Source of the DNA: Treponema bryantii
GTDB lineage: Bacteria > Spirochaetota > Spirochaetia > Treponematales > Treponemataceae
Assembly: GCA_015061465.1 (NCBI GenBank)
Contig: SUWN01000008.1
Coordinates: 1 to 63,777 of the forward strand
DNA length: 63,777 nt
Direction of reading: 5' to 3'
Part shown: one piece after another, positions 1-63,777 of the stretch
Numbering within the stretch: position 1 is the stretch's first letter
How the letters are laid out: the number at the start of each line of letters is the position of its first letter
Made by a program: the position numbers and the translations under genes
Notes under the pieces: model-generated
Seen by the model: the letters and a program-made list of their open reading frames with translations, nothing else
The model's database searches: none
What the model was told of the DNA's origin: nothing

Positions 1-306
1 TTTATTTGCCGCTTTTAAGTAATTAATTACTTGTGCTTTATGTGCTTTTGCAATTGTTGAAACAGCTTTTATTTCCAATATAATTTCATTAAAACAAATA
101 AAATCAGCAAAATAATTTTTGTCCAATATCTGTCCTTTATATAGAATAGGTAAAAGTTTTTCACGTTCAAAAGGAATTCCCTGTATCTGAAATTCTCTTT
201 CTAACGCTTCTTGATATACAGGCTCAAGAAAACCACAGCCCAATTCATTATGAACTTCTAAACAAGCATTTAAAATCCTTTTTGTTTCTTCTTCAAACTT
301 CAACAT
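1..306 (-). CDS. GxxExxY family protein (PD-(D/E)XK nuclease-like), 3' end outside window
   Basis: The minus strand reads from ATG at 306 to the window edge without a stop, giving about 102 residues. It contains the family's naming motif (GCGFLEPVYQEAL) and the conserved region YFADFICFNEIILEIKA ending in AQVINYLKAA. These match the GxxExxY proteins (PDDEXK_3), short proteins with a PD-(D/E)XK nuclease fold. The D and the E-x-K residues of the presumed active site are visible. Biological role is not established; members are common in accessory regions of Bacteroidetes and spirochaetes. The family is about 120-130 residues long, so only the last 20 or so are missing. The gene stands alone at the edge of a repeat-rich accessory segment. 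Confidence 0.85.
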   Translation of the reverse strand, partial: MLKFEEETKRILNACLEVHNELGCGFLEPVYQEALEREFQIQGIPFEREKLLPILYKGQILDKNYFADFICFNEIILEIKAVSTIAKAHKAQVINYLKAANK

Positions 307-313
307 CGGCTTT

Positions 314-585
314 CCTCTTCCCCAAAGATTTTGCGTTAGCAAAATCCAATCCGTGTGACTTTTCCGTTTCTTTTTCACACGGATTCGAAAAATCTAACGA
401 TTTTCCTTTTCTTTATCCTCTCTTCCCCAAAGATTTTGCGTTAGCAAAATCCAATCCGCGTGACCTTTCCTTTTCATTTTCACACGCGGAAAATCTAACG
501 ATTTTCCTTTTCTTTATCCCCTCTCCCTCAAAGATTTTGCGTTAGCAAAATCCAATCCGTGTGACTTTCCACCTCATTGATTGTA
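314..585. repeat. Three tandem copies of a ~104-bp hairpin-bearing repeat
   Basis: Units begin near 314, 419 and 522; the third is cut short after its first hairpins. Each unit carries the perfect hairpin GATTTTGCGTTAGCAAAATC (8-bp stem, GTTA loop). A second stem follows (AATCCGTGTGA with TCACACGGATT in unit 1; CCGCGTG with CACGCGG in unit 2). A third hairpin, AAAATC-TAAC-GATTTT, has a loop complementary to the first. The second stem changes T-to-C and A-to-G together between units, so pairing is preserved. No coding sequence is credible here. The repeat fills most of the gap between the GxxExxY gene and the pseudogene at 736; the remaining AT-rich stretch 586-735 shows nothing beyond a ribosome-binding site. 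Confidence 0.8.
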
Positions 586-735
586 CCACATAATTAATTT
601 TTTTCATATTTTTGATGCTTGTAAACATATAAATTAGATGAAAAAATTCATCAAATTTTGATTAATTCAATCTGATTACAAAATAAAAAAATAAAATTAG
701 AATAAAAATAAATTAATTATTTAAGAGGTATTTTT

Positions 736-1221
736 ATGAAAAAAACTTTAAGTATCGCAAGCTTACTTGCAATGATTTTGTCTGTTGCAATTTTTACAAG
801 TTGTTCAGAACCAGAACCTTATACTGGGAAATTTTACAACAGAGCGTAACCTTTTGTGGTCCAAAGGTCGAAGAAATCTACCAGTGGTATGCTGATAACT
901 GTAAAAAAGGTTATTTCGCTTTCAACACAATCGGCCGCTATTCTTCTGAAGACCTTGCTAACGGAGATATAGCTTCCTTCTCTGGTTCTTGTGTAAACGA
1001 CCAGTACATTCAGATGGTAGAAGGTAAGGGCGAACTTAGAATGGCTAAGTGGATTGCAGGAGACTTCTATACTGCATGGAACCGCGGTCCAATCTTCCTT
1101 CCTGTAAACGGACGGCCGCCGCTACATAGACACAGATGATAGCCGAGAATGTACACTGCCTCTGGATGTTCAGATTCCATTGACAAAGGAGCTTGTACAT
1201 TCGCTTTATACAGAATACTAA
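736..1221 (+). pseudogene. Frameshifted lipoprotein gene of unknown family
   Basis: A ribosome-binding site (AAGAGG at 722-727) precedes ATG 736. The first 37 codons encode a lipoprotein signal (MKKTLSIASLLAMILSVAIF, then TSCS, a lipobox with Cys) and stop at 847. Coding character continues at once in another frame, from about 850 (TFCGPKVEEIYQWYADNC) to about 1115 (IFLPVNG). It then returns to the first frame (YIDTDDSRECTLPLDVQIPL), ending at TAA 1219-1221. One gene of about 160 residues with two compensating frameshifts explains this best. I do not recognise the mature protein. Two errors in one short gene make decay likelier than sequencing error, but that is not excluded. Confidence 0.65.
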
Positions 1222-1280
1222 AACCGGGATGTTATTCTTGATTATGTGATTGATTATTTGAAATAAAAATTCAACAATAA

Positions 1281-1303
1281 TGTCATTCCGAACTTGTTTC
1301 GGA
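1281..1303. repeat. Short dispersed palindrome (TGTCATTCCG type)
   Basis: TGTCATTCCGAA-CTTG-TTTCGGAAT forms an 8-bp hairpin (ATTCCGAA/TTTCGGAAT) just upstream of the transglutaminase-like gene. It resembles other TGTCATTG/TGTCATTC palindromic elements at about 5807 and 20745. It makes an apparent upstream ATG at 1280 that is unlikely to be used. Confidence 0.55.
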
Positions 1304-1342
1304 ATCTATTCAACTAATATTAAACTTATTGAGGTGGATAAA

Positions 1343-3658
1343 TTGAAAACGACTATTATATTCAAATACAAAAAAATAGTTCTCACATTTTTCTTAATTT
1401 TATTTTTCTTTACAAATCTTTTTGCAAAAGAAAGCCAGCTTGCAGGCGACGCAAAAAAAGCTCTTAAAGAATACGCCGGCTATAAAGAACTTATAAATCG
1501 TGGTTTTAATTTGAACATGCTGGACAGCATAGAGACATCGGAAGATTTATATAAAGTTCTTGAACCATTTATGATTATTGACGGAAAACCTCTGGACAAC
1601 ACGCTTTCTTTTAATGGATATAACTTTGCCCGTCACAAAACAATTCATTTTGAAAATGTGTATGGAACTATTCAAGAACTCCTGAATAAAGGTTATAAGC
1701 CAGACCAGCTTTTTTATTATCCTAGTAAAGGAAAAGAAATTTATCGTGTTGGAAATTTCGTCTGGGAAAAACCAAAAGCAGCAAGCTATCCCTGGGGGGA
1801 TATCAGTTATTATAACAGACCTTTTATGGGAAAGAAAATTGCCTATTTTTTCCCGGGTGCTTTTACACAATATTATTTTAAGCCATTTATAAAAGATATT
1901 TCTAAAAAAGAAGCTATTATTGTTGACCTCCGGTTAAATCAAAACGGCTGGGGAAGCCAGTTATATCAACTTGGAGAATCCTTATGTCAGGCAAATTACA
2001 AGGGAAAAATAATTCTTATCATTGACCAGACAACAGGAACAAACTGTGAAAATGATATTAAGTTTAATCTTAAAGATTCATATTATATAAATGGAAGTCA
2101 AAAAAAATGTAATTTTGAATGGATTACTCTTGGAGAAAATACCAGCGGAAAAGAAACTTACGTTTCTAATGCAAAATGGAATTATAAAGTTGGTGACCTG
2201 CAGTTTAATCCTTTACCTGTAAATGAAAATCAATGGATTGCCTGTCCGGAAGGTGAAGGAGTAATGCCAGATATCTGGGCTGAAGGTGATGAAGATATCA
2301 ATACTACAATTGAACAACTGACTGGTGAAAATAATTTTGCAGAACTTATTAAAGATGTAAGTGAATGGAGAGCATTTCTTTGCAGCAGCGATAAAGCACT
2401 CTGGAACTGGCAATTATCAAAATTACCTAATATTGTAACCAAAATTAAATCTCACGAGGAATATAATAAAACTGTTGCTAAAATCCTGAAACTTCAGATT
2501 AACTATTGCCAGTTAATAAATAGAAATCAAAATGAACTATATAATATTGGTAGCTGGTACTTTAAAATACCAGAATGTGCTTCAAAAGCAAAAAATCCAG
2601 AAGAATATCTTTCAGCCTACATGAAATACTGGCAAAGCAGAATTAATTGGGTTTCTTTTATTTTAAAAGATTCAAAAAACATGAACTATATCTGGTGGGA
2701 AGAGCCGGAATTTTTCAAATCTTTTAAAAACTTTGAACATTATGCAGATTATTTTTCACGGTGGATTGAATTAAGAACCTGGTGGTGTACAATTCTTCGA
2801 GATAATAAATATGTTCTTGAAAACAACAGTATTCGGTGCTGGAATGATGCACTCAAAGAAGACATAAAAGAATGGAATGATCCTGAAAAACATCTTGCAG
2901 AAATGTCAGCACATCTTAAAGAACTGTCTGACTGGATTGTATATCTTCAACCTCATCCTTACGTTATTCCAAAAGACAGGGGAATGGCAAATCTTTATAG
3001 AGCAATGAAAAGAACTTCTGATAAGATTGGAAAAAACTGCTCTGCCATGCCTGAGGATATAGTAAAGCTTCAGAAAACGAATCCGAAGGAATATGTAGAA
3101 AAAGTAGTTGCCTATATCAATAGTGTAGCTGACAATGATTTTGAAAAAATCAAAATGGTATTTGATATTGAGCAGGAAATCTTGACTTATGACCATGAAA
3201 CTTGGCAAAAAAGCTTACAGAAAATTGCAATAGCAAAAAAAGGCGTAGGTGAAGACTATAAACTATACAAAAAGAATCTAAACGAGTTGAGTAAAAAAGT
3301 TCCAAAAGATTATCCCGATCAGAGCTGGAAAAATGTTTTGGAATCTGGAACCTGTGTTTGTAATGGTTATGCACAATTGATGCAATATTTTTGTTATAAA
3401 TTAGGAATAAAATGTGACTGGATAAGTAACCCTGAAGATATGATATTTGCTGAAGGCCATGCATGGAATATTGTAGAAATTAACGGGGAACATTATCATC
3501 TTGATGCAACCTGGGGATCATCCTGGCTTTTTATGGAACCGGAAGCTTTCTTAAAAGGCGGCCATTTTCCAAAAGAGCCGGAACAGCAGCTTCTGGAAAA
3601 ACCAATGACACTTGATGAATACAAAAAGCTAAAAAACTATAAGGGAAATAAAAGTTAG
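1343..3658 (+). CDS. Secreted S41-protease-like / transglutaminase-like protein
   Basis: The start is taken as TTG 1343 because GAGGTGG lies 5 nt upstream and it opens a signal peptide (KTTIIFKYKKIVLTFFLILF ending near FAKE); the in-frame ATG 1280 lies inside a dispersed repeat. The protein has about 771 residues. Residues ~60-330 look like the interface part of S41-type proteases (IIVDLRLNQNGWGS, later GVMPDIWAEGDEDINTTIEQ), but I cannot identify a complete Ser/Lys active site. The middle is Trp-rich and unrecognised. The C-terminus is a transglutaminase-like cysteine fold with Cys in GTCVCNGYAQ, His in EGHAWNIVEI and Asp in HLDATWG, so its catalytic triad is intact. It probably acts on cell-envelope or external protein or peptide. 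The substrate is unknown. Confidence 0.75.
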   Translation: MKTTIIFKYKKIVLTFFLILFFFTNLFAKESQLAGDAKKALKEYAGYKELINRGFNLNMLDSIETSEDLYKVLEPFMIIDGKPLDNTLSFNGYNFARHKTIHFENVYGTIQELLNKGYKPDQLFYYPSKGKEIYRVGNFVWEKPKAASYPWGDISYYNRPFMGKKIAYFFPGAFTQYYFKPFIKDISKKEAIIVDLRLNQNGWGSQLYQLGESLCQANYKGKIILIIDQTTGTNCENDIKFNLKDSYYINGSQKKCNFEWITLGENTSGKETYVSNAKWNYKVGDLQFNPLPVNENQWIACPEGEGVMPDIWAEGDEDINTTIEQLTGENNFAELIKDVSEWRAFLCSSDKALWNWQLSKLPNIVTKIKSHEEYNKTVAKILKLQINYCQLINRNQNELYNIGSWYFKIPECASKAKNPEEYLSAYMKYWQSRINWVSFILKDSKNMNYIWWEEPEFFKSFKNFEHYADYFSRWIELRTWWCTILRDNKYVLENNSIRCWNDALKEDIKEWNDPEKHLAEMSAHLKELSDWIVYLQPHPYVIPKDRGMANLYRAMKRTSDKIGKNCSAMPEDIVKLQKTNPKEYVEKVVAYINSVADNDFEKIKMVFDIEQEILTYDHETWQKSLQKIAIAKKGVGEDYKLYKKNLNELSKKVPKDYPDQSWKNVLESGTCVCNGYAQLMQYFCYKLGIKCDWISNPEDMIFAEGHAWNIVEINGEHYHLDATWGSSWLFMEPEAFLKGGHFPKEPEQQLLEKPMTLDEYKKLKNYKGNKS

Positions 3659-3662
3659 AAAT

Positions 3663-3953
3663 ATGGTTATTGTAAATTATGATAAAAAATGGCCGGATGA
3701 TTTTTTGAAGATAAAAGACCAGTTGCAAAAGGTGCTTACTGTGCATTGTAAAGTGCAGCATGTCGGCAGTACTTCAATTCCCGGAATGAAAGCAAAACCG
3801 ATTATTGATGTTGATGTGGGACTTGAAAACTGGGGTAATTTTGAAAAGGTAAAAAAGGCGCTTGCGTCAATCGGTTATGAGCATGAAGGCGATAAGGGAA
3901 TCACGGGGCGTGAAGCTTTTTGGCACTGTGAAAGTTCAGTGATTGCAGCCTGA
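3663..3953 (+). pseudogene. GrpB-family (UPF0157) nucleotidyltransferase-fold protein, truncated
   Basis: The first ~86 residues match GrpB: an early VNYDKKWPDDF segment, the core VQHVGSTSIPGMKAKPIIDV, and GREAFWH near the break. GrpB proteins run about 170 residues; this one stops at 96. Sequence after 3923 reads on the opposite strand as an IS110 transposase N-terminus, so the 3' half has been replaced. It starts 5 nt after the preceding gene's stop. It is probably inactive, because the C-terminal half of the fold is absent. Confidence 0.75.
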
Positions 3954-3997
3954 TGAGTCTTTTTAGCGATATCGATACCAACAAAGACTTTAATATA
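3923..3997 (-). mobile_element. Remnant of an IS110/IS1111-family transposase (N-terminus)
   Basis: The minus strand reads YIKVFVGIDIAKKTHQAAIT followed by ELSQC in one frame. This is the characteristic N-terminal start of IS110-family DEDD transposases (FVGIDIAK with the first catalytic Asp). No ATG remains in frame, stops lie directly upstream, and nothing downstream matches the rest of the roughly 350-residue enzyme. It lies exactly between the broken GrpB gene and the ribosome-binding site of the next gene, so it is a scar of an insertion and deletion. Confidence 0.7.
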
Positions 3998-4012
3998 CGA
4001 GGAGAATTATCA

Positions 4013-5795
4013 ATGAAAAAAACTAATATCTACAATCCTATTACTTTCCATGGCTGTGGCATTTTCATTTGCTGCACCAAAAAAAGGAAAAGAAGCAGGA
4101 ACTAAACTTGACCCAAAAAATAAATTTGCCATTGAAGGAGTTGCAATAGATTCTATTACATGGGCAGAGGCAACAGTTTCAAAAAAAGGTGAAATTCTTT
4201 GGAGCAGAACAAAAGAAGGAGACTGGCACGACACTGGCTGGGATTTAAGAGGCATTGATTTAAGCAACTATGCAGGCATTCGTTTTGAATTAGCACCAAA
4301 ACAAGATATAGAAAATAACAGAATAATGCTTACAAATCCCGCAAGCATAGGTTCTGGGATATTCGAATATGCAGAAGACAGTGTTTGTTACGTTTTCTTT
4401 AATGGTGTTGGAAACAGCTGGGGAGACATGAAAAACCCAGATCCTACAGAAGGATATGAAATTAAAATTGGAAACGCATCTCCAAAAACAATAAGCAAAA
4501 CTGTATTTAAAAGCATTACATTACTTACAAAAGAAGATGTACCAGATACTTCTAACTTAGATGTTTTAGGAACCAAATTTGGTTCTTATACATATAAAAG
4601 TTATGCTATTGGTAATGAAATTCAATGGGTTAAAGGTGGTGAATATGGTTGGAACTTTAGTGGAGTTGATCTTTCTGAATATAATAAAGTTCGTATAGAA
4701 CTAGAAAGTAATACTTCTAAAGATGTAAATTTATGTTTCCGTGATCCTAACCACAGCAATGCCCATTGGTTCCGCTTTACAGAATCAAATGTTTTTGAAG
4801 CTAACTTAACTGGTGAAGGTAATGCTTGGAAAGATGAAAATGCACAACCATTAGATAAATCTAAAGGAATTAAAATTTTTCTAAATAATTTGGACGAAAA
4901 AAAAGGGAAAACTGTTGTAAAAAGCATACAATTCTTAAAAGATAATAAAATTAATAATGAAAATCTACAATTGTTAGATGTTCCATTAAAATCATTTTGG
5001 GATTGTTTTTTACTAGATAATGGGGAAATTCAATGGACAAAAGATTACGGAACTGTTGGATGGAACCTTCAAGACACAGATTTATCTGCTTACAAAAAAG
5101 TGCGTATTGAAACAGAAGGTACAGATGTTTGGATTCGTCAAAAATTGTCAAATGGAGCAGAAGCACATTATTGGGCTAATCATGCAATAAAACCTGGATT
5201 ATTTGAAGTAAATCTGGATTGTTCTAATGCAAGTAAGTTTGAAAATGGAGAATTTACACCAGGTCTTACTACAAATGAACTTCATATTGTTAGTTATAAA
5301 ATAAAAAAAGGCGATAAAACAGTTGTAAAATCTGTTACGTTACTTTCTTCAGATACAGAAAAAGAACAACCTGCAAATATTATGCTTAATGATTCAAAAC
5401 TTGGTTCTGCAAGACTGAGCGCTTGGCTCGATGATGATTTTTCTATCAATTGGAATAAAGCAAATTATGCAAAATGTGGATGGAAATTTGAAAAACTTGA
5501 AGGAGATATTTTAGAAATAAAAGTATCTTCAACAGATGTTCCTTTACGTTTAAGAATTCGCGAAAATGCAAACAATAACGAAGCTTCTTGGGCTGATGAT
5601 GGGACACATGTTTTCCGCATTGAACTTAAAACAAAATATCAACTTTGGGGAAAAAGCAGCAAAAAACCTGCTGAATGGACAAAAAGCACAAAAGCATTTG
5701 ATTTTTCACAAGGCGGCGAAATTGTTTTAGAACCTTACAACGGAGTCTTTAAGGAAGGCAAAAAAACTGTTGTAGAATCTATTAGCATAAAATAA
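4013..5795 (+). CDS. Secreted protein with four tandem beta-rich repeats; start out of frame by one base in an A7 run
   Basis: CGAGGAG precedes ATG 4013. The codons that follow run through seven A residues (4016-4022) and then leave frame. From 4023 the other frame reads LISTILLLSMAVAFSFAAP, the rest of a signal peptide, and stays open to 5795. With six A residues the gene would begin MKKLISTILLL. The mature protein has four repeats of about 130-145 residues. Each has an EIQW-type strand, a GWNxxGxDLSxYxxVRIE segment and an ending like GKTVVKSIxxL (examples GWDLRGIDLSNYAGIRFE, GWNFSGVDLSEYNKVRIE, GWNLQDTDLSAYKKVRIE). The fourth is most diverged. Aromatic-rich beta repeats suggest carbohydrate binding, which is inference; no catalytic domain is seen. 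Confidence 0.7.
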
Positions 5796-5805
5796 GTTTG
5801 AATTT

Positions 5806-5910
5806 TGTCATTGTCGGACATGAAAAAGATTGTCGTATAAGATCCTCGTGTCAAGCACGAGGATGACAATGACAACAAAACTATCATCCTCGTGTAAGAT
5901 TTTTTCTCTA
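5806..5910. repeat. Palindromic dispersed element (TGTCATTGTC / ATCCTCGTG)
   Basis: An outer 11-bp inverted repeat (TTGTCATTGTC and GACAATGACAA) encloses an inner 9-bp hairpin, ATCCTCGTG-TCAAG-CACGAGGAT. A partial second copy, ATCCTCGTGTAAGAT, follows at about 5886. The whole stretch lies just after the repeat-protein stop codon and could act as a transcription end or be a dispersed repeat. Together with the leader at 5985-6169 it fills the 374-bp gap before the alpha-galactosidase gene. Confidence 0.6.
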
Positions 5911-5969
5911 CTTTTTTCTATTTTCTTACAACAAACATTCCTTTTTTTTCAATTTTTTTATATTTTTGA

Positions 5970-5978
5970 TGTTATAAT
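5970..5978 (+). promoter_or_regulatory. Extended -10 promoter of the alpha-galactosidase gene
   Basis: TGT-TATAAT is an extended -10 element. No good -35 box is visible, which fits this promoter type. Transcription would start near 5985 and give a leader of about 185 nt. Confidence 0.5.
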
Positions 5979-5984
5979 TAAACT

Positions 5985-6169
5985 GCGTCACCGATTGGAG
6001 CCACGCGTAGCGGCCACCTTGTGAGTTTGCTTGCAAACGAAAGCAAGCGTTCAGCGCAGCTTACAAGGGGCTGAGGGTTACCGAATGGCGAAATGAGGGG
6101 TTTTTGCAAAATTGAGTTTACGAAATTTTGCAAAAAGGCGCCCGTAAAAATATAAAAAAGGAAGTCTAT
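5985..6169 (+). promoter_or_regulatory. Long structured leader of the alpha-galactosidase gene
   Basis: The leader is less AT-rich than its neighbours. It contains CCTTGTGAG pairing with CTTACAAGG, enclosing GTTTGC-TT-GCAAAC and the overlapping GCTTGC/GCAAGC pair. It ends with a 13-bp hairpin, TTTTTGCAAAATT (6101-6113) with AATTTTGCAAAAA (6124-6136), 33 nt before the start codon. It matches no riboswitch class I know. It may be a captured repeat element, because similar TTTGC/GCAAA hairpins occur elsewhere in the window. Confidence 0.45.
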
Positions 6170-8380
6170 ATGATTAAATTCAATGAACAAACAAAAATTT
6201 TTCACTTGCAAACACCTAATTCATCTTACCAAATTTTGATTTCTCACAAGGGACACATTTCTCACGTTTATTACGGAACAAAAATTGGGGATGATGATTT
6301 GTCGTATTTGACTCGCCAAATGGAGTACGGTTTTAGCAACCAAGAAATTTTTAGAGAAAAGCATTCTCTTTTGGATTTTTTGCCAATGGAATATCCAACT
6401 GATGGGATTGGAGATTTTAGAGAGTCGGCGCTGGCAATTTCTGACGCAGAAAATCACAATGGCGTTGAATTAATTTATAAAAATCACAAAATAATAGAAG
6501 AAACTGTTCAAATTCCGGGGCTTCCTTGCGTTTTTGCAGAAAATTCTAAATGCCAAACTTTAGTAATTACAACTGAAGATGCAGTTTTAAATGTGGAAGT
6601 TGATTTATATTATTCTGTTTTTGATGATTGTGATGCTATTGTTCGTTGGGCAAAAATTAAAAATAACAGTAGCAAAACAATTTTTGTAAACAAAGCACTT
6701 TCTGCGGCTTTTGATATGGACGATAACAATTTTGATATGATTACTTTGCACGGTTCTTGGGCTCGTGAACGTCACATTGACCGTCGGCCAATTCACATGG
6801 GAAAACAAGGGGTTGTTTCTAAACGCGGCGAAACAAGCCATCAGGAACATCCATTTTTGGCAATTTTAGATAAAACTGCTACAGAAAATGCGGGCAACGT
6901 TTACGGCGTAAATTTTATTTACAGTGGAAACTTTGTGGCAGAAGTTCAAAAAAATCAGTTTGATTCTCTTCGCGTAACAATGGGAATTAATCCAGAAAAC
7001 TTTAGCTGGAAATTGAATTCTGGGGATGCTTTTGAAACTCCTCAGGCTGTTTTAGTTTTTTCTGATAAGGGATTAAACGGCATGAGCCACGCTTTCCACG
7101 ATTTGTACAGGGAACATTTAATTCGCTCGCCATTTAAGGCAAAACCTCGCCCAATTTTAATTAACAACTGGGAAGCAACTTATTTTAATTTTAATACAGA
7201 AAAACTTTTAGAAATTGCGCGTCAGTCTAAAAAAGACGGAATTGAAATGCTTGTTATGGACGACGGTTGGTTTGGAAAACGTAACAATGACGATTGCAGC
7301 CTTGGAGATTGGGTTGTAAATGAAGAAAAAATCAACGGGGGATTAAAAAATCTTGTTGAGCAAGTTAATAAAATCGGTTTGAAATTTGGAATTTGGTTTG
7401 AACCAGAAATGATTTCTCCGGACAGCGACGTTTTCCGCTCTCATCCTGATTGGGCAATTCAGATTCCTGGTCGTGTACCTGGAATGAGCAGACAACAACT
7501 TGTTCTTGATATTGTAAATCCAGAGGCAAGAAATTTTGCTTATGAATCTGTTGCAAAAATCTTAAAAAGCGCAAATATTGAATATGTAAAATGGGATATG
7601 AATCGCCAACTTTCTGATATTGGAACACCATGTTTGCCAGCCGACCAATTGGGCGAATATTTCCACAGATACGTTTTGGCAGTTTATGAAATGCAAGAAA
7701 GATTGATTACAGACTTCCCTAACCTTTTGCTAGAAAACTGTTCTGGTGGTGGTGCTCGTTTTGACCCAGGAATGTTGTATTACAGTCCTCAAATTTGGTG
7801 TAGCGATGACACAGACGCAATTGAACGTTTGAGCATTCAGGAAGGAACTGCATTAATGTATCCACTTTCTAGTATGGGCGCTCACGTTTCTGTTTGTCCA
7901 AACCATGCAGTTGGTCGCGTAACTCCATTTAAAACTCGCGGTCACGTTGCTTTAAGTGGAACTTTTGGCTACGAGCTTGATATTACAAAACTTAGTGATG
8001 ATGAACATTCGCAAGTTCAAAAACAAGTTCAAAATTACAAAGATTACAGCCACATTGTTAGAGACGGTGATTATTACAGAATTGCTTCTTACAGAGAAAA
8101 CAATGAATTTGATTGTTGGGCTTCAATTACAAAAGATAAAAAACAAGCATTAGTAACTTTTGTTCAAGTTTTGAATCATCCAAATTACAAAAGTCGCTTT
8201 GTAAAAATTCCAGGCCTTAATCCAGACAAAAAATACAAAGCAACTTATGTAGACGAAGACCAAACACAAAATCCTCCAGTTATTTTGCAAGGTTCAACAT
8301 TGCAAAACGCCGGCATAAAAATTGCCCGCCCATGGGGAGATTTTGGCAGCGTGTTGATTTACATAGAAATGATGAATTAA
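6170..8380 (+). CDS. Alpha-galactosidase, glycoside hydrolase family 36
   Basis: It hydrolyses terminal alpha-1,6-galactose from raffinose-type sugars and galactomannan fragments. The 736-residue length is typical of bacterial GH36 enzymes. The start ATG 6170 has AGGAAG upstream; an in-frame ATG at 6128 lies in the leader and lacks a ribosome-binding site. An N-terminal beta-sandwich (to about residue 320) precedes the barrel, which begins NNWEATYFNFN and includes MLVMDDGWFG. The catalytic nucleophile is the Asp in YVKWDMNR and the acid/base is the second Asp of WCSDDTDAIERL. A C-terminal beta domain follows. There is no signal peptide, so it is cytoplasmic and needs an importer for its oligosaccharide. 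No transporter gene adjoins it; the ABC importer at 21-25 kb is a possible but unproven partner. Confidence 0.93.
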   Translation: MIKFNEQTKIFHLQTPNSSYQILISHKGHISHVYYGTKIGDDDLSYLTRQMEYGFSNQEIFREKHSLLDFLPMEYPTDGIGDFRESALAISDAENHNGVELIYKNHKIIEETVQIPGLPCVFAENSKCQTLVITTEDAVLNVEVDLYYSVFDDCDAIVRWAKIKNNSSKTIFVNKALSAAFDMDDNNFDMITLHGSWARERHIDRRPIHMGKQGVVSKRGETSHQEHPFLAILDKTATENAGNVYGVNFIYSGNFVAEVQKNQFDSLRVTMGINPENFSWKLNSGDAFETPQAVLVFSDKGLNGMSHAFHDLYREHLIRSPFKAKPRPILINNWEATYFNFNTEKLLEIARQSKKDGIEMLVMDDGWFGKRNNDDCSLGDWVVNEEKINGGLKNLVEQVNKIGLKFGIWFEPEMISPDSDVFRSHPDWAIQIPGRVPGMSRQQLVLDIVNPEARNFAYESVAKILKSANIEYVKWDMNRQLSDIGTPCLPADQLGEYFHRYVLAVYEMQERLITDFPNLLLENCSGGGARFDPGMLYYSPQIWCSDDTDAIERLSIQEGTALMYPLSSMGAHVSVCPNHAVGRVTPFKTRGHVALSGTFGYELDITKLSDDEHSQVQKQVQNYKDYSHIVRDGDYYRIASYRENNEFDCWASITKDKKQALVTFVQVLNHPNYKSRFVKIPGLNPDKKYKATYVDEDQTQNPPVILQGSTLQNAGIKIARPWGDFGSVLIYIEMMN

Positions 8381-8388
8381 GAAATTAG

Positions 8389-8428
8389 AATTAAGAATGA
8401 AACGGAATGTAATTCTTCATTCTTAATT
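8389..8428. terminator. Bidirectional terminator between convergent genes
   Basis: AATTAAGAATGAA (8389-8401) pairs perfectly with TTCATTCTTAATT (8416-8428). It lies between the 3' ends of the alpha-galactosidase and the esterase genes. It is built of the same AATTCTTA-type units seen at other gene ends in the window. Confidence 0.5.
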
Positions 8429-8435
8429 CTTAATT

Positions 8436-9308
8436 CTAAATTGATTTAAGGAATTCCAAAATCAATTTGTTTGTATCTATTCCATTTATTTGTTCAGTTG
8501 GCCACGAATGATTGCCTTCATCTACAAGTAAATGGAATATTTTTTTGTCAGAAGAATTACTTTTGTATTTTGTTAATGTTGAACTTGCAATTTTCACATC
8601 TTCTTTTATTTCCAAACCATTTGCCTGAACATAATATTCAATTACATCTTCAATTGCAGGATCAATTGCATTGGCAGCAGAATTATCAATTTTTTTGGGA
8701 ATAACGTTATCTTTTTGCCCAGTAATTTGAAAAACATTTATGTTGCATTTTTCTGTTTTATTTTCCCACACATATTTTGGCATTTTTCCAGCAACACTCA
8801 CAACACCAGCAAAAACATCACTTGCTTCAAGGGCAAGTCTATGTGTCATAAAAGCGCCATTACTAAAACCAATTACAAAAACCTTTTCTTTACTTGTGTT
8901 ATAATTTGTTTGAAAATATTCAACAACAGAAACTAAAAATCCAACATCATCATTATTATTATGACCTAAACCAGAGTTCCATTCAGGAAGAGACGTTCTA
9001 ACTTTTGGATTTTTGGAACCACTCACCCAAGCAACTGTATAACCCTGCAAAGTTGCAGCTTTTTCAAAACCAGTTGTAGACCTAAAACTACTTGCACTGT
9101 TTCCGTATCCGTGCAACATAATTATTAAAGGAGAATTTTCCACAACTTCCGGAAAATCCACAATAATTTTGTGCTCAAGTCCTTGGTAAACGCAAGAAAA
9201 TTCAGCATCATTAATATGAATTATTTTTTCCAACTTTTTCTTACAACTAATATTACAAAAAGAAAAAACACAAATTAAAAAAATAAAATGTATTATAGTT
9301 TTTTTCAT
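8436..9308 (-). CDS. Alpha/beta-hydrolase lipoprotein, PHB-depolymerase / CE1 esterase type
   Basis: The 290-residue protein begins with a lipoprotein signal (FLICVFSFCNISCKKK, lipobox Cys), so it is probably anchored outside the cytoplasm. The fold is that of LpqC/PHB-depolymerase-like esterases, which includes feruloyl esterases. The oxyanion strand is LIIMLHGYGNSASSF, the nucleophile Ser lies in GFSNGAF, Asp in GQKDNVIP, and His in EGNHSWPT. The conserved PEWNSG region also fits the family. Likely activity is removal of ester-linked groups from plant polysaccharide, but PHB-like or other esters are possible. AAGGAG precedes the ATG. It converges on the alpha-galactosidase gene and diverges from the TlpA operon. 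Confidence 0.8.
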   Translation of the reverse strand: MKKTIIHFIFLICVFSFCNISCKKKLEKIIHINDAEFSCVYQGLEHKIIVDFPEVVENSPLIIMLHGYGNSASSFRSTTGFEKAATLQGYTVAWVSGSKNPKVRTSLPEWNSGLGHNNNDDVGFLVSVVEYFQTNYNTSKEKVFVIGFSNGAFMTHRLALEASDVFAGVVSVAGKMPKYVWENKTEKCNINVFQITGQKDNVIPKKIDNSAANAIDPAIEDVIEYYVQANGLEIKEDVKIASSTLTKYKSNSSDKKIFHLLVDEGNHSWPTEQINGIDTNKLILEFLKSI

Positions 9309-9381
9309 AGAATAAAGAATCTCCTTGCATGAAAATTATAACATGTTTTACGTTATTATTTTACAACTCAACTTCAAAAAC

Positions 9382-9396
9382 TACACAAAATGTGTA
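9382..9396. promoter_or_regulatory. Possible operator upstream of the TlpA redox operon
   Basis: TACACA-AAA-TGTGTA is a perfect palindrome 36 nt before the TlpA start codon, between divergent genes. The binding protein is unknown and a chance palindrome is possible in AT-rich DNA. Confidence 0.3.
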
Positions 9397-9431
9397 AATT
9401 TTTGATATATTTATACAAAGAGGTACACAAA

Positions 9432-9914
9432 ATGAAGAAATTCATATTTATTTTGATTTTTGCAATTTCTACAACATTTTCTTTTGCGTTAGAAATTGGC
9501 GACAAAGCACCAAACTTTAAAGTTCAACTTTCAGATGGAAAACAAGTTTCTCTTTCTGATTACAAAGGCAAATATCTTTTTTTACATTTTTGGGCAACTT
9601 GGTGCGGGCCTTGCCGAAAAGAACTTCCAGAATTGCAACAGTTTTATCAAAGTCTTTCACCTTCATCAAACATTCAGTTTTTAGCAATTTGCATTTCTGA
9701 CAGCAAAAAAAACATGGATTCTTTTATGAGCAAAAATAAATTCACTTTTCCAACAGCCCTTGATGAATCAGGATTTTTAGTTGCACTTCCATACGACGTC
9801 CAAGCAATTCCGGTTTCAATTATCATAAATCCTGAAGGAAAAATCGAAAAACAAGTGATTGGAATGATGAGCCCAAAAGCCTTGCAAAATTTTGTAAAAG
9901 ATTATGTTAACTAA
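9432..9914 (+). CDS. TlpA/ResA-like exported thioredoxin
   Basis: A 160-residue protein with a signal peptide or membrane anchor (KKFIFILIFAISTTFSFA). A thioredoxin fold follows, with the redox motif in FWATWCGPCRKELPEL and the cis-Pro segment VQAIPVSIII. ATG 9432 is preferred over 9390 because AAAGAGG precedes it and the signal peptide then starts cleanly. TlpA-like proteins reduce or isomerise disulfides outside the cytoplasm. It is the first gene of a three-gene operon; its last codons overlap the following 44-aa gene. The neighbours suggest a membrane electron path feeding this thioredoxin. Confidence 0.85.
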   Translation: MKKFIFILIFAISTTFSFALEIGDKAPNFKVQLSDGKQVSLSDYKGKYLFLHFWATWCGPCRKELPELQQFYQSLSPSSNIQFLAICISDSKKNMDSFMSKNKFTFPTALDESGFLVALPYDVQAIPVSIIINPEGKIEKQVIGMMSPKALQNFVKDYVN

Positions 9915-10038
9915 AAAACAAATTATTTTAATCATCAGTTCAGTTTTTCTCATTGCCATAGGATTTTTTCTAAAAGATAATTTAATTATTTTTAGAAAAG
10001 CAATTTTTATCTGCATGGAGTGCATTGGAATTGGATAA
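9904..10038 (+). CDS. 44-aa CXXC-motif membrane microprotein (CD1871A-like)
   Basis: This small gene is easily missed. ATG 9904 overlaps the end of the thioredoxin gene by 11 nt, and the gene overlaps the Fe-S protein gene by 14 nt. It encodes a Lys-containing N-terminus, one hydrophobic helix (IILIISSVFLIAIGFF) and the C-terminal motif CMECIGIG. That ending is characteristic of the small CXXC proteins named after Clostridioides difficile CD1871A, recalled from family knowledge. Those are found with thioredoxin-like and Fe-S membrane proteins, as here. Probable role: a membrane-anchored dithiol passing electrons between the Fe-S protein and TlpA. This is inference. Confidence 0.75.
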   Translation: MLTKKQIILIISSVFLIAIGFFLKDNLIIFRKAIFICMECIGIG

Positions 10039-10858
10039 TCACAAAATCATAAAACACAGAAAATTAATTCAATTTTTATCACTCCTCATTTACAATGCCG
10101 ATGTTAAAAACTGGTTTACAGGAAACATTTCTCGTTCGCCATTAAAAAACGTTTGCGTTCCAGGCTTAAATTGTTATTCCTGCCCTGGAGCAATTTCTTC
10201 GTGCCCGCTTGGTGCAATTCAAAACACTTTAGCGTCCGGAAAAGCTCCAATTTTAATTACAGGATTACTTTTACTTTTTGGAACACTTTTTGGCCGCGCA
10301 ATCTGTGCTTTTTTGTGCCCAGTAGGTTTTATTCAAGAACTAATTTATAAAATTCCTTCACCCAAAATCCCAAAAACAAAAAAAATAGAAACAATTTCGC
10401 AAAAACTTCAAAAAACAAAATACATCGTTTTAGTTCTTACCCTCGCCCTTCCATTACTTTTTTATTTTATAAACGGTTTTGCGTCCCCATATTTTTGCCA
10501 ATTCATCTGCCCAGCCGGAACAATACAAGCAGGATGGCCCTTAGTTTTATTACAAAAAGGACTTTCTGAATCAATCGGATTTTTATTCAAATGGAAAACC
10601 ACAATCGCAATTTTATTTATTCTTTGGTCAGTTTTCAGTTTCCGCCCATTTTGCAAATATTTTTGCCCACTAGGCGCAATCTATTCATTTTTCAACAAAA
10701 CAGCCATCTTCGGCATAAAAATTGATTCCCAAAAATGCACAAACTGCCAAAAATGCACAAAAGATTGCAAAATGAACCCAACTTCCGTAAATTCCACAGA
10801 ATGCATCCGCTGCGGAAAATGCATCTCAAAGTGTGATTTTGGCGCTCTTAATTCCTAA
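10025..10858 (+). CDS. NapH-like polytopic 4Fe-4S membrane protein
   Basis: The reading frame opens at TTG 10025, inside the end of the preceding gene, so translation is probably coupled. The 277-residue protein has several membrane helices (for example ILITGLLLLFGTLF and YIVLVLTLALPLLFYF). It carries three cytoplasm-side CxxxCP motifs (CAFLCPVGFIQE, CQFICPAGTIQ, CKYFCPLGAIY) and an N-terminal CYSCPGAISSCPLGA. The C-terminus holds two ferredoxin-type clusters, CTNCQKCTKDCKMNP and CIRCGKCISKCDFGA. This matches NapH/YccM-type electron-transfer proteins. With a thioredoxin and a CXXC microprotein it probably moves low-potential electrons across the membrane for thiol reduction. Confidence 0.85.
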   Translation: MELDNHKIIKHRKLIQFLSLLIYNADVKNWFTGNISRSPLKNVCVPGLNCYSCPGAISSCPLGAIQNTLASGKAPILITGLLLLFGTLFGRAICAFLCPVGFIQELIYKIPSPKIPKTKKIETISQKLQKTKYIVLVLTLALPLLFYFINGFASPYFCQFICPAGTIQAGWPLVLLQKGLSESIGFLFKWKTTIAILFILWSVFSFRPFCKYFCPLGAIYSFFNKTAIFGIKIDSQKCTNCQKCTKDCKMNPTSVNSTECIRCGKCISKCDFGALNS

Positions 10859-10902
10859 TTCCTAACTCTGAATTCCGAATTCTGAATTCTGAATTTCCTT
10901 CA
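10846..10902. repeat. AATTCTG/AATTCTA short tandem repeat at convergent gene ends
   Basis: About seven imperfect 7-8 bp units (AATTCCTA, ACTCTG, AATTCCG, AATTCTG) lie at the 3' ends of the Fe-S protein gene and recX. The last codons of recX (EIQNSEFGIQS) are made of this repeat. A near-identical tract in the same orientation lies at 63596-63648. Confidence 0.7.
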
Positions 10903-11482
10903 CCTTTTTATAAGAAAACCCTGCATTTATCATGGCTGCAATTAATTTTTCATCACGTTTTCCGCGTTTATAAAATTTTTCGTAGGCTTTCTTACAGATT
11001 TCATCTTCATCATTTACCATAAAAAATTCATCTACAGCGTCTTTTGCAATATCTTTGCTAATTCCACGAGCTTGTAATTCTGCCATTAATTTTGTTCTAC
11101 CTTCAAAGTGATTAATTTTTCTTGCATTTAGCCAGGCTGTAGCAAAACGTCTATCACTCAAATGATTAATTTTTTCTAGATAATCCAGACAAATATTTAT
11201 GTAAGTTTTTTCAAAACCTCTATCTAAAAGTTTTTGCGTCAATTTAAATCTACATTGTTCACTTCTTGCCAAAAATTCTACTGCTTTAAATTCTACAGCA
11301 CAAATCAAACCTGCATCCAATAATTCTTCGCTTTCTTCCGCTGTAAATTCTGCACCTACAAAAATATTTTCCAACAAAACTTCTTTTAGATATTCATCCC
11401 TAATAAAAAAAACTGAATTATCATCACTTGTAATTTTATACATCCCTTGAATACTCAAAGGTTCAACTTGCTGAATAATCAT
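10862..11482 (-). CDS. recX: Regulatory protein RecX
   Basis: A 206-residue protein with RecX three-helix repeats: RSEQCRFKLTQKLLDRGF, YLEKINHLSDRRFATAWLNA, then GRTKLMAELQARGISKDIAK. RecX binds RecA filaments and limits recombinase activity. GGGAGG lies 4 nt upstream of ATG 11482. The extreme C-terminus is encoded by a short tandem repeat, so it may be variable and is probably dispensable. It lies downstream of rpsI on the same strand, but a terminator separates them. Confidence 0.85.
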   Translation of the reverse strand: MIIQQVEPLSIQGMYKITSDDNSVFFIRDEYLKEVLLENIFVGAEFTAEESEELLDAGLICAVEFKAVEFLARSEQCRFKLTQKLLDRGFEKTYINICLDYLEKINHLSDRRFATAWLNARKINHFEGRTKLMAELQARGISKDIAKDAVDEFFMVNDEDEICKKAYEKFYKRGKRDEKLIAAMINAGFSYKKVKEIQNSEFGIQS

Positions 11483-11520
11483 TTTTCCTCCCCAATAATT
11501 TTCAAAATTGAATTTTTCGC

Positions 11521-11556
11521 AAAAAAAAATGCGACAGTTACAAAAACTATCGCATT
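11521..11556 (-). terminator. Rho-independent terminator of rplM-rpsI
   Basis: On the minus strand AATGCGATAGT pairs with ACTGTCGCATT (one T-G wobble) and is followed by a run of at least eight T residues. It lies 37 nt after the rpsI stop codon. Confidence 0.85.
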
Positions 11557-11592
11557 CTTTAGACTCAAACTTAAGCAGCCAAATAAAATTGA

Positions 11593-11985
11593 CTAACGTT
11601 TTGAGAACTGGAATCTTCTACGAGCACCGCGTTGTCCGTATTTTTTACGTTCAACCATACGAGAGTCACGTGTAAGATATCCGTTAGCTTTAAGAGATGT
11701 ACGAGCATCTGGATCAATTTGTACTAATGCACGTGAAATTCCATGCAAACAAGCTGCAGCTTGACCATTCAAACCACCACCTGTTACGTTGATTAAGATG
11801 TCATATTTTGTTCCCATTGATGTTACTAACAATGGTTGGTTAACAACTTGAACTTGTTCTGGTGTTACAAAGTAATCTTTTACATCTTTACCGTTTACAA
11901 CAACTTTTCCAGAACCTTCGCGAACAAATACACGAGCTACAGCTGTTTTTCTTCTTCCTGTACCAATAGCAATATTTCTTACCAT
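11593..11985 (-). CDS. rpsI: Small-subunit ribosomal protein S9
   Basis: The 130-residue protein has the S9 landmarks IGTGRRKTAVARVF, the Gly-rich GGGLNGQAAACLHGISRAL and the basic tail KYGQRGARRRFQFSKR. That tail ends in the conserved Lys-Arg which reaches the P-site tRNA. Two ATGs are adjacent; the second (11985) stands 7 nt from AGGAG and is preferred to 11988, which is only 4 nt away. It follows rplM by 14 nt, the usual operon of L13 and S9. Confidence 0.97.
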   Translation of the reverse strand: MVRNIAIGTGRRKTAVARVFVREGSGKVVVNGKDVKDYFVTPEQVQVVNQPLLVTSMGTKYDILINVTGGGLNGQAAACLHGISRALVQIDPDARTSLKANGYLTRDSRMVERKKYGQRGARRRFQFSKR

Positions 11986-11999
11986 CATTCAACTCCTAA

Positions 12000-12428
12000 T
12001 TAAAGTTCAATAGCTATAGGATTCTGTCCAGCATGTGGATGTTCAGAACCAGCATAGATTTTTACATTGTCCATTAAAGCACGTCCAAGACGTCCATGTG
12101 GAAGCATGCCAGCAATAGCTAAACGAAGTGGATCAGTTGGATGGCGACCGATTAATGTTTCAAAAGATTGAGCTTTAAGACCACCTACAAATCCTGTGTA
12201 GTGATAATAAATTTTCTTTTGTTCTTTTCCACCAGATACAGCAACTTTGTCTGCATTGATGATTACTACATAATCACCCATGTTCTGATTTTTTGCATAT
12301 GTAACTTTGTTTTTACCGCGAAGAATAGCGGCTACTTTTGCAGCAACACGTCCGAGTGGTTTTCCTGCTGCGTCAATTACGTACCAAGCGCGTGGCTGTT
12401 CGTATTCTTTAACGAAAATCGTATTCAT
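12000..12428 (-). CDS. rplM: Large-subunit ribosomal protein L13
   Basis: The 142-residue protein carries the L13 hallmarks: an early WYVIDAAGKPLGRVAAKVA, KVTYAKNQNMGDYVVIINAD, YYHYTGFVGGLKAQSF and MLPHGRLGRALMDNVKIYAG. It binds 23S rRNA early in 50S assembly. The length is standard. An AAGG ribosome-binding site precedes the ATG. A possible -10 (TATAAT on the minus strand, 12483-12488) lies about 55 nt upstream, with no convincing -35. Confidence 0.97.
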   Translation of the reverse strand: MNTIFVKEYEQPRAWYVIDAAGKPLGRVAAKVAAILRGKNKVTYAKNQNMGDYVVIINADKVAVSGGKEQKKIYYHYTGFVGGLKAQSFETLIGRHPTDPLRLAIAGMLPHGRLGRALMDNVKIYAGSEHPHAGQNPIAIEL

Positions 12429-12583
12429 GATATACCTTACTATTAAAAAAGTTTATCTGCGTTCATAAAACTTTGCATCTGAATTATAAACACAAGGATT
12501 CAAGATGAGCAGTCCTAAATCCAATACGGGGTAAATAACTATACTATTTTTTTGTATGATTGGTCAATAGTTTGTTTTTAGTT

Positions 12584-12805
12584 TTACTCTTCAATTTTTG
12601 TTGATTCTTCTTTTTTTGCTTCTTTTTTATCTTTAATATCTGCTGCTCCAATGAACAAACAAATCAATCCGATAAATGCAGCAAAAACTGGTGCACATCC
12701 TTTTAAGAAAGCAATAACATCAGCTCCCCAATTCAATGGAAAACATGGAAGAACAGCAAAAACTGTAAATGCAATAAAAATAATTCCTAAAATAATTGAA
12801 ATCAT
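12584..12805 (-). CDS. Small two-helix membrane protein, unknown function
   Basis: A 73-residue protein with GAGGA before the ATG. It has two predicted membrane helices (about 2-22, IILGIIFIAFTVFAVL, and about 35-53, APVFAAFIGLICLFIGAA). A charged Lys/Glu tail (DKKEAKKEESTKIEE) follows and is probably cytoplasmic. I do not recognise a family. It stands alone between rplM and the SDR gene. Good codon structure and a clear ribosome-binding site support a real gene. Confidence 0.65.
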   Translation of the reverse strand: MISIILGIIFIAFTVFAVLPCFPLNWGADVIAFLKGCAPVFAAFIGLICLFIGAADIKDKKEAKKEESTKIEE

Positions 12806-12952
12806 ATTTCCTCACTTGAAAGCAAAAACCTCGACATTTTGGCAAACTTTCTGCTTGTTTTTCATTTATTTCTTCATTTAGGATAATACAAATATACAAA
12901 AAATTCAATTTGATGATTTTATAATCACAACTACAAGCTTATCATCCTTTAA

Positions 12953-12981
12953 TTGAAACACACGTGCATAAGTGGTATAAT
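12953..12981 (+). promoter_or_regulatory. Sigma-70 promoter of SDR-pncB; predicts a leaderless mRNA
   Basis: TTGAAA (12953-12958), a 17-bp spacer, and TATAAT (12976-12981). The ATG at 12991 begins 10 nt after the last base of the -10, where transcription is expected to start within a few bases. There is no Shine-Dalgarno sequence. Confidence 0.8.
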
Positions 12982-12990
12982 CTTTGCATT

Positions 12991-13845
12991 ATGAAAAGAA
13001 TTGCCATTGTTACAGGAGCAAGTTCTGGTCTTGGGAAAGAATTTGCAAAACAGATTTCTGGATTTTGTGATTTAGACGAAATTTGGATTATCGCACGTAG
13101 AAAAGAAAAATTGGACGAATTAGCAAAAGAGATTAATTCATCTAAAAATTTTGATATTGTAAAACCAATTCAACTAGATTTATCCAAAAAGGAAAATCTT
13201 TACGAATTTCAAAAACTTTTACAAGAAGAATCGCTAAAACTTCATTCCATAGAAAGCAAACTTGAAGTTGCAATTTTGATTAATAATGCAGGTTTTGGAA
13301 CTTACGGTCCTTTTGAAGAAACTCCATTAGAAAAAGAAATTGAAATGGTAGATTTAAACTGTACCGCGCTCACTGCTCTTTGTGGTTACGTAATTCCGTA
13401 CATGAATAAAGGCGGATTAATCATCAATACAGCAAGTTTGGCAGCTGTTCTTCCACTTGGCAATTTTGCAGTTTACGGTGCCACAAAATCATTTGTTTTA
13501 AGTTTATCTATAGCATTAAAAGCTGAATTAAAAGACAAAGGAATTAAAGTTTGTGCATTATGTCCAGGACCTGTAAGCACAGAATTTGCGAACGTTGCAT
13601 CAAATGGCGCTCGCGAAGAAGTAAAAAACGGACTTGATGCTGGCAAAGTTGTTGCCCACTGTCTAAAAAAAGCTTTAAATGACAAAGGAATGGCAATTAT
13701 GGCATTCAAATGGAAATTCAAAGCGTTTGCAAGTAGATTTGTTGGTAGATATTTTGGAGCAAGATTCATGTATAAATTTTGCAAACGTCCTTACAAACAC
13801 GAAGAAAAAACTGAAGAAACAGTTGATTTATCTGATTTTATTTAA
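12991..13845 (+). CDS. Short-chain dehydrogenase/reductase
   Basis: The 284-residue Rossmann protein has the nucleotide motif VTGASSGLGKEFA, the structural NNAGFGTYG, the catalytic Ser in INTASLAAVL and Tyr-Lys in YGATKSF. The PGPVSTEF segment after the active site is typical of classical SDRs of the DltE/YdfG-like kind. ATG 12991 (MKRIAIVTGAS) is preferred over 12964, because the latter lies upstream of the mapped -10 box. There is no ribosome-binding site. Substrate is unknown. pncB follows after 11 nt, probably in the same transcript. Confidence 0.85.
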   Translation: MKRIAIVTGASSGLGKEFAKQISGFCDLDEIWIIARRKEKLDELAKEINSSKNFDIVKPIQLDLSKKENLYEFQKLLQEESLKLHSIESKLEVAILINNAGFGTYGPFEETPLEKEIEMVDLNCTALTALCGYVIPYMNKGGLIINTASLAAVLPLGNFAVYGATKSFVLSLSIALKAELKDKGIKVCALCPGPVSTEFANVASNGAREEVKNGLDAGKVVAHCLKKALNDKGMAIMAFKWKFKAFASRFVGRYFGARFMYKFCKRPYKHEEKTEETVDLSDFI

Positions 13846-13856
13846 TTGGAGATTTT

Positions 13857-15296
13857 ATGATAACAAGCGCGCTTTTTACAGATTTTTATGAATTAACAAT
13901 GGCACAAGGTTATTGGAAAGAAAACATGGATCAAAAAGTTGTTTTTGATATGTTTTTTAGAAAGAATCCATTTAATGGCGGTTTTTCCGTTCTTGCCGGA
14001 AATGAAACATTAATCGATATTTTGACAGAATTTAAATTCAGCAAAGATGATATAGATTATTTACGTGAACAAAAGATTTTTGAAGAAGGATTTTTGGAAT
14101 ATTTAAGTAATTTTAAATTTTCTGGTGATTTATACACAATGGACGAAGGAACTGTTATTTTTCCACAAGAACCAATTGTTCGCATTCATGCAAATTTGAT
14201 TGAAGCACAAATCATCGAAGGTCTTTTATTAAATCACATCAACTTCCAAAGTTTAATCGCAACAAAAACAGCAAGAGTTTGGATTGCAAGCAAAAAAGCG
14301 CCTATCATGGAATTTGGTTTAAGAAGAGCACAAGGTCCAGATGGTGCAATGAGCGCAACTCGTGCTGCATACATTGGTGGTTCAGCAGGAACTTCAAACA
14401 CACTCGGCGGAAAATTATACGGAATTCCAGTTATGGGAACAATGGCACACGCTTGGATTATGTCACATCCTTCTGAATTAGACGCTTTTAGAGAATACGC
14501 AAAAATCTATCCACAAAATTCAGTTTTCTTAATTGATACTTACGACACACTAAAAAGCGGAATTAAAAACGCAATCATCGTAGGAAAAGAATTGCAAGAA
14601 AAAGGTTATAATTTTGGCGTTCGTTTGGATTCTGGAGATATTTCATATTTATCACGCAAAGTTAGAAAAGAATTAGACAACGCTGGTTGTAAAGATGCAA
14701 AGATTTCTGTTTCAAATGAATTAACTGAAGAAATCATCACAACTCTTGTTGCAAATAACGCGCCAATTAATAGCTGGGGAGTTGGAACTCACATGGTAAC
14801 TGGCGGTAACGAATCATCATTTACTGGCGTTTACAAACTTGCTGCTCGTCACGACAAACAAACTGACCAAATGGTTCCTGCAATGAAATTCAGTGACAAT
14901 CCTGCAAAAACAACAAACCCTGGAATTAAAAACGTTTATCGCCTTTATGACGAAAACGGTTTTGCTTGTGCAGATATTCTTGCTTTAGAAGATGAAGAAA
15001 TTTTACCAAACAAAGAATATAGATTCCATCATCCAATGGTTGATTACAGACAATTTTCTTTTACACCAAGCAAAGTTGAACCTTTACTAAAAAAACGCTT
15101 GGAAAACGGCAAAAGAACTTCACCTCGTTTGCCAGAAAGCGAACAATTAAAAATCAGCCGTAACAACATGATGTCACAACTAGACACATTTGACGAATCT
15201 TACAAACGAATTTTAAATCCTCATATTTACAAAGTTTCTATCACAGAAAATTTAAAGGATTTAAAATTAGACTTTATCAACAAAAATATAAAATAA
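13857..15296 (+). CDS. pncB: Nicotinate phosphoribosyltransferase
   Basis: It makes nicotinate mononucleotide from nicotinic acid and PRPP, the salvage entry to NAD. The 479-residue protein begins SALFTDFYELTMAQGYW, a standard start for this family. It has EFGLRRAQGPDGAMSATRAA, the AHAWIMS region (family site of the phosphorylated His), FGVRLDSGDISYLSRKVR and a C-terminal PRPP/product region (GVGTHMVTGG). GGAG stands 6 nt before the ATG. It is co-transcribed with the SDR gene. It complements the NAD kinase encoded at 41 kb. Confidence 0.95.
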   Translation: MITSALFTDFYELTMAQGYWKENMDQKVVFDMFFRKNPFNGGFSVLAGNETLIDILTEFKFSKDDIDYLREQKIFEEGFLEYLSNFKFSGDLYTMDEGTVIFPQEPIVRIHANLIEAQIIEGLLLNHINFQSLIATKTARVWIASKKAPIMEFGLRRAQGPDGAMSATRAAYIGGSAGTSNTLGGKLYGIPVMGTMAHAWIMSHPSELDAFREYAKIYPQNSVFLIDTYDTLKSGIKNAIIVGKELQEKGYNFGVRLDSGDISYLSRKVRKELDNAGCKDAKISVSNELTEEIITTLVANNAPINSWGVGTHMVTGGNESSFTGVYKLAARHDKQTDQMVPAMKFSDNPAKTTNPGIKNVYRLYDENGFACADILALEDEEILPNKEYRFHHPMVDYRQFSFTPSKVEPLLKKRLENGKRTSPRLPESEQLKISRNNMMSQLDTFDESYKRILNPHIYKVSITENLKDLKLDFINKNIK

Positions 15297-15297
15297 T

Positions 15298-16008
15298 TTA
15301 CAAAAGATATTCTGGTTTTATATTTTTCATAGAATTGAATAAGCGGCGGCGAGTATTTTCGTCGCCGTTTGTTATTAACTCCACTTTTTTGCGAGCTTCT
15401 TTTCTAAAAGAATTATCTTGATAATTACAAGTACATGTAAATCCTGCGTAACCTTCTTCTGTTGCGTGTTCAATTATTTTTTCTTCTGCAACATAACAAA
15501 GCGGCCTGATTATTGTAATTGGATATTTTTTGTATTTTAGAGAAGGCGGAATTGCGGCTATTTCACCTTTGTGTAGCATATTCATAAAAAGCGTTTCCAA
15601 AATATCATCCATATGATGACCTAACGCAATTTTATTAAAACCATTGTCTAACGCATAATTCAATAATTCTGTTCGGCGCTGAGTTGTACACCACCAGCAA
15701 TTCATTTTGTGGCCATCTTTTAGTCTTCCGATTATATCAACGTCAATTTTTTCAAAAGGGACGTTCCATTCTTCAAAAAGTTTTAGAATATTTGGCGGAA
15801 AAGGTGGCGCAAAATCACTTTGGATAAATAATGCTTTGTAGGAAAAATTACAATTTGGTCTAAGACTTCGTTTAGCAAAATACTCAATCAGGGCGGTGGA
15901 ATCTTTTCCACCAGAAGCCCCAATCAAGATTTTATCTCCATCTTCTATTAAATTGTAATCAAAAATTGCTTTATCAATGTAAGAAGAGATTTTTACTTTT
16001 TTTTTCAT
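15298..16008 (-). CDS. TtcA-like ATP-pyrophosphatase (tRNA thiolation family)
   Basis: A 236-residue N-type PP-loop enzyme: ILIGASGGKDSTALIEYF binds ATP. CWWCTTQRR and the later TCTCNYQ supply Cys residues that in TtcA hold a 4Fe-4S cluster and activated sulfur. GHHMDDILETLFMNML is also a family motif. TtcA makes 2-thiocytidine at position 32 of tRNA; the exact substrate here is unproven. The ATG overlaps the stop codon of the preceding ABC gene (TAATG), so translation is coupled, although the functions look unrelated. Confidence 0.85.
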   Translation of the reverse strand: MKKKVKISSYIDKAIFDYNLIEDGDKILIGASGGKDSTALIEYFAKRSLRPNCNFSYKALFIQSDFAPPFPPNILKLFEEWNVPFEKIDVDIIGRLKDGHKMNCWWCTTQRRTELLNYALDNGFNKIALGHHMDDILETLFMNMLHKGEIAAIPPSLKYKKYPITIIRPLCYVAEEKIIEHATEEGYAGFTCTCNYQDNSFRKEARKKVELITNGDENTRRRLFNSMKNIKPEYLL

Positions 16009-17774
16009 TAAATATTTGTCCGTTCAATCATTTTATAATACTCACCTTTAAGAGCCATAAGTTCATCATGATTTCCTCTTTCTTCAATAACACCATGATT
16101 AACATAAAAGATTATATCGGCATTTCTGATTGTAGACAATCTGTGAGCAATAATGAATGAAGTACGGTGCTTTAGTAATTCATCAAGTCCTTTTTGCAAA
16201 GCTTTTTCAGTTTGTGTATCAACGGATGATGTTGCTTCGTCCAAAATTAAAATTCTTGGGTCAGAAAGCAATACACGTGCAAAACTAATAAGTTGCTTTT
16301 GTCCTGCTGACAATCCACCGCCGTTTGCAGACAATTGTGTATTATATCCATCTGGGAACGCAGAAATAAATTCGTGAGCTTGAACTGCTTTTGCAGCATT
16401 CATACATTCTTCGTCAGTTGCATCAAGACGACCGTAACGAATATTATCAATAATTGAACCTGTAAACAAGAAACTATCTTGCAACATTACACCAACTTGC
16501 TGACGAATAGATTTTATTGTTAAATCGTTTATATCTAGTCCATCTATCATGATTTTTCCTTCATCAGGATTATAAAAACGTGATAATAGATTTACGATAG
16601 TTGTTTTTCCTGCCCCTGTTGGTCCAACAATAGCAACTCTCATTCCTGGCGTAATTACAAAATCCACGTTCTTTAAAATTGGATTACCTGGTTCGTAAGA
16701 GAAATTAACTTTATCAAAAGTAACATGTCCACGAATTGGAGGTAAATCTTTTGCGCCTGGTTTATCTGTAATATCTTCTGGTTCATCCAAAAGTTCAAAG
16801 ATTCGTTCGATGTACGCACCAGTTGTTACCATTGAATTGTAGAAGTTCCCAAGGTTTTGAATTGGGTTCCAGAATCTCCAAATATAACCTGCAAATGCAA
16901 CCAAAGTACCAATAGAAACAGTAGTTCCCAACCAACTAATTCCTGCTAAATAAACAAGAGATACACCGATTGTAGAAAGGTTATCAATTAATGGCCACAT
17001 AATATTATTGATATTTACAGCGCGCATCCAAGTTTTTTTCCAATTATCACAAAGGCCATTAAAAATATTCTGATTTACTTTTTCTCTAGAAAAAGACTGT
17101 GTAATTTTCATACCATTCAAACTTTCGCTCAAATATGCGTTTAAGTTTGATTGTTTATAACTAACTTGTTTCCATGCTTCATGCTGTTTTTTCTTAAGAG
17201 AAATCAAAGTAATAAACAAGAATGGTAAAACTGCCATACAAACAAGAGTTAGTTTTGCATCAATTGCAAACATAAAACACAAAATTACAACAATATTGAA
17301 TAAATCACTTATAAGCTGAATAATTCCGTTTGAAAGCAAATCTGAAAGTGAGTTCACATAGTTTACAACGCGAACAAGAATTTTTCCGTGTGGACGTGAG
17401 TCAAAATATGTAAATGGCAGTGCTTGCAATTTTGTAAAAACATCTTTACGAATAGCAACAATAATTTTTTGCGCTACACGTGTCATAATTTTTAATTTTG
17501 CTGCTAACAAAAGCCAAACAATTACTGTACCAACAAGAAGCAAAACAGAAATCACAACAAGCATATGAATGTCTTTACTTGGCATTGCTTCGTCGATTGC
17601 TTTCTTTGTTAAATAAGGGCTTATTAAAGAAACAAACGATGCTAAAAGCATAATTATACAAGACAAAAACATTTGCCATTTATATGGTTTTATCCATTTA
17701 AAAAGACGCATTACAATATGAGGATTAAATCTTTCTTCTATTTGTTCATCAACATCAAACTTATTCCTTGCCAT
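16008..17774 (-). CDS. ABC exporter half-transporter, subunit B (catalytic site intact)
   Basis: A 588-residue half-transporter with an N-terminal six-helix membrane domain (~residues 20-310) and a C-terminal ATPase. Walker A is VGPTGAGKTT, the signature is LSAGQKQ, and Walker B LILDEATSSVD retains the catalytic Glu. ATG 17774 is chosen because AAGGA lies upstream and the family start follows; it overlaps the partner gene by 14 nt. With its partner it matches heterodimeric exporters such as BmrCD and TmrAB. The substrate may be drugs, lipids or peptides and cannot be read from sequence. Confidence 0.9.
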   Translation of the reverse strand: MARNKFDVDEQIEERFNPHIVMRLFKWIKPYKWQMFLSCIIMLLASFVSLISPYLTKKAIDEAMPSKDIHMLVVISVLLLVGTVIVWLLLAAKLKIMTRVAQKIIVAIRKDVFTKLQALPFTYFDSRPHGKILVRVVNYVNSLSDLLSNGIIQLISDLFNIVVILCFMFAIDAKLTLVCMAVLPFLFITLISLKKKQHEAWKQVSYKQSNLNAYLSESLNGMKITQSFSREKVNQNIFNGLCDNWKKTWMRAVNINNIMWPLIDNLSTIGVSLVYLAGISWLGTTVSIGTLVAFAGYIWRFWNPIQNLGNFYNSMVTTGAYIERIFELLDEPEDITDKPGAKDLPPIRGHVTFDKVNFSYEPGNPILKNVDFVITPGMRVAIVGPTGAGKTTIVNLLSRFYNPDEGKIMIDGLDINDLTIKSIRQQVGVMLQDSFLFTGSIIDNIRYGRLDATDEECMNAAKAVQAHEFISAFPDGYNTQLSANGGGLSAGQKQLISFARVLLSDPRILILDEATSSVDTQTEKALQKGLDELLKHRTSFIIAHRLSTIRNADIIFYVNHGVIEERGNHDELMALKGEYYKMIERTNI

Positions 17775-19491
17775 TTTGATCCTTCCATACTTGATTATAA
17801 TATCCGTTACCCTCAACAAGTTCTTTGTGAGTTCCCTGTTCTACGATTTCACCGTTTTGAATAACAAGAACTAAATCTGCATTTTCAAAAGATGAAACTC
17901 TATGACTAATAATAAATGTTGTATGACCTTCTGACTGAGTTTTAATTGATTCTCTGATTTTTTCTTCAGTTTCAATATCAACCGCACTAGTTGTATCATC
18001 CAAAATCATAACTTTTGGATTTGCCAAGAAAAGACGAGCCAAAGCAATTCTTTGTTTTTGACCACCAGACAAACCTACCCCGCGTTCTCCAACGATTGTG
18101 TCGTAACCGTCAGTCAAATCAGCAATAAAATCTTTTACGCGAGCTAATTCACTTGCAGCTTCTACATCTTCAAAAGACGCTTCTGGAACGCCGAATGCGA
18201 TATTTCCTTCTACAGTGTCAGAGAAAAGAAAAACTTCCTGCATTGTAATTCCGATATTTTGGCGAAGATATTGCAAATCGTAATTTTTTACATCAACTCC
18301 ATCTAAAAGAACTGAACCTTCCACAGTATCATAATAACGACACATAAGTTTTGCGATTGTAGATTTTCCACTTCCTGTAGGTCCCAAAATTCCAACAGTC
18401 ATTCCCGGTTTGATTTTAAAACTCACATTTTTTAAAACAGGAGTTTCGTTATAAGCAAAACTTACATTGCGAAATTCAATTTCACCTTTTACTTTTGGAG
18501 CGCGTTCATCATCTTTGCAAATTGGATTTTCGCAATTTTTAATAGAAGGTTTTGTACAATAAAGTTCATAAAGTCTGTCTGCCGAAGCTGAAAAACGCTG
18601 AACGTTATCTACCAAGTGACCAAACATATTAATTGGCTGTGTAAACGCCCACATCAAACCGTTGAAAGTAACTAATTGCCCAATTGTCATTTCACCTTTA
18701 ATTACTAAATAACCACCGAACAAAATTAAAATAACAGGCAACAATCCACACAACGCTTCTATAACAGGTGTGTATTTAATTCTGATGTCAGCATTTTCAA
18801 CCGCTTTATTTTTATATTCTTCGTTTTCTTTATCAAAACGTTCAATTTCAAAATTTTCACGAACAAAAGCTTTTACAACTCTGTTTCCAGAAATGTTTTC
18901 ACCAACACGTGTATTCAAAACAGCAAATTGGTCACGAACTTTCATGTGAGCTGGTTTAATCTGAACTTTAAATTTTTGAACAAGAAAAATAATAAATGGC
19001 GCAATTACAAGAAAAGCAAGTGTAAGCTTCCAGTTGATTGACGAAAGAACCAAAATTGAAAAAACATAAATCAAAACGTTTTCTACAATTTGATACATAA
19101 CCCAAGCAACAAAGTGTCTTACAGCGTCCAAGTCACTTGTCAAAAGAGTCATTACGTTTCCGGATGGAGATTTGTCATACCAAGGAAAATCCAAAGTTTG
19201 AATATGAGCATACAAATCCTGGCGCATAGCACGAATAACATTTTGCGAACTATGTTCAAACATCAATTGGTAAAGGTATCTAAAAACAGATTTAGTTACG
19301 GTACACAAAACCATTATCAAGATTAATTTTACAAGGCGATTATGTTCACCATTGCGAATAACCTTGTCAACAATTTGTCCTGTTACAAGCGGATTTATCA
19401 TATTTAACGCTGCAACAATAACACTCAAACTAAGTCCAAAAAACATCCAAAAGCGATATTTTCTGACATACGACCATACCCACTTAAACAC
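17761..19491 (-). CDS. ABC exporter half-transporter, subunit A (degenerate Walker B)
   Basis: A 576-residue half-transporter with a membrane domain to about residue 310. The ATPase has Walker A LGPTGSGKST, signature LSGGQKQR and Walker B VMILDDTTSAVD. The usual catalytic Glu after Walker B is Asp here. This is the expected asymmetry of heterodimeric exporters, in which one of the two ATP sites does not turn over quickly. It is the first gene of the exporter pair and overlaps subunit B. No regulator adjoins it. Confidence 0.9.
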   Translation of the reverse strand: MFKWVWSYVRKYRFWMFFGLSLSVIVAALNMINPLVTGQIVDKVIRNGEHNRLVKLILIMVLCTVTKSVFRYLYQLMFEHSSQNVIRAMRQDLYAHIQTLDFPWYDKSPSGNVMTLLTSDLDAVRHFVAWVMYQIVENVLIYVFSILVLSSINWKLTLAFLVIAPFIIFLVQKFKVQIKPAHMKVRDQFAVLNTRVGENISGNRVVKAFVRENFEIERFDKENEEYKNKAVENADIRIKYTPVIEALCGLLPVILILFGGYLVIKGEMTIGQLVTFNGLMWAFTQPINMFGHLVDNVQRFSASADRLYELYCTKPSIKNCENPICKDDERAPKVKGEIEFRNVSFAYNETPVLKNVSFKIKPGMTVGILGPTGSGKSTIAKLMCRYYDTVEGSVLLDGVDVKNYDLQYLRQNIGITMQEVFLFSDTVEGNIAFGVPEASFEDVEAASELARVKDFIADLTDGYDTIVGERGVGLSGGQKQRIALARLFLANPKVMILDDTTSAVDIETEEKIRESIKTQSEGHTTFIISHRVSSFENADLVLVIQNGEIVEQGTHKELVEGNGYYNQVWKDQNGKE

Positions 19492-19502
19492 ACAACCCTC
19501 CT

Positions 19503-19640
19503 AGGTTTGCACTAGCAAATTCGTCCGGTTAAGACACGCTTTGCTAAAAGCCTTGCCTCACCTTTGTTTCGCTTCTTCCGACATCATAGAACCGAAAGAA
19601 AAAAAAATGATTAAAAAACTCAGGGCCTTTAATCATTTTT
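19503..19640. repeat. Hairpins in the ABC exporter / AraC divergent gap
   Basis: GGTTTGC-ACTA-GCAAATT belongs to the TTTGC-loop-GCAAA hairpins seen elsewhere in the window. Further on, AAAATGATTAAA (about 19605-19616) pairs with TTTAATCATTTT (19628-19639). Nothing here looks coding. Confidence 0.45.
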
Positions 19641-19727
19641 ACTTCAAAAGAATTCACATTTTTCTGTTTTCAAGTCTAGCATTATTTCAATTTGTATGAT
19701 ATAAGAGAAAATATGTAAAAATTGTAC

Positions 19728-19780
19728 AAATCTCTAAAAGAAAATTTTATTTTTTAGAGATTTCAATCTCTTTTAGAGGA
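19728..19780 (+). promoter_or_regulatory. Leader with competing pairings that could mask the araC-type gene's ribosome-binding site
   Basis: AAATCTCTAAAA (19728-19739) pairs perfectly with TTTTAGAGATTT (19752-19763). The ribosome-binding site segment TTTTAGAGGA (19771-19780) repeats the second arm, so the first arm could pair with either one. A small hairpin, CTCT-TTT-AGAG, also includes the ribosome-binding site. This looks like a translational switch or a duplicated binding site. Confidence 0.5.
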
Positions 19781-19787
19781 CTTTATT

Positions 19788-20714
19788 ATGGATATTGATT
19801 TATTTGAATATAGCGATATTTTGAATGCACCATTTCAAGCTTTCAACGGAAGTTGGGAAGTAACAAACACACACTGGCATTATTTTACAGAAATTCTTTA
19901 TTTAAAAGAAGGTGAACTCGAAGCCGAAGTTTTAGGCACAAAGTATTATTTAAAACCCGGTGATTTAATCATTTTCCATCCAAAACAAATTCACGCTTTT
20001 AGAAATGCACAAAAAAAAGAAAATCTAGAATTAATCAAAGACTCAAAATATCCAGTTTTAAAAAGCAAAAACCAAAAAGAAAACGACTTAGCATTTACAA
20101 TCTTAAAATATCACGAAACAATCATTTCCAACATAAATCAAGGAACTAGCCATTTATCAAATGTAATGAATCTTGCCGCTACAAATCCAAATATTTCACC
20201 ATTAATCACAAGCGAGCAACTTGGCAACTTCCCAATCAAAACATATATAGAAGATTGTTTAGAAGAAGTAAAAACATGGAACTTTGGCTTTGACGTAAAA
20301 GTTTCATCATACTTAAATTTAATTTTAACAAAAATAATCCGCATTTGGCTCAAACAAGGATTAAATCCATACGACGCAGCAAAAATTGATAACTTCAGCA
20401 ACAAACAATTTTCTGTACTTGAATACATCGACCAACATTCATCAGAAAATATTAGCGTAGAAGATTTGGCAGATAAATGTGGAATGTGCTACTCAAATTT
20501 TGCAAAACAATTCAAAGCTCAATTCGGACGCACTTGCAAAGAATACATTGAATTTATAAGAATTTGTAAAGCAGATACATTGTTACTTTACACAGACAAA
20601 ACACTAGATTACATCAGCCAAGAAACAGGTTTTACAGATTCCAGCCACTTTATACGCACTTACAAAAAAATAAAAGGCGTAACTCCAAAACAAAGACGCA
20701 TGGCAAAAAAATAG
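19788..20714 (+). CDS. AraC-family transcriptional regulator
   Basis: A 308-residue protein. The N-terminal cupin-like sensor contains HWHYFTEILYLKEGELEAEV and LKPGDLIIFHPKQIHAFR. The C-terminal ~100 residues hold the two helix-turn-helix motifs (ISVEDLADKCGMCYSNFAKQ and LDYISQETGFTDSSHFIRTY) and the ending KIKGVTPKQRR. Such proteins usually sense a sugar and activate nearby catabolic or transport genes. It converges on the solute-binding protein gene of the sugar importer and may control it. TAGAGGA stands 7 nt before the ATG. Confidence 0.88.
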   Translation: MDIDLFEYSDILNAPFQAFNGSWEVTNTHWHYFTEILYLKEGELEAEVLGTKYYLKPGDLIIFHPKQIHAFRNAQKKENLELIKDSKYPVLKSKNQKENDLAFTILKYHETIISNINQGTSHLSNVMNLAATNPNISPLITSEQLGNFPIKTYIEDCLEEVKTWNFGFDVKVSSYLNLILTKIIRIWLKQGLNPYDAAKIDNFSNKQFSVLEYIDQHSSENISVEDLADKCGMCYSNFAKQFKAQFGRTCKEYIEFIRICKADTLLLYTDKTLDYISQETGFTDSSHFIRTYKKIKGVTPKQRRMAKK

Positions 20715-20737
20715 AAAGAATCTATACAGTTCTTGTC

Positions 20738-20813
20738 GGACACCATGTCATTGTCGGCTTACACTGTCATTGTTGGACTCCCGTGTCATTGTCGGGCTTG
20801 ATCCGACAACCTC
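20738..20813. repeat. Array of TGTCATTGTCGG repeats
   Basis: Four imperfect copies of TGTC(ATT)GTCGG spaced 20-25 bp apart. The last one forms TTGTCGG-GCTTGAT-CCGACAA. They are related to the palindromic elements at 1281 and 5806 and lie between convergent gene ends. Confidence 0.6.
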
Positions 20814-20823
20814 TAAAAAAAAG

Positions 20824-20860
20824 GGCCACCTAAAATCTTTTACAGAAATTAGATGACCCA
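20824..20860. terminator. Possible terminator between convergent genes
   Basis: GGGCCACCTAA and TTAGATGACCC form an imperfect stem about 40 nt from the end of the solute-binding protein gene. T-rich DNA follows on the minus strand and A-rich DNA on the plus strand. Confidence 0.45.
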
Positions 20861-20897
20861 AACAAAAAAGGTGACAAATGTTTTGTTACAAAGTTAT

Positions 20898-22589
20898 TTA
20901 TTGAGCTTTATAAATCTCATTTGTAAGATTAACAATTTTATCAATGTTTAAGTTCTTACAATCAGAAATATATGCATCCCAATCCTTATTTATATCTTTT
21001 TGACCAGTAACAAATTTGAGTGTCCAAGCATTAATATTGTCGATTAAAGGAACAGCCCAAAGGTTCAATTGTTCTCTTTGATCTTCAGTTGGTTTTGCTT
21101 TTGGATCAACTTTTGCTACAGTCTTATATTTTCCGTAACGTGCATACAAATCCTGAACATCTGGAGTAAAGTTATCTGTAGATTCAGCTGTTGAGTGACC
21201 ATAGAAGTAGTTACCACAAGCATAACCCCATTTAAGACGAATATCAGTATCAGTATCAGCACCGCCAATTCCTAAACCACCACATTTATATCCTGGAAGA
21301 AGTTGTTTAACTTTCATACCATTTACATCAGCATATTGCCATGTTTTTCCTTCAGGGCCCCATTTTGTTAATGTATAAGCTTCTTTAGAATAGAACATCC
21401 AGTCTACAAAGCGAAGCATTTTGATAAATTCAGCTTCACCAAGTTCATCAAGTGCTTTCTGAGAAATCATAACACCACATTCAAGACGTGAAGTTTCAGC
21501 AAGATTTTTTGTTGTTCCAGATGGATAAGCTGTTACATAAACTTTTGCATCATCACCAACAATCTTTTTAACTGAAGCAATATCGTTAGACATAGAACTT
21601 CTGTTTGTAGATTTGATTACAGTTTTACCATTGTAGAATTTGTTGTTTGCAACATCATCAGCTTGTGTAAATGTTTCTGGATCCAAAAGACCATCTTTTA
21701 CAAAACTGTTAGCAACAGAAATAAGTTTTTTGTAATCTTCACTTACACTAGAAGAATAGAATTCATTTTTGTTGTAATCAAATTTGATACCACCGTTAGA
21801 ACCTTCCATAGCCCAACCAGAAATAACGTTGTAAGAAGCTCCCATTAATTTAAGAAGGTTACCACCAGTTCCTTTACCAGATTCACCACACCAAAGGTCA
21901 GACCAAATGTAGTCAGATTCAGAAATCATACCTTGGCTAACCATGTATTTTTTTACACCAACTAAAACATCGTGTAAAGTTTCCCAAGTCCAATCTTTTT
22001 CAAGTTCACGAACATTGTATCCAGCAGCTTCAAAAATATCTTCACGAACCATAATTGTGTAGTCCTGAAGAGCAGCTTGGTGTAAACCAGGAAGACGATA
22101 GAATTTACCATCGCTCTGACGGATTGTATCCAAATCAGGTTCCATGTTGTAATTTTTTACGAATGCTGTGAAGTTAGGCATATATTTTGTATAATCAGAA
22201 ACAGCAACAATACCGCCACCAGCAACATACTGATCTTCTGAGTAAACTTTTGGAATAATGTAAGCAGAAGAACCAGAGTTAATAGCCAAGTTTACTTTTT
22301 GGTTATAATCACCACTGTCATATGAAGTCAAATCTAAGTGAACATTTGTTAAATCTTCAATATTTTTGAAAACACCTTCTGTTTCCCAAGTTTCAATCTT
22401 TGGATACCAAGATGCATCACTAAAGAACATTGAATATGTAACAGGCTGTTCAGAACGGAAAGTCTGTTCTTCCCCAAAAGTATAACCTGTAGCCACATCT
22501 GCGTTTGCAACAGCTTCTTTTTTAGAACAAGAAACAAACAAAGCAGAAACACAAGCAACTGCCAATAAAGCACTTACCACTTTTTTCAT
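20898..22589 (-). CDS. Extracellular solute-binding lipoprotein of a carbohydrate ABC importer
   Basis: A 563-residue protein with a classic lipoprotein signal (KKVVSALLAVACVSALFVSC, then SKKE). It belongs to the long solute-binding proteins that accompany LplB/LplC-type permeases (family 1, YtcQ/LipO-like). It would capture an oligosaccharide outside the membrane and deliver it to the two permeases encoded just upstream on the same strand. GGAGG precedes the ATG. No ATPase gene is present, as is usual where a shared MsmK/UgpC ATPase serves several importers. A 466-nt gap with a duplicated hairpin element separates it from the permease genes. Confidence 0.88.
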   Translation of the reverse strand: MKKVVSALLAVACVSALFVSCSKKEAVANADVATGYTFGEEQTFRSEQPVTYSMFFSDASWYPKIETWETEGVFKNIEDLTNVHLDLTSYDSGDYNQKVNLAINSGSSAYIIPKVYSEDQYVAGGGIVAVSDYTKYMPNFTAFVKNYNMEPDLDTIRQSDGKFYRLPGLHQAALQDYTIMVREDIFEAAGYNVRELEKDWTWETLHDVLVGVKKYMVSQGMISESDYIWSDLWCGESGKGTGGNLLKLMGASYNVISGWAMEGSNGGIKFDYNKNEFYSSSVSEDYKKLISVANSFVKDGLLDPETFTQADDVANNKFYNGKTVIKSTNRSSMSNDIASVKKIVGDDAKVYVTAYPSGTTKNLAETSRLECGVMISQKALDELGEAEFIKMLRFVDWMFYSKEAYTLTKWGPEGKTWQYADVNGMKVKQLLPGYKCGGLGIGGADTDTDIRLKWGYACGNYFYGHSTAESTDNFTPDVQDLYARYGKYKTVAKVDPKAKPTEDQREQLNLWAVPLIDNINAWTLKFVTGQKDINKDWDAYISDCKNLNIDKIVNLTNEIYKAQ

Positions 22590-22603
22590 AATTTTTTCCT
22601 CCT

Positions 22604-22911
22604 AAAAAAGTCAATGAACAAAACTTCAGTTTTGGATTTGACTTTTTACCGTTGTTTCGCAACAAAGTGAGAAACAATATTATATATCAAGTTTGCAACG
22701 CAAACTTATAAAGATAAAAACTGACAGTATTTTGGCAGTTTTTATCTTATCTCCTATAAAAAGTCAATGAACAAAACTTCAGTTTTGGATTTGACTTTTT
22801 ACCGTTGTTTTGTAACGCAGTGAAAAACAACAGTACATATCAAGTTTGCAACGCAAACTTATAAAGATAAAAACTGACGATATTTTTGGCAGTTTTTATC
22901 TTATCTCCTAA
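22604..22911 (-). repeat. Tandem pair of a ~150-nt multi-hairpin element
   Basis: Two copies with 153-bp period, read on the minus strand. Each has four hairpins in order: AAGATAAAAACTG/CAGTTTTTATCTT (13 bp); AAGTTTGC-loop-GCAAACTT; a stem like GTTGTTTT/AAAACAAC closing a 12-nt loop TCACTNNGTTRC; and AAAAGTCAA/TTGACTTTT enclosing CAAAACT/AGTTTTG. The third stem differs between copies but keeps pairing. A third, more diverged copy on the plus strand lies at 62042-62188. Here they separate permease genes from the solute-binding protein gene, where they could end or stabilise transcripts. The rest of the 22590-23055 gap (22912-23055) is GC-richer and holds no gene I can see. Confidence 0.75.
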
Positions 22912-23055
22912 CTATGTTTTTTTTAAATTTATTAGAATGACATCCCTACCACAAACCGGTGTTCCGTAGCTCAGTAACCCTCGGCGTCCTCACTTTGTTG
23001 CGGTCGCTTCCTTCGGAACTACTCCACCCCGGCATACAGCCTAAACATCACCAAA

Positions 23056-23946
23056 TTACTCTTTTACACCACCAAGCATCATACCTTGTACATAGTATTT
23101 TTGAACAAATGGATATACACAAATAATTGGTAAAGCCATCATAACCATAGAACAAGATTTAATATTTGCTGCAATTTGTAATTTTTCTGCACTAACTTCA
23201 CCTGGATCAGCAGAAGTAGAAGCACCAGAAATAATAGTTCTTAAATAATAAGCAACAGGCCACATTTCTTTTTTATCAAGATATAAGAAAGCGTTATACC
23301 AGTTGTTCCAATAACCTACAGCGTTGAACAAAATCATAGTTGCAATAATAGGCATAGAAAGTGGGAAAACAATTTTTACAAAAATTCCAATTGGACTTAA
23401 ACCGTCCAATTCCCCAGCTTCTTCCAATTCTTTTGGTGTTTCATGGAAGAACGAACGCATCAAAATAATGTAATAAGTACTAATCAAACTTGGCATAATA
23501 AAACCTGCGATAGTATTTGGCAAATGAAGACGTTGCATCAAAACGTAATTTGGAATCAAACCACCACCAAAATACATAGTAAAAATTACAAACTTCATCA
23601 AAAACTTATTACATTTCAAATGATCTTTAGAAAGCGGATATGCAAGCATACAACTTACAACAATAGAGCTGATTGTTCCAATTACAGCATAAATTAAAGT
23701 ATTTTTATAACTATTTACAAATTCACCTTTTTCCAAAACAGATTTATAAGTCTGAATATTAAAATCCACTGGAAAAAGAGTTACTTTTCCTTGCATAATT
23801 GCTTGTTCAGAAGAAAAAGATTGCGCTACCAAATATAAAAATGGATACAAAGTTGCAGCACAAATTAAAATCATAATCAATGTATTAAAAACCTTAAAAA
23901 CTTTATAACCAGTTGTTTCTTTTACTTTTACACTTTTTTCTGCCAT
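23056..23946 (-). CDS. Carbohydrate ABC transporter permease, LplC type
   Basis: About 296 residues with six membrane helices. The conserved EAA cytoplasmic loop (EEAGELDGLSPIGIFVKIVF) docks the ATPase. ATG 23946 (MAEKSVKV) is preferred over 23967, because AGGTGG lies 5 nt before it. The C-terminus (FVQKYYVQGMMLGGVKE) is the usual ending of LplC-like permeases. It partners the LplB-type permease encoded immediately upstream and the lipoprotein downstream. Confidence 0.9.
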   Translation of the reverse strand: MAEKSVKVKETTGYKVFKVFNTLIMILICAATLYPFLYLVAQSFSSEQAIMQGKVTLFPVDFNIQTYKSVLEKGEFVNSYKNTLIYAVIGTISSIVVSCMLAYPLSKDHLKCNKFLMKFVIFTMYFGGGLIPNYVLMQRLHLPNTIAGFIMPSLISTYYIILMRSFFHETPKELEEAGELDGLSPIGIFVKIVFPLSMPIIATMILFNAVGYWNNWYNAFLYLDKKEMWPVAYYLRTIISGASTSADPGEVSAEKLQIAANIKSCSMVMMALPIICVYPFVQKYYVQGMMLGGVKE

Positions 23947-23960
23947 ATAATCCACCTTTT

Positions 23961-24908
23961 TTACCATAATCCAGAACCAGATAATTTTTTAGAAATCTTA
24001 TTTGCAATAGAAAGCAAAATCAAATTAAGCAAACCTTCAAACAAACCAACAGCGGTCGCATAACTATAGTTTCCAGAACCCAATCCCAAGCGGAACACAA
24101 AAGTAGAAATAATATCTGCTTTTTCGTAAGTCATTGGATTATATAAAAGGAAAACTTTTTCAAAAGCTCCTCCAGAACCAATTAACCCACCAATATCAAG
24201 AATCAACAGAGTTGTAATTGTTGGTAAAATACATGGAATTGTAACGTGCCAAACTCTTTGAAAATGATTTGCACCATCAACTTCAGCAGCCTCATACAAC
24301 GAAGGATTAATGTTAGAAATTGCAGCCAAATATAAAATTGTTCCCCAACCTAAACTCTGCCAAACACCAGAAGTAACAAAAATTGTTGTAAACCATTGAG
24401 GAAGCGCAATAAACGAAACAGGATTTCCACCAAAATGTTTAATCAAAGCATTAATAGGACCACTTGTAGAAACAAGCTCACGTATCATTCCTGTTACAAT
24501 TACCATAGAAATAAAGTGAGGAAGATAAGAAACAGTTTGAACAAACTTTTTCCAATAAATATTCTTTATTTCATTTAATAAAAGTGCGAAAATCAACGTG
24601 AGCGGAAAACGTACCAAAAGATAAATTACATTAAGAGAAAGCGTATTTCTAAACGCGCGCCAAAAAGTTCTGTCACCAATAAATTGTTTAAAATATTTTA
24701 GACCACTCCATTCATCACCAAAAATACTTCTACCCGCTCTATAGCGTCTAAAAGCGATGATATTTCCAGCCATAGGAATGTATCTAAAAACAATATAGTA
24801 AACAATTGGAATAAAAAGCAAAACATAATACTGCCAATTTTTTTTCATATGTTTTTTAAAGTTGGAAGTATTTAAGGAATCTGAAATTTGAAGTTGTTTT
24901 TGTTTCAT
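23961..24908 (-). CDS. Carbohydrate ABC transporter permease, LplB type
   Basis: The 315-residue protein starts with a cytoplasmic tail and then WQYYVLLFIPIVYYIVF. It has the LplB-like PMAGNIIAFRRY region and the EAA loop EAAEVDGANHFQRVWHVTIP. It is the first gene of the importer operon. Its strong promoter and GntR-type operators lie in the 178-bp divergent region. The substrate is unknown; relatives import complex plant-glycan fragments. Confidence 0.9.
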   Translation of the reverse strand: MKQKQLQISDSLNTSNFKKHMKKNWQYYVLLFIPIVYYIVFRYIPMAGNIIAFRRYRAGRSIFGDEWSGLKYFKQFIGDRTFWRAFRNTLSLNVIYLLVRFPLTLIFALLLNEIKNIYWKKFVQTVSYLPHFISMVIVTGMIRELVSTSGPINALIKHFGGNPVSFIALPQWFTTIFVTSGVWQSLGWGTILYLAAISNINPSLYEAAEVDGANHFQRVWHVTIPCILPTITTLLILDIGGLIGSGGAFEKVFLLYNPMTYEKADIISTFVFRLGLGSGNYSYATAVGLFEGLLNLILLSIANKISKKLSGSGLW

Positions 24909-24947
24909 TTTTGAAATATGTTCCTGTCTATTTTTAATTCAGCACTC

Positions 24948-24967
24948 TTGTATACTGGTATACTAGT
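24948..24967. promoter_or_regulatory. Paired GntR/FCD operators in the permease operon's initial transcribed region
   Basis: TTGTATACTGG (24948-24958) and TGGTATACTAGT (24956-24967) overlap. Both carry the GTATAC core expected of FCD-type GntR operators (TNGTATACNA). They lie just downstream of the predicted start of the permease operon, a position suited to repression. A half-site (TTGTATTTA) adjoins at 24972. Confidence 0.7.
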
Positions 24968-24981
24968 ACCCTTGTATTTAT

Positions 24982-25009
24982 ATCATAAAGGAAAAACCCT
25001 AGTTGTCAA
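24982..25009 (-). promoter_or_regulatory. Sigma-70 promoter of the sugar importer operon
   Basis: On the minus strand TTGACA (25004-25009), a 16-bp spacer and TATGAT (24982-24987). Transcription would begin near 24975, next to the operators. Confidence 0.75.
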
Positions 25010-25075
25010 CAAAAAAAATTATTCATCACTATAAAATAAGAGATTTCCCCTATATCTAATTGATTTTCTTACAAC

Positions 25076-25087
25076 TTGTATACTAGT
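25076..25087. promoter_or_regulatory. GntR operator next to its own -35 box
   Basis: TTGTATACTAGT repeats the core of the two sites at 24948-24967. It touches the -35 (TTGACT) of the gntR-type gene, so the regulator probably represses itself. Confidence 0.65.
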
Positions 25088-25115
25088 TGACTACTCAAGA
25101 TGTCTTTCCTATAAT
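25087..25115 (+). promoter_or_regulatory. Promoter of the GntR gene; predicts a leaderless mRNA
   Basis: TTGACT (25087-25092), a 17-bp spacer, and TATAAT (25110-25115). The ATG begins only 8 nt after the -10, at the expected transcription start, and no ribosome-binding site is present. Confidence 0.75.
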
Positions 25116-25122
25116 AAAAAAC

Positions 25123-25797
25123 ATGATTAAGATAGAAAAATATGCAAAAGAAACAAACAGAGATTATGCATTACGCGCAATTCGTGACAACATCATCAAA
25201 TTACAAATAAAACCTGGCAGCATGATTAGCGAACAAGATATTGCAGAAGAATTAAATCTCTCTAGAACACCTGTTCACGAAGCAATGCAAGAACTTTCCA
25301 AAACAAAAATCATCGAAATCTTTCCACAAAAAGGTAGCAAAGTTTCTTTAATAGACATGACATTAGTTGATGAAGCAGTTTTTATGCGTTCCACAATAGA
25401 AGCGGCTCTTACAGAAGAAGCGTGCACAAAAGCAACAGAACAAGACATTTTATCACTCGAAGAAAACGTAAATTTACAGGAATTTTATTTATCAAACAAT
25501 TCTTTAGACAAAATCATGGATTTAGACAACTCATTCCACGAAGCTATGTACAGAATTACAAATAAAATGCAATGCTTCTACATGGTAAAATTAATGAACA
25601 TTCATTACGACAGATTCCGTGAATTAAGATTACATTCTTCAAATCCTCAATCAATCATAAATGAACACAAAGAAATCTTAACAGCATTTAAAGCAAAAGA
25701 TTGTGCAAAAGTAAAAGAATTAATCTTAAAACACTTAAACCGTTTATACATTGACGAAAAAGACATTCGCCAAAAATATCCAGATTATTTTGCATAA
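25123..25797 (+). CDS. GntR-family regulator, FadR/FCD subgroup
   Basis: A 224-residue protein with an N-terminal winged helix (LNLSRTPVHEAMQEL as recognition region). A C-terminal all-helical FCD ligand domain follows (FHEAMYRITNKMQ, later LRLHSSNPQSIINEHKEILT, with His residues that bind metal in this family). ATG 25123 is chosen over the in-frame TTG 25087, because that TTG is the -35 box. It is divergent from the sugar-importer operon and three matching operators lie between them. It is therefore the likely repressor of the importer and of itself, released by a sugar-derived acid. Confidence 0.88.
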   Translation: MIKIEKYAKETNRDYALRAIRDNIIKLQIKPGSMISEQDIAEELNLSRTPVHEAMQELSKTKIIEIFPQKGSKVSLIDMTLVDEAVFMRSTIEAALTEEACTKATEQDILSLEENVNLQEFYLSNNSLDKIMDLDNSFHEAMYRITNKMQCFYMVKLMNIHYDRFRELRLHSSNPQSIINEHKEILTAFKAKDCAKVKELILKHLNRLYIDEKDIRQKYPDYFA

Positions 25798-25865
25798 TTT
25801 TTTAATTTTTCTACATTGAATGTATTGACACAAAATAATATTTTTTGTAATATACTAAACATCAA

Positions 25866-25939
25866 GTGGGTGTAGCGAAGCTGGTTATCGCGCTGGCCTG
25901 TCACGCCGGAGATCGAGGGTTCGAGCCCCTTCACTCACG
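25866..25939 (+). tRNA. tRNA-Asp (GTC)
   Basis: This 74-nt cloverleaf has acceptor arm GTGGGTG/CACTCAC, D arm starting TAGC, anticodon stem CTGGC/GCCGG around CTGTCAC with anticodon GTC, and T loop GGTTCGAGCC. The discriminator base is G, as expected for tRNA-Asp. CCA is not encoded. It stands alone. Confidence 0.96.
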
Positions 25940-25940
25940 T

Positions 25941-25975
25941 AAAAAAGACTTCCTTTTTAGGAAGTCTTTTTTTTT
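25941..25975 (+). terminator. Terminator of tRNA-Asp
   Basis: AAAAAAGACTTCC pairs with GGAAGTCTTTTTT and runs into a T tract, directly after the tRNA. Confidence 0.9.
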
Positions 25976-26001
25976 GCTAAACGCGTTATCAAGATCAATT
26001 C

Positions 26002-27066
26002 TTAATTCTTAATCTGTATCACATTTTCCATTTGTGTATTCAATTTTTCTGCTTTTTTTGTTAATTCGTCGTATTTTCCGTTGGCGTTTGAAATATGTTT
26101 TCCTAATAACAAAAATTCTTGAAAAAACTTGTTGAATGAATCTTGAATCACAGACAATTCAGCGGTAATTCTTTTTGCTTCTTGTTCAATTCTCAAACCT
26201 TTTAAACCGTAACCAATTGCCATTAAATACGAATAAAAACTATTTGGCGAAACAATCACAACATGACTTTTCATTGCATATTCAAACAAAGATTCATTTA
26301 TAACAATTTCGTAAAAAACATTTTCTGCAGGAATATACATTAGCGCAAAATCAAAAGTATTTTCCGAAGGATTTATATATTTTGTAGAAATTTCATCAAT
26401 TCGTTTTTTTACAGAAGTAATAAATTCTTTTTTATACGCTTTTTTTTCATCTTCATTTTTTGCCACAACAAACCGCTGAAAACTTTCCAACGGAAATTTA
26501 GAATCTACAGGAACCAATCCTTGTGACAATTTGATTATTGCATCAACTTTTGTTCCATTTTTAAACGAATATTGAAGCGCGTAATTTTCTTTGGGCAAAA
26601 TATCTTTTAATAATTCACTAAGCATATATTCACCCAAATTTCCGCGCAATTTAGGAGCTTGCAAAATATCTTGCAAAGAAGAAATATCTTTCCCAATTTC
26701 TTGAATATTATTCGTGGTTGATTCAAGCGCACCCAATTTTTGTCGAATGTCATTTATTACAAGATTTGAATTTTTTAATTGCGAATTTATATTTCCTTGA
26801 GTAGTTGTCAGATTTTCATTCACAATTTTCATAATTTGATTTAACTGCTTGGAAACTTCACCGTTAGATTTTAAGAAAAATTGTTGTTGTTGTGTCATTG
26901 CATTGTTTTGATTTTCTAATTGTTTTGTTTTTAGTTCCATAAGTTGATTTTTTAAATCCAAAAGCAATGCATCACTCGATGTTTTTTTAGAAGAAAAAAG
27001 TTTTATCAAAACAAATAACAACAAAAAAGCAACTACACAAAACGCAATCAAAATATATTTTTCCAT
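26002..27066 (-). CDS. rmuC: DNA recombination protein RmuC
   Basis: 354 residues. An N-terminal membrane helix (EKYILIAFCVVAFLLLFVL) is followed by a Gln/Asn-rich coiled coil (~30-130) and a PD-(D/E)XK nuclease-like core. The core motifs are LRGNLGEYMLSELLKDIL, VDAIIKLSQ and VPVDSKFPLESF. RmuC limits DNA inversions and is thought to be a nuclease. ATG 27066 is preferred because GGAG lies upstream. The last codons overlap a CTTAATT-type short repeat. Confidence 0.9.
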   Translation of the reverse strand: MEKYILIAFCVVAFLLLFVLIKLFSSKKTSSDALLLDLKNQLMELKTKQLENQNNAMTQQQQFFLKSNGEVSKQLNQIMKIVNENLTTTQGNINSQLKNSNLVINDIRQKLGALESTTNNIQEIGKDISSLQDILQAPKLRGNLGEYMLSELLKDILPKENYALQYSFKNGTKVDAIIKLSQGLVPVDSKFPLESFQRFVVAKNEDEKKAYKKEFITSVKKRIDEISTKYINPSENTFDFALMYIPAENVFYEIVINESLFEYAMKSHVVIVSPNSFYSYLMAIGYGLKGLRIEQEAKRITAELSVIQDSFNKFFQEFLLLGKHISNANGKYDELTKKAEKLNTQMENVIQIKN

Positions 27067-27081
27067 AAAATCTCCAAAAAA

Positions 27082-27143
27082 AAACGTCACGCTGAACAAG
27101 TTTTTAGAACTAAAAAAGTTCCAACCCGAACCTCATGACGTTT
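27082..27143. terminator. Inverted repeat after efp
   Basis: AAACGTCA (27082-27089) and TGACGTTT (27136-27143) bracket an inner repeat (AGTTTTTAGAACTAAAAAAGTT). The structure lies about 33 nt after the efp stop codon, on the minus strand. It is probably a terminator or a transcript boundary. Confidence 0.45.
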
Positions 27144-27175
27144 ATACAAAAAACTATAAAAAAGTTTTTATCAAA

Positions 27176-27757
27176 TTAGTTTTTAGCTCTTTCAACAAAA
27201 GAACCATCGCGTGTATCAATAACGATTCTTTCTTCAGAGTTGATGAACAAAGGAACTCTTACTTCAATTCCTGTATCAAGAGTAGCAGGTTTTAAAGATT
27301 TTCCAGAAGTATCACCTTTTACACCTGGTTCACAGTATGTAATTGTTCTTGTAACGTTTACAGGAAGAACGATACCTACTGGTTTTCCTTCGTAGAATGT
27401 AATTTCAATTTCTACATCATCTTCAGGAGTGATATAACCAGCGTTATCTCCTAAATCTGATTTTGGAAGTTCAAATTGTTCGTAAGTTTCTTGATCCATG
27501 AAAACATAAAGTGCGTTATCGCCTTCACCGTCAATGTATGAAAGTTTTGTTGTATGTGTATCAAGATCAACTTCGTCAAACTTTTCACCAGCATCAAGAC
27601 CAAGATCCATTGTCTGACCTGTTACAAGATTCTTAACACGCAAGTTTGTAACCATTCCAGCACGTCCAGAACGCTGTCCTAATAATTTCTGAACGATAAG
27701 TGCATTTCCTTCGTACATAAAAGCTGTACCAACTCTCAACTGTGATGTTGTAAACAT
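27176..27757 (-). CDS. efp: Elongation factor P with arginine at the tip (Arg32)
   Basis: EF-P enters the ribosome beside the P site and relieves stalling at consecutive prolines. The 193-residue protein has the usual three beta-barrel domains. Its tip loop reads QRSGRAGMV and places Arg at residue 32, not the Lys of the EpmA/lysyl type. The gene directly upstream encodes EarP, the enzyme that adds rhamnose to that arginine. AGAGG precedes the ATG. The gap between earP and efp is 32 nt, consistent with one transcript. Confidence 0.96.
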   Translation of the reverse strand: MFTTSQLRVGTAFMYEGNALIVQKLLGQRSGRAGMVTNLRVKNLVTGQTMDLGLDAGEKFDEVDLDTHTTKLSYIDGEGDNALYVFMDQETYEQFELPKSDLGDNAGYITPEDDVEIEITFYEGKPVGIVLPVNVTRTITYCEPGVKGDTSGKSLKPATLDTGIEVRVPLFINSEERIVIDTRDGSFVERAKN

Positions 27758-27789
27758 TTATAAACCTCTAAAAAATAAAGTATTAAATA

Positions 27790-28923
27790 TTAATTACCTT
27801 CTATTATAACTATTTGTTTAATAAAAGTCATCAGATTAAATGCAAGGTCACCGTTTTTTCTTAAATTTTGACCGAATTTTTCAAATCCATCTTTCAAATT
27901 TTCAATATTTTTCAAAAATTCCAAAACATTTTGCTGAGTCTGAACTTTATCCAATTCAGAATCTGGTGAATTAAAATCAATCCAAACTTTTTTAATTATT
28001 TCAAAATCACTTTCACTAAAAAACGGGCGCAACTTTTCTAACAAAGCATTTACTTTTACAAGTTGGTATTCGTCGCTTTGTGGATATGCGTGCCACACAA
28101 AAGGAATGCCGCTTAAAGCCGCGCGGCTCAACGATTCTTCACCACGAATAAACAAAATAGAACAATCAACGAGCAAAGCGTCCCATTCTTCTTGATTTAT
28201 AAACGGTAATTCTTCTACAAAAAAGTTGCATTTTTCATCTTTGTACGCTTTGCAAAACGATTCTTTACCTTTCCCTTGGGCAACAAAAAGTTTTTCAAAT
28301 CCATTTTCATTGTAAAATTTTTCTAAAGCCGATGTCAAAAAACTCCAATCTCTATCATAACTAAAAAATAAGATTTGCTTTTTTTCAACTTTTTTTTGCA
28401 AAAGATTTTCCATATTGTCCAAAATCAAACCGCCCGTTTTTTCTGTAAATCCAGGCATAAAATTCACTTTTTGAACACGCGCGCTTCTTGTCAATGATTG
28501 CAAACGATGAAAAGTTTCCGCGTAATCTTCTGCAGTCAAATAATCAATCATAATTATATTTACAATGTGACAAACTTTATCATCAAATAAGATTTTTTCA
28601 AGCCAATCAGGTCTTCCGCATTGAAAACATTCCAAAATCACAACTGGTGGATTTTTTGTAAACTCGTTATAACAAAAATCAAAATCATTCCAATCATAAA
28701 TTTCCATTCCATTTACACATTGAAAAGATTTTTTATCATCAATTTTATCATTTATTTTATTAAAAGCGGTTAAATCATCTACAATTAATCTGATTTTAGT
28801 TTTTGCAAATTGAGGATTTTGGGACAAATTTAGAATTGATTTTGCAAGTCGGTAAACAACTCCAATATCACCAAAGTTGTCCACCACTTTACACAAGATT
28901 GTAATATCAAATGGATTTTTCAT
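27790..28923 (-). CDS. earP: EF-P arginine rhamnosyltransferase EarP
   Basis: The 377-residue protein has the EarP hallmark near its start (CKVVDNFGDIGVVYRLAK, including the conserved Asp of DNFGDIG). It also has VVILECFQCGRPDWLE, YLTAEDYAETFHRLQSL and NFMPGFTEKTGGLI, and a late nucleotide-sugar region (LFIRGEESLSRAALSGIPFVWHAYPQ). EarP moves rhamnose from dTDP-rhamnose to Arg32 of EF-P. ATG 28923 overlaps the stop of the preceding gene by one base (TAATG). No dTDP-rhamnose genes are in the window. Confidence 0.9.
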   Translation of the reverse strand: MKNPFDITILCKVVDNFGDIGVVYRLAKSILNLSQNPQFAKTKIRLIVDDLTAFNKINDKIDDKKSFQCVNGMEIYDWNDFDFCYNEFTKNPPVVILECFQCGRPDWLEKILFDDKVCHIVNIIMIDYLTAEDYAETFHRLQSLTRSARVQKVNFMPGFTEKTGGLILDNMENLLQKKVEKKQILFFSYDRDWSFLTSALEKFYNENGFEKLFVAQGKGKESFCKAYKDEKCNFFVEELPFINQEEWDALLVDCSILFIRGEESLSRAALSGIPFVWHAYPQSDEYQLVKVNALLEKLRPFFSESDFEIIKKVWIDFNSPDSELDKVQTQQNVLEFLKNIENLKDGFEKFGQNLRKNGDLAFNLMTFIKQIVIIEGN

Positions 28924-29402
28924 TATTGAATCTGACTGTAAAGATTGCTCATTTCTTCGCGCCATTCACTTTTAGTTTCTCTGTCTTCCCATTCAATAAT
29001 TTTTTTGATTGTAAATTTACGTTGATCTCTAGGATTTTCAAAATACAATACGCCAAAACGACCTTGCCCGATGTAAGCAATTTTTTCGTTTTCGCCCAAA
29101 GTTTCATTTTTTGAAACAGATTCCATTGCGCATTCAAAATGAACTGGTTTTCCAGTTTTTTTATCGTTTAATGCACTTGCAACATCCAGAATTTGAGCTC
29201 CACACATCGGACAAACAATTTGACGAGCTTTAAATTCTTGAATTGCTTTTTGATTTTCTCTGCGGGAATTTTCATCTTCATAGATTGTATGATTAAATTG
29301 AAATGTTTTTTGATTCTGAAAATTATTTTTATTATTTTGAGAATCATTTTTTTTCTGATTATTCCAATTTTGATTTTTTCTGTTTTTTCTGTTTCTGTCC
29401 AT
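28923..29402 (-). CDS. Asn/Lys-rich protein with a zinc-ribbon-like CPMC motif
   Basis: A 159-residue protein. The first ~45 residues are low-complexity Asn/Lys/Gln/Arg (starting MDRNRKNRKNQNWNNQKKND), which suggests nucleic-acid binding. The rest contains CPMCGAQILD and, 24 residues on, HFECAM, a possible zinc site. An aromatic IGQGRFGVLYFEN segment follows. I do not recognise a named family; it looks like a conserved treponemal hypothetical protein. It is translationally coupled to earP, so a role near translation or EF-P is possible but unproven. Confidence 0.75.
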   Translation of the reverse strand: MDRNRKNRKNQNWNNQKKNDSQNNKNNFQNQKTFQFNHTIYEDENSRRENQKAIQEFKARQIVCPMCGAQILDVASALNDKKTGKPVHFECAMESVSKNETLGENEKIAYIGQGRFGVLYFENPRDQRKFTIKKIIEWEDRETKSEWREEMSNLYSQIQ

Positions 29403-29424
29403 GAAGCAATTACTCCCAAATAGT

Positions 29425-29628
29425 TTAGTAATCTCTCAGTTTTAATTCTTCAGAATTTTCAACAAGATGGCCACTTATAACTTGAGCAATACGCATAATT
29501 GCAGAATTCAAATACTCTTCGCTATAAATCTTTTTTCTTAACTCAAGAAGTCTTGGAGACAATTCCTTTTCCTCTGTGCGTTCCAACACGAGAGTTGATT
29601 TTGTTTGAGTTGTAACACTAGAAATCAT
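29425..29628 (-). CDS. 67-aa protein resembling the C-terminal part of FlgM
   Basis: The reading frame starts with an ATGA overlap with yraN, so it belongs to the operon. The segment LSPRLLELRKKIYSEEYLNS followed by IMRIAQVI fits the pattern of FlgM anti-sigma-28 C-termini (Leu-Arg-x-x-Ile...Tyr...Ile-Ala). FlgM is longer, and the resemblance is weak. FliK-like and FlhB-C-like genes lie just upstream, which suits a flagellar role. The alternative is an unrelated treponemal small protein. Confidence 0.55.
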   Translation of the reverse strand: MISSVTTQTKSTLVLERTEEKELSPRLLELRKKIYSEEYLNSAIMRIAQVISGHLVENSEELKLRDY

Positions 29629-29987
29629 ATTAGCTCCGAAAAAGCATTTTCAATATGATATACACTAGGCAAACCAGGCATATCTATAACAATTACATCA
29701 AAACGAATGTAACTGTTATTATATTGTCGATGTTTTAACAGAAAACGTTTAGACGTTTTTAAAATTCTTCGCTGTTTATGTATTCCTAAAACCGCTTGCA
29801 ACATATCTGGCGTTGCATTTGGCAGTGTTTTTACTTCAACAAAAACTAAAAAATCACCTTTTGTTGCAATTATATCAATTTCTCCGTCTTTTGTCGCCCA
29901 ATTACGTTCAATTATTGAATATTCATTTTCTTTCAAATATTCCGCAGCTTTTTCTTCGCCTGCAAAACCTATTTCTTTTGAATTCAG
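29625..29987 (-). CDS. YraN-family (UPF0102) nuclease-like protein with a probable CTG start
   Basis: YraN proteins have a Holliday-junction-resolvase-like fold; their function is not settled. The first ordinary start (TTG 29936) yields only 103 residues and loses the conserved N-terminus. Upstream codons in the same frame read NSKEIGFAGEEKAAEYL, exactly the family start (G-x-x-GE-x-x-A). Only CTG 29987 and ATA 29972 lie between these and the stop codon of the preceding gene. CTG stands 8 nt from GGGAG and gives 120 residues, the normal length. The core GEIDIIATKGDFLVFVEVK retains the catalytic-type residues. It overlaps the next gene by ATGA. Confidence 0.8.
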   Translation of the reverse strand: MNSKEIGFAGEEKAAEYLKENEYSIIERNWATKDGEIDIIATKGDFLVFVEVKTLPNATPDMLQAVLGIHKQRRILKTSKRFLLKHRQYNNSYIRFDVIVIDMPGLPSVYHIENAFSELI

Positions 29988-29990
29988 TTT

Positions 29991-30254
29991 TTATTCTCCC
30001 ACTTTTTTTGAATTTTCCAAAACAAACGCAAATATTTTTGAAAGAGCAATCCAAGTTTCTTCAGGAACCGCATCTCCCACTTCTTGAACATCGAGCAAAT
30101 CAACTAAAGGAATATTTTCTTCAATATGAATATTTTTTTCACTTGCGATTTGAACAATTTTTTCTGCAAGTTCACCTTTTCCTTTAGCAACAATAAAAGG
30201 ACAGTCCGCGCCTTGTGGATATTTTAACGCGATTGCTTTTTTCACATTTTTCAT
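29991..30254 (-). CDS. FlhB C-terminal-domain homologue (FlhX/EscU-like)
   Basis: An 87-residue protein matching only the cytoplasmic C-terminus of the FlhB/YscU export-switch protein: KKAIALKYPQGADCPFIVAK, GELAEKIVQIASEKNIHIEE, then IPLVDLLDVQEVGDAVPEET. The autocleavage motif NPTH is absent; YPQG lies in the corresponding region. Stand-alone FlhB C-terminal proteins occur in many flagellated bacteria and can replace or modulate the switch. ATG 30254 overlaps the stop of the preceding gene (ATGA). Confidence 0.85.
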   Translation of the reverse strand: MKNVKKAIALKYPQGADCPFIVAKGKGELAEKIVQIASEKNIHIEENIPLVDLLDVQEVGDAVPEETWIALSKIFAFVLENSKKVGE

Positions 30255-31342
30255 ACAACCCCATCCACAAAAGTAATATTTTCTAATCCGGCCGCAAAAT
30301 CTTCGATTTGCTCTTTTTTGCACCAGTTCACACAAACTGACTCATCATCACTGAATTTCGCCTGCAATTCATTTACAAATTCATTTATTTTTGAAAGTTC
30401 CATCGGTTGAACATTCACATTTATAGAATTAATTTTGTTTTTATAAAAATTTAGAACAAAATTATATTCTTTTTCTTCCAGATTAATTTGTGTTGCAAGA
30501 AGTTTTAATTTTTTTTGCGTATCTAAAAATAATTTTATGTTTCCATTTCCTAAGATAATATCATTTTGCAAAAATTCAAAAGGAAAAATCACCCAACTTC
30601 CGTTACTTTTTTTATTTTGCCACCCCAAATGATTCATAACCGTCAAAACCCCATTTTGGTGCCCAGTTACACCTTGCAAAATATTTGTGATAAATTCCCA
30701 AACAAAATTTTCGTTATCATTCTTTTCTTTTTGAAGCAAACCCGTTTCTGATTCAAAATCCAAATCCAAAAAATCAAATTGATTCAACAACTTTTCCAAT
30801 TCTTCTTCCGAAACTTCCATTCCTTTTTGCAATAAATTTAAAAGAAGATTTGCAACTTGTTTTTCTTTTCCTTTGTATTTAATCGCAATATTTCTGATTT
30901 TATTAAAAAGAGGGACATCAATCTTCATTCCAAGTTGTTTTGTTTGCAAAAATAAATGAAGCGAAAAATTATCAGGAACTAATCCTAACGCTTGTAATTG
31001 CAAACTCATTTCTGCAGAAGCAACTTGAGCAAATATATTTTGTGAAGATTGAACGTTTAGATTTTTTATTTCGATTTTATCTTGGGCAAGAAGCGTATTT
31101 TGTTCTGGAATAATATTAATTTTTCCATCTTTTACAAGAACTTTTCCAACAAACACACTTCCTTGCTCCAAAGGGATTTTTGACTGAATGCTTACTTTTA
31201 CTCCAGCAACAAATCCTTCGTAAGAACCATTTCCTTTGTCAGCAGAAATTCTTACTAAAACAGAACTGCCCTCTTTCAAAACATGGGAATTTCCAGTCTG
31301 AGAGAGGGCAGCCTTGTGTATATATACACTAGAAGTATTCAA
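30251..31342 (-). CDS. FliK-like protein (putative flagellar hook-length-control relative)
   Basis: A 363-residue protein starting at TTG 31342, with no ribosome-binding site and no good alternative start. The N-terminal ~100 residues are beta-rich (VLVRISADKGNGSYEGFVAG, VFVGKVLVKDGKINIIPEQ). A helical linker follows. The C-terminal ~100 residues (WVIFPFEF, then KLFLDTQKKLKLLATQINLE and VNVQPMELSKINEFVNEL) resemble the FliK C-terminal fold that contacts FlhB. The adjoining FlhB-C homologue supports this reading. Assignment rests on context and general shape. Confidence 0.6.
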   Translation of the reverse strand: MNTSSVYIHKAALSQTGNSHVLKEGSSVLVRISADKGNGSYEGFVAGVKVSIQSKIPLEQGSVFVGKVLVKDGKINIIPEQNTLLAQDKIEIKNLNVQSSQNIFAQVASAEMSLQLQALGLVPDNFSLHLFLQTKQLGMKIDVPLFNKIRNIAIKYKGKEKQVANLLLNLLQKGMEVSEEELEKLLNQFDFLDLDFESETGLLQKEKNDNENFVWEFITNILQGVTGHQNGVLTVMNHLGWQNKKSNGSWVIFPFEFLQNDIILGNGNIKLFLDTQKKLKLLATQINLEEKEYNFVLNFYKNKINSINVNVQPMELSKINEFVNELQAKFSDDESVCVNWCKKEQIEDFAAGLENITFVDGVV

Positions 31343-31351
31343 ATTATAAAA

Positions 31352-31801
31352 TTATGCTTCTGTAGATGCAGCAGCAGCAGCTTTTGCAGCAGCTTCGTTT
31401 GCAGCAGCAGCTTCAGCGGCACGTGCGTTACGAGCAGCGATTTCTGCCGAAACTTTTGCACCAACACGTGTTTTAACTTTAGCATCTTTACCGATTTTAT
31501 CGCGTAAGTAGTAAAGTTTTGCACGACGTACTTTACCAGGTTTTACAATATCAACCTTTACAATACGTGGTGAGTTATATGGGAATACGCGTTCTACACC
31601 AACACCGTAAGAAATTTTACGAACAGTGAAAGTTCTACGAGCACCTTCGTTTTTCTTACAGATAACGATTCCTTCATAAATCTGGATACGTTCTGTTTTA
31701 CCTTCAACAATTTTGAAGTAAACTTTTACTGTATCACCAATATTAAAATCCTGAGCTCCAGGACGTTTTTGTGTTTCTTCAATTGCTTTAATAAGATCCA
31801 T
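31352..31801 (-). CDS. rplS: Large-subunit ribosomal protein L19 with an alanine-rich tail
   Basis: The first ~115 residues are a standard L19 ([69 protein letters not shown]). An extra ~30 residues follow that are mostly Ala with a few Glu/Arg/Asn, ending [12 protein letters not shown] 31801 is chosen because GAGG lies upstream and L19 family starts align there. It is the last translation gene of the rpsP operon, 1 nt after trmD. Confidence 0.95.
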
Positions 31802-31802
31802 C

Positions 31803-32591
31803 TTATACCTCATCTTTTACAGATTTTGTTTTACGCTTCTTTTTTTGATGTTTCAAACAAATCTGTTCGGTTATTTCCTCAATCATTTTTTCGGCTTCTT
31901 GTGAAAGTTGACCTTTTCTTCTTGCTTCATAAATCATATCTGGTCTATTTGCAAGAGTTTTCATCAATCTTTTTTTAAGTCGCCACTTTCGGATTTCTTC
32001 GTGATTACCTGAAAGTAAAACATCAGGAACCTTCATTCCTTTGTATACATTTGGACGTGTATACTGCGGATATTCCAAAAGTCCGTCGCAATAGCTTTCT
32101 TCTTCCAATGATTCGTTAGAAATTACACCATCTACCAATCTGTAAACAGTATCAATAACAACAGTTGCTGCAACTTCTCCACTAGACATTACATAATCGC
32201 CAATGGAGATTTCTTCATCCACATACGAATCAATTATTCGTTGATCAATACCTTCGTAACGACCACAAATAAAAACAAGTTCATCTTTGCAACTTAATTC
32301 TTGTGCTTTAGCTTGTGTCAAAGGCTTTCCACTTGGTGTTACATAAATAACACATTTTTTCATCGCCTGAACACTATCCAAAGCTCTTCCAAGAGGTTCA
32401 GCCATCATTAATTGACCAGCGCCACCTCCGTACGTTCCGTCATCACATGTATGGTGCTTATCTAGAGCAAAATCTCTGATGTTCACCAAATCGTAGGCAA
32501 TAATTTCCTTTTCCACTGCTTTGGCCATGATTGAGTTTTCAAAATATGCCTTTACAATATCAGGAAATAAGGTCAGCACAGTAAATTTCAT
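31803..32591 (-). CDS. trmD: tRNA (guanine-37-N1)-methyltransferase
   Basis: TrmD methylates G37 of tRNAs reading CNN codons and prevents +1 frameshifting. The 262-residue protein has the start [20 protein letters not shown], the insert [19 protein letters not shown], and the trefoil-knot SAM site [20 protein letters not shown] and [16 protein letters not shown] basic tail ([16 protein letters not shown]) extends beyond the core. GGAG precedes the ATG. It lies in the conserved order rpsP-khpA-rimM-trmD-rplS. Confidence 0.97.
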
Positions 32592-32595
32592 GGAA

Positions 32596-33174
32596 TTACT
32601 CCAGAATCCAGAGGTGCATCAATTGTACCGTATGTTCTTTCATATCAACTTTTCCTACATGCTCTTCATTAAAAGGAACCAAAACAGTCCTTAATTTTCC
32701 GTGCGAATCAAACTTGATATTATCGTCTATACAAGTGCAACTCTCGGAGAGCGAAACCTCTAAAAGGTAACCTGCCCCGCCTTCCAATACGTCTGTGATA
32801 TTCCCCACAACAATGGGTGCAACCGACGTTGCCGAATCGTCGTTCCAAACTAAGGAACATTCTTTTAAATCTTCTACATACCATTCACCTTTTTTTAAAG
32901 GTTTGGCAAATTTTCTAGGAACAAGAATCTCCCATCCATTATATTTCTTAATTTCTTCGGAAGAATTAATTCCTTCAAACTTTACATACACGGTAGAAGA
33001 ACCACCTAACGCATACTCAACTTTCGTCTTTTTTTGTTCAGTGTCGTGTCGTAACTCAACTTCTTTTAATTTAAGCAAATGCTCATAATCTCCAGAAGCA
33101 CTTTCAATTCTACATTCACCCGAAAAGCCATGCGCTCCTCGAATAAATCCAACCACAAGGTGTGTTTTTGCCAT
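32596..33174 (-). CDS. rimM: 16S rRNA processing protein RimM
   Basis: The 192-residue protein has the RimM N-terminal start (VVGFIRGAHGFSGECRIES) and a PRC-barrel C-terminal half (WYVEDLKECSLVWND, then a late VLVPFNEEHVGKVDMKEHTV). RimM matures the 30S head and binds S19. It follows the KH protein gene by 5 nt and precedes trmD by 4 nt. An insertion of charged residues around position 110 is slightly unusual. Confidence 0.92.
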   Translation of the reverse strand: MAKTHLVVGFIRGAHGFSGECRIESASGDYEHLLKLKEVELRHDTEQKKTKVEYALGGSSTVYVKFEGINSSEEIKKYNGWEILVPRKFAKPLKKGEWYVEDLKECSLVWNDDSATSVAPIVVGNITDVLEGGAGYLLEVSLSESCTCIDDNIKFDSHGKLRTVLVPFNEEHVGKVDMKEHTVQLMHLWILE

Positions 33175-33179
33175 CAGTA

Positions 33180-33413
33180 TTAGTCCAAAATATCCAAACT
33201 ATATCTTTTGCCATCTTTTACAGCAGATGCGCTCAATACAGTTCTCATGGCTTTTGCAATACGACCATATTTGCCGATTACTTTACCAATGTCATTTTCT
33301 GCAACTTTAAGCTGCAACACCATTCCCTTCTCGCCTTCAGTTTCATTTACAGATACAGCTGACGGATCATCGACCAATGATTTTGCGATGTATTCAATCA
33401 GGTCTTTTTCCAT
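33180..33413 (-). CDS. khpA: KH-domain RNA-binding protein KhpA
   Basis: The 77-residue single KH domain has the RNA-binding GxxG loop in VIGKYGRIAKAMRTVL and the family start EKDLIEYIAKSLVDDP. KhpA proteins bind RNA broadly and are tied to ribosome maturation and cell-size control in other bacteria. It sits between rpsP and rimM, the usual place. Confidence 0.94.
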   Translation of the reverse strand: MEKDLIEYIAKSLVDDPSAVSVNETEGEKGMVLQLKVAENDIGKVIGKYGRIAKAMRTVLSASAVKDGKRYSLDILD

Positions 33414-33431
33414 TACCAGTCCCTCTGTAAA

Positions 33432-33683
33432 TTACTTTGACTGAGAAGCAGTTTGTCTGTTCATCAGTTTCTTTACAATGTCAGTAGGTTGAGCACCAAC
33501 ACCAATCCAGTACTTTGCACGATCCATATCAATTGAAACCTGAGCTTCTTCAGCAGCTATTGGCTGATAAATTCCGATTTCTTCGATACATCTTCCATCA
33601 CGTGGCTCACGTGCGTCTTGAACAACAACACGGTAGCATGGACGTTTTTTAGTACCAAATTTCTTAAGTCTGATTTTGACCAT
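33432..33683 (-). CDS. rpsP: Small-subunit ribosomal protein S16
   Basis: The 83-residue protein begins [20 protein letters not shown] and has [14 protein letters not shown] and [19 protein letters not shown], all standard for S16. It is the first gene of the translation operon. Its leader on the minus strand carries a small hairpin, GGACCTT-A-AAGGTTC, directly before the GGAGG ribosome-binding site, which might tune translation. Confidence 0.97.
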
Positions 33684-33926
33684 TTATACCTCCATAGAAC
33701 CTTTAAGGTCCTAATTTTTATTTATTTTAATGTATTCTAATGAATAGAATATAATAATTCCATTTTTAGTATGAGAGTATATCTTAATGATTTTTACCAT
33801 ATTTGTCTAGTTGAAGACACTTCAAAACCTGTTATTCACAACAATATTTTTTTCACGAGCTATATTTTATTCTTTATTATTATAAATAAATAGATTATAA
33901 TTATTCTAATAATTTTTGGAGGAATT

Positions 33927-35711
33927 ATGGACAAAGAAGAAATTCTTAAACGCGCTAAAGCTTATATCCAAGAAGAAAAAGATGAACGCTTTAGCAAAGA
34001 AATAGAAGATTTAATCGCAAAAGAAGATTTTAACGAACTTGAAGATCGTTTTTATCAAACTTTGGAATTTGGAACAGGTGGATTAAGAGGAATCATGGGT
34101 GGTGGAACAAACCGCATGAACACTTTGGAAATCAACTTAGCTACACAAGGTCTTGCAAACTACGTTCTTAAAGCATTCCCAAAAGAAGCTGCAGAAGGAA
34201 CTTTAAGTGCTGTAATTGCTTATGATAGCCGCTTAAATTCAGACGTATTTGCAGAAGCAACTGCTCTTATTTTTGCTGCAAACGGAATCAAAGCTTATCT
34301 TTTTAGTGGTTTACGCCCAACTCCAGAACTTTCATTCGCTATTCGTGAATTAAAAGCAACTACAGGTGTTGTTGTTACAGCAAGCCACAATCCAAGAATG
34401 TACAACGGATACAAAGCTTATTGGAACGATGGTGCACAAGTTATTGAACCTCACGACAAAGGAATTATTGAAGAAGTAAATAAAGTAACTTCTGTAAAAA
34501 CAATGACTCGCGTAGAAGCAATTTCTTCAGGAAAACTTGTTCTTATTGATAAAGAAATTGATGAAAAATTCTGGGCAATGTGTAAAGCTCAACTTTTCCG
34601 CCCAGATTTAATCAAAGAAAAAGCAAGTGAAGTAAAAATCGTTTACACACCTTTACACGGAACTGGTGCAATGCACGTAGAAAAAGTTCTTGGTGATTTA
34701 GGACTTGAAGTTATCACAGTTCCAGAACAAAGAGAACCAGATGGAAACTTCCCTACTGTAGAAAAACCAAATCCAGAAGAAAAACCAGCTTTAACATTAG
34801 CAGTTGAACTTGGTAAAAAAGAAAAAGCAGATTGTATTATGGCAACTGACCCAGATTCAGACAGATTTGGAACTGCATTCCCAGACAAAGACGGAAACTT
34901 TGTTCTTTTGAGCGGAAACCAGATGGGTGCTCTTTTGATGGAATACGTTTTACTTTCTAGAAAAGAACTTGGTAAAATGCCAAAAAATCCTGCTGTTATT
35001 CGTTCCATTGTTACAAGCCCTTTTGGCGATGAAATCTGTAAAAAATATGGTGCAAAACTTTTAGAATGCCTTACAGGTTTTAAATGGATTGCTGCAATCG
35101 AAGCTGAATTTGAAAAAGATGGTTCTCTTGATTATGTATTTGGTCTTGAAGAAAGCTACGGATACAAAGTAGAAAGAGAAGTTATGGATAAAGACGGAAT
35201 TTCTGCCGCTGCTTTATGTGCAGAAATGACATTATACTGGCGTAGCCAAGGAAAGAGCTTACTAGAACACCTCGATGATATGTACAAAGAATATGGTTAC
35301 TTTGAAGATAGAGCTATTTCACAAAACTTCCCAGGAAGTTCTGGTAGCGAAACAATGAAAGCAATCATGGCAAAACTTCGTACAGAAGGATTAAAAACAC
35401 TTGGTGGAGAAAAAGTTGTAAATATTCGTGATATTCAACAACAAATTTCTTACGACCCAGCAAATCCTTCTGCAAAAACTGCATTGGAATTCCCTAAGAG
35501 CAACGTTCTTCAGTTCATCCTTGAAAGTGGAACAATTGTAAGTGCAAGACCTAGTGGAACAGAACCAAAAATCAAATTCTACATCAACTCAAAAATCCCA
35601 GCTGGTGACGGTTCTGACAAATGGCTTGATGACGCAAAAGCAAAAGCTGCTTCTTTGTGTGACGCAATTTCTACAGATATCAAGGCTATTCTTGATGCAG
35701 CATCAAACTAG
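33927..35711 (+). CDS. Phospho-sugar mutase (phosphoglucomutase/phosphomannomutase, PgcA-like)
   Basis: A 594-residue cytoplasmic enzyme that interconverts hexose 1- and 6-phosphates. It has GTGGLRGIMGGGTNRMN near the start, the phosphoserine loop TASHNPRMYNGYKAYW, the metal loop TDPDSDRFGTAF, the sugar loop GLEESYGYK, and the phosphate-binding RPSGTEPKIKFYI. The length fits the large PGM2/PgcA branch. GGAGG precedes the ATG; a TATAAT at 33896-33901 is a plausible -10. The next gene overlaps its end by 17 nt. Confidence 0.92.
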   Translation: MDKEEILKRAKAYIQEEKDERFSKEIEDLIAKEDFNELEDRFYQTLEFGTGGLRGIMGGGTNRMNTLEINLATQGLANYVLKAFPKEAAEGTLSAVIAYDSRLNSDVFAEATALIFAANGIKAYLFSGLRPTPELSFAIRELKATTGVVVTASHNPRMYNGYKAYWNDGAQVIEPHDKGIIEEVNKVTSVKTMTRVEAISSGKLVLIDKEIDEKFWAMCKAQLFRPDLIKEKASEVKIVYTPLHGTGAMHVEKVLGDLGLEVITVPEQREPDGNFPTVEKPNPEEKPALTLAVELGKKEKADCIMATDPDSDRFGTAFPDKDGNFVLLSGNQMGALLMEYVLLSRKELGKMPKNPAVIRSIVTSPFGDEICKKYGAKLLECLTGFKWIAAIEAEFEKDGSLDYVFGLEESYGYKVEREVMDKDGISAAALCAEMTLYWRSQGKSLLEHLDDMYKEYGYFEDRAISQNFPGSSGSETMKAIMAKLRTEGLKTLGGEKVVNIRDIQQQISYDPANPSAKTALEFPKSNVLQFILESGTIVSARPSGTEPKIKFYINSKIPAGDGSDKWLDDAKAKAASLCDAISTDIKAILDAASN

Positions 35712-36276
35712 AATTTTTAAAGATTTTAGAAAACTGTACCGTCTTTACGAAAAAGGTACAGTTTTCACAGCCTTTGACACAGAAACAACCGGCTTATCTC
35801 CGTCAAAGGACAGAATAATCGAAATTGGTGCCGTCAAATTTAATAAAGACGGCATCATTTCAACTTGGAGCAAACTTTTTAATCCAGGGTTTTCAATTTC
35901 CCCTTTTATCACAAATTTAACACACATAACACAAGAAATGCTCGACTGTTCAGATTGTATAGAAAATCATCTTTTAAATTTTGTCGAATTCATTGGTGAT
36001 TCCATTTTGATTGCTCATAACGCACAGTTCGATTTAAATTTTATAAACGCCGAATGTCAAAGAATAAATCATAAAGGAATTAATAATTTAACAATTGATA
36101 CTTTACAAGCTTCAAGATGGGCTTATCCTATGCAAAAAACACACAAACTTTCAGTTCTTGCCCAACTTATGAATATCGATTGTAAAAACGCACATAGAGC
36201 AACAGACGATGCAGAAACTTGTAAAGAAGTTTTTTTGAGAATTATAAAAGATACAATGTCTGTTCAAAAAGTTTAA
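35695..36276 (+). CDS. DnaQ-like 3'-5' exonuclease (DEDDh)
   Basis: The 193-residue protein has the three exonuclease motifs. ExoI is FTAFDTETTGLSPSKDRIIE (Asp and Glu), ExoII is LIAHNAQFDLNFINAE (Asp), and ExoIII is HRATDDAETCKEVF (His and Asp). It resembles the epsilon/PolC-type proofreading family, but no polymerase domain follows. It could be the proofreading subunit or a repair/RNA exonuclease. ATG 35695 is the best start; it overlaps the mutase gene by 17 nt, and in-frame upstream codons belong to the mutase's shadow. Confidence 0.85.
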   Translation: MQHQTRIFKDFRKLYRLYEKGTVFTAFDTETTGLSPSKDRIIEIGAVKFNKDGIISTWSKLFNPGFSISPFITNLTHITQEMLDCSDCIENHLLNFVEFIGDSILIAHNAQFDLNFINAECQRINHKGINNLTIDTLQASRWAYPMQKTHKLSVLAQLMNIDCKNAHRATDDAETCKEVFLRIIKDTMSVQKV

Positions 36277-37190
36277 CTTCTTGGAGCTTTTACAGGGTCA
36301 ATTGGCTGTCCGTTTTGGAAAACCATAAAAGTAAGCTGAGGCTTATTTGTGATTGGATCAATTCCTACAGTTCCTAATTCAGTGCCTAAAACTACATAAT
36401 CCGATTTTCTTACTTTTACATCACCCATTCCTGTGTATGCATAAATCAAACCAGTTTTAGACTGAACAAATAAAACCTGGCCAAATCCGCGATAAACACC
36501 AACATACATAACAGTTCCTTCTCTTACACAAGTTACTGTTTCATTTGGCTGAGCAGAAAGTTGAACTCCACTAACTTTACCATTGATTTTTGTAATAACA
36601 GGATTTTTTACAGGCCAAGTTGTTTTTGAATCGGCTGTAATTACTTCTCCGTAAGAACGTGTATCTGGAATTTTAGACAAATTAGTTGTTGATTCAGAGA
36701 TTGTTGTTTCTGTTTTTGTAGTATTTGTTTTTGAAGCAACTTCTGAAGAAGCAACACTTTCTTTTTTGTAAATTTTTAATTTTTGGCCAACTTTTATAAC
36801 ATCATTCGAATCCAATTTATTAAGAGCAATAAGGTCTGCAACTGTCATACCATTTTTTCTAGCAATTCCATACAAAGTATCGCCTTTTGCAACAGTATAT
36901 GAAACAGTTTTCAAATTTTTATCTGAAACTTTAGCTGCAGTAGTAGATGATAAAGCAACCGCTGTAGAAATATCAGCAGAAGGGATTGTTAATGTTTGTC
37001 CAATTTTAATAACGTCATTTTCTGACAAATTATTTGCAGCACGTAATTCTGCGACAGTTATTTCGTATTTTTTACTAATTGAATATAAAGTATCACCTTT
37101 TGCAACTTTATATGCAGTATCTGCAAAAAGATTATTCACACATAACAAAGAGAAAACAATAATCGATTTTTTTAGCATACGTAATTTCAT
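36273..37190 (-). CDS. Secreted LysM protein with a degenerate M23 (LytM) domain
   Basis: A 305-residue protein with a signal peptide (LKKSIIVFSLLCVNNLFADT). Two LysM domains are seen (about 26-70, YKVAKGDTLYSISKKYEITV; about 95-140, YTVAKGDTLYGIARKNGMTV). The C-terminal domain has the M23 outline (GTVMYVGVYRGFGQVLFVQS, QLTFMVFQNGQPIDP), but both active-site His positions are lost (LTFMV where active enzymes have LHFEI). It is probably a non-catalytic activator of cell-wall hydrolases, like EnvC or NlpD. Start may be 37190 or 37178; neither has a clear ribosome-binding site. It overlaps the exonuclease gene tail-to-tail by 4 nt. Confidence 0.85.
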   Translation of the reverse strand: MKLRMLKKSIIVFSLLCVNNLFADTAYKVAKGDTLYSISKKYEITVAELRAANNLSENDVIKIGQTLTIPSADISTAVALSSTTAAKVSDKNLKTVSYTVAKGDTLYGIARKNGMTVADLIALNKLDSNDVIKVGQKLKIYKKESVASSEVASKTNTTKTETTISESTTNLSKIPDTRSYGEVITADSKTTWPVKNPVITKINGKVSGVQLSAQPNETVTCVREGTVMYVGVYRGFGQVLFVQSKTGLIYAYTGMGDVKVRKSDYVVLGTELGTVGIDPITNKPQLTFMVFQNGQPIDPVKAPRS

Positions 37191-37216
37191 ACTGTAATTA
37201 TCGGCAGATTTTGTAA

Positions 37217-38434
37217 TTATAAAAAGATTTTCTTAAAAAATTCTGCTAAATGAATACCATTTATTTCTTCATCGCGCAAATAATTTTTTAAAATATCATC
37301 TCTACCGTGTTGCAAGTGAGAAGAAGTAATTCCGTGTTTTATTGAAATATCAGCTTCCATAAGAGCAGAAAAATGGTCACACAATCTGACCAACTTTCCG
37401 TCGATTGGTTTAAATTCTTCTGAATTATATTTTTGATTTAATTCTTCCCAAGTTACAACTTGAGTTTTTCCATCAATTTGAATTCTGTTTGAAAATTCAT
37501 CACTTGTGTAATAGATAATTTCATCAACAAAAAAATCTTCCATCAACGGAACCAATTCTCTATTCACAATTTCATCTTCGATTTTCTTTACAATACTTGG
37601 CAATTCATCTGTTGCTTGTTTTACAGGAGAAATAATGTCACGCGTTACAGATTCTGGTAAATCATGGAACAATGCAGAAAAATAATTATTTACAACACGA
37701 TTTTCACACATTCCAAGATTTGATTCCCGGCCCAAAAGCAACGTCATTGTCGCAACATAAAAACAATGCCCCAAAACAGAAGTTTGTGGTACACGAGGAG
37801 TTTGATTCCAACGAATTTGAAAACGCAACTGTTCAATTTTTAAAAGGAATTCATACGGTTTTTGCTGCATAATCAACATTTGCAAACCAGTCAAATACAA
37901 ATAAGGTTGAATCTCTGACTTTAGTTCACTTTCGATTTTTGACAAACGTTGTTTTTCATTCACAACCGAAATCATTTCCAACTCACGAATAGAAGAATAT
38001 TTTAATGCAGCGTTATAAACATCTACAGACAATTTTAATTCTTCTGGAATTGGAATTGAGCCTGCATTTTGCCCAATATAAATTGTAAATTGCGAAAATA
38101 AATCTTCATCTGTTATAAGCGATTTATATTGATTTAAAACCCACTCATTCAACCTCATATATTCATTTGGATAATCACGCTTTAACATTTGCTGAATTGG
38201 GGCTTTTATATCACAAAGTGCAATTTTTCTTAATAAATCGAATAAAGAAGCATAAATTATCCATTTCCAGTCGATTTTTTTACCTTTATTTTCTTCATAT
38301 TTACCAATTATATAAGCCAAAACCATTTTTTCGGCCGCTTTATCCATTTCTACCATATCAAACGGACGAATTAAATCATTCCATCGATGGATAGAGAATC
38401 CTTCAAATATTTTGAGAGCTAGTTTTTTTTCCAT
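37217..38434 (-). CDS. HD-domain phosphohydrolase-like protein
   Basis: A 405-residue protein. An N-terminal half of mixed helices (~1-200) is unrecognised. The second half holds an HD domain: first His in TSVLGHCFYVATMTLLLGRE, the HD pair in ALFHDLPESVTRDIISPVK, and a later Asp in LVRLCDHFSALMEADISI. It resembles YfbR-type 5'-nucleotidases, though the long N-terminus is different. Probably a metal-dependent nucleotide or signalling-nucleotide hydrolase. It is part of the cheW-to-LysM operon. Confidence 0.75.
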   Translation of the reverse strand: MEKKLALKIFEGFSIHRWNDLIRPFDMVEMDKAAEKMVLAYIIGKYEENKGKKIDWKWIIYASLFDLLRKIALCDIKAPIQQMLKRDYPNEYMRLNEWVLNQYKSLITDEDLFSQFTIYIGQNAGSIPIPEELKLSVDVYNAALKYSSIRELEMISVVNEKQRLSKIESELKSEIQPYLYLTGLQMLIMQQKPYEFLLKIEQLRFQIRWNQTPRVPQTSVLGHCFYVATMTLLLGRESNLGMCENRVVNNYFSALFHDLPESVTRDIISPVKQATDELPSIVKKIEDEIVNRELVPLMEDFFVDEIIYYTSDEFSNRIQIDGKTQVVTWEELNQKYNSEEFKPIDGKLVRLCDHFSALMEADISIKHGITSSHLQHGRDDILKNYLRDEEINGIHLAEFFKKIFL

Positions 38435-38455
38435 AATTTTCTTCTTTGTTAGATT

Positions 38456-39259
38456 TTAGTTACTTAATCCGGCTTTGTGGTCAGCATCCATTTTATCTTT
38501 CCAAATCAAAGCTTTTTTCTTTACTTCTTGAGCTTGATCACTTTGCCCCAAAAGATTGTGCAATTTATGTAACGCCAAAAGATATTTAATCGCATTTCTC
38601 ATGTCATCAATACGGCGAGTAGCTAATTCATATTTATCACGATAACTTGTTGCTGCATTATTCAACAATTTAGTAATTAAACGAATGTACAAAACTGTTG
38701 TTTCATAATCAAAAGAACGAGGATCCATAAAATCCCTACCAGCAGTTTTCATATCAATAAAGTTCTTGGCAACAGTCGCATAACGACCTTCCAATTCAAC
38801 AAAAGACCATTTCCATTTACTATTTTCGCCAAAAGCGTCTTTTAACAAAGTTATCGAAAGTCCAAGTTTTCTAATTACTAAATAACGTCTTTCTATATTT
38901 ATATTTGAAATTTTTTCTTGATAAGTAGTCAAATCTGTATATGGACAATCGATAAAACTTGTAACAACTTCTTCCAAATAAATAATAGCTTTATATAAAA
39001 TTTTACGAGCATCGTTTAAAGCGTCATTATTTTTTACATCCATCAATTTTAAAGAAAGAGAATTTTGTGCCATGTACAACGAAGCAATATAAATCATATC
39101 TTCGCACAAAAGAATCTTTTTGTACTCAACGCCATCACTATCATTATGAATAACGTTTTTCATTGTTTTTTCTTTTTCTAAAGTTGCGTTGATTTTATCC
39201 TTATAAGGTTTAATAACTTCGCTAAAACGCAAACGTGTTTCTTCTGAAATTTTAGACAT
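38456..39259 (-). CDS. Conserved helical protein of unknown function
   Basis: A 267-residue, mostly helical, soluble protein with no signal peptide or recognised motif. It starts SKISEETRLRFSEVIKPYKD and ends DHKAGLSN. The ATG overlaps the last base region of recN (one nucleotide), so it is translationally coupled. Its fixed place after recN suggests it is a conserved treponemal protein; TPR-like helical packing is possible, but I see no clear repeat. Confidence 0.7.
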   Translation of the reverse strand: MSKISEETRLRFSEVIKPYKDKINATLEKEKTMKNVIHNDSDGVEYKKILLCEDMIYIASLYMAQNSLSLKLMDVKNNDALNDARKILYKAIIYLEEVVTSFIDCPYTDLTTYQEKISNINIERRYLVIRKLGLSITLLKDAFGENSKWKWSFVELEGRYATVAKNFIDMKTAGRDFMDPRSFDYETTVLYIRLITKLLNNAATSYRDKYELATRRIDDMRNAIKYLLALHKLHNLLGQSDQAQEVKKKALIWKDKMDADHKAGLSN

Positions 39260-40992
39260 TAAAAACCTCCGCTAAATTTTTTTAGCATTGTTCTTGCATG
39301 CTCTAGTGATTGTTCATTGTCTGAATCACCAGAAAGCATTCTTGCAATTTCTGAAACACGCTGCTCTCCTTCAATTTGATACACATTCGACGCCGTTATC
39401 TGCCCAGAAATTGTTTTTTCAATCTTAATTTGATTATCGGCATAAACTGCAATACTCGCAAGGTGTGTAATACAAAAAATTTGTCTATTTTGCGCTAAAT
39501 TTTTCAAATGTCGTCCAACAGCAACCGCAACTTCCCCACCAATTCCAGTGTCAATTTCATCAAAAATCAAAGTTTCTACTGTATCGTGACGCGCAAATAT
39601 TGTTTTTAACGCAAGCATTACTCTAGAAAGTTCACCACCCGAAGCAATCTTAGCCAAAGGTAACAATGGAGAGCCAGGATTCGCACTAATCAAAAATTCG
39701 ATATTATCAATTCCATAAGGACCGCATTTTTGTTCAATATCTGAACCGCTTTTTTCTTGAATATTCACGCTGAACCTTGTAGAAGCCATTCCCAATTCTG
39801 CAAGAATCTTTTCTACTTCAGATGAAAGTTGTTTTGAAGTTTCTTTTCTTTTTGCAGAAATTGCAAGTGCCTTTTGCAAAACTTGTTTTTCCAACGCAGA
39901 AATTTCGGAAGTCAATTTTGCTTTTAGATTATTCTCTGTAGAGTTTTCATCCAAGAATTTTTGTGCATTATTAAGATAAACCAAAACTTCTGATAAAGGT
40001 GCATTCACACTTGTTGCATATTTTTTCTTTAAATTATAAATCAACGACAATCTTTCTTGAATTTCCTGCAATCGATTTGGATCAAAAACTAGATTTTGCG
40101 CATAAGTTTGGAATTCATCACAAATATCAGAAAGTTCATAAAAGGATGATTCAACACGAGAAGCCAAAGAAGCCAAAGTCTTGTCTAATTCTGCCACATG
40201 AGTTGATTCACGTCGCAATTTTTTTAAACTTCCCAAAATTGCATTGTCTGATTCTGTAAAAAGATTATTTATTGCTTCCACATCAGAATAGATTTTTTCA
40301 AATGATGAAAGTCTATTTTCTTCTTCTTCAAGCAAAACATCTTCATCTTTTTTTAATTGCGCTTGTGAAATTTCTTGAACAGCAAACTGAAGCATTTCTA
40401 TTTTACGTTCAAGTTCACCTTCTGTTGCACAATATTCTTGCAATTGTTTGCGTTTTTCTACAAGAAGTGCGTACATTTTTGTAAAATTTGCAACTTCATT
40501 TTCAATTCCAGCTCTTGCGTCCAAAAATTTTCGATGTTCACTTACTTTCATCAAAGATTGATGTTCGTGTTGCCCGTGAATATCTACCAAAAACGATGAA
40601 AATTGCGCTAAATCCGCTCTTGTTACAGGAACGTTATCTATCCAAGCGCCAGATTTTCCTGTATCACGAATATAACGACGCAAAATCACTCTATCATTTT
40701 CAATATTAATTCCATGAACTTCGAGCCATTGTCTTGCTGACAAAGGCTCTTCTGGATTTGCAAGAAGATTTTCTTCGGGTGGAAGATAAAAAGTTCCCGT
40801 TACAGACGCTTCTGTTGCACCTGTACGAATTTGATGAACATCCGCTTTTCCACCAAGCAAAAAGGACAAAGCGCCTATTAAGATGGATTTTCCGGCCCCT
40901 GTTTCACCTGATAAAACAGTAAATCCTTTATTAAATTCCAAATAATCTGATTCTATGAGAGCAAAATCTTTAATGGATAAATCTTCAAGCAT
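39259..40992 (-). CDS. recN: DNA repair protein RecN
   Basis: A 577-residue SMC-like ATPase acting in double-strand break repair. The N-terminal half has LEDLSIKDFALIESDYLEFN and Walker A GETGAGKSILIGAL. A coiled coil spans about 150-370. The C-terminal half has the signature region IASGGELSRVMLALKTIF, Walker B ETLIFDEIDTGIGGEVAVAV and the late CITHLASIA. The start overlaps nadK by 8 nt. Confidence 0.95.
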   Translation of the reverse strand: MLEDLSIKDFALIESDYLEFNKGFTVLSGETGAGKSILIGALSFLLGGKADVHQIRTGATEASVTGTFYLPPEENLLANPEEPLSARQWLEVHGINIENDRVILRRYIRDTGKSGAWIDNVPVTRADLAQFSSFLVDIHGQHEHQSLMKVSEHRKFLDARAGIENEVANFTKMYALLVEKRKQLQEYCATEGELERKIEMLQFAVQEISQAQLKKDEDVLLEEEENRLSSFEKIYSDVEAINNLFTESDNAILGSLKKLRRESTHVAELDKTLASLASRVESSFYELSDICDEFQTYAQNLVFDPNRLQEIQERLSLIYNLKKKYATSVNAPLSEVLVYLNNAQKFLDENSTENNLKAKLTSEISALEKQVLQKALAISAKRKETSKQLSSEVEKILAELGMASTRFSVNIQEKSGSDIEQKCGPYGIDNIEFLISANPGSPLLPLAKIASGGELSRVMLALKTIFARHDTVETLIFDEIDTGIGGEVAVAVGRHLKNLAQNRQIFCITHLASIAVYADNQIKIEKTISGQITASNVYQIEGEQRVSEIARMLSGDSDNEQSLEHARTMLKKFSGGF

Positions 40993-41824
40993 GAGGCACT
41001 CCCGACCAATTTAATTTTGAACGCAAAGCATTTATAAAAGTTTTATGTGTTACGCAAATCAATTTAACTTTTTGTTCGTATCTTGAAATTTTGATAACAT
41101 CACCTTCGCACAAATCTATAAGTTTTTGTCCGTCTACTGTTAAACAGATTTCTTTAGTTCTAGATGGTTCTACTTTCACTTTAATTTCACGTTCCGAATT
41201 TAACACAATTGGTCTTGAAGAAAGTGAAAAAGCATTTATCGGCGTCATAACAAAAGCATCTAATTCTGGGTCAATAATTGGACCACCAGCCGCCGCAGAA
41301 TACGCAGTAGAACCTGTTGGCGTACAAAAAATCAAACCGTCAGATTTTATTTTGCACAACGGATTATTATTATATTCTACACAAAGTGAAATTGTTCTTG
41401 CAGTTTCTTTTGCACTAATAACAACATCGTTTAATCCATACAATTCAACAACTTCATTCTTTTTTTGTACACAAAGTTTCATCATTGTTCTTTCTACAAA
41501 TGGAGAATTATTTTGCAAAAATTCTTCAAGTGATGTTTCCCACTCATCTGGCTGAACTGCGGCAATAAATCCAAATTCACCTAAATTTATTGGAAAAACA
41601 GGTATCTTCAATTTAGCACAATTTCTTGCCGCAAATAAAACAGTTCCGTCGCCACCTAAAGTAATTACAAAATCGTAGCCTTCAAAAGAAACTTGTTCCG
41701 CAAAACCGTTAAAAGTATAAAACGATGATTTAATTTCTTTCTTTTGCAAATAAGTTGCAATTTGTTCTGCGAGAAGTTTAGATTTTTCTTTGTCAGAATT
41801 AATGACAATAAGTGAGTTTTTCAT
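40985..41824 (-). CDS. nadK: NAD kinase
   Basis: It phosphorylates NAD to NADP. The 279-residue protein has the GGDGT motif in ITLGGDGTVLFAARNC, NLGEFGFIAAV, the ATP/NAD region LNDVVISAKETARTISL and the conserved TPTGSTAYSAAAGGPI. It lies between degT and recN with an overlap on the recN side. It supplies NADP from the NAD made with PncB, encoded 26 kb away. Confidence 0.95.
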   Translation of the reverse strand: MKNSLIVINSDKEKSKLLAEQIATYLQKKEIKSSFYTFNGFAEQVSFEGYDFVITLGGDGTVLFAARNCAKLKIPVFPINLGEFGFIAAVQPDEWETSLEEFLQNNSPFVERTMMKLCVQKKNEVVELYGLNDVVISAKETARTISLCVEYNNNPLCKIKSDGLIFCTPTGSTAYSAAAGGPIIDPELDAFVMTPINAFSLSSRPIVLNSEREIKVKVEPSRTKEICLTVDGQKLIDLCEGDVIKISRYEQKVKLICVTHKTFINALRSKLNWSGVPHA

Positions 41825-41827
41825 TTG

Positions 41828-42880
41828 TTACGGCAAAGACCCTAAAACTTTTACAATTTTGGCAACTTCATTGTGTGTAAGACGAGGGTACAAAGGAAAA
41901 TGAACACAACGCAAAAATAACGATTTTGCATGAATACACTTTTGTGCCAATTCTTCATTTAATGAAATCACAGATTTTGAATAAGCAAGTTGAATCTCAA
42001 TATCTTTTTTTGCAGTATATTGCTTTACATCTTTTACACTTGAAGTAAGCACCAAAGGAAAACAACTCATTGTAGAACCTTCTTCCATATCACGAACAAG
42101 CATTTTATGGCGGCCCATCATACAAGCGTGTTGATATAATCCAAAAATTTCTTTGCGAGATTTTTCGTTTTTATTAAATTCTTTTAATTGAACCCAAGCA
42201 AGTGCAGCATTTATGTCAGGAAGTAAATCTGTTTCTGGTGCTTCATCTGTAAATTTTTTTAGAACAATCCATTCTCTGCGTCCAGGAGCCATAAGAATTG
42301 CGCCGCCACCAGCAGTAACAACGTCTCTTTCTTCCAAGCCCATGATTGTATAAATTCCCATCAATCCAGCTTTTGTACGACCAACTTCAGTTCCATTTTC
42401 ATCCTTTTGTGGAATTGATGAACCAAAACTTTGGGAAATATCTTCTATAACTGGAATTCCTAATTCTAAAATCGCTTCGATATCAGGCAAAATTCCTGCA
42501 GTTTCATGAAGAATTAAAACTTTTCCGCCCTCTTTTGTCGCTTCCTGTACAATTTCTGCCGAAACCAAACCTGTAGTTTCTTCTACATCAAGAACAACTG
42601 GCTCAAAACCTAAATTAATCAATTCCTGATATTGCCAACTTGGAGCCAACGCAGAAACCATTATTTTGGAATTACGTTCTATATCTAAAGCTTTTAACGC
42701 ATATTTTAAAGCAATTGCAGGGCTTCTTAAAGCAACCGCACCATCACATTTTATTGATTCTTTTACTTGTTGAATTAATCTTGTATTTAACTCGCCCGGT
42801 CCAATTTTTTCATCAACCATGCAAGTTAAAACCGCATCCATTTCTTTTCTTCTAATTGTTGTACTGTATGTTTGTATCAT
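41828..42880 (-). CDS. DegT/DnrJ/EryC1 aminotransferase-like protein without the PLP lysine
   Basis: A 350-residue protein with the fold-type-I aminotransferase outline: CDGAVALRSPAIALKYALKA, SALAPSWQYQELINLGFEPV, and the cofactor-facing IPVIEDISQSFGSS with Asp and Gln kept. The segment that should carry the Schiff-base Lys before the Gly-Gly turn reads YTIMGLEERDVVTAGGGAIL, with Glu/Arg in place of Lys. It is therefore unlikely to be an ordinary aminotransferase. The start is ATG 42880 or GTG 42883, directly after cheW. Relatives in treponemes are often labelled spore-coat polysaccharide proteins, a misleading name. Confidence 0.75.
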   Translation of the reverse strand: MIQTYSTTIRRKEMDAVLTCMVDEKIGPGELNTRLIQQVKESIKCDGAVALRSPAIALKYALKALDIERNSKIMVSALAPSWQYQELINLGFEPVVLDVEETTGLVSAEIVQEATKEGGKVLILHETAGILPDIEAILELGIPVIEDISQSFGSSIPQKDENGTEVGRTKAGLMGIYTIMGLEERDVVTAGGGAILMAPGRREWIVLKKFTDEAPETDLLPDINAALAWVQLKEFNKNEKSRKEIFGLYQHACMMGRHKMLVRDMEEGSTMSCFPLVLTSSVKDVKQYTAKKDIEIQLAYSKSVISLNEELAQKCIHAKSLFLRCVHFPLYPRLTHNEVAKIVKVLGSLP

Positions 42881-42883
42881 CAC

Positions 42884-43357
42884 TTATTGAATTTCGTATA
42901 TTTTTTGAAGTTCTTTTGCGTTAAATAATTTTCTAATATTTAGCACAATCAAATAACCATCATCTTCCCGAATAACTCCTTCGATATATTCAGTACCAAT
43001 ACCACTTACCATTTGAGGAGGATCAATAACATCATCTTGATTAACCGACACTACTCTGGCAACTTTATCAATAATAATCCCAATTTTATTATTTTCTATA
43101 TTTAGGATAATAAAACCACCTTCAAATTCATCATCTTCTGTTTTTTCTACAGTCTGAATTCCAAAACGTTTGTGAAGAGCAATAATCGGGATTATTTCAC
43201 CACGTAAATTGATTATTCCTTCTACATAATATGGAGCATTTGGAATTACACGGACATTTTGAATCTTCACAATTTCTTTTACATCCATAATATTTACGCC
43301 ATATAATTCGGCACCAAGTTTAAAAGTAACTAATTGAAATTGATCATTCGTAGCCAT
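42884..43357 (-). CDS. cheW: Chemotaxis coupling protein CheW
   Basis: The 157-residue protein has the CheW SH3-like double barrel: QLVTFKLGAELYGVNIMDVK, IPNAPYYVEGIINLRGEIIP, GIIIDKVARVVSVNQDDV and the late IEGVIREDDGYLIVLNIRKL. It links chemoreceptors to the CheA kinase. Treponemes carry more than one cheW; this copy lies outside the main che cluster and heads an operon with degT, nadK and recN. Confidence 0.94.
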   Translation of the reverse strand: MATNDQFQLVTFKLGAELYGVNIMDVKEIVKIQNVRVIPNAPYYVEGIINLRGEIIPIIALHKRFGIQTVEKTEDDEFEGGFIILNIENNKIGIIIDKVARVVSVNQDDVIDPPQMVSGIGTEYIEGVIREDDGYLIVLNIRKLFNAKELQKIYEIQ

Positions 43358-43436
43358 ATTACCCTCTTATATATTAATATATGAACTTCTTAATCATACT
43401 CCTAAAATCAAGGTTTTTCAACATAAAAGTAATTAA

Positions 43437-44204
43437 TCAATCCACACCAAACAATGTAATTGCATTCACTTTTTCAATTCCCGCTTTTTTTAAATTCATC
43501 GCGCATGCTTCAAGAGTTGCTCCTGTTGTACAAACATCATCTAAAAGCCAAACCGATGAAGGAAAATGGTCGTGAAAAGGTTTTAAGATTTTTTTCAGTT
43601 TCTTGAAAGGACGCAAAGCATACGCTTCACTTATCGATTCCAATCTCTCATCTCTACTTAATTTTTTTTGCTGAAAAACCGACTTCCTTTCAAGAACCCT
43701 CAAAATCTTAAAACCAAACCGATGTTCAAGAATATTGCACAATTCATCCACTTGATCCCAACCAATTTCTTTTATTTTACCATAACGCGGAGGAACAGGA
43801 ACAACAACCTTCACACCAAGTTCAATCAATGCTTCACCAATCAATTCTGCAAAAAAATCAGACAAACATCTAACTTTCATTGATTTCCACATAAACATTA
43901 ATTCTTTATTCCAAAGTCTATACGAAAACAACGGTATCACAAAATCGACATTACGAAACACCACCTTTTCCCGACACTCAAAACATACATCATCTTCACA
44001 AACCAGCAACCGTCCACAAAAATTGCATCTATTTTCAAAAAAGCGAGAATCCAAGTTAAAATGTTCGTCTACACATTTTTCACAAATTGGAAGGAGAACC
44101 GTATCACAATCACAAATGACACACTTTTCGCCACTGTTCAAGTAGGCGAAAAAATATCTAGCAACTTTTGAAAGACCGTATTTGATCCAGAAAAAAATGT
44201 CCAC
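43437..44204 (-). CDS. comF: ComF-family phosphoribosyltransferase-like protein
   Basis: A 255-residue protein starting at GTG 44204. Two zinc-ribbon-type cysteine groups open it (CVICDCDTVLLPICEKC and CNFCGRLLVC through CFEC). The C-terminal phosphoribosyltransferase fold has the PRPP loop SVWLLDDVCTTGATLEACA. ComF proteins support DNA uptake in competent bacteria, but are also widespread in non-competent ones. It lies between cheW and mutS on the same strand and is set off from mutS by a terminator. Confidence 0.9.
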   Translation of the reverse strand: MDIFFWIKYGLSKVARYFFAYLNSGEKCVICDCDTVLLPICEKCVDEHFNLDSRFFENRCNFCGRLLVCEDDVCFECREKVVFRNVDFVIPLFSYRLWNKELMFMWKSMKVRCLSDFFAELIGEALIELGVKVVVPVPPRYGKIKEIGWDQVDELCNILEHRFGFKILRVLERKSVFQQKKLSRDERLESISEAYALRPFKKLKKILKPFHDHFPSSVWLLDDVCTTGATLEACAMNLKKAGIEKVNAITLFGVD

Positions 44205-44215
44205 ATATTAATATA

Positions 44216-44251
44216 GAAAAAAATATGCAAAATCACGCAATGATTTTGCAT
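44216..44251 (-). terminator. Terminator after mutS
   Basis: ATGCAAAATCA pairs perfectly with TGATTTTGCAT around a 5-nt loop (44225-44251). On the minus strand it is followed by ATTTTTTT. Confidence 0.88.
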
Positions 44252-44299
44252 ATTTTTTGAAAATTTTTGCTTTTTTTTTTAATTTTTTTTCAAAAAAAA

Positions 44300-46906
44300 T
44301 TATAATCCGCTTAAATTTTTCTTCCAACGAGCAATATTTTGCAAAGCTTCTAGTGGAGTTATATTATCTAAATCACTTGATAAAATTTCAGAAATGATAA
44401 TTTCTTCATCACTGAATAATCCTGGTGAAGAATAATTATTTATTTTTGTATCTTTTGCTTCAATTTCTTTTGGCATAATTGGTTTTTCAGAAGCAGAATT
44501 TTGAATATGTGCCAAAATCACATTTGCTCTATCAATCACAACATCTGGAACGCCTGCCAATTTTGCAACATGAATTCCGTAGGAATTTTCTGTAATTCCT
44601 TCAATTACTTTTCTTAAGAAAACGACAGTTCCATTTTGTTCACTAATTTGCATGCACAACATTTTTAAACTTGGATGTTCCATGCGTGTTAATTCATGAT
44701 AGTGAGTGGCAAAAAAGGTTCGACATTTTATAGAATCAAGCAAATATTCAGAAACGGCGCGGGCAATTGCAAGTCCATCTTCTGTACTAGTTCCTCTTCC
44801 AACTTCATCCATAATAACTAAGGATTTTTGAGTTGCAGAATGAAGAATATTAGCGGTTTCAATCATTTCTATAAGAAAAGTTGATTCACCTTTTGCAAGA
44901 TTATCGGAAGCTCCTACACGACAAAAGATTCTATCAACAATACCAATTCTTGCATAAGACGCAGGAACATACGAACCAGTTTGAGCAAGTAAAGCAATCA
45001 ACGCATTTTGACGCAAATAAGTACTTTTTCCGGCCATATTTGGTCCAGTAATCAAATTGAATGAAGGAAGATTTTCATCATCGGAACAAACGTACGAATC
45101 ATTTGGTACAAATTCGCCAGTTGGTAAATGATTTTCTACAACAGGATGACGACCATTTTTTATTTCAAAAATTGTCGAATTTTCCAACGTTGGGCAAACC
45201 CAATTGTGCTTAATTGCTGCAAACGCAAAACAAGAAATAACGTCCGTATTAGAAATTTCATCTGCAATTTGTAACAAATACGAAATATATTGTTGAATCG
45301 AAGTTCTTACTTCTATAAATAAATCACGTTCAAGTTCAAGAATTTTTGTAGAAGATTCGTTTAATTCCATTTCAAGCGATTGCAATCGTTCTGTTGTGTA
45401 ACGGTCTCCATTTACAAGCACACGTCGCATAATAAAATGAGGAGGAACATTTGACAATTTACCTTTTGAAACTTCTATAAAATATCCTGAAGCATTTGTG
45501 TATTTTATTTTTAGATTATTGATTCCTGTTTTTTCGCGTTCTTCAGCTTCGTATTCCATCAAAACTTTATTAAAATTGTTGTGAATATTGCGCCAATGGT
45601 CCAATTCTTCAGACCAACCTTCTTTTATAATTCCTCCTTCTGTTAAAGAAGTTGAAGGGTCTTCCAAAATTGAATTTTTTACTAAATCAATAATTTTTTT
45701 AGAATAATCAGATGAAATAAATGAAAAATCAAATTCTTCCAAATAATTTTTTACAGAAATCCATTTTTCCAAACTAAAACGAAGTGCCTGAATATCTTTA
45801 GGATGAGCTTTATCCATGGCGATTCGGCCAGTCAAACGTTCCACATCCAAAATATTTGATAAATCGGCACGAACTTTTTCTAATAAAGTTCTGTCTTTAT
45901 AAAAAGTTGTAATTCTATTTTGTCTGTCTTCAATTTGTTTTAAATTTGTAAGTGGAAATAAAATCCAGTTTCTGAGCAAACGAAATCCCATTGCAGTTTT
46001 GGAAAAATTAACACATTCTAAAAGTGAATAATCACTTGTTCCATCACGCATGTTTTCTGTTAATTCCAAATTACGACGCGAAGAATCATCCATCATCAAA
46101 AATTCATTGTCCGAATATTTTTTTATTGAATTTATGTGAGGAATTTTTGCATTCGTAGTTTTTTCAAGATAATCAATTAAAAAACCAGCAGGAACAATTT
46201 CGGCATCAGTCTCTTCCAAATCAAAAGATTTTAACGTAACTGTATTAAATTGCTTTGTTAATTTTTTATATGAATTTTCAAGTGAAAAATCCCAATCTGG
46301 ATAATAAGAAACTGCAATGTTTGTGTGAGATTGTAAAACACTTTGAATATCAGAATTATTTTTTAACGAAAGTGGCAACAAAAATTCACGGGGAGAAGCT
46401 CTATTTAATTCTTTGCTGAAATTTTCAAGCATTTTATTTGCAGCCCAAGAAGTCGCTCTAAAAGATGAAGTTGTAACATCTATAAACGCAAATCCGACTC
46501 TTCCTTTATGAATAGAAAGCGCAGCCAAATAATTTGCGTTGTTTCCTTCCAAATATTCAGTTTCTACCGCAGTTCCCGGAGTGATGATTTCTACAACTTT
46601 ACGGTCTGCAATTCCTTTGCCGCCTTTTGGAATTTCACCAACTTGTTCACAAATTACAATTTTTTTTCCCAATCTTAAAAGGCGCGCAATATAAATTTTA
46701 GAAGCATGATACGGAATTCCACACATTGGTTGTGAACCTCTGTGTGTTAATGTTAAATTTAAAAGACGCGATACTTCTATCGCATCTTCGTTGAACATTT
46801 CGTAAAAGTCCCCAAGTCTGAAAAAAACCACTTCAGACTTGTGTTGCTCTTTTATGGACAAATATTGTGCCATCATCGGCGTGATATTTTGTTCTTTTTG
46901 TTCCAT
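44300..46906 (-). CDS. mutS: DNA mismatch repair protein MutS
   Basis: An 868-residue mismatch-recognition ATPase. It begins EQKEQNITPMMAQYLSIKEQ and contains the mismatch-contact FYEMF (in FFRLGDFYEMFNEDA), GKSTYLRQNALIALLAQ as Walker A context, and LVIMDEVGRGTSTEDGLAIA. ATG 46906 is preferred to TTG 46915, since AGG lies upstream at a workable distance. It follows the skp gene closely; bamA-skp-mutS is a treponemal order. Confidence 0.97.
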   Translation of the reverse strand: MEQKEQNITPMMAQYLSIKEQHKSEVVFFRLGDFYEMFNEDAIEVSRLLNLTLTHRGSQPMCGIPYHASKIYIARLLRLGKKIVICEQVGEIPKGGKGIADRKVVEIITPGTAVETEYLEGNNANYLAALSIHKGRVGFAFIDVTTSSFRATSWAANKMLENFSKELNRASPREFLLPLSLKNNSDIQSVLQSHTNIAVSYYPDWDFSLENSYKKLTKQFNTVTLKSFDLEETDAEIVPAGFLIDYLEKTTNAKIPHINSIKKYSDNEFLMMDDSSRRNLELTENMRDGTSDYSLLECVNFSKTAMGFRLLRNWILFPLTNLKQIEDRQNRITTFYKDRTLLEKVRADLSNILDVERLTGRIAMDKAHPKDIQALRFSLEKWISVKNYLEEFDFSFISSDYSKKIIDLVKNSILEDPSTSLTEGGIIKEGWSEELDHWRNIHNNFNKVLMEYEAEEREKTGINNLKIKYTNASGYFIEVSKGKLSNVPPHFIMRRVLVNGDRYTTERLQSLEMELNESSTKILELERDLFIEVRTSIQQYISYLLQIADEISNTDVISCFAFAAIKHNWVCPTLENSTIFEIKNGRHPVVENHLPTGEFVPNDSYVCSDDENLPSFNLITGPNMAGKSTYLRQNALIALLAQTGSYVPASYARIGIVDRIFCRVGASDNLAKGESTFLIEMIETANILHSATQKSLVIMDEVGRGTSTEDGLAIARAVSEYLLDSIKCRTFFATHYHELTRMEHPSLKMLCMQISEQNGTVVFLRKVIEGITENSYGIHVAKLAGVPDVVIDRANVILAHIQNSASEKPIMPKEIEAKDTKINNYSSPGLFSDEEIIISEILSSDLDNITPLEALQNIARWKKNLSGL

Positions 46907-46917
46907 TTGGTCCAAAC

Positions 46918-47451
46918 CTAATTGTTCAAACCTAATTGTTTGATAACTTGATCAGTAATATCAACAGTTGGGCTATACCATAAAATTGCATTTGATTCTT
47001 GTAAACTCAAAATCATACTGTACCCACCAGCTTCTGCAATTTTTTCCAAAACATTGTAAAGTTTTTTGTAAAAATCATCAGAAGTTTTTAGAGAACGTTG
47101 TAATGATTCAAGTTCTGCATTTTTTGCATTTGTATATTCTGTTAAATAATCTTTCTTTTTTGTAATTTCAGCTTCAATTTTTAGAGCTTGCGTATCATTG
47201 CCCTGACTTTCATAATCAAGTTTTTTCTTTTGCAATTCACGCAATTCGTCTGTTTTTTTGTTAATTTCCTGCTGAAAATCTGCACGTTTGCTTTCATAAT
47301 TTCTAACAGCAGCTGAATTTCTAAAATATGCATTATAAACTTTTGCTGTATCAACAACACAGAATTTAGTAATTTGTTGTGAAAAAGCACTTACGCTTGT
47401 AAACAAAAGCACAAAAAGAAAACTAATCAATAATTTATAATTCTTTTTCAT
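46918..47451 (-). CDS. skp: Skp/OmpH-family periplasmic chaperone
   Basis: The 177-residue protein has a signal peptide (KKNYKLLISFLFVLLFTSVS...FSQ) and a long charged coiled coil (~50-130, EINKKTDELRELQKKKLDYE), which makes Skp's tentacles. It ends with a short beta segment (LQESNAILWYSPTVDITDQV). Skp escorts unfolded outer-membrane proteins to BamA, whose gene adjoins. AGGA precedes the ATG. Confidence 0.92.
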   Translation of the reverse strand: MKKNYKLLISFLFVLLFTSVSAFSQQITKFCVVDTAKVYNAYFRNSAAVRNYESKRADFQQEINKKTDELRELQKKKLDYESQGNDTQALKIEAEITKKKDYLTEYTNAKNAELESLQRSLKTSDDFYKKLYNVLEKIAEAGGYSMILSLQESNAILWYSPTVDITDQVIKQLGLNN

Positions 47452-47475
47452 ATAATTCCTCGTATGAAATAATTT

Positions 47476-49887
47476 TTATCTATTTACAATATTAAATGAT
47501 AATACAAATTCAAATGGAGATTCTGCCCATTGTGGTTTTCCATCAACAATTCTGTATTTGAATGCGAATAAGAAATGCAATGGTAACTGTGGCATCAACA
47601 CACGAATTCCTGGTCCAAAACTAAAGTAGAAATCTTCTATAGACAAATCTGTAAACATAGTTTTTACATCACTCTTTATAGCAACAGCATCAAAGAAAGC
47701 GTCTACCCCAAGGATATTTTGTGCAACTGGGAATCTAAGCTCCAATGAATTTGACCACATTGCCTGACCTTTTCCGTCTGCATTTTTATGAGCACGAGTC
47801 CAACCGCGTCCATTAAACATTCCGTCGATGTATAATTTATTCGATTCTGTAATTACAGTGTTTGGAGTTGGGAATAAAGCAGAAAATCCTGTATATGCTG
47901 CAAATACACCTTTGAAATTCCATTTTTCTGTTACAGGAACATTGAATAAAGTTAAATATCCTTCAAGTTTTGTATCACTTTTTAAGAAAAATTCTTTTTC
48001 TAGACCAGGAAGTAAACCATTCCAAGACAAACGTTCACTTGCAAACCAACCTTTTGATGGGTCGTAATTAAGGTCACGATTATCTAACGAAATACCAGAC
48101 CAAATAGAGTTCAAGATACCTAATCTATTTGCAAAAATTGAGATTCCTAAATCAGTTGGAGTAAATGTTGTTTCGTTAAAATTATATCTTGTAAGAGAAT
48201 CTGTAAGTCCTACTGTAGCTGTCACAATAGCAAATTTTGGGAACCATCTTCTAGAGAAGGCTGTATTCAAACTTGCTGACCAAGCTTCGTACGCCATGTA
48301 ATAATTGTATTGATTCAATGATAAATCTGGTAAGAACATATTATTTTGAGCATACGAAGAAGCATGAGAGAATGCCAATGATTGACTAAAAGCAATTGGA
48401 AGTTTTCCAATCCAGTTTTGTGAATATGTAAAATCTACCGCCTGTTCATTTGTTGAAATTGTTGTAGACGCAGAAATTGATTTTCCTTCACCGAATAAGT
48501 TTGAATTTTCAAGTTTTGCGTATAAAGAAATTGGAATAGCATCTGGATCTGTAACACCAGAGAATGTCATACCAAATTGCAAAGCTGTTGTAGATTGTTC
48601 TTCTACCGAGAAAACCAAATCTACAAGATTTTGTTCTGAACCGGACTGAGGTTCTGGAACAACATTTGAGAAATATTGAAGGTTCATCAAGTTTCTCATA
48701 CCACTAATAATTTTATCACGAGAAAAAACATCACCTTCTTCTATAGGAAGTTCACGACGGATTACGAAATCCTTTGTTTTTGAATTTCCCTTAATGATAA
48801 TATTTTCAATATGACTTCTTGCGCTTTCTTTTATTGTCAAAACATACGAAATTTCTTTGCGCTCTGCATCTTTTTTAGGCATTGGATAAAATTCATTTGA
48901 CATATATCCATTTTCGTAGTAAAGCCCCATGATTGCAGAAATTCCTTCTTGGAATTTTACATCGTTAAAAATTGAGCCTGGTTTTAATTTCATCAAACTC
49001 ATCAATTTTTCTGTAGAGAAAACTTCGTTTCCAACGATTTCCATTCCTGTATAAATATATTGAGAACCTTCTTGAATTACAAAAGTGATGATTAATTCGT
49101 TACGTTGTTTTTCTTCGTTGTAAGCAGATTCAATTTTTGTATCTACAATTGCAGCGTCTATATATCCGCGTTCTTTGTAATAATTCAAGATGATTTTTTT
49201 GTCCATTTCTAAAACAGCAGATTGGAAAGCTCCTTCTGTAAACAAACCAACTTCTTTTAATTCCAATTTACCTTTTAGAGCACGTTCTGAAACAATTGTA
49301 TTTCCTACAATATTAATTTTGCTTATTACAGTATTGTTTCCTTCGTTGATTACAAAAGTTACATTTACGCCTTCTGGAGTTTTTTCTACTTTGTGTGTTA
49401 CAGAAGAATCTGTATAACCTTTTTTTAATAAATGGTCGCGCAAAATTCGTTCATCAAGCAAAACTTTACTTTGAACATAAATATCAGATTTTTTTGTTTT
49501 TATTAAATCTCTTAATTCACCATTACGAACTTTTTTGTTTCCAGAAAAATTTACTTCATTAATAACAGGTTTTTCTGTAACTTTAAAAACAAGCAAAACA
49601 TCCTTCTCGCCAGTAGAAGCGTGTTTTGCATAAGGTTCAATATCATCGAACATATCTAAAGCATAAAGTCTGTCTAAAATTCCTGTATAAGTTTCTTCTG
49701 TAAACGGTTTTCCAATATAAAAACTTGTTACACCAATTAAATCTGCTTTTCGAACATTAACAAGTCCTTCAAAATCAATTTCAGAAATTGGCTGATTCCA
49801 ATACCAATCTTCACTTTCTTCTTGTGCAAAAATTGAAGACACGGACAAGATTAAGATTAAAAAGATTGAAAATATTTTTTTGTACAT
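47476..49887 (-). CDS. bamA: Outer-membrane assembly protein BamA
   Basis: An 803-residue protein. The signal peptide (YKKIFSIFLILILSVSSIFA) follows ATG 49887, which has GGAG upstream; the in-frame 49935 start lies within tamB. Five POTRA domains fill about 30-425 (for example INEVNFSGNKKVRNGELRDL and SKINIVGNTIVSERALKGKL). A C-terminal 16-strand barrel follows, including the conserved GMFNGRGWTR loop (RGF-like) and SFGPGIRVLMPQLPLHFLFA. BamA folds beta-barrels into the outer membrane. It ends in a typical beta-signal (FEFVLSFNIVNR). Confidence 0.96.
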   Translation of the reverse strand: MYKKIFSIFLILILSVSSIFAQEESEDWYWNQPISEIDFEGLVNVRKADLIGVTSFYIGKPFTEETYTGILDRLYALDMFDDIEPYAKHASTGEKDVLLVFKVTEKPVINEVNFSGNKKVRNGELRDLIKTKKSDIYVQSKVLLDERILRDHLLKKGYTDSSVTHKVEKTPEGVNVTFVINEGNNTVISKINIVGNTIVSERALKGKLELKEVGLFTEGAFQSAVLEMDKKIILNYYKERGYIDAAIVDTKIESAYNEEKQRNELIITFVIQEGSQYIYTGMEIVGNEVFSTEKLMSLMKLKPGSIFNDVKFQEGISAIMGLYYENGYMSNEFYPMPKKDAERKEISYVLTIKESARSHIENIIIKGNSKTKDFVIRRELPIEEGDVFSRDKIISGMRNLMNLQYFSNVVPEPQSGSEQNLVDLVFSVEEQSTTALQFGMTFSGVTDPDAIPISLYAKLENSNLFGEGKSISASTTISTNEQAVDFTYSQNWIGKLPIAFSQSLAFSHASSYAQNNMFLPDLSLNQYNYYMAYEAWSASLNTAFSRRWFPKFAIVTATVGLTDSLTRYNFNETTFTPTDLGISIFANRLGILNSIWSGISLDNRDLNYDPSKGWFASERLSWNGLLPGLEKEFFLKSDTKLEGYLTLFNVPVTEKWNFKGVFAAYTGFSALFPTPNTVITESNKLYIDGMFNGRGWTRAHKNADGKGQAMWSNSLELRFPVAQNILGVDAFFDAVAIKSDVKTMFTDLSIEDFYFSFGPGIRVLMPQLPLHFLFAFKYRIVDGKPQWAESPFEFVLSFNIVNR

Positions 49888-49916
49888 AAAAACTCCATTT
49901 TTATAAAAATACTTTG

Positions 49917-52900
49917 TTAAAAAGTAACTTTCCAAGAAAGCGTTATTGATGTAGAAGGCACGTATTGATTATTCAATAATGCATTTATATCAGGCGCCAT
50001 ATTCCATCGGATATTTCCAAACGGCGAATCTAATTCCAATCCTATTTCAGGTTGAAAAATCACTCCATGTTTCATATCATAAATATCATAAACCTTTTTA
50101 TTTGGTACTGATATATGAAGCATAGCGTCTACATACAAAGCACTTCCAAGGTATTTACCTATATAAACAGTTGAATTATCTAAAAAGTTACCAAGAGTAA
50201 GTTTTTCAAACGAATTACTTTCTGTTCCTAAAGTAAATGCGTTTTGCAATACATTTGTACGAATTGAAAGTATATCAAAATTTAAAATCTCTCGCAACTT
50301 ATTTTCTATACTGCGCCCAACGGTAGATTGAATGTAATAATCGCTGGCAGCAAAGATTAAATCAGTTACATTTTGAGAATCCGCAAGAACAATCTGTCCC
50401 AAAAGTTCGCGAATTTCTCGTTCAGATTTAATAGGAATTGATGAAAATTTTGGATTAAAATCTAACAAATATTGATTTTGAGCCGAGAGAATAATTCTTA
50501 CATTTTCACCTTCAGAATCACGCTCCCGAACTTCAGCTTGAATTGACAACAAAGGATTTGCAATATTTTGTGGATTAAATTTTATACTTCCTTCACGAAT
50601 GTAGAAGTTTCTATTTAAATATGCAATATCACCTGATTTTAGATTGATTTTTCCATCAACTTCGTAAATCTGACTACTTGTATCAATTTTTACAGTTAAG
50701 AATGTACTTGGAACTAAAACACATCTAAGCAAAGGTTCCAACGCAAGAGTTACGTGAGTTCCAAGATAAACTTTTAGATTTGTACGAACTATCATATCAG
50801 AATTTGCATTTGTGTTTTCTGTAGACGAAATATCTGCAAGTTTTGAAACAATATCTACATTTTCTCCAATTACATCACCTGTAAGTTCAAGCAAATTCTT
50901 TTCCATATATAAATTTAGATTAGTTTTTACATCACCTTTTAAATTTACAAATGGACTTTTAAAATCAAGAGGAATTGTAACACCTTGCAAAGTTCGCAAA
51001 TTCATTTCAAAATAGTCCATAAGCCATTTATTCATAAATATTTTCCATGCAAACCTAAATTTCTCTTCACCTTGCATAAAATAAACATTTTCTAACAATT
51101 GAATTTCGTTGTTTGAAACTGTAAACAACATTTTTTCTGTAGAGATTTCTTTGGAAACAAGAATTGGAATTTTAAATCTTGGTTCTGTAATAGAAACCGC
51201 GCCTTTAAAGTCAGGAGCATTCAAATCACCCAATAAAGAAATTGAACCTTTTACAATTCCGTGATTTACAATAAAGAATTCATCTATATCGATGTACGAC
51301 ATTAATTTTGCCAAATCAATTTTTATATCACTGATTTTGATATTTGCGTTAGTTGGCGCCAATTCTCCAGAAACATTAAATTTTGCAATATCACCGCTTT
51401 CAACATACGCACTAAGTTTTCCGCCATCGTAAATATTTCCCATTAAACCAATATTTGGCGAAGAGAAGAACGCAATTTCATCTTTTGTCCAAAGCGCAGT
51501 CAAAGAAAAAGGAACGTCTTTTTTCATTAATGAACCGGTGATTTTTTCAGATTCAAGAGTGATAGCAAGCGCTTGTGGAACTTTGGAATTTTCTGGAATA
51601 TAAGCGTCATGAAGTTTTAATTGCATTGGAATTGTCAATGTTTTTTGTCCTTTTGTATTAAAGACAGCTGTCATTTGCCCTTCCAAAGTTTGAATTGAAA
51701 AACTTCCTTTAAAATCAGAAACATTGAAATCTTTATAATCCATTTCAAATCTTTCTATTATTAAGTCTTTATCTACTAAAATTACGTTTCCGTTTAAATT
51801 CATTAATTCGTCGGTAAGCAAAACTGATGCTTTTTCTACACTTAACGAAGCATAAGGTTGGTCCAAAGTTCCTGATAACGAAACTGAACCTGTGAGTTTA
51901 TTATTATCATTTTTTACCCGCATAAATCTGTTCAAATTGAAATTTGTCAAAAAAGCCGCCGCGTTTATGTATAAAGAATTTGATAATGATGATGAATCTA
52001 AAACTTTTCTGTCAGGATTAGAAACATTTGCATCAACAGAAATTGATTCATCAGAAATTTGGCTAGTTAAATTTAAATTCAATCCTACAGAATCCAAAAT
52101 GCTTTGATTTATGTTGATTGTAACATCGGCTTGGCCTTCCAAATAAGAATACAAATCCGAATATGTAATGTAATTAATTTGCGCACCATATTTTGTTGCA
52201 TTTCCGGCAAATTCCAACTTTGGATTTGTTTGGAAAACTGGACCAGCTTCTTCTGCGGAAAATCTTCTGATTTGAACACTTGGTCCATTTTCTTTTGTAA
52301 AATCAAAACTAATATCAGAAGAAAAAATAAATGAAGAAGAACCAAACGCAATTGGGAAATTATCAAACAAAACATGTCCCGAAATATTTTCCATCAAAGA
52401 ATCAAACTGAACCTGAACATCAAATCCATAATCACCAGAAATATTTATAACTTCTGGCATAATTGTTCCAGAAAAATGATACGGAATAGAAGAAGAAAGA
52501 ATATTTGCGGTAAAGAACATTTCGTTTGAATCAATCATTTTATCTAACGAAACATTTGCTTCTAACGCGTATTTTGCAAAAATAAGTTGAAGTTGGTTTA
52601 TTTGAATAGTTTCATTATTTCCGTTTGCAACAACATACAATAATTGGTCTTCGCGTTGTGTGTTCGCAATAATTAAACGCGACAAATTATAAGAAATCGT
52701 TTTTAAATTGGAAGAAAGATAAACGTCAGCAGAAAGCGCGTACGGACTCAACATTTGAGCTGTATTATTCAAAGAAGTTGCTTTTTCTTTTGGCAAAAAC
52801 GCAGCGGCAAATTCTACAATGCTGTCTGCAAACAAATTTCCTAAATAAACGCTCGATTGAATATAATTTGATTTTAATAAATAACTTCCGTCAATTTGTA

Positions 52901-54278
52901 AAGTTCCAGGCTCCAATTCATCCTGATGTGAATAATCAGAAACTTCTAGCGAAAAATCTATAGAATCATTTTTTGGTGAACAAATAATTTGAAGCGCAGT
53001 AAGTGCCTTTGGACCAATAAAAATCTGTGGTGAAAAAATCATAAAACCTTTGTCCAAAGGATCGATGAATAATTGAGAAGAAATTTCGTTTCCGTTTGGA
53101 AGAATACATTTTTCGATGTTGGCAAAACCTGACATTTGCAAAGTTTTATAAATCAACGAAAAATCTACAGAACCTTTATATTGCGGACCAGAAACGTTTA
53201 AATAATTTAAATTAAGTTTATTTTCATCACCGTCCAAATCAAAATCAACTGTAACTGAACCTGGAACTAGTTTTTCTGGAACAAAAAGATTTCCGTTTGA
53301 ATCAAGCGCCAATTTTTTTTGAGTTACGTCAAAGATAAAATCCAAATCCAAATTAAGACGCAAATCTTTTAAATTGTTCATCATTTTTTTATTTGTAGGC
53401 TTAGAAATCAATTGAGCTAGTTTTAAATCTTGTGCCAAAACAGACGCTTTTACTTGATTTTGATTTAAATCATAAAAAGCACCTATCGCCAGCGGAAAAA
53501 CAGATTGAATTAAACGCGCGTCAATTTTGTTATTTTGATAAGTTGTTAAAAAATTCAATTTGTTCATTTTTAGAGTTCCGTTTGTTAAATCCGAAACTTC
53601 TATAAAAAGTGAAGAATTTTCTAAGTTTGAAGGAACAATCGCATTTACATCAACATTCGTTGTAATTTTTGTTCCGTTGTTTTTTAAAAGTAATGAAAGT
53701 TTGCTTTCTAACTCAAATTCAATTGTAGAAATGCGCGAAGAATTTGACAATGCGATATTTTTAACTAAATACGAAGTTTCAACCGAAGAATCTTGATATT
53801 CAAGCAAAATATTTTTTACAGTTACATTTTGCGGAATAAAATCAATAATTTGTGTTAAATCAACTTTTTTGGATTCACTATTTTGCGAAAACATTTTTGC
53901 AAACGTAACAACTGTATTTACGTCCAAAACAACGCCATTAATTGTTACACTTCGTATAAAATCATCATAATTTTTTTTAAAAAGTTCATCAATTTTGTAA
54001 GAAACTTTTGTATTTTGAATATTTGCAACTATTCGGTTAGAGGAATCTGTAAGCTGAATATTTTTTACATAAAAAGCAGATAAAACGGACGGCGAAAAAG
54101 ATTCGTACGAAAAATGCAAACCTGTTTTTTCATAAATCAAAGATTTCATTTCTTGCGTATAATCAACAACCGCTTTTTCTAAACGATTATAAATAGGTCT
54201 AGAAATAATGATTACAGAAATGGAGAGAATAAAAAAAACTACGCAACTAACCTTTGTTATAACCGAAATCTTCTTCAT
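49917..54278 (-). CDS. tamB: TamB/AsmA-like intermembrane protein (DUF490)
   Basis: A 1453-residue protein with an N-terminal membrane anchor (VSCVVFFILSISVIIISRPI) and a very long beta-rich body of the hydrophobic-groove type thought to carry lipid between membranes. The C-terminal DUF490 region is clear: GDIAYLNRNFYIREGSIKFN, NPLLSIQAEVRERDSEGENV, EIRELLGQIVLADSQ, then NSFEKLTLGNFLDNSTVYIG. It lies directly upstream of bamA on the same strand. Spirochaetes lack a clear TamA, and the pairing of TamB with BamA fits this neighbourhood. Confidence 0.93.
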   Translation of the reverse strand: MKKISVITKVSCVVFFILSISVIIISRPIYNRLEKAVVDYTQEMKSLIYEKTGLHFSYESFSPSVLSAFYVKNIQLTDSSNRIVANIQNTKVSYKIDELFKKNYDDFIRSVTINGVVLDVNTVVTFAKMFSQNSESKKVDLTQIIDFIPQNVTVKNILLEYQDSSVETSYLVKNIALSNSSRISTIEFELESKLSLLLKNNGTKITTNVDVNAIVPSNLENSSLFIEVSDLTNGTLKMNKLNFLTTYQNNKIDARLIQSVFPLAIGAFYDLNQNQVKASVLAQDLKLAQLISKPTNKKMMNNLKDLRLNLDLDFIFDVTQKKLALDSNGNLFVPEKLVPGSVTVDFDLDGDENKLNLNYLNVSGPQYKGSVDFSLIYKTLQMSGFANIEKCILPNGNEISSQLFIDPLDKGFMIFSPQIFIGPKALTALQIICSPKNDSIDFSLEVSDYSHQDELEPGTLQIDGSYLLKSNYIQSSVYLGNLFADSIVEFAAAFLPKEKATSLNNTAQMLSPYALSADVYLSSNLKTISYNLSRLIIANTQREDQLLYVVANGNNETIQINQLQLIFAKYALEANVSLDKMIDSNEMFFTANILSSSIPYHFSGTIMPEVINISGDYGFDVQVQFDSLMENISGHVLFDNFPIAFGSSSFIFSSDISFDFTKENGPSVQIRRFSAEEAGPVFQTNPKLEFAGNATKYGAQINYITYSDLYSYLEGQADVTININQSILDSVGLNLNLTSQISDESISVDANVSNPDRKVLDSSSLSNSLYINAAAFLTNFNLNRFMRVKNDNNKLTGSVSLSGTLDQPYASLSVEKASVLLTDELMNLNGNVILVDKDLIIERFEMDYKDFNVSDFKGSFSIQTLEGQMTAVFNTKGQKTLTIPMQLKLHDAYIPENSKVPQALAITLESEKITGSLMKKDVPFSLTALWTKDEIAFFSSPNIGLMGNIYDGGKLSAYVESGDIAKFNVSGELAPTNANIKISDIKIDLAKLMSYIDIDEFFIVNHGIVKGSISLLGDLNAPDFKGAVSITEPRFKIPILVSKEISTEKMLFTVSNNEIQLLENVYFMQGEEKFRFAWKIFMNKWLMDYFEMNLRTLQGVTIPLDFKSPFVNLKGDVKTNLNLYMEKNLLELTGDVIGENVDIVSKLADISSTENTNANSDMIVRTNLKVYLGTHVTLALEPLLRCVLVPSTFLTVKIDTSSQIYEVDGKINLKSGDIAYLNRNFYIREGSIKFNPQNIANPLLSIQAEVRERDSEGENVRIILSAQNQYLLDFNPKFSSIPIKSEREIRELLGQIVLADSQNVTDLIFAASDYYIQSTVGRSIENKLREILNFDILSIRTNVLQNAFTLGTESNSFEKLTLGNFLDNSTVYIGKYLGSALYVDAMLHISVPNKKVYDIYDMKHGVIFQPEIGLELDSPFGNIRWNMAPDINALLNNQYVPSTSITLSWKVTF

Positions 54279-54415
54279 ATTTGTTACAAGAACTAAAGCC
54301 TTGTTTCAAGAAATAATTTTTTATAATGACAAATTCTTTATTTTAAACAATAATATATTCTATCAAAAAAGTAACTAAATATATAGAGAAAAATTACACG
54401 TTTTAAGGATAAAAA

Positions 54416-55030
54416 ATGACACTAAAAAATTTTATTGTATTTGAAGGAATTGACGGTTCGGGAACTTCTACACAAATAAAAAAACTTGTAGAACGAGATT
54501 TAAATAAATTTGTTGCAACAGCAGAACCTACAAAAAAAGAAACTGGTTTGTTTTTAAGAAAAATGCTCGGCGGAGATTTTAGCGTAGATTCTAAAACAGC
54601 CGCATATCTTTTTGCAGCAGACAGATGCGAACACATTTACGGAAAAGACGGTGTAATCGATTTATTAAATCAAGGAAAAATCGTTGTAAGCGACAGATAC
54701 TTTTTTTCAAGTTTAGCTTATCAATCAGTTTCTTGCGGAAATGAGTTGCCACGTTTATTAAATTCACAATTTCCTTTGCCAGAAATTTTGTTTTATTTTT
54801 ACATCGACCCAGAAATTTCGCTAAAACGTGTAGAAGACAGAAACGAAAAAAAAGAAATTTACGAAAAAATTGATTATCAGAAAAAAACAGCCGCTTTGTA
54901 CGAAGAAGTTATAAATGAATATTCAAAACCTGAATTAAAAGGCGAAATGAAAATCATAAAAATTGACGCGTCAAAATCAATCGAAGAAATTTCACAAATT
55001 ATTTGGCAAAATGTTCAAGGAATGTATTGA
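54416..55030 (+). CDS. tmk: Thymidylate kinase
   Basis: It converts dTMP to dTDP. The 204-residue protein has the P-loop FEGIDGSGTSTQIKKL, the substrate motif SDRYFFSSLAYQSVS, and a LID region with EDRNEKKEIYEKIDYQKKTA. The P-loop has Thr where most have Lys (GSGTST in place of GSGKST), as in some spirochaete and eukaryote-like forms. AAGGA precedes the ATG. It overlaps the next gene by 20 nt. Confidence 0.92.
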   Translation: MTLKNFIVFEGIDGSGTSTQIKKLVERDLNKFVATAEPTKKETGLFLRKMLGGDFSVDSKTAAYLFAADRCEHIYGKDGVIDLLNQGKIVVSDRYFFSSLAYQSVSCGNELPRLLNSQFPLPEILFYFYIDPEISLKRVEDRNEKKEIYEKIDYQKKTAALYEEVINEYSKPELKGEMKIIKIDASKSIEEISQIIWQNVQGMY

Positions 55031-55760
55031 TAATATTTTAGTTCATTACAAAATCTGTTCTTTAAGAAACGCAGCAAGTTTTTTAAGAACTCATCAAGTT
55101 TTTGTAAATGATGAACGAATTACTTGTAGAAATTTTTTATGCGATTCTTTCTCAGACAAAATATGCGTAGATAACAAAATTCTTCCGCCCGCAAAAAACA
55201 TTTATTTAATGATGAATAAACCTTGCGACGTTGTTTGTACAACTACGAGCGACAAAAAAACTTTAATTTACGATTTACTTCCGCAAGAATTACTGAAGGC
55301 AGAAAATTTAGGAAAAATTCACACAGTTGGACGTTTAGATTACGACACAGAAGGTTTGATTTTTCTTACAACGAACGGAAAATTTTCTAATTTTATCGCA
55401 TCGCCACAAACTGAAATTCAAAAAACATATTTTGTCACATTACAAAATCAAGTTTCTTCTTCCCAAAAACAAAAATACACAGAACTTTTAGAAGAAGGCA
55501 TTTTTTTACCGGCAGAAAATAAATCACCAGCTTTTACTACAAAAAAAGCAACTTTAATTTGGAAAAGCGACACTGAATGCGAACTTACAATCCAAGAAGG
55601 AAAATTTCATCAGGTAAAAAGAATGTTTGTGGCGCTTGGAAATTCTGTTGAAAAATTAAAACGAATAAAAATCGGAAATATTGAATTAGACAAAACTCTT
55701 TTGCCCGGCGAATTCAGAGCGCTAACTTTACAAGAACTAAATTCTTTTATACAAAACTAG
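55011..55760 (+). CDS. RsuA/RluB-type pseudouridine synthase
   Basis: About 249 residues. An N-terminal S4 RNA-binding domain (KICSLRNAASFLRTHQVFVN) precedes the catalytic domain (MMNKPCDVVCTTTSDKKTLI, VGRLDYDTEGLIFLTTNG with the catalytic Asp, EGKFHQVKRMFVALGNSVEK). This family modifies 16S or 23S rRNA; which site cannot be told. ATG 55011 is chosen over TTG 54963, since the S4 domain begins soon after and the overlap with tmk is then shorter. Confidence 0.9.
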   Translation: MFKECIDNILVHYKICSLRNAASFLRTHQVFVNDERITCRNFLCDSFSDKICVDNKILPPAKNIYLMMNKPCDVVCTTTSDKKTLIYDLLPQELLKAENLGKIHTVGRLDYDTEGLIFLTTNGKFSNFIASPQTEIQKTYFVTLQNQVSSSQKQKYTELLEEGIFLPAENKSPAFTTKKATLIWKSDTECELTIQEGKFHQVKRMFVALGNSVEKLKRIKIGNIELDKTLLPGEFRALTLQELNSFIQN

Positions 55761-55801
55761 CGTGTAAAAAAAGTCCATTTTAACCAACAAGTTTTATTCG
55801 C

Positions 55802-55818
55802 CGTGTCATTTTGACACG
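55802..55818. promoter_or_regulatory. Inverted repeat, candidate enhancer site for the sigma-54 promoter
   Basis: CGTGTCATTTTGACACG is a perfect 7-bp inverted repeat with a 3-nt centre. It lies about 100 nt upstream of the predicted start site, where enhancer-binding activators of sigma-54 promoters usually bind. No T-run follows it, so it is not a good terminator. Confidence 0.5.
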
Positions 55819-55888
55819 AATGAGTCTTTTCACCAAAAAAAACACAAAAAATACTATAAAAAGAAACATTCTTTTTCATTAAAAACAC

Positions 55889-55905
55889 TTGGCACGATAA
55901 TTGCA
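55889..55905 (+). promoter_or_regulatory. Sigma-54 (-24/-12) promoter of the sigma factor gene
   Basis: TTGGCACGATAATTGCA matches every position of the published sigma-54 consensus (YTGGCACGRNNNTTGCW), including the invariant GG (55891-55892) and GC (55903-55904) exactly 10 nt apart. Transcription would begin near 55916, leaving a 38-nt leader with the ribosome-binding site TAGGAGG. Confidence 0.88.
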
Positions 55906-55953
55906 TATAATTTAACAACAAAAACTTTCCCTTTTTAATAGTAGGAGGCATTT

Positions 55954-56793
55954 ATGACAAACGATGAAAACATTTTAGCTATTTACCTTAAAGATATAAA
56001 TCGTATTCCACTTCTTTCTCACGAAGAAGAAGCTCAATTAGCTATAAAAGCAAAACAGGGAGATAAAGCAGCTAAAAATAAAATTGTAAATGCGAATTTA
56101 CGTTTTGTTGTAAATGTTGCAAAAAAATATCAAAAACACGGCCTTGATTTAACTGATTTAATAAGCGAAGGAAATATAGGGCTTTTAATCGCAATCGATA
56201 AATTTGATGTTACAAAAGGTTATCATTTTATTTCCTACGCAGTTTGGTGGATTAGACAATCAATCTTAAAAGCAATTTGTGAAAAAAGTCGCTCAATTCG
56301 CCTACCTTTGAACAGAGCAAATGAACTTGTACAAATTGAACAAGCAAAAAAGACAATAACAGGAAACAAAACAGAACAGGAAGAATTTGAAGAAATTGCT
56401 TCTATGTTGAATATGACAACTTCTCACGTAAGAGAAATGGTAAATATTTCTAGAGATATGATTTCTCTTGATGCTGAAATCAACAATTCTGAAAATGACA
56501 AAACACAAATTGGCGATTTCTACGAAGATTTCAGATACGGAAAACCAGAAGACAATGTTATGAAAGAAGCAATGGAAAAAGACATTGATAACGTTCTAAA
56601 TTCATTAAGAAAAAATGAAGCGGATGTAATTAGAATGAGATTTGGTTTAAACGGAATTAAGCCAATGTCGCTAAAAGAAGTTGGTAGCGTTTGTAATCTT
56701 ACAAAAGAAAGAATTCGTCAGATTGAAAAACATGCAATTTCAAGAATGCAACATCCTTCTAGACGCAAACGTTTGGAAAGTTACGTTGCTTAA
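55954..56793 (+). CDS. Alternative sigma factor, sigma-70 family group 2 (RpoS/short RpoD-like)
   Basis: A 279-residue sigma factor lacking region 1.1. Region 1.2 is AIYLKDINRIPLLSHEEEAQ. Region 2 runs NLRFVVNVAKKYQKHGLDLT through GYHFISYAVWWIRQSILKAI and has the core- and -10-binding residues. Region 3 follows, and region 4 is LKEVGSVCNLTKERIRQIEK for -35 contact. The primary RpoD of treponemes is about twice as long, so this is an alternative factor. AGGAGG precedes the ATG. The only promoter seen is the sigma-54 one, so RpoN and an enhancer-binding activator probably control it. Confidence 0.92.
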   Translation: MTNDENILAIYLKDINRIPLLSHEEEAQLAIKAKQGDKAAKNKIVNANLRFVVNVAKKYQKHGLDLTDLISEGNIGLLIAIDKFDVTKGYHFISYAVWWIRQSILKAICEKSRSIRLPLNRANELVQIEQAKKTITGNKTEQEEFEEIASMLNMTTSHVREMVNISRDMISLDAEINNSENDKTQIGDFYEDFRYGKPEDNVMKEAMEKDIDNVLNSLRKNEADVIRMRFGLNGIKPMSLKEVGSVCNLTKERIRQIEKHAISRMQHPSRRKRLESYVA

Positions 56794-58943
56794 TTTTCCA
56801 AAGAAATCACATCTTGGCGGGCGGTCATCATTAATTGGTTATCCTTTATGATGTCTGCAACGCCAAGTTCAAGTGCGCCTGCTTGAACAGTTCCATTTAC
56901 TTCGCCCGGACCACGAATTTTCAAATCTTGTTCTGCAATAAAAAATCCATCTGTACTTTGGCGCAAAGCCTTCATTCGTTCAATTCCGTATTCATTTATA
57001 TTTTTGCTATAAATCAAAAAACAAAATGATTGTAAATCGCTTCTTCCAACACGACCACGTAGTTGATGAAGTTGCGCCATGCCAAAACGATCTGCCTGTT
57101 CAATTACCATACAAGTCGCATTCGGAACATCCACGCCAACTTCAATTACAGTTGTTGCTGCCAAAACTTGAATTTTTCCTTCGCGAAATTCTTTTAAAAT
57201 CACAGACTGTTCTTCTTCTGGAACTTTGGAATGAATTAACGCGCATTTAAAATCTGGAAAAATCTTATTCGATAAATGTTCAAAATTTTTAATTGCCGAT
57301 TTTATTTTCACTGCCGAAGAATCTTCATCATCACTTTCTGAATCAATTGCTGGATAAACAAAATACGCCTGATGATTTTGTTCCAATTCTTTTCTTACAG
57401 CAAGATACGCATTCATTTCGTTGCCTTCTTTTACAAGATAAGTTTGAATTGGTTTTCTTCCTTGAGGCATAGATTTTATTGTACAAACATCCAAATCACC
57501 AAAAACAGTCAATGCCAAAGTTTGAGGAATTGGAGTGGCACTCATCATAAGTAAATGAGGTTCAAAAGTAAGCCCGTTTTTTTCTAGAGAGCGACCTTTT
57601 GCCAAAATTGCTTGACGCTGCAAAACTCCAAAGCGATGTTGTTCATCAATAACAGCAAGTTGCAAATCATTATAAACAACTTGATTAGAAAACAGCGCGT
57701 GAGTTCCGACAATTATGTCAATTTCTCCATTTTTGAGCGCTTTTAAAATTTGATTTCGCCCCGAAGATTTTACATTCCCTGTCAAAAAAGCGGTCCGAAT
57801 TCCTAATTTATCCAAAAGATTTGCCGTAGTTTCTGCGTGTTGTTTTGCAAGAATTTCTGTTGGCGCCATAAAAGCACATTGCCCTTTCCAACTGATGATT
57901 CTTAGACAAATTAACAAAGCTGTTAATGTTTTTCCAGAACCAACGTCGCCTTGCAAAAGACGCGCCATTGTAAAAGGAAGTTTATAATTTTGAATTGAAA
58001 TTTCGCCTTCATCATCAAACCGATTTAATAAATCATTACGTTGCTTGTAGCCCAAATCAATTTCTTGATTCATCACGTGAACTACATAACGTTGGTCGTC
58101 AGTTAACTCAAACGGAAGATTTTGCACAAATTGTTTTTGGAGTGGCGAAAGTGAAGCCAAAAATTCCTCTTTAGAAATAAATCCGTTTGGTGCAGAATTT
58201 TCAACTTCAAATTGATACGAACCTTTTCTTTTATGAACGCGGTCCAAAATCGTTTTTTGAAAAAAGAAAAGTTCTTCGTAAGCCAGATAATCTCGCGCCA
58301 TTTTTGCATCTAAAAGATTTTCCGGCTTGTGAATATTTTTTATTGCCCATTGTTTTGAATAAAATCCGCGTTTTTGAACAATCGACTCAGGAAGTTCATC
58401 TTCTACCCCGTGCAAATATTGCGTAATCGCAGTAGAAATCACTTTTGTAAGAACTTTTTGCGTAAGACCTTCTGTAAGCGGATAAACTGGTACAATTCCT
58501 TGGTTTGGAAAAGTTGCATTTGTTAAATCAGTTGCGTTTAATTTGGTTGCTTCAAAACTTGATGATTGCAAAGCCCCGTATTTTACAAAAAATGAACCGT
58601 TTACATAAATAATCGAGCCAACAGAAAGTACTTTTTCTAAAAATCCACGGTTGAACGCAATTAATTCGGCAGTTGCAGTTCCGTCGTTTATGATGATTTT
58701 CAGCGTTCTCATATTTCCGTAGCCAAACCATTCGTGGCGAACAACTTGCGCAACTGTAAAAACTTTGGAATGTTTGGCAAAATCACACAGTGGAATTTTT
58801 TTTGTGCGGTCTTCGTATTTTTTTGGATAATATTGCAACAAATCGCCAACAGTAAAAACATTCACTTTTGCGAGGATTTTTGTTAATGTTGGCCCAACTC
58901 CGTTTATTGCAGAAACTGGAGTTTTAATTTCGTTTAATTTCAA
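56790..58943 (-). CDS. recG: ATP-dependent DNA helicase RecG
   Basis: A 717-residue helicase that rewinds forks and Holliday junctions. The N-terminal wedge/OB domain (~1-250) has TVAQVVRHEWFGYGNMRTLK. The helicase core has LLQGDVGSGKTLTALLICLR, DEQHRFGVLQRQAILAKG, LLMMSATPIPQTLAL and VIEQADRFGMAQLHQLRGRV. GGAAG precedes the ATG. It overlaps the sigma factor gene tail-to-tail by 4 nt and follows the YggT-like gene. Confidence 0.96.
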   Translation of the reverse strand: MKLNEIKTPVSAINGVGPTLTKILAKVNVFTVGDLLQYYPKKYEDRTKKIPLCDFAKHSKVFTVAQVVRHEWFGYGNMRTLKIIINDGTATAELIAFNRGFLEKVLSVGSIIYVNGSFFVKYGALQSSSFEATKLNATDLTNATFPNQGIVPVYPLTEGLTQKVLTKVISTAITQYLHGVEDELPESIVQKRGFYSKQWAIKNIHKPENLLDAKMARDYLAYEELFFFQKTILDRVHKRKGSYQFEVENSAPNGFISKEEFLASLSPLQKQFVQNLPFELTDDQRYVVHVMNQEIDLGYKQRNDLLNRFDDEGEISIQNYKLPFTMARLLQGDVGSGKTLTALLICLRIISWKGQCAFMAPTEILAKQHAETTANLLDKLGIRTAFLTGNVKSSGRNQILKALKNGEIDIIVGTHALFSNQVVYNDLQLAVIDEQHRFGVLQRQAILAKGRSLEKNGLTFEPHLLMMSATPIPQTLALTVFGDLDVCTIKSMPQGRKPIQTYLVKEGNEMNAYLAVRKELEQNHQAYFVYPAIDSESDDEDSSAVKIKSAIKNFEHLSNKIFPDFKCALIHSKVPEEEQSVILKEFREGKIQVLAATTVIEVGVDVPNATCMVIEQADRFGMAQLHQLRGRVGRSDLQSFCFLIYSKNINEYGIERMKALRQSTDGFFIAEQDLKIRGPGEVNGTVQAGALELGVADIIKDNQLMMTARQDVISLEN

Positions 58944-58952
58944 TCAACTTCC

Positions 58953-59543
58953 TTAAAATGGAATTGCGTAACAAAGATTAATCAAAAGGGTAATCACAAT
59001 TCTTCCTACAAATGTAAGCAATGCAAAAACAATTAATGAAACAATTAATGATTTTTTATAAGAAAAACTCTTTTTTACAAAAATTGAAGTAATTTTGTAT
59101 GTGATTTTTCCCAAAAATTGGTCAATTTGATACCACGCAGAATTATAAGGAGTTACGCCTTTTTTTACTAATAAAACAATCAGGCGAACAATCAGCAAAA
59201 TTACTAAAATTGATAAGAAAGTAGAAATTATGTTCCAAATCATAAAAATCACAGTTGCTAAAATTCCGCCAAAATAAATGCGTCCAGTTGAAGTAATTCC
59301 ACCCAAAATTGAAGAAAGAAGAGAAAGCAACCCGATAGAAATGATTGGAGAAAAATCTATATGACCAAACGTAAACCATCTAAAACGACTGAACAATCCC
59401 ATGTAAGGTTCGCAAAGTGAAGAAACAAATTTACCAAATTTTGTAAATCTAGCGCCCGGAAACCAAGACAACATAATATAGATAAAACAGATTATTGAAT
59501 AAATATTAACAATTGCGGATAAAATCTGAAATACATAACTCAT
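58953..59543 (-). CDS. YggT-family membrane protein
   Basis: 196 residues with two YggT-like units: helices around IYSIICFIYIMLSWFPGARF, then the conserved CEPYMGLFSRFRWFTFGHID and SPIISIGLLSLL, and a second, looser unit later. YggT proteins are inner-membrane proteins linked to cell division or osmotic response, with no firm function. ATG 59543 is preferred to 59585, which lies upstream of the predicted promoter. No ribosome-binding site is visible. Confidence 0.75.
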   Translation of the reverse strand: MSYVFQILSAIVNIYSIICFIYIMLSWFPGARFTKFGKFVSSLCEPYMGLFSRFRWFTFGHIDFSPIISIGLLSLLSSILGGITSTGRIYFGGILATVIFMIWNIISTFLSILVILLIVRLIVLLVKKGVTPYNSAWYQIDQFLGKITYKITSIFVKKSFSYKKSLIVSLIVFALLTFVGRIVITLLINLCYAIPF

Positions 59544-59553
59544 AATGCTTATA

Positions 59554-59582
59554 AATATAATATAAAAATGTTTAGTGGGCAA
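59554..59582 (-). promoter_or_regulatory. Promoter of the YggT-like gene; near-leaderless
   Basis: On the minus strand TTGCCC (59577-59582), a 17-bp spacer and TATATT (59554-59559), with ATG 10 nt further on. The predicted leader is only about 3 nt. Confidence 0.55.
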
Positions 59583-59646
59583 CATAAAACAGATTTGGCA
59601 TTTTTGTATATAGCAACCATTTTTGTTTTATGTTAGTATTAGTTTT

Positions 59647-61365
59647 ATGGCTAAAACATTTGATGATAAGAAAATTATTTACACAATGAATGACGTAAGT
59701 CGTGCTTATGGAACAAAAGTTGTTTTAAAAAATATAAGCATTTCTTACTATTATGGCGCAAAAATTGGTGTAATTGGTGCAAACGGTTCTGGTAAATCAT
59801 CTTTATTTAAGATTCTCGCTGGAAAAGACACAGAATTTACAGGCGAAACTTCACTTCTCCCAGGGTACACAATTGGATATTTGGAACAAGAACCAGAATT
59901 AGAAGCTGGAAAAACAGTTATGGAAATTGTAAAAGAAGGTGTAAAACCAATCACAGACCTTCTTGAAGAATTTGACAAAGTAAACGAAGCATTTGGTGAC
60001 CCAGACGCAGATTTTGATAAACTTTGTAACCGCCAAGCAGAAATTCAAGAAAAATTAGATGCATTAGACGCTTGGAATTTAGACGCAAACCTTGAATTAG
60101 CAATGGAAGCACTTCGTTGTCCACCAGCGGAACAAGTTGTAGACGTACTTTCTGGAGGAGAACGTCGTCGTGTTGCGTTATGTCGTCTTCTTCTTCAAAA
60201 ACCAGACATTTTGTTATTAGACGAACCTACAAACCACTTGGACGCAGAAACAGTTGCTTGGCTCGAAAATCACTTGCATGAATATCCAGGAACAGTAATC
60301 GCAATTACACACGACCGTTACTTCTTAGACGACGTTGCCGGTTGGATTTTGGAACTTGACCGTGGAGAAGGATATCCTTTCAAAGGAAATTATTCATCTT
60401 GGCTTGAACAGAAAAACCAACGTCTTGCTTTGGAAGCAAAAGGTGAAAGCCAACGCCAAAAAGAAATTGCTCGCGAATTGGAATGGATTCACACAAGTGC
60501 AAAAGGACGTCAGGCAAAACATAAAGAACACATCACACGCTATAACGAACTTATGGCACAGGAATCTAAAAAGCAACTTAAAGATACACAAATTTCTATT
60601 CCTGCAGGACCACGCCTTGGAAATCAAGTAATTGATGCAGAAAATATCACAAAAGCATTCGGCGACAAATTGCTTTTTGAAAATTTAAGTTTCCACATCC
60701 CAGCTGGAGCAATTGTAGGAATTGTTGGACCAAACGGTGCTGGTAAAACAACATTATTCAAAATGATTGCCGGAATTGAAAAACCAGATAACGGCGAAAT
60801 CAAAATCGGGCAAACAGTAAAAGCAGTTTACATCGACCAAATGCGTTCCACATTGGACGAAAACAAAACCGTTTACGAAACATTAAGTGGCGGCGCTGAT
60901 TTAATCAAACTTGGAGCTGTTGACGAAAAAGGACGTGCTCTCGAAGGTGGCGTTCGTGAAGTAAACGCACATGCATATTGTGGTTGGTTCAACTTTGGTG
61001 GCGCAGACCAAAACAAAAAAGTAAGCGTTCTCTCTGGTGGAGAAAAAAACAGATTGAACCTTGGACTTATGCTCAAAGAAAGCGGAAACGTTTTAATGCT
61101 CGACGAACCTACAAACGACCTCGACGTTCAGACAGTTCGTGCATTGGAAGAAGCATTGGAAGATTTTGCAGGATGTGCCCTCGTTGTAAGCCACGACCGT
61201 TGGTTCTTAGACAGAATCTGTACACACATCATGGCATTTGAAAACAATTCGGAAGTTAGATTCTTTGAAGGAAACTGGAGCGAATACGTAGAATGGAAGA
61301 AAGAACAATTTGGCGAAGATTCTTCAGTTCCAAAACGCACAGTATACAGAAAACTTACACGCTAG
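59647..61365 (+). CDS. ettA: ABC-F protein EttA (energy-dependent translational throttle)
   Basis: A 572-residue soluble protein with two ATPase domains. Walker A motifs are IGANGSGKSSLFKILAG and VGPNGAGKTTLFKMIAG. Signatures are VLSGGERRRVALCRLLL and VLSGGEKNRLNLGLML, and each Walker B runs into LLDEPTNHLDAETVAW or MLDEPTNDLDVQTVRA. The linker and arm (GRQAKHKEHITRYNELMAQE) match EttA. EttA binds the ribosomal E site and gates entry into elongation. ATG 59647 has no ribosome-binding site; a weak -10 (TAGTAT, 59634-59639) 7 nt upstream suggests a leaderless message. Confidence 0.93.
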   Translation: MAKTFDDKKIIYTMNDVSRAYGTKVVLKNISISYYYGAKIGVIGANGSGKSSLFKILAGKDTEFTGETSLLPGYTIGYLEQEPELEAGKTVMEIVKEGVKPITDLLEEFDKVNEAFGDPDADFDKLCNRQAEIQEKLDALDAWNLDANLELAMEALRCPPAEQVVDVLSGGERRRVALCRLLLQKPDILLLDEPTNHLDAETVAWLENHLHEYPGTVIAITHDRYFLDDVAGWILELDRGEGYPFKGNYSSWLEQKNQRLALEAKGESQRQKEIARELEWIHTSAKGRQAKHKEHITRYNELMAQESKKQLKDTQISIPAGPRLGNQVIDAENITKAFGDKLLFENLSFHIPAGAIVGIVGPNGAGKTTLFKMIAGIEKPDNGEIKIGQTVKAVYIDQMRSTLDENKTVYETLSGGADLIKLGAVDEKGRALEGGVREVNAHAYCGWFNFGGADQNKKVSVLSGGEKNRLNLGLMLKESGNVLMLDEPTNDLDVQTVRALEEALEDFAGCALVVSHDRWFLDRICTHIMAFENNSEVRFFEGNWSEYVEWKKEQFGEDSSVPKRTVYRKLTR

Positions 61366-61374
61366 AATTAAACT

Positions 61375-61943
61375 TACGAATAAATTAAACAATTAAAAAC
61401 CAAAGAATTAATAAAAACAATTTAATATTGCTCCCGCTTACGTAGGCTGGTTCAAAAACGCTCGATAACTCGCTACACGCTGCTTGTGGTATAGAAACTA
61501 TAGAACCAGCCACTATTGTGGCTGCCACAAGCAGAGTGTTTTTCCCCCAACCTCCGTTCGCTCGCGCAAAATCTATTTTTTAATAAACTATTTATAAATG
61601 TTTAATTTATCAAAATGGGCGGAAATATCTAAAAAACGAACGTTGGTATATGTAAAGTTTATTTTAAAATTTCTGGGCAAATTCGATAAAGTAAACATAT
61701 AAAAAAATTGTCTGAAAAAGGCGGAGTGAATGTTCGTTGGCGCAGCTGCTCATTTTTATTGCGAAAATATCTTGCTGCGCCACCAGTTTTGTAGAAACTA
61801 CAAAACTGGAAGCACGGACAAGACATTCTAACGTTATACGATGTTCAAAAGTCCGTGCTATCTCTCGGCGGAGCATAAGTACGGTTATTCATGGGAGCCT
61901 TTTTCGCTCGATGTTTTTTATTTATATGTTTAATTTATTCGTA
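61375..61943. repeat. Non-coding element bounded by perfect 17-bp inverted repeats
   Basis: TACGAATAAATTAAACA (61375-61391) recurs inverted as TGTTTAATTTATTCGTA (61927-61943); a partial copy lies at 61599-61610. Inside, GGCTGGTTC (61445-61453) pairs with GAACCAGCC (61503-61511), while ACACGCTGCTTGTGG (61475-61489) pairs with CCACAAGCAGAGTGT (61525-61539). The two pairings interleave. Later hairpins are GGCGCAGC/GCTGCGCC, the 12-bp CCAGTTTTGTAG-AAA-CTACAAAACTGG and AGCACGGAC/GTCCGTGCT. No convincing gene is present. It fills most of the 842-bp gap between ettA and the SGNH gene. Confidence 0.65.
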
Positions 61944-61968
61944 CATTTTTTTCACAAAAAAATTAAAG

Positions 61969-61998
61969 AAAACTGTCATATTTTTGACAGTTTTTTTT
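61969..61998 (+). terminator. Strong hairpin terminator
   Basis: AAAACTGTCA-TATTTT-TGACAGTTTT is followed by more T residues. It closes the non-coding block and would stop transcripts from ettA or from the element before the SGNH gene. Confidence 0.8.
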
Positions 61999-62041
61999 AT
62001 TTCCTTTCCATATTAAACTTTTTTACATATGACAAGGAGAT

Positions 62042-62188
62042 AAGAAAAAAGTTGCCTAAAATTTCGTCAGCTTTTTTCTTTACAAGTTTGCGTCGCAAAC
62101 TTCTTATTTCACTGCTGTTTCTCTCTTCGTTACGAAACAGCATAAAAAGACATATCTAAAATTGATAGTTTGTCATAGACAAATGGCA
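62042..62188 (+). repeat. Third copy of the multi-hairpin element, upstream of the SGNH gene
   Basis: The same order as at 22.6 kb but on the plus strand: AAGAAAAAAGTTG/CAGCTTTTTTCTT (13 bp), AAGTTTGC-GTC-GCAAACTT (62084-62102), then GCTGTTTC/GAAACAGC around the loop TCTCTTCGTTAC (62114-62141). Two base pairs in the first stem and two in the third are swapped for other pairs relative to the 22.6-kb copies. It ends just before the ribosome-binding site of the next gene. Confidence 0.75.
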
Positions 62189-62207
62189 CAACTTATCAGG
62201 AGAAAAA

Positions 62208-63497
62208 ATGAAAAAAATAATTAATTTACTTTTGATTTTTGCTGTATTTTTTGTAAACATTTCTTGTGCTTCATCAAATTCTACAGAAAAAAAACAAAAT
62301 GCAGAAACACCTAAAGTTGAAACAGAAGTTTCAAATCATCCATTTAAAATCGCAAACGGTGAATATTCAACAATTATGGATTCTTCAATCGTAAGCAAAG
62401 GTAATAATGCAAGATTAAAAACTGTATTAGAAAAGGCAAAAAATGGTGAAAAACTTTACATCGCAGCTATCGGGGGTTCGGTAACAGAAGGCGCAGGTCC
62501 ATCAAACTTCAAAGATGGATACGCATATCAATTTGTAAAAAAATTCAAATCAACATACACTCCAGACAACGGAAAAAATGTATATTTTTGTAACGCAGGA
62601 TTAAGCGGAACTCCATCTCCACTAGGGCTTGTTCGCTACCAACAAGACGTTGTAAAACCTCTTGGCGCAAATCCTGATTTACTAATAATTGAATTTGCTG
62701 TAAACGACGGCGGTGAACCAACTTATTGTAGAGCATTTGAAGAATTAATCCGTAACGCACTTGCTAGCAATGACGACTGCGCAGTAATTGTTCTTTTTGC
62801 AGCAGCAACTTATCCAAACACACAAACACAAATGACACCATTTGCAAACTTCTACCAAGTTCCAATGGTAAGCATTTCAGATGCAATCAAAGCTCCTGTG
62901 GCAAATGGATTATTTACAAACAAAGATTTCTTTACAGACATAGTTCATCCAACAAAAGATGGACACGAATTTATGGCAGATTGTTTAATGACTCTTTTAG
63001 CAAAAATCGACAACGACGAATTAAACAATAGAAACGAGCTTCCACAAGATGTTTACAGAGCACCTTCATTTGCAGGATTCAAACAAATTTTGGGCGACGA
63101 TGAAAACGTAAAAATCACAAAAGGCGGATTCTCAAGCACAGACCCACAATGTCAATCTCTCAAGAAAACAAATAAATCAAATTTCACAACAAACTGGTAT
63201 CACTCACCAAGTAGCGATTCCGAAAGTTTCCGCATGGAAATTGATTGTAAAAATTTGATTTTTGTATACAAAGAAAACGGTTCTTGGACAAACATCAAAG
63301 GTGGAAAAGCCGAAGTTTACGTTGATGGCAAATTAAAAGCAACATACAACGCAGGCAAAGAAGGCGGCTGGAATAACTGTATCACAACACTCATCATCGA
63401 CGAAGCAGAAAGCAAAAAACACACAGTCGAAGTAAAAATGGCAGCCGGTGACGAAAAAAAATCATTCACAATCGTTGCAATGGGGTATTCCAAATAA
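62208..63497 (+). CDS. SGNH/GDSL-hydrolase lipoprotein (probable carbohydrate esterase)
   Basis: A 429-residue lipoprotein (signal INLLLIFAVFFVNISC, then ASSNSTEKK). The SGNH blocks are all present: Ser in AAIGGSVTEGAG, Gly in NAGLSGTPSPLG, Asn in EFAVNDGGEPTY, and Asp/His in DIVHPTKDGHEF. The remaining C-terminal ~150 residues form a beta-rich domain (ESFRMEIDCKNLIFVYKENG, KAEVYVDGKLKATYN), probably a carbohydrate-binding or accessory module. It likely removes acetyl groups from plant polysaccharide outside the cell. AGGAG precedes the ATG. A three-hairpin repeat and a terminator lie in its leader region. Confidence 0.82.
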   Translation: MKKIINLLLIFAVFFVNISCASSNSTEKKQNAETPKVETEVSNHPFKIANGEYSTIMDSSIVSKGNNARLKTVLEKAKNGEKLYIAAIGGSVTEGAGPSNFKDGYAYQFVKKFKSTYTPDNGKNVYFCNAGLSGTPSPLGLVRYQQDVVKPLGANPDLLIIEFAVNDGGEPTYCRAFEELIRNALASNDDCAVIVLFAAATYPNTQTQMTPFANFYQVPMVSISDAIKAPVANGLFTNKDFFTDIVHPTKDGHEFMADCLMTLLAKIDNDELNNRNELPQDVYRAPSFAGFKQILGDDENVKITKGGFSSTDPQCQSLKKTNKSNFTTNWYHSPSSDSESFRMEIDCKNLIFVYKENGSWTNIKGGKAEVYVDGKLKATYNAGKEGGWNNCITTLIIDEAESKKHTVEVKMAAGDEKKSFTIVAMGYSK

Positions 63498-63595
63498 AAA
63501 ATCTTAGGGAATTTGCGAGGCTTACGGTTCATACATCCACCGTCAAAGCTTTCGCAGTTCCCCAACAGTCAACAAGTCCAGCCCAGCCCCATAAG

Positions 63596-63648
63596 TCAAA
63601 AATTCTTAATTCTTAACTCTTAATTCTGAATTCTGAATTCTGAATTTT
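63596..63648. repeat. AATTCTTA/AATTCTG short tandem repeat
   Basis: About seven 7-8 bp units in the same order and orientation as the tract at 10846-10902 (AATTCTTA units followed by three AATTCTG units, ending in TTTCC). It lies about 100 nt after the SGNH gene. Confidence 0.7.
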
Positions 63649-63658
63649 CCTCCCCTTC

Positions 63659-63686
63659 TTGATTATTTCCAAATTATTGCCATAAT
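63659..63686 (+). promoter_or_regulatory. Promoter of the MATE gene; near-leaderless
   Basis: TTGATT (63659-63664), a 16-bp spacer and CATAAT (63681-63686). ATG follows after 8 nt and there is no ribosome-binding site. Confidence 0.65.
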
Positions 63687-63694
63687 TAACCGAT

Positions 63695-63777
63695 ATGAAA
63701 CTCAAAGGATTTTATTCATCATTAGTTGCAATCGCAATTCCAATTTCACTTCAAGCGCTTTTACAAAATTTTGTAAA
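63695..63777 (+). CDS. MATE-family efflux transporter, N-terminal fragment
   Basis: The 27 readable residues include SSLVAIAIPISLQALLQNFV, the first helix pattern of MATE (NorM/DinF-type) transporters with the conserved Pro and the Leu-Gln pair. The gene runs off the window end. No other family fits as well, but the fragment is short. Confidence 0.6.
   Translation, partial: MKLKGFYSSLVAIAIPISLQALLQNFV

Follow-up and report, generated by a model that had tools for sequence, protein, structure and literature searches.

A new MITE family in Treponema carries a deeply conserved palindromic core common to two transposon systems

Most bacterial MITEs are regarded as deletion derivatives of one IS, and the RUP and Correia elements are TA-duplicating MITEs of the IS630 type. 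REP sequences are defined as palindromes of 20-40 bp with a GTAG/CGTC tag (PMC3733652), and such palindromes are preferred by the IS110-family element IS621 (PMC11208160). The 569-bp block described here resembles MITEs such as RUP and Correia in being short, non-coding, multi-copy and intergenic, with terminal inverted repeats (TIRs) and a TA duplication, but differs from them in that no transposase with these ends was found in its genome and in that it holds a large structured core common to a MITE of another IS family. The MITEs of ISAs1-family ISs resemble it in this core: in other Treponema, members of the core family are found between ISAs1-type ends that are bordered by 10-bp target-site duplications (TSDs), whereas the copy studied here has other ends and duplicates TA. 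Like REP/BIME and ERIC sequences, the core is a dispersed extragenic DNA palindrome near gene ends and a landing pad for IS110 elements; unlike them, it is longer, branched and equipped with transposon ends, and it lacks the GTAG/CGTC tag. The element represents a new family of Treponema MITEs. Its general kind is known, but its deeply conserved palindromic core, common to two transposon systems, is unusual, and no published description of the family was found in the open-access literature.

The window, by which we mean the whole 63,777-nucleotide stretch that was analysed, belongs to a draft genome of a gut or rumen Treponema (2.06 Mb in 87 contigs, an 83% complete MAG). The block (61375-61943) lies in a gap between two + strand genes, starting 9 bp past the stop codon of an ABC-F ATPase gene (end at 61365) and followed, 264 bp beyond it, by a gene for an SGNH-hydrolase-like lipoprotein (from 62208). 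Inspection of the open reading frames within 61375-61943 found no plausible coding one, and neither phage records nor contigs of viruses gave a match to the block, which leaves a phage or viral origin without support. A preliminary description of the sequence had drawn attention to perfect 17-bp inverted repeats at the borders, which we recovered at 61375-61391 and 61927-61943, and to several hairpins, of which the 12-bp one was located at 61783-61794/61798-61809 and the stems GGCGCAGC/GCTGCGCC and GCACGGAC/GTCCGTGC are likewise present in the block. It had also called the GC content locally higher, and this holds relative to the downstream gap (36% versus 30%) but not relative to the upstream gene (41%), high GC being restricted to the core (51%). 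Compared with shuffles, folding was strongly favoured for the whole block (z = -9.4) and for the core (z = -4.7). Directly downstream of the element, at 61964-61999, the window contains a strong bidirectional intrinsic-terminator-like hairpin (AAAACTGTCA...TGACAGTTTT), which probably served originally to terminate the ABC-F gene.

We found the element to be dispersed, with about 26 loci in its own 2.06-Mb draft genome. Seven of these copies are nearly whole-length, with 89-100% identity (89-94% for whole-element copies elsewhere in the genome) and alignments that run from base 1 to base 569, the exact extent of the window copy. The others comprise about a dozen shorter variants with complete ends (504-521 and 557-560 bp, the own copies spanning 504-569 bp) and several half copies at the edges of contigs. 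The search for the terminal repeat that the preliminary description had proposed showed it to be far from unique: the end motif TASGAWTAAATTAAACA has 41 exact matches in the own genome, versus 0 for a reversed control pattern, and 1 occurrence in the 145 other genomes of the genus. This near confinement of the TIR sequence to the own genome indicates a recent amplification in this lineage. In the own genome, all intact ends start with TA. In an empty-site query with the first seven own loci (2529/6154 bases), a sister copy (C35:30724-31291) proved to have an empty site in three relatives (G105, G112 and G157), which have the same gene pair but lack the element, so that the flanking sequences align ungapped across a single TA. 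Hence, the 17-bp repeat resolves into a TA target duplication (61375-61376 on the left, 61942-61943 on the right) and a 15-bp TIR with the consensus SGAWTAAATTAAACA (61377-61391 on the + strand, 61927-61941 on the - strand), contrary to the earlier view that no target-site duplication is visible. The comparison with relatives thus yielded an empty site for one sister copy only, the intergenic flank of the window copy being without alignment to relatives. Across 17 sites, the targets share a palindromic context with A at -3 to -9 and T at +4 to +10, that is, an A-tract, NN-TA-NN and a T-tract. Nearly all own copies lie a few to ~100 bp from gene ends, and several gene stop codons fall inside the TIR. 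With TIRs at the exact ends, dispersed copies, no internal transposase gene, and a TA duplication with a clean empty site at a sister copy, the element shows most of the features by which MITEs are recognized, and the proposal of a non-autonomous transposable element is borne out by its multiple copies and fixed ends.

Searches for DDE_3 and DDE_Tnp_1 domains in the 83%-complete MAG were empty, and a transposase carrying the element's own TIR was not found among its contigs; multi-copy ISs are often missing from MAGs. Given the TA specificity, an IS630/Tc1-like enzyme is our first guess for the transposase, and because the own MAG contains no match to PF13358, and hence no DDE_3 transposase with a matching TIR, we do not file the element as IS630-derived. 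Nor is the window copy derived from ISAs1 by its ends, since the CAGGGC TIR of ISAs1-type MITEs has 0 matches in the own genome. We suggest that a transposase supplied in trans would recognize the 15-bp terminal repeats and insert the element at a TA within the symmetric A-tract/TA/T-tract target. As the targets lie mostly just past stop codons, insertion would be harmless, and the TIR can even provide the stop.

The interior of the element is dominated by core A (61428-61569, + strand), a 142-bp imperfect palindrome and genus-wide conserved module that matches a covariance model at 141.8 bits and shows covariation. Its outer stem (61428-61457/61540-61569) encloses a hairpin (61459-61472) and a further stem (61475-61489/61525-61539), which in turn carries an inner hairpin (61507-61513/61518-61524). 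Among 23 diverse members, 31 of the 47 pairs of this nested fold exhibit double, compensatory changes (158 double-change cells), and the fold is 95% paired versus 80% in shuffles, with 0 of 500 shuffles as good; versions of the fold slid along the sequence all drop to 35-47% paired. The preliminary description had instead named two interleaved helices and a pseudoknot or two exclusive states. The first of these helices can be located (GGCTGGTTC at 61445-61453 with GAACCAGCC at 61503-61511), but it is 47.0% paired versus 47.2% in shuffles of the 23 cores, so that the interleaved arrangement is not supported. GGCTGG in fact belongs to the outer stem, where its partner is CCAACC, and CCAGCC pairs with GGCTG within an inner hairpin. 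The second named helix (ACACGCTGCTTGTGG at 61475-61489 with CCACAAGCAGAGTGT at 61525-61539) is present as a stem of the nested fold, though complementary at 14 of 15 positions rather than perfect.

The manner of pairing points to a constraint on DNA. An RNA used from the + strand is expected to show G-U well above A-C. In 159 unique cores, however, 91% of the pair cells are Watson-Crick, with G-U at 1.4% (99) and A-C at 4.0% (286), and in the 23 cores G-U numbers 25 versus 21 for A-C, counts that include related sequences repeatedly. With G-U as rare as A-C, the constraint looks like that of DNA hairpins or of arm homogenization and not that of a one-strand RNA. These pair counts point to a core that is maintained as a palindrome in DNA.

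Using the covariance model across 146 genomes of the genus, we located the core family in 79, mostly in many copies each. The exact core sequence had no match in named genomes, and a looser core pattern retrieved, among the matches listed, spirochaetes only, namely gut or rumen Treponema and Treponema-like MAGs. In a survey of 143 cores, a sample enriched for typical ones, 83 were flanked by CAGGGCAAACGCATTATAAA (CAGGGC) TIRs, at least 37 of these with ~10-bp TSDs. A two-contig genome of the genus (G168) contains a 1.28-kb IS with the ends CAGGGCAAACGCATGTAA, 10-bp TSDs and a transposase with PF13808 and PF01609, which we take to be the ISAs1 combination. Such ISAs1-type ISs and the CAGGGC-flanked cores of other species share the outer TIR CAGGGCAAACGCAT and ~10-bp TSDs, the marks of ISAs1-derived MITEs; other species thus carry the core in ISAs1-type MITEs, and the window copy carries it between unrelated, TA-duplicating ends. 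ISAs1-family ISs with CAGGGCAAACGCAT ends are present in many copies in G168 (L343 1335-2613 and other loci) and were also located in G031 (L127 255-1520). Such ISs are candidates for the autonomous partners that go with the ISAs1-type MITEs of this genus. About 40 of the sampled cores are bare, without recognizable ends. They are flanked by A-tracts on the left (54% A) and T-tracts on the right (54% T), compared to 39% and 34% for wrapped cores. Their median distance to a stop is 37 bp, and they occupy convergent-gene positions more often than wrapped ones (11/38 versus 3/66, p = 0.0008), a habit that, judged from sequence, appears terminator-like.

The rest of the interior is modular. A degenerate internal copy of the terminal repeat (AAATGTTTAATTTAT, 61591-61610, - strand) lies between core A and a second palindromic module (AAAAAGGC...GCCTTTTT, 61715-61904), which was delimited by alignment of the own copies. 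In 13 of 19 aligned copies, the apical cassette of this module (61738-61862) is replaced by a different one of ~62 bp, such that a ~122-bp three-hairpin cassette and the short cassette alternate between copies of the same genome. Core A itself is subject to such exchange, as two aligned own copies (L018 and L020) have its first hairpin replaced by an unrelated one (GGCGTCGTA...TACGACGCC). By eye, the second module resembles core A in outline only (GGCTCCC...ATTCAC...TCC...GCC), and a profile search for it as a diverged copy of core A gave no significant match.

Core A is also the target of another mobile element. Much as IS621 targets REP palindromes (PMC11208160), an IS110-type element has inserted into the core, always at one position, which its predicted guide matches. 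The target here, however, is a MITE core in a spirochaete, and the IS is known from its assembled ends only. Four contig ends of the own genome (G000; L024 1-130, L025 1-150, L026 1640-1767 and L027 1-245) exit core A on the left side, at ...GCAGAGTGTT, into one common foreign sequence that encodes, on its reverse strand, an IS110-type C-terminus, and two others (L008 1860-2021 and L023 1-160) re-enter it on the right side. The IS thus sits at an identical internal base in at least four own copies, between ...GCAGAGTGTT and TTT..., a point that corresponds to 61538-61543 and is empty in the window copy. In G149, G031, G089 and G107, relatives of the inserted IS110 retain an upstream segment that is RNA-like and conserved but includes a variable part. 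In each element, this part matches the target of that element in reverse complement, the own predicted guide (AGAGTGTT) doing so at 8 of 8 positions. Summed over guides and targets, 32 positions matched versus a permutation mean of 20, and 2 of 120 permutations were as good. On this analysis, the entry at the core fits the published bridge-RNA logic. A second IS110-family transposase gene in the own genome (L140, C80:53636-53872) was considered as the inserter and rejected, as it belongs to a different IS110 whose ends mismatch; it is unrelated to the one in the MITE core.

Taken as a whole, the block is very probably a TA-inserting, non-autonomous MITE-like element with 15-bp TIRs that carries a genus-wide palindromic core. 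A gene for a structured non-coding RNA or riboregulator, multi-copy by chance, would account for the conserved hairpin loops of the core and for its strong covariation at 31 of the 47 nested pairs, and a structured RNA gene had been offered in the preliminary description. We consider this very improbable: neither the standard nor a relaxed threshold gave an Rfam family for the block, there is no promoter excess, pairing is Watson-Crick without a one-strand preference for G-U, dozens of near-identical copies bear transposon ends, and apical cassettes are exchanged wholesale. A REP/BIME-type extragenic palindrome, mobilized by a single-strand (RAYT/IS200-like) transposase and provided with TIRs later, fits the bare cores near gene ends, the pairing conserved as DNA and the targeting by IS110 elements, which recalls that of REPs by IS621. 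The core is, however, 142 bp long instead of 20-40 bp and shows no GTAG/CGTC foot tag, its foot being TGGCTCCC...GCGCCA; TIRs accompany 83 of the 143 sampled cores, many with 10-bp TSDs, and the bare ones could be MITEs whose ends have decayed, making such an origin improbable.

Also unlikely is a reading in which selection, and not transposition, has spread the elements as domesticated transcription terminators that act in both directions. The A-tract before and T-tract after bare copies, their short distance from stops and their convergent excess agree with such a role, as does the position of own copies next to stop codons, but it leaves the TIRs, the TSDs, the empty site and the near-identical lineage-specific copies unexplained, and ISAs1-wrapped copies avoid convergent positions (3/66). 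Besides the missing transposase and the empty site of a sister copy only, it counts against the MITE reading itself that a single core is combined with two kinds of ends unrelated to each other, for which mobilization alone is no sufficient explanation. In the scheme that we favour, nonetheless, the MITE-like element would have been mobilized in trans, and its 142-bp core belongs to a genus-wide family normally carried by another MITE with ISAs1-family ends and 10-bp duplications. As the core arms co-vary as DNA, the conserved property would be the extrusion of a branched single-strand hairpin or cruciform. This hairpin may first have served the mobile element, through substrate geometry or replication-linked transposition, and bare copies near gene ends may now resemble bidirectional terminators. 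A more far-reaching idea, which we put forward tentatively, is that the core is an independent plug-in DNA structure, adopted separately by TA-duplicating and ISAs1-type MITEs in one genus, with selection acting on hairpin-forming DNA that, after end decay, could become a bidirectional terminator and a landing pad for a self-programmed, bridge-RNA-guided IS110.

As one strongly constrained palindrome recurs in two transposon systems whose ends are unrelated and whose duplications differ, the function of a MITE interior becomes testable. Its Watson-Crick-only covariation would provide a clean natural example of a structure conserved as DNA, and the IS110 matches point to a predicted guide fitted to a host repeat family.
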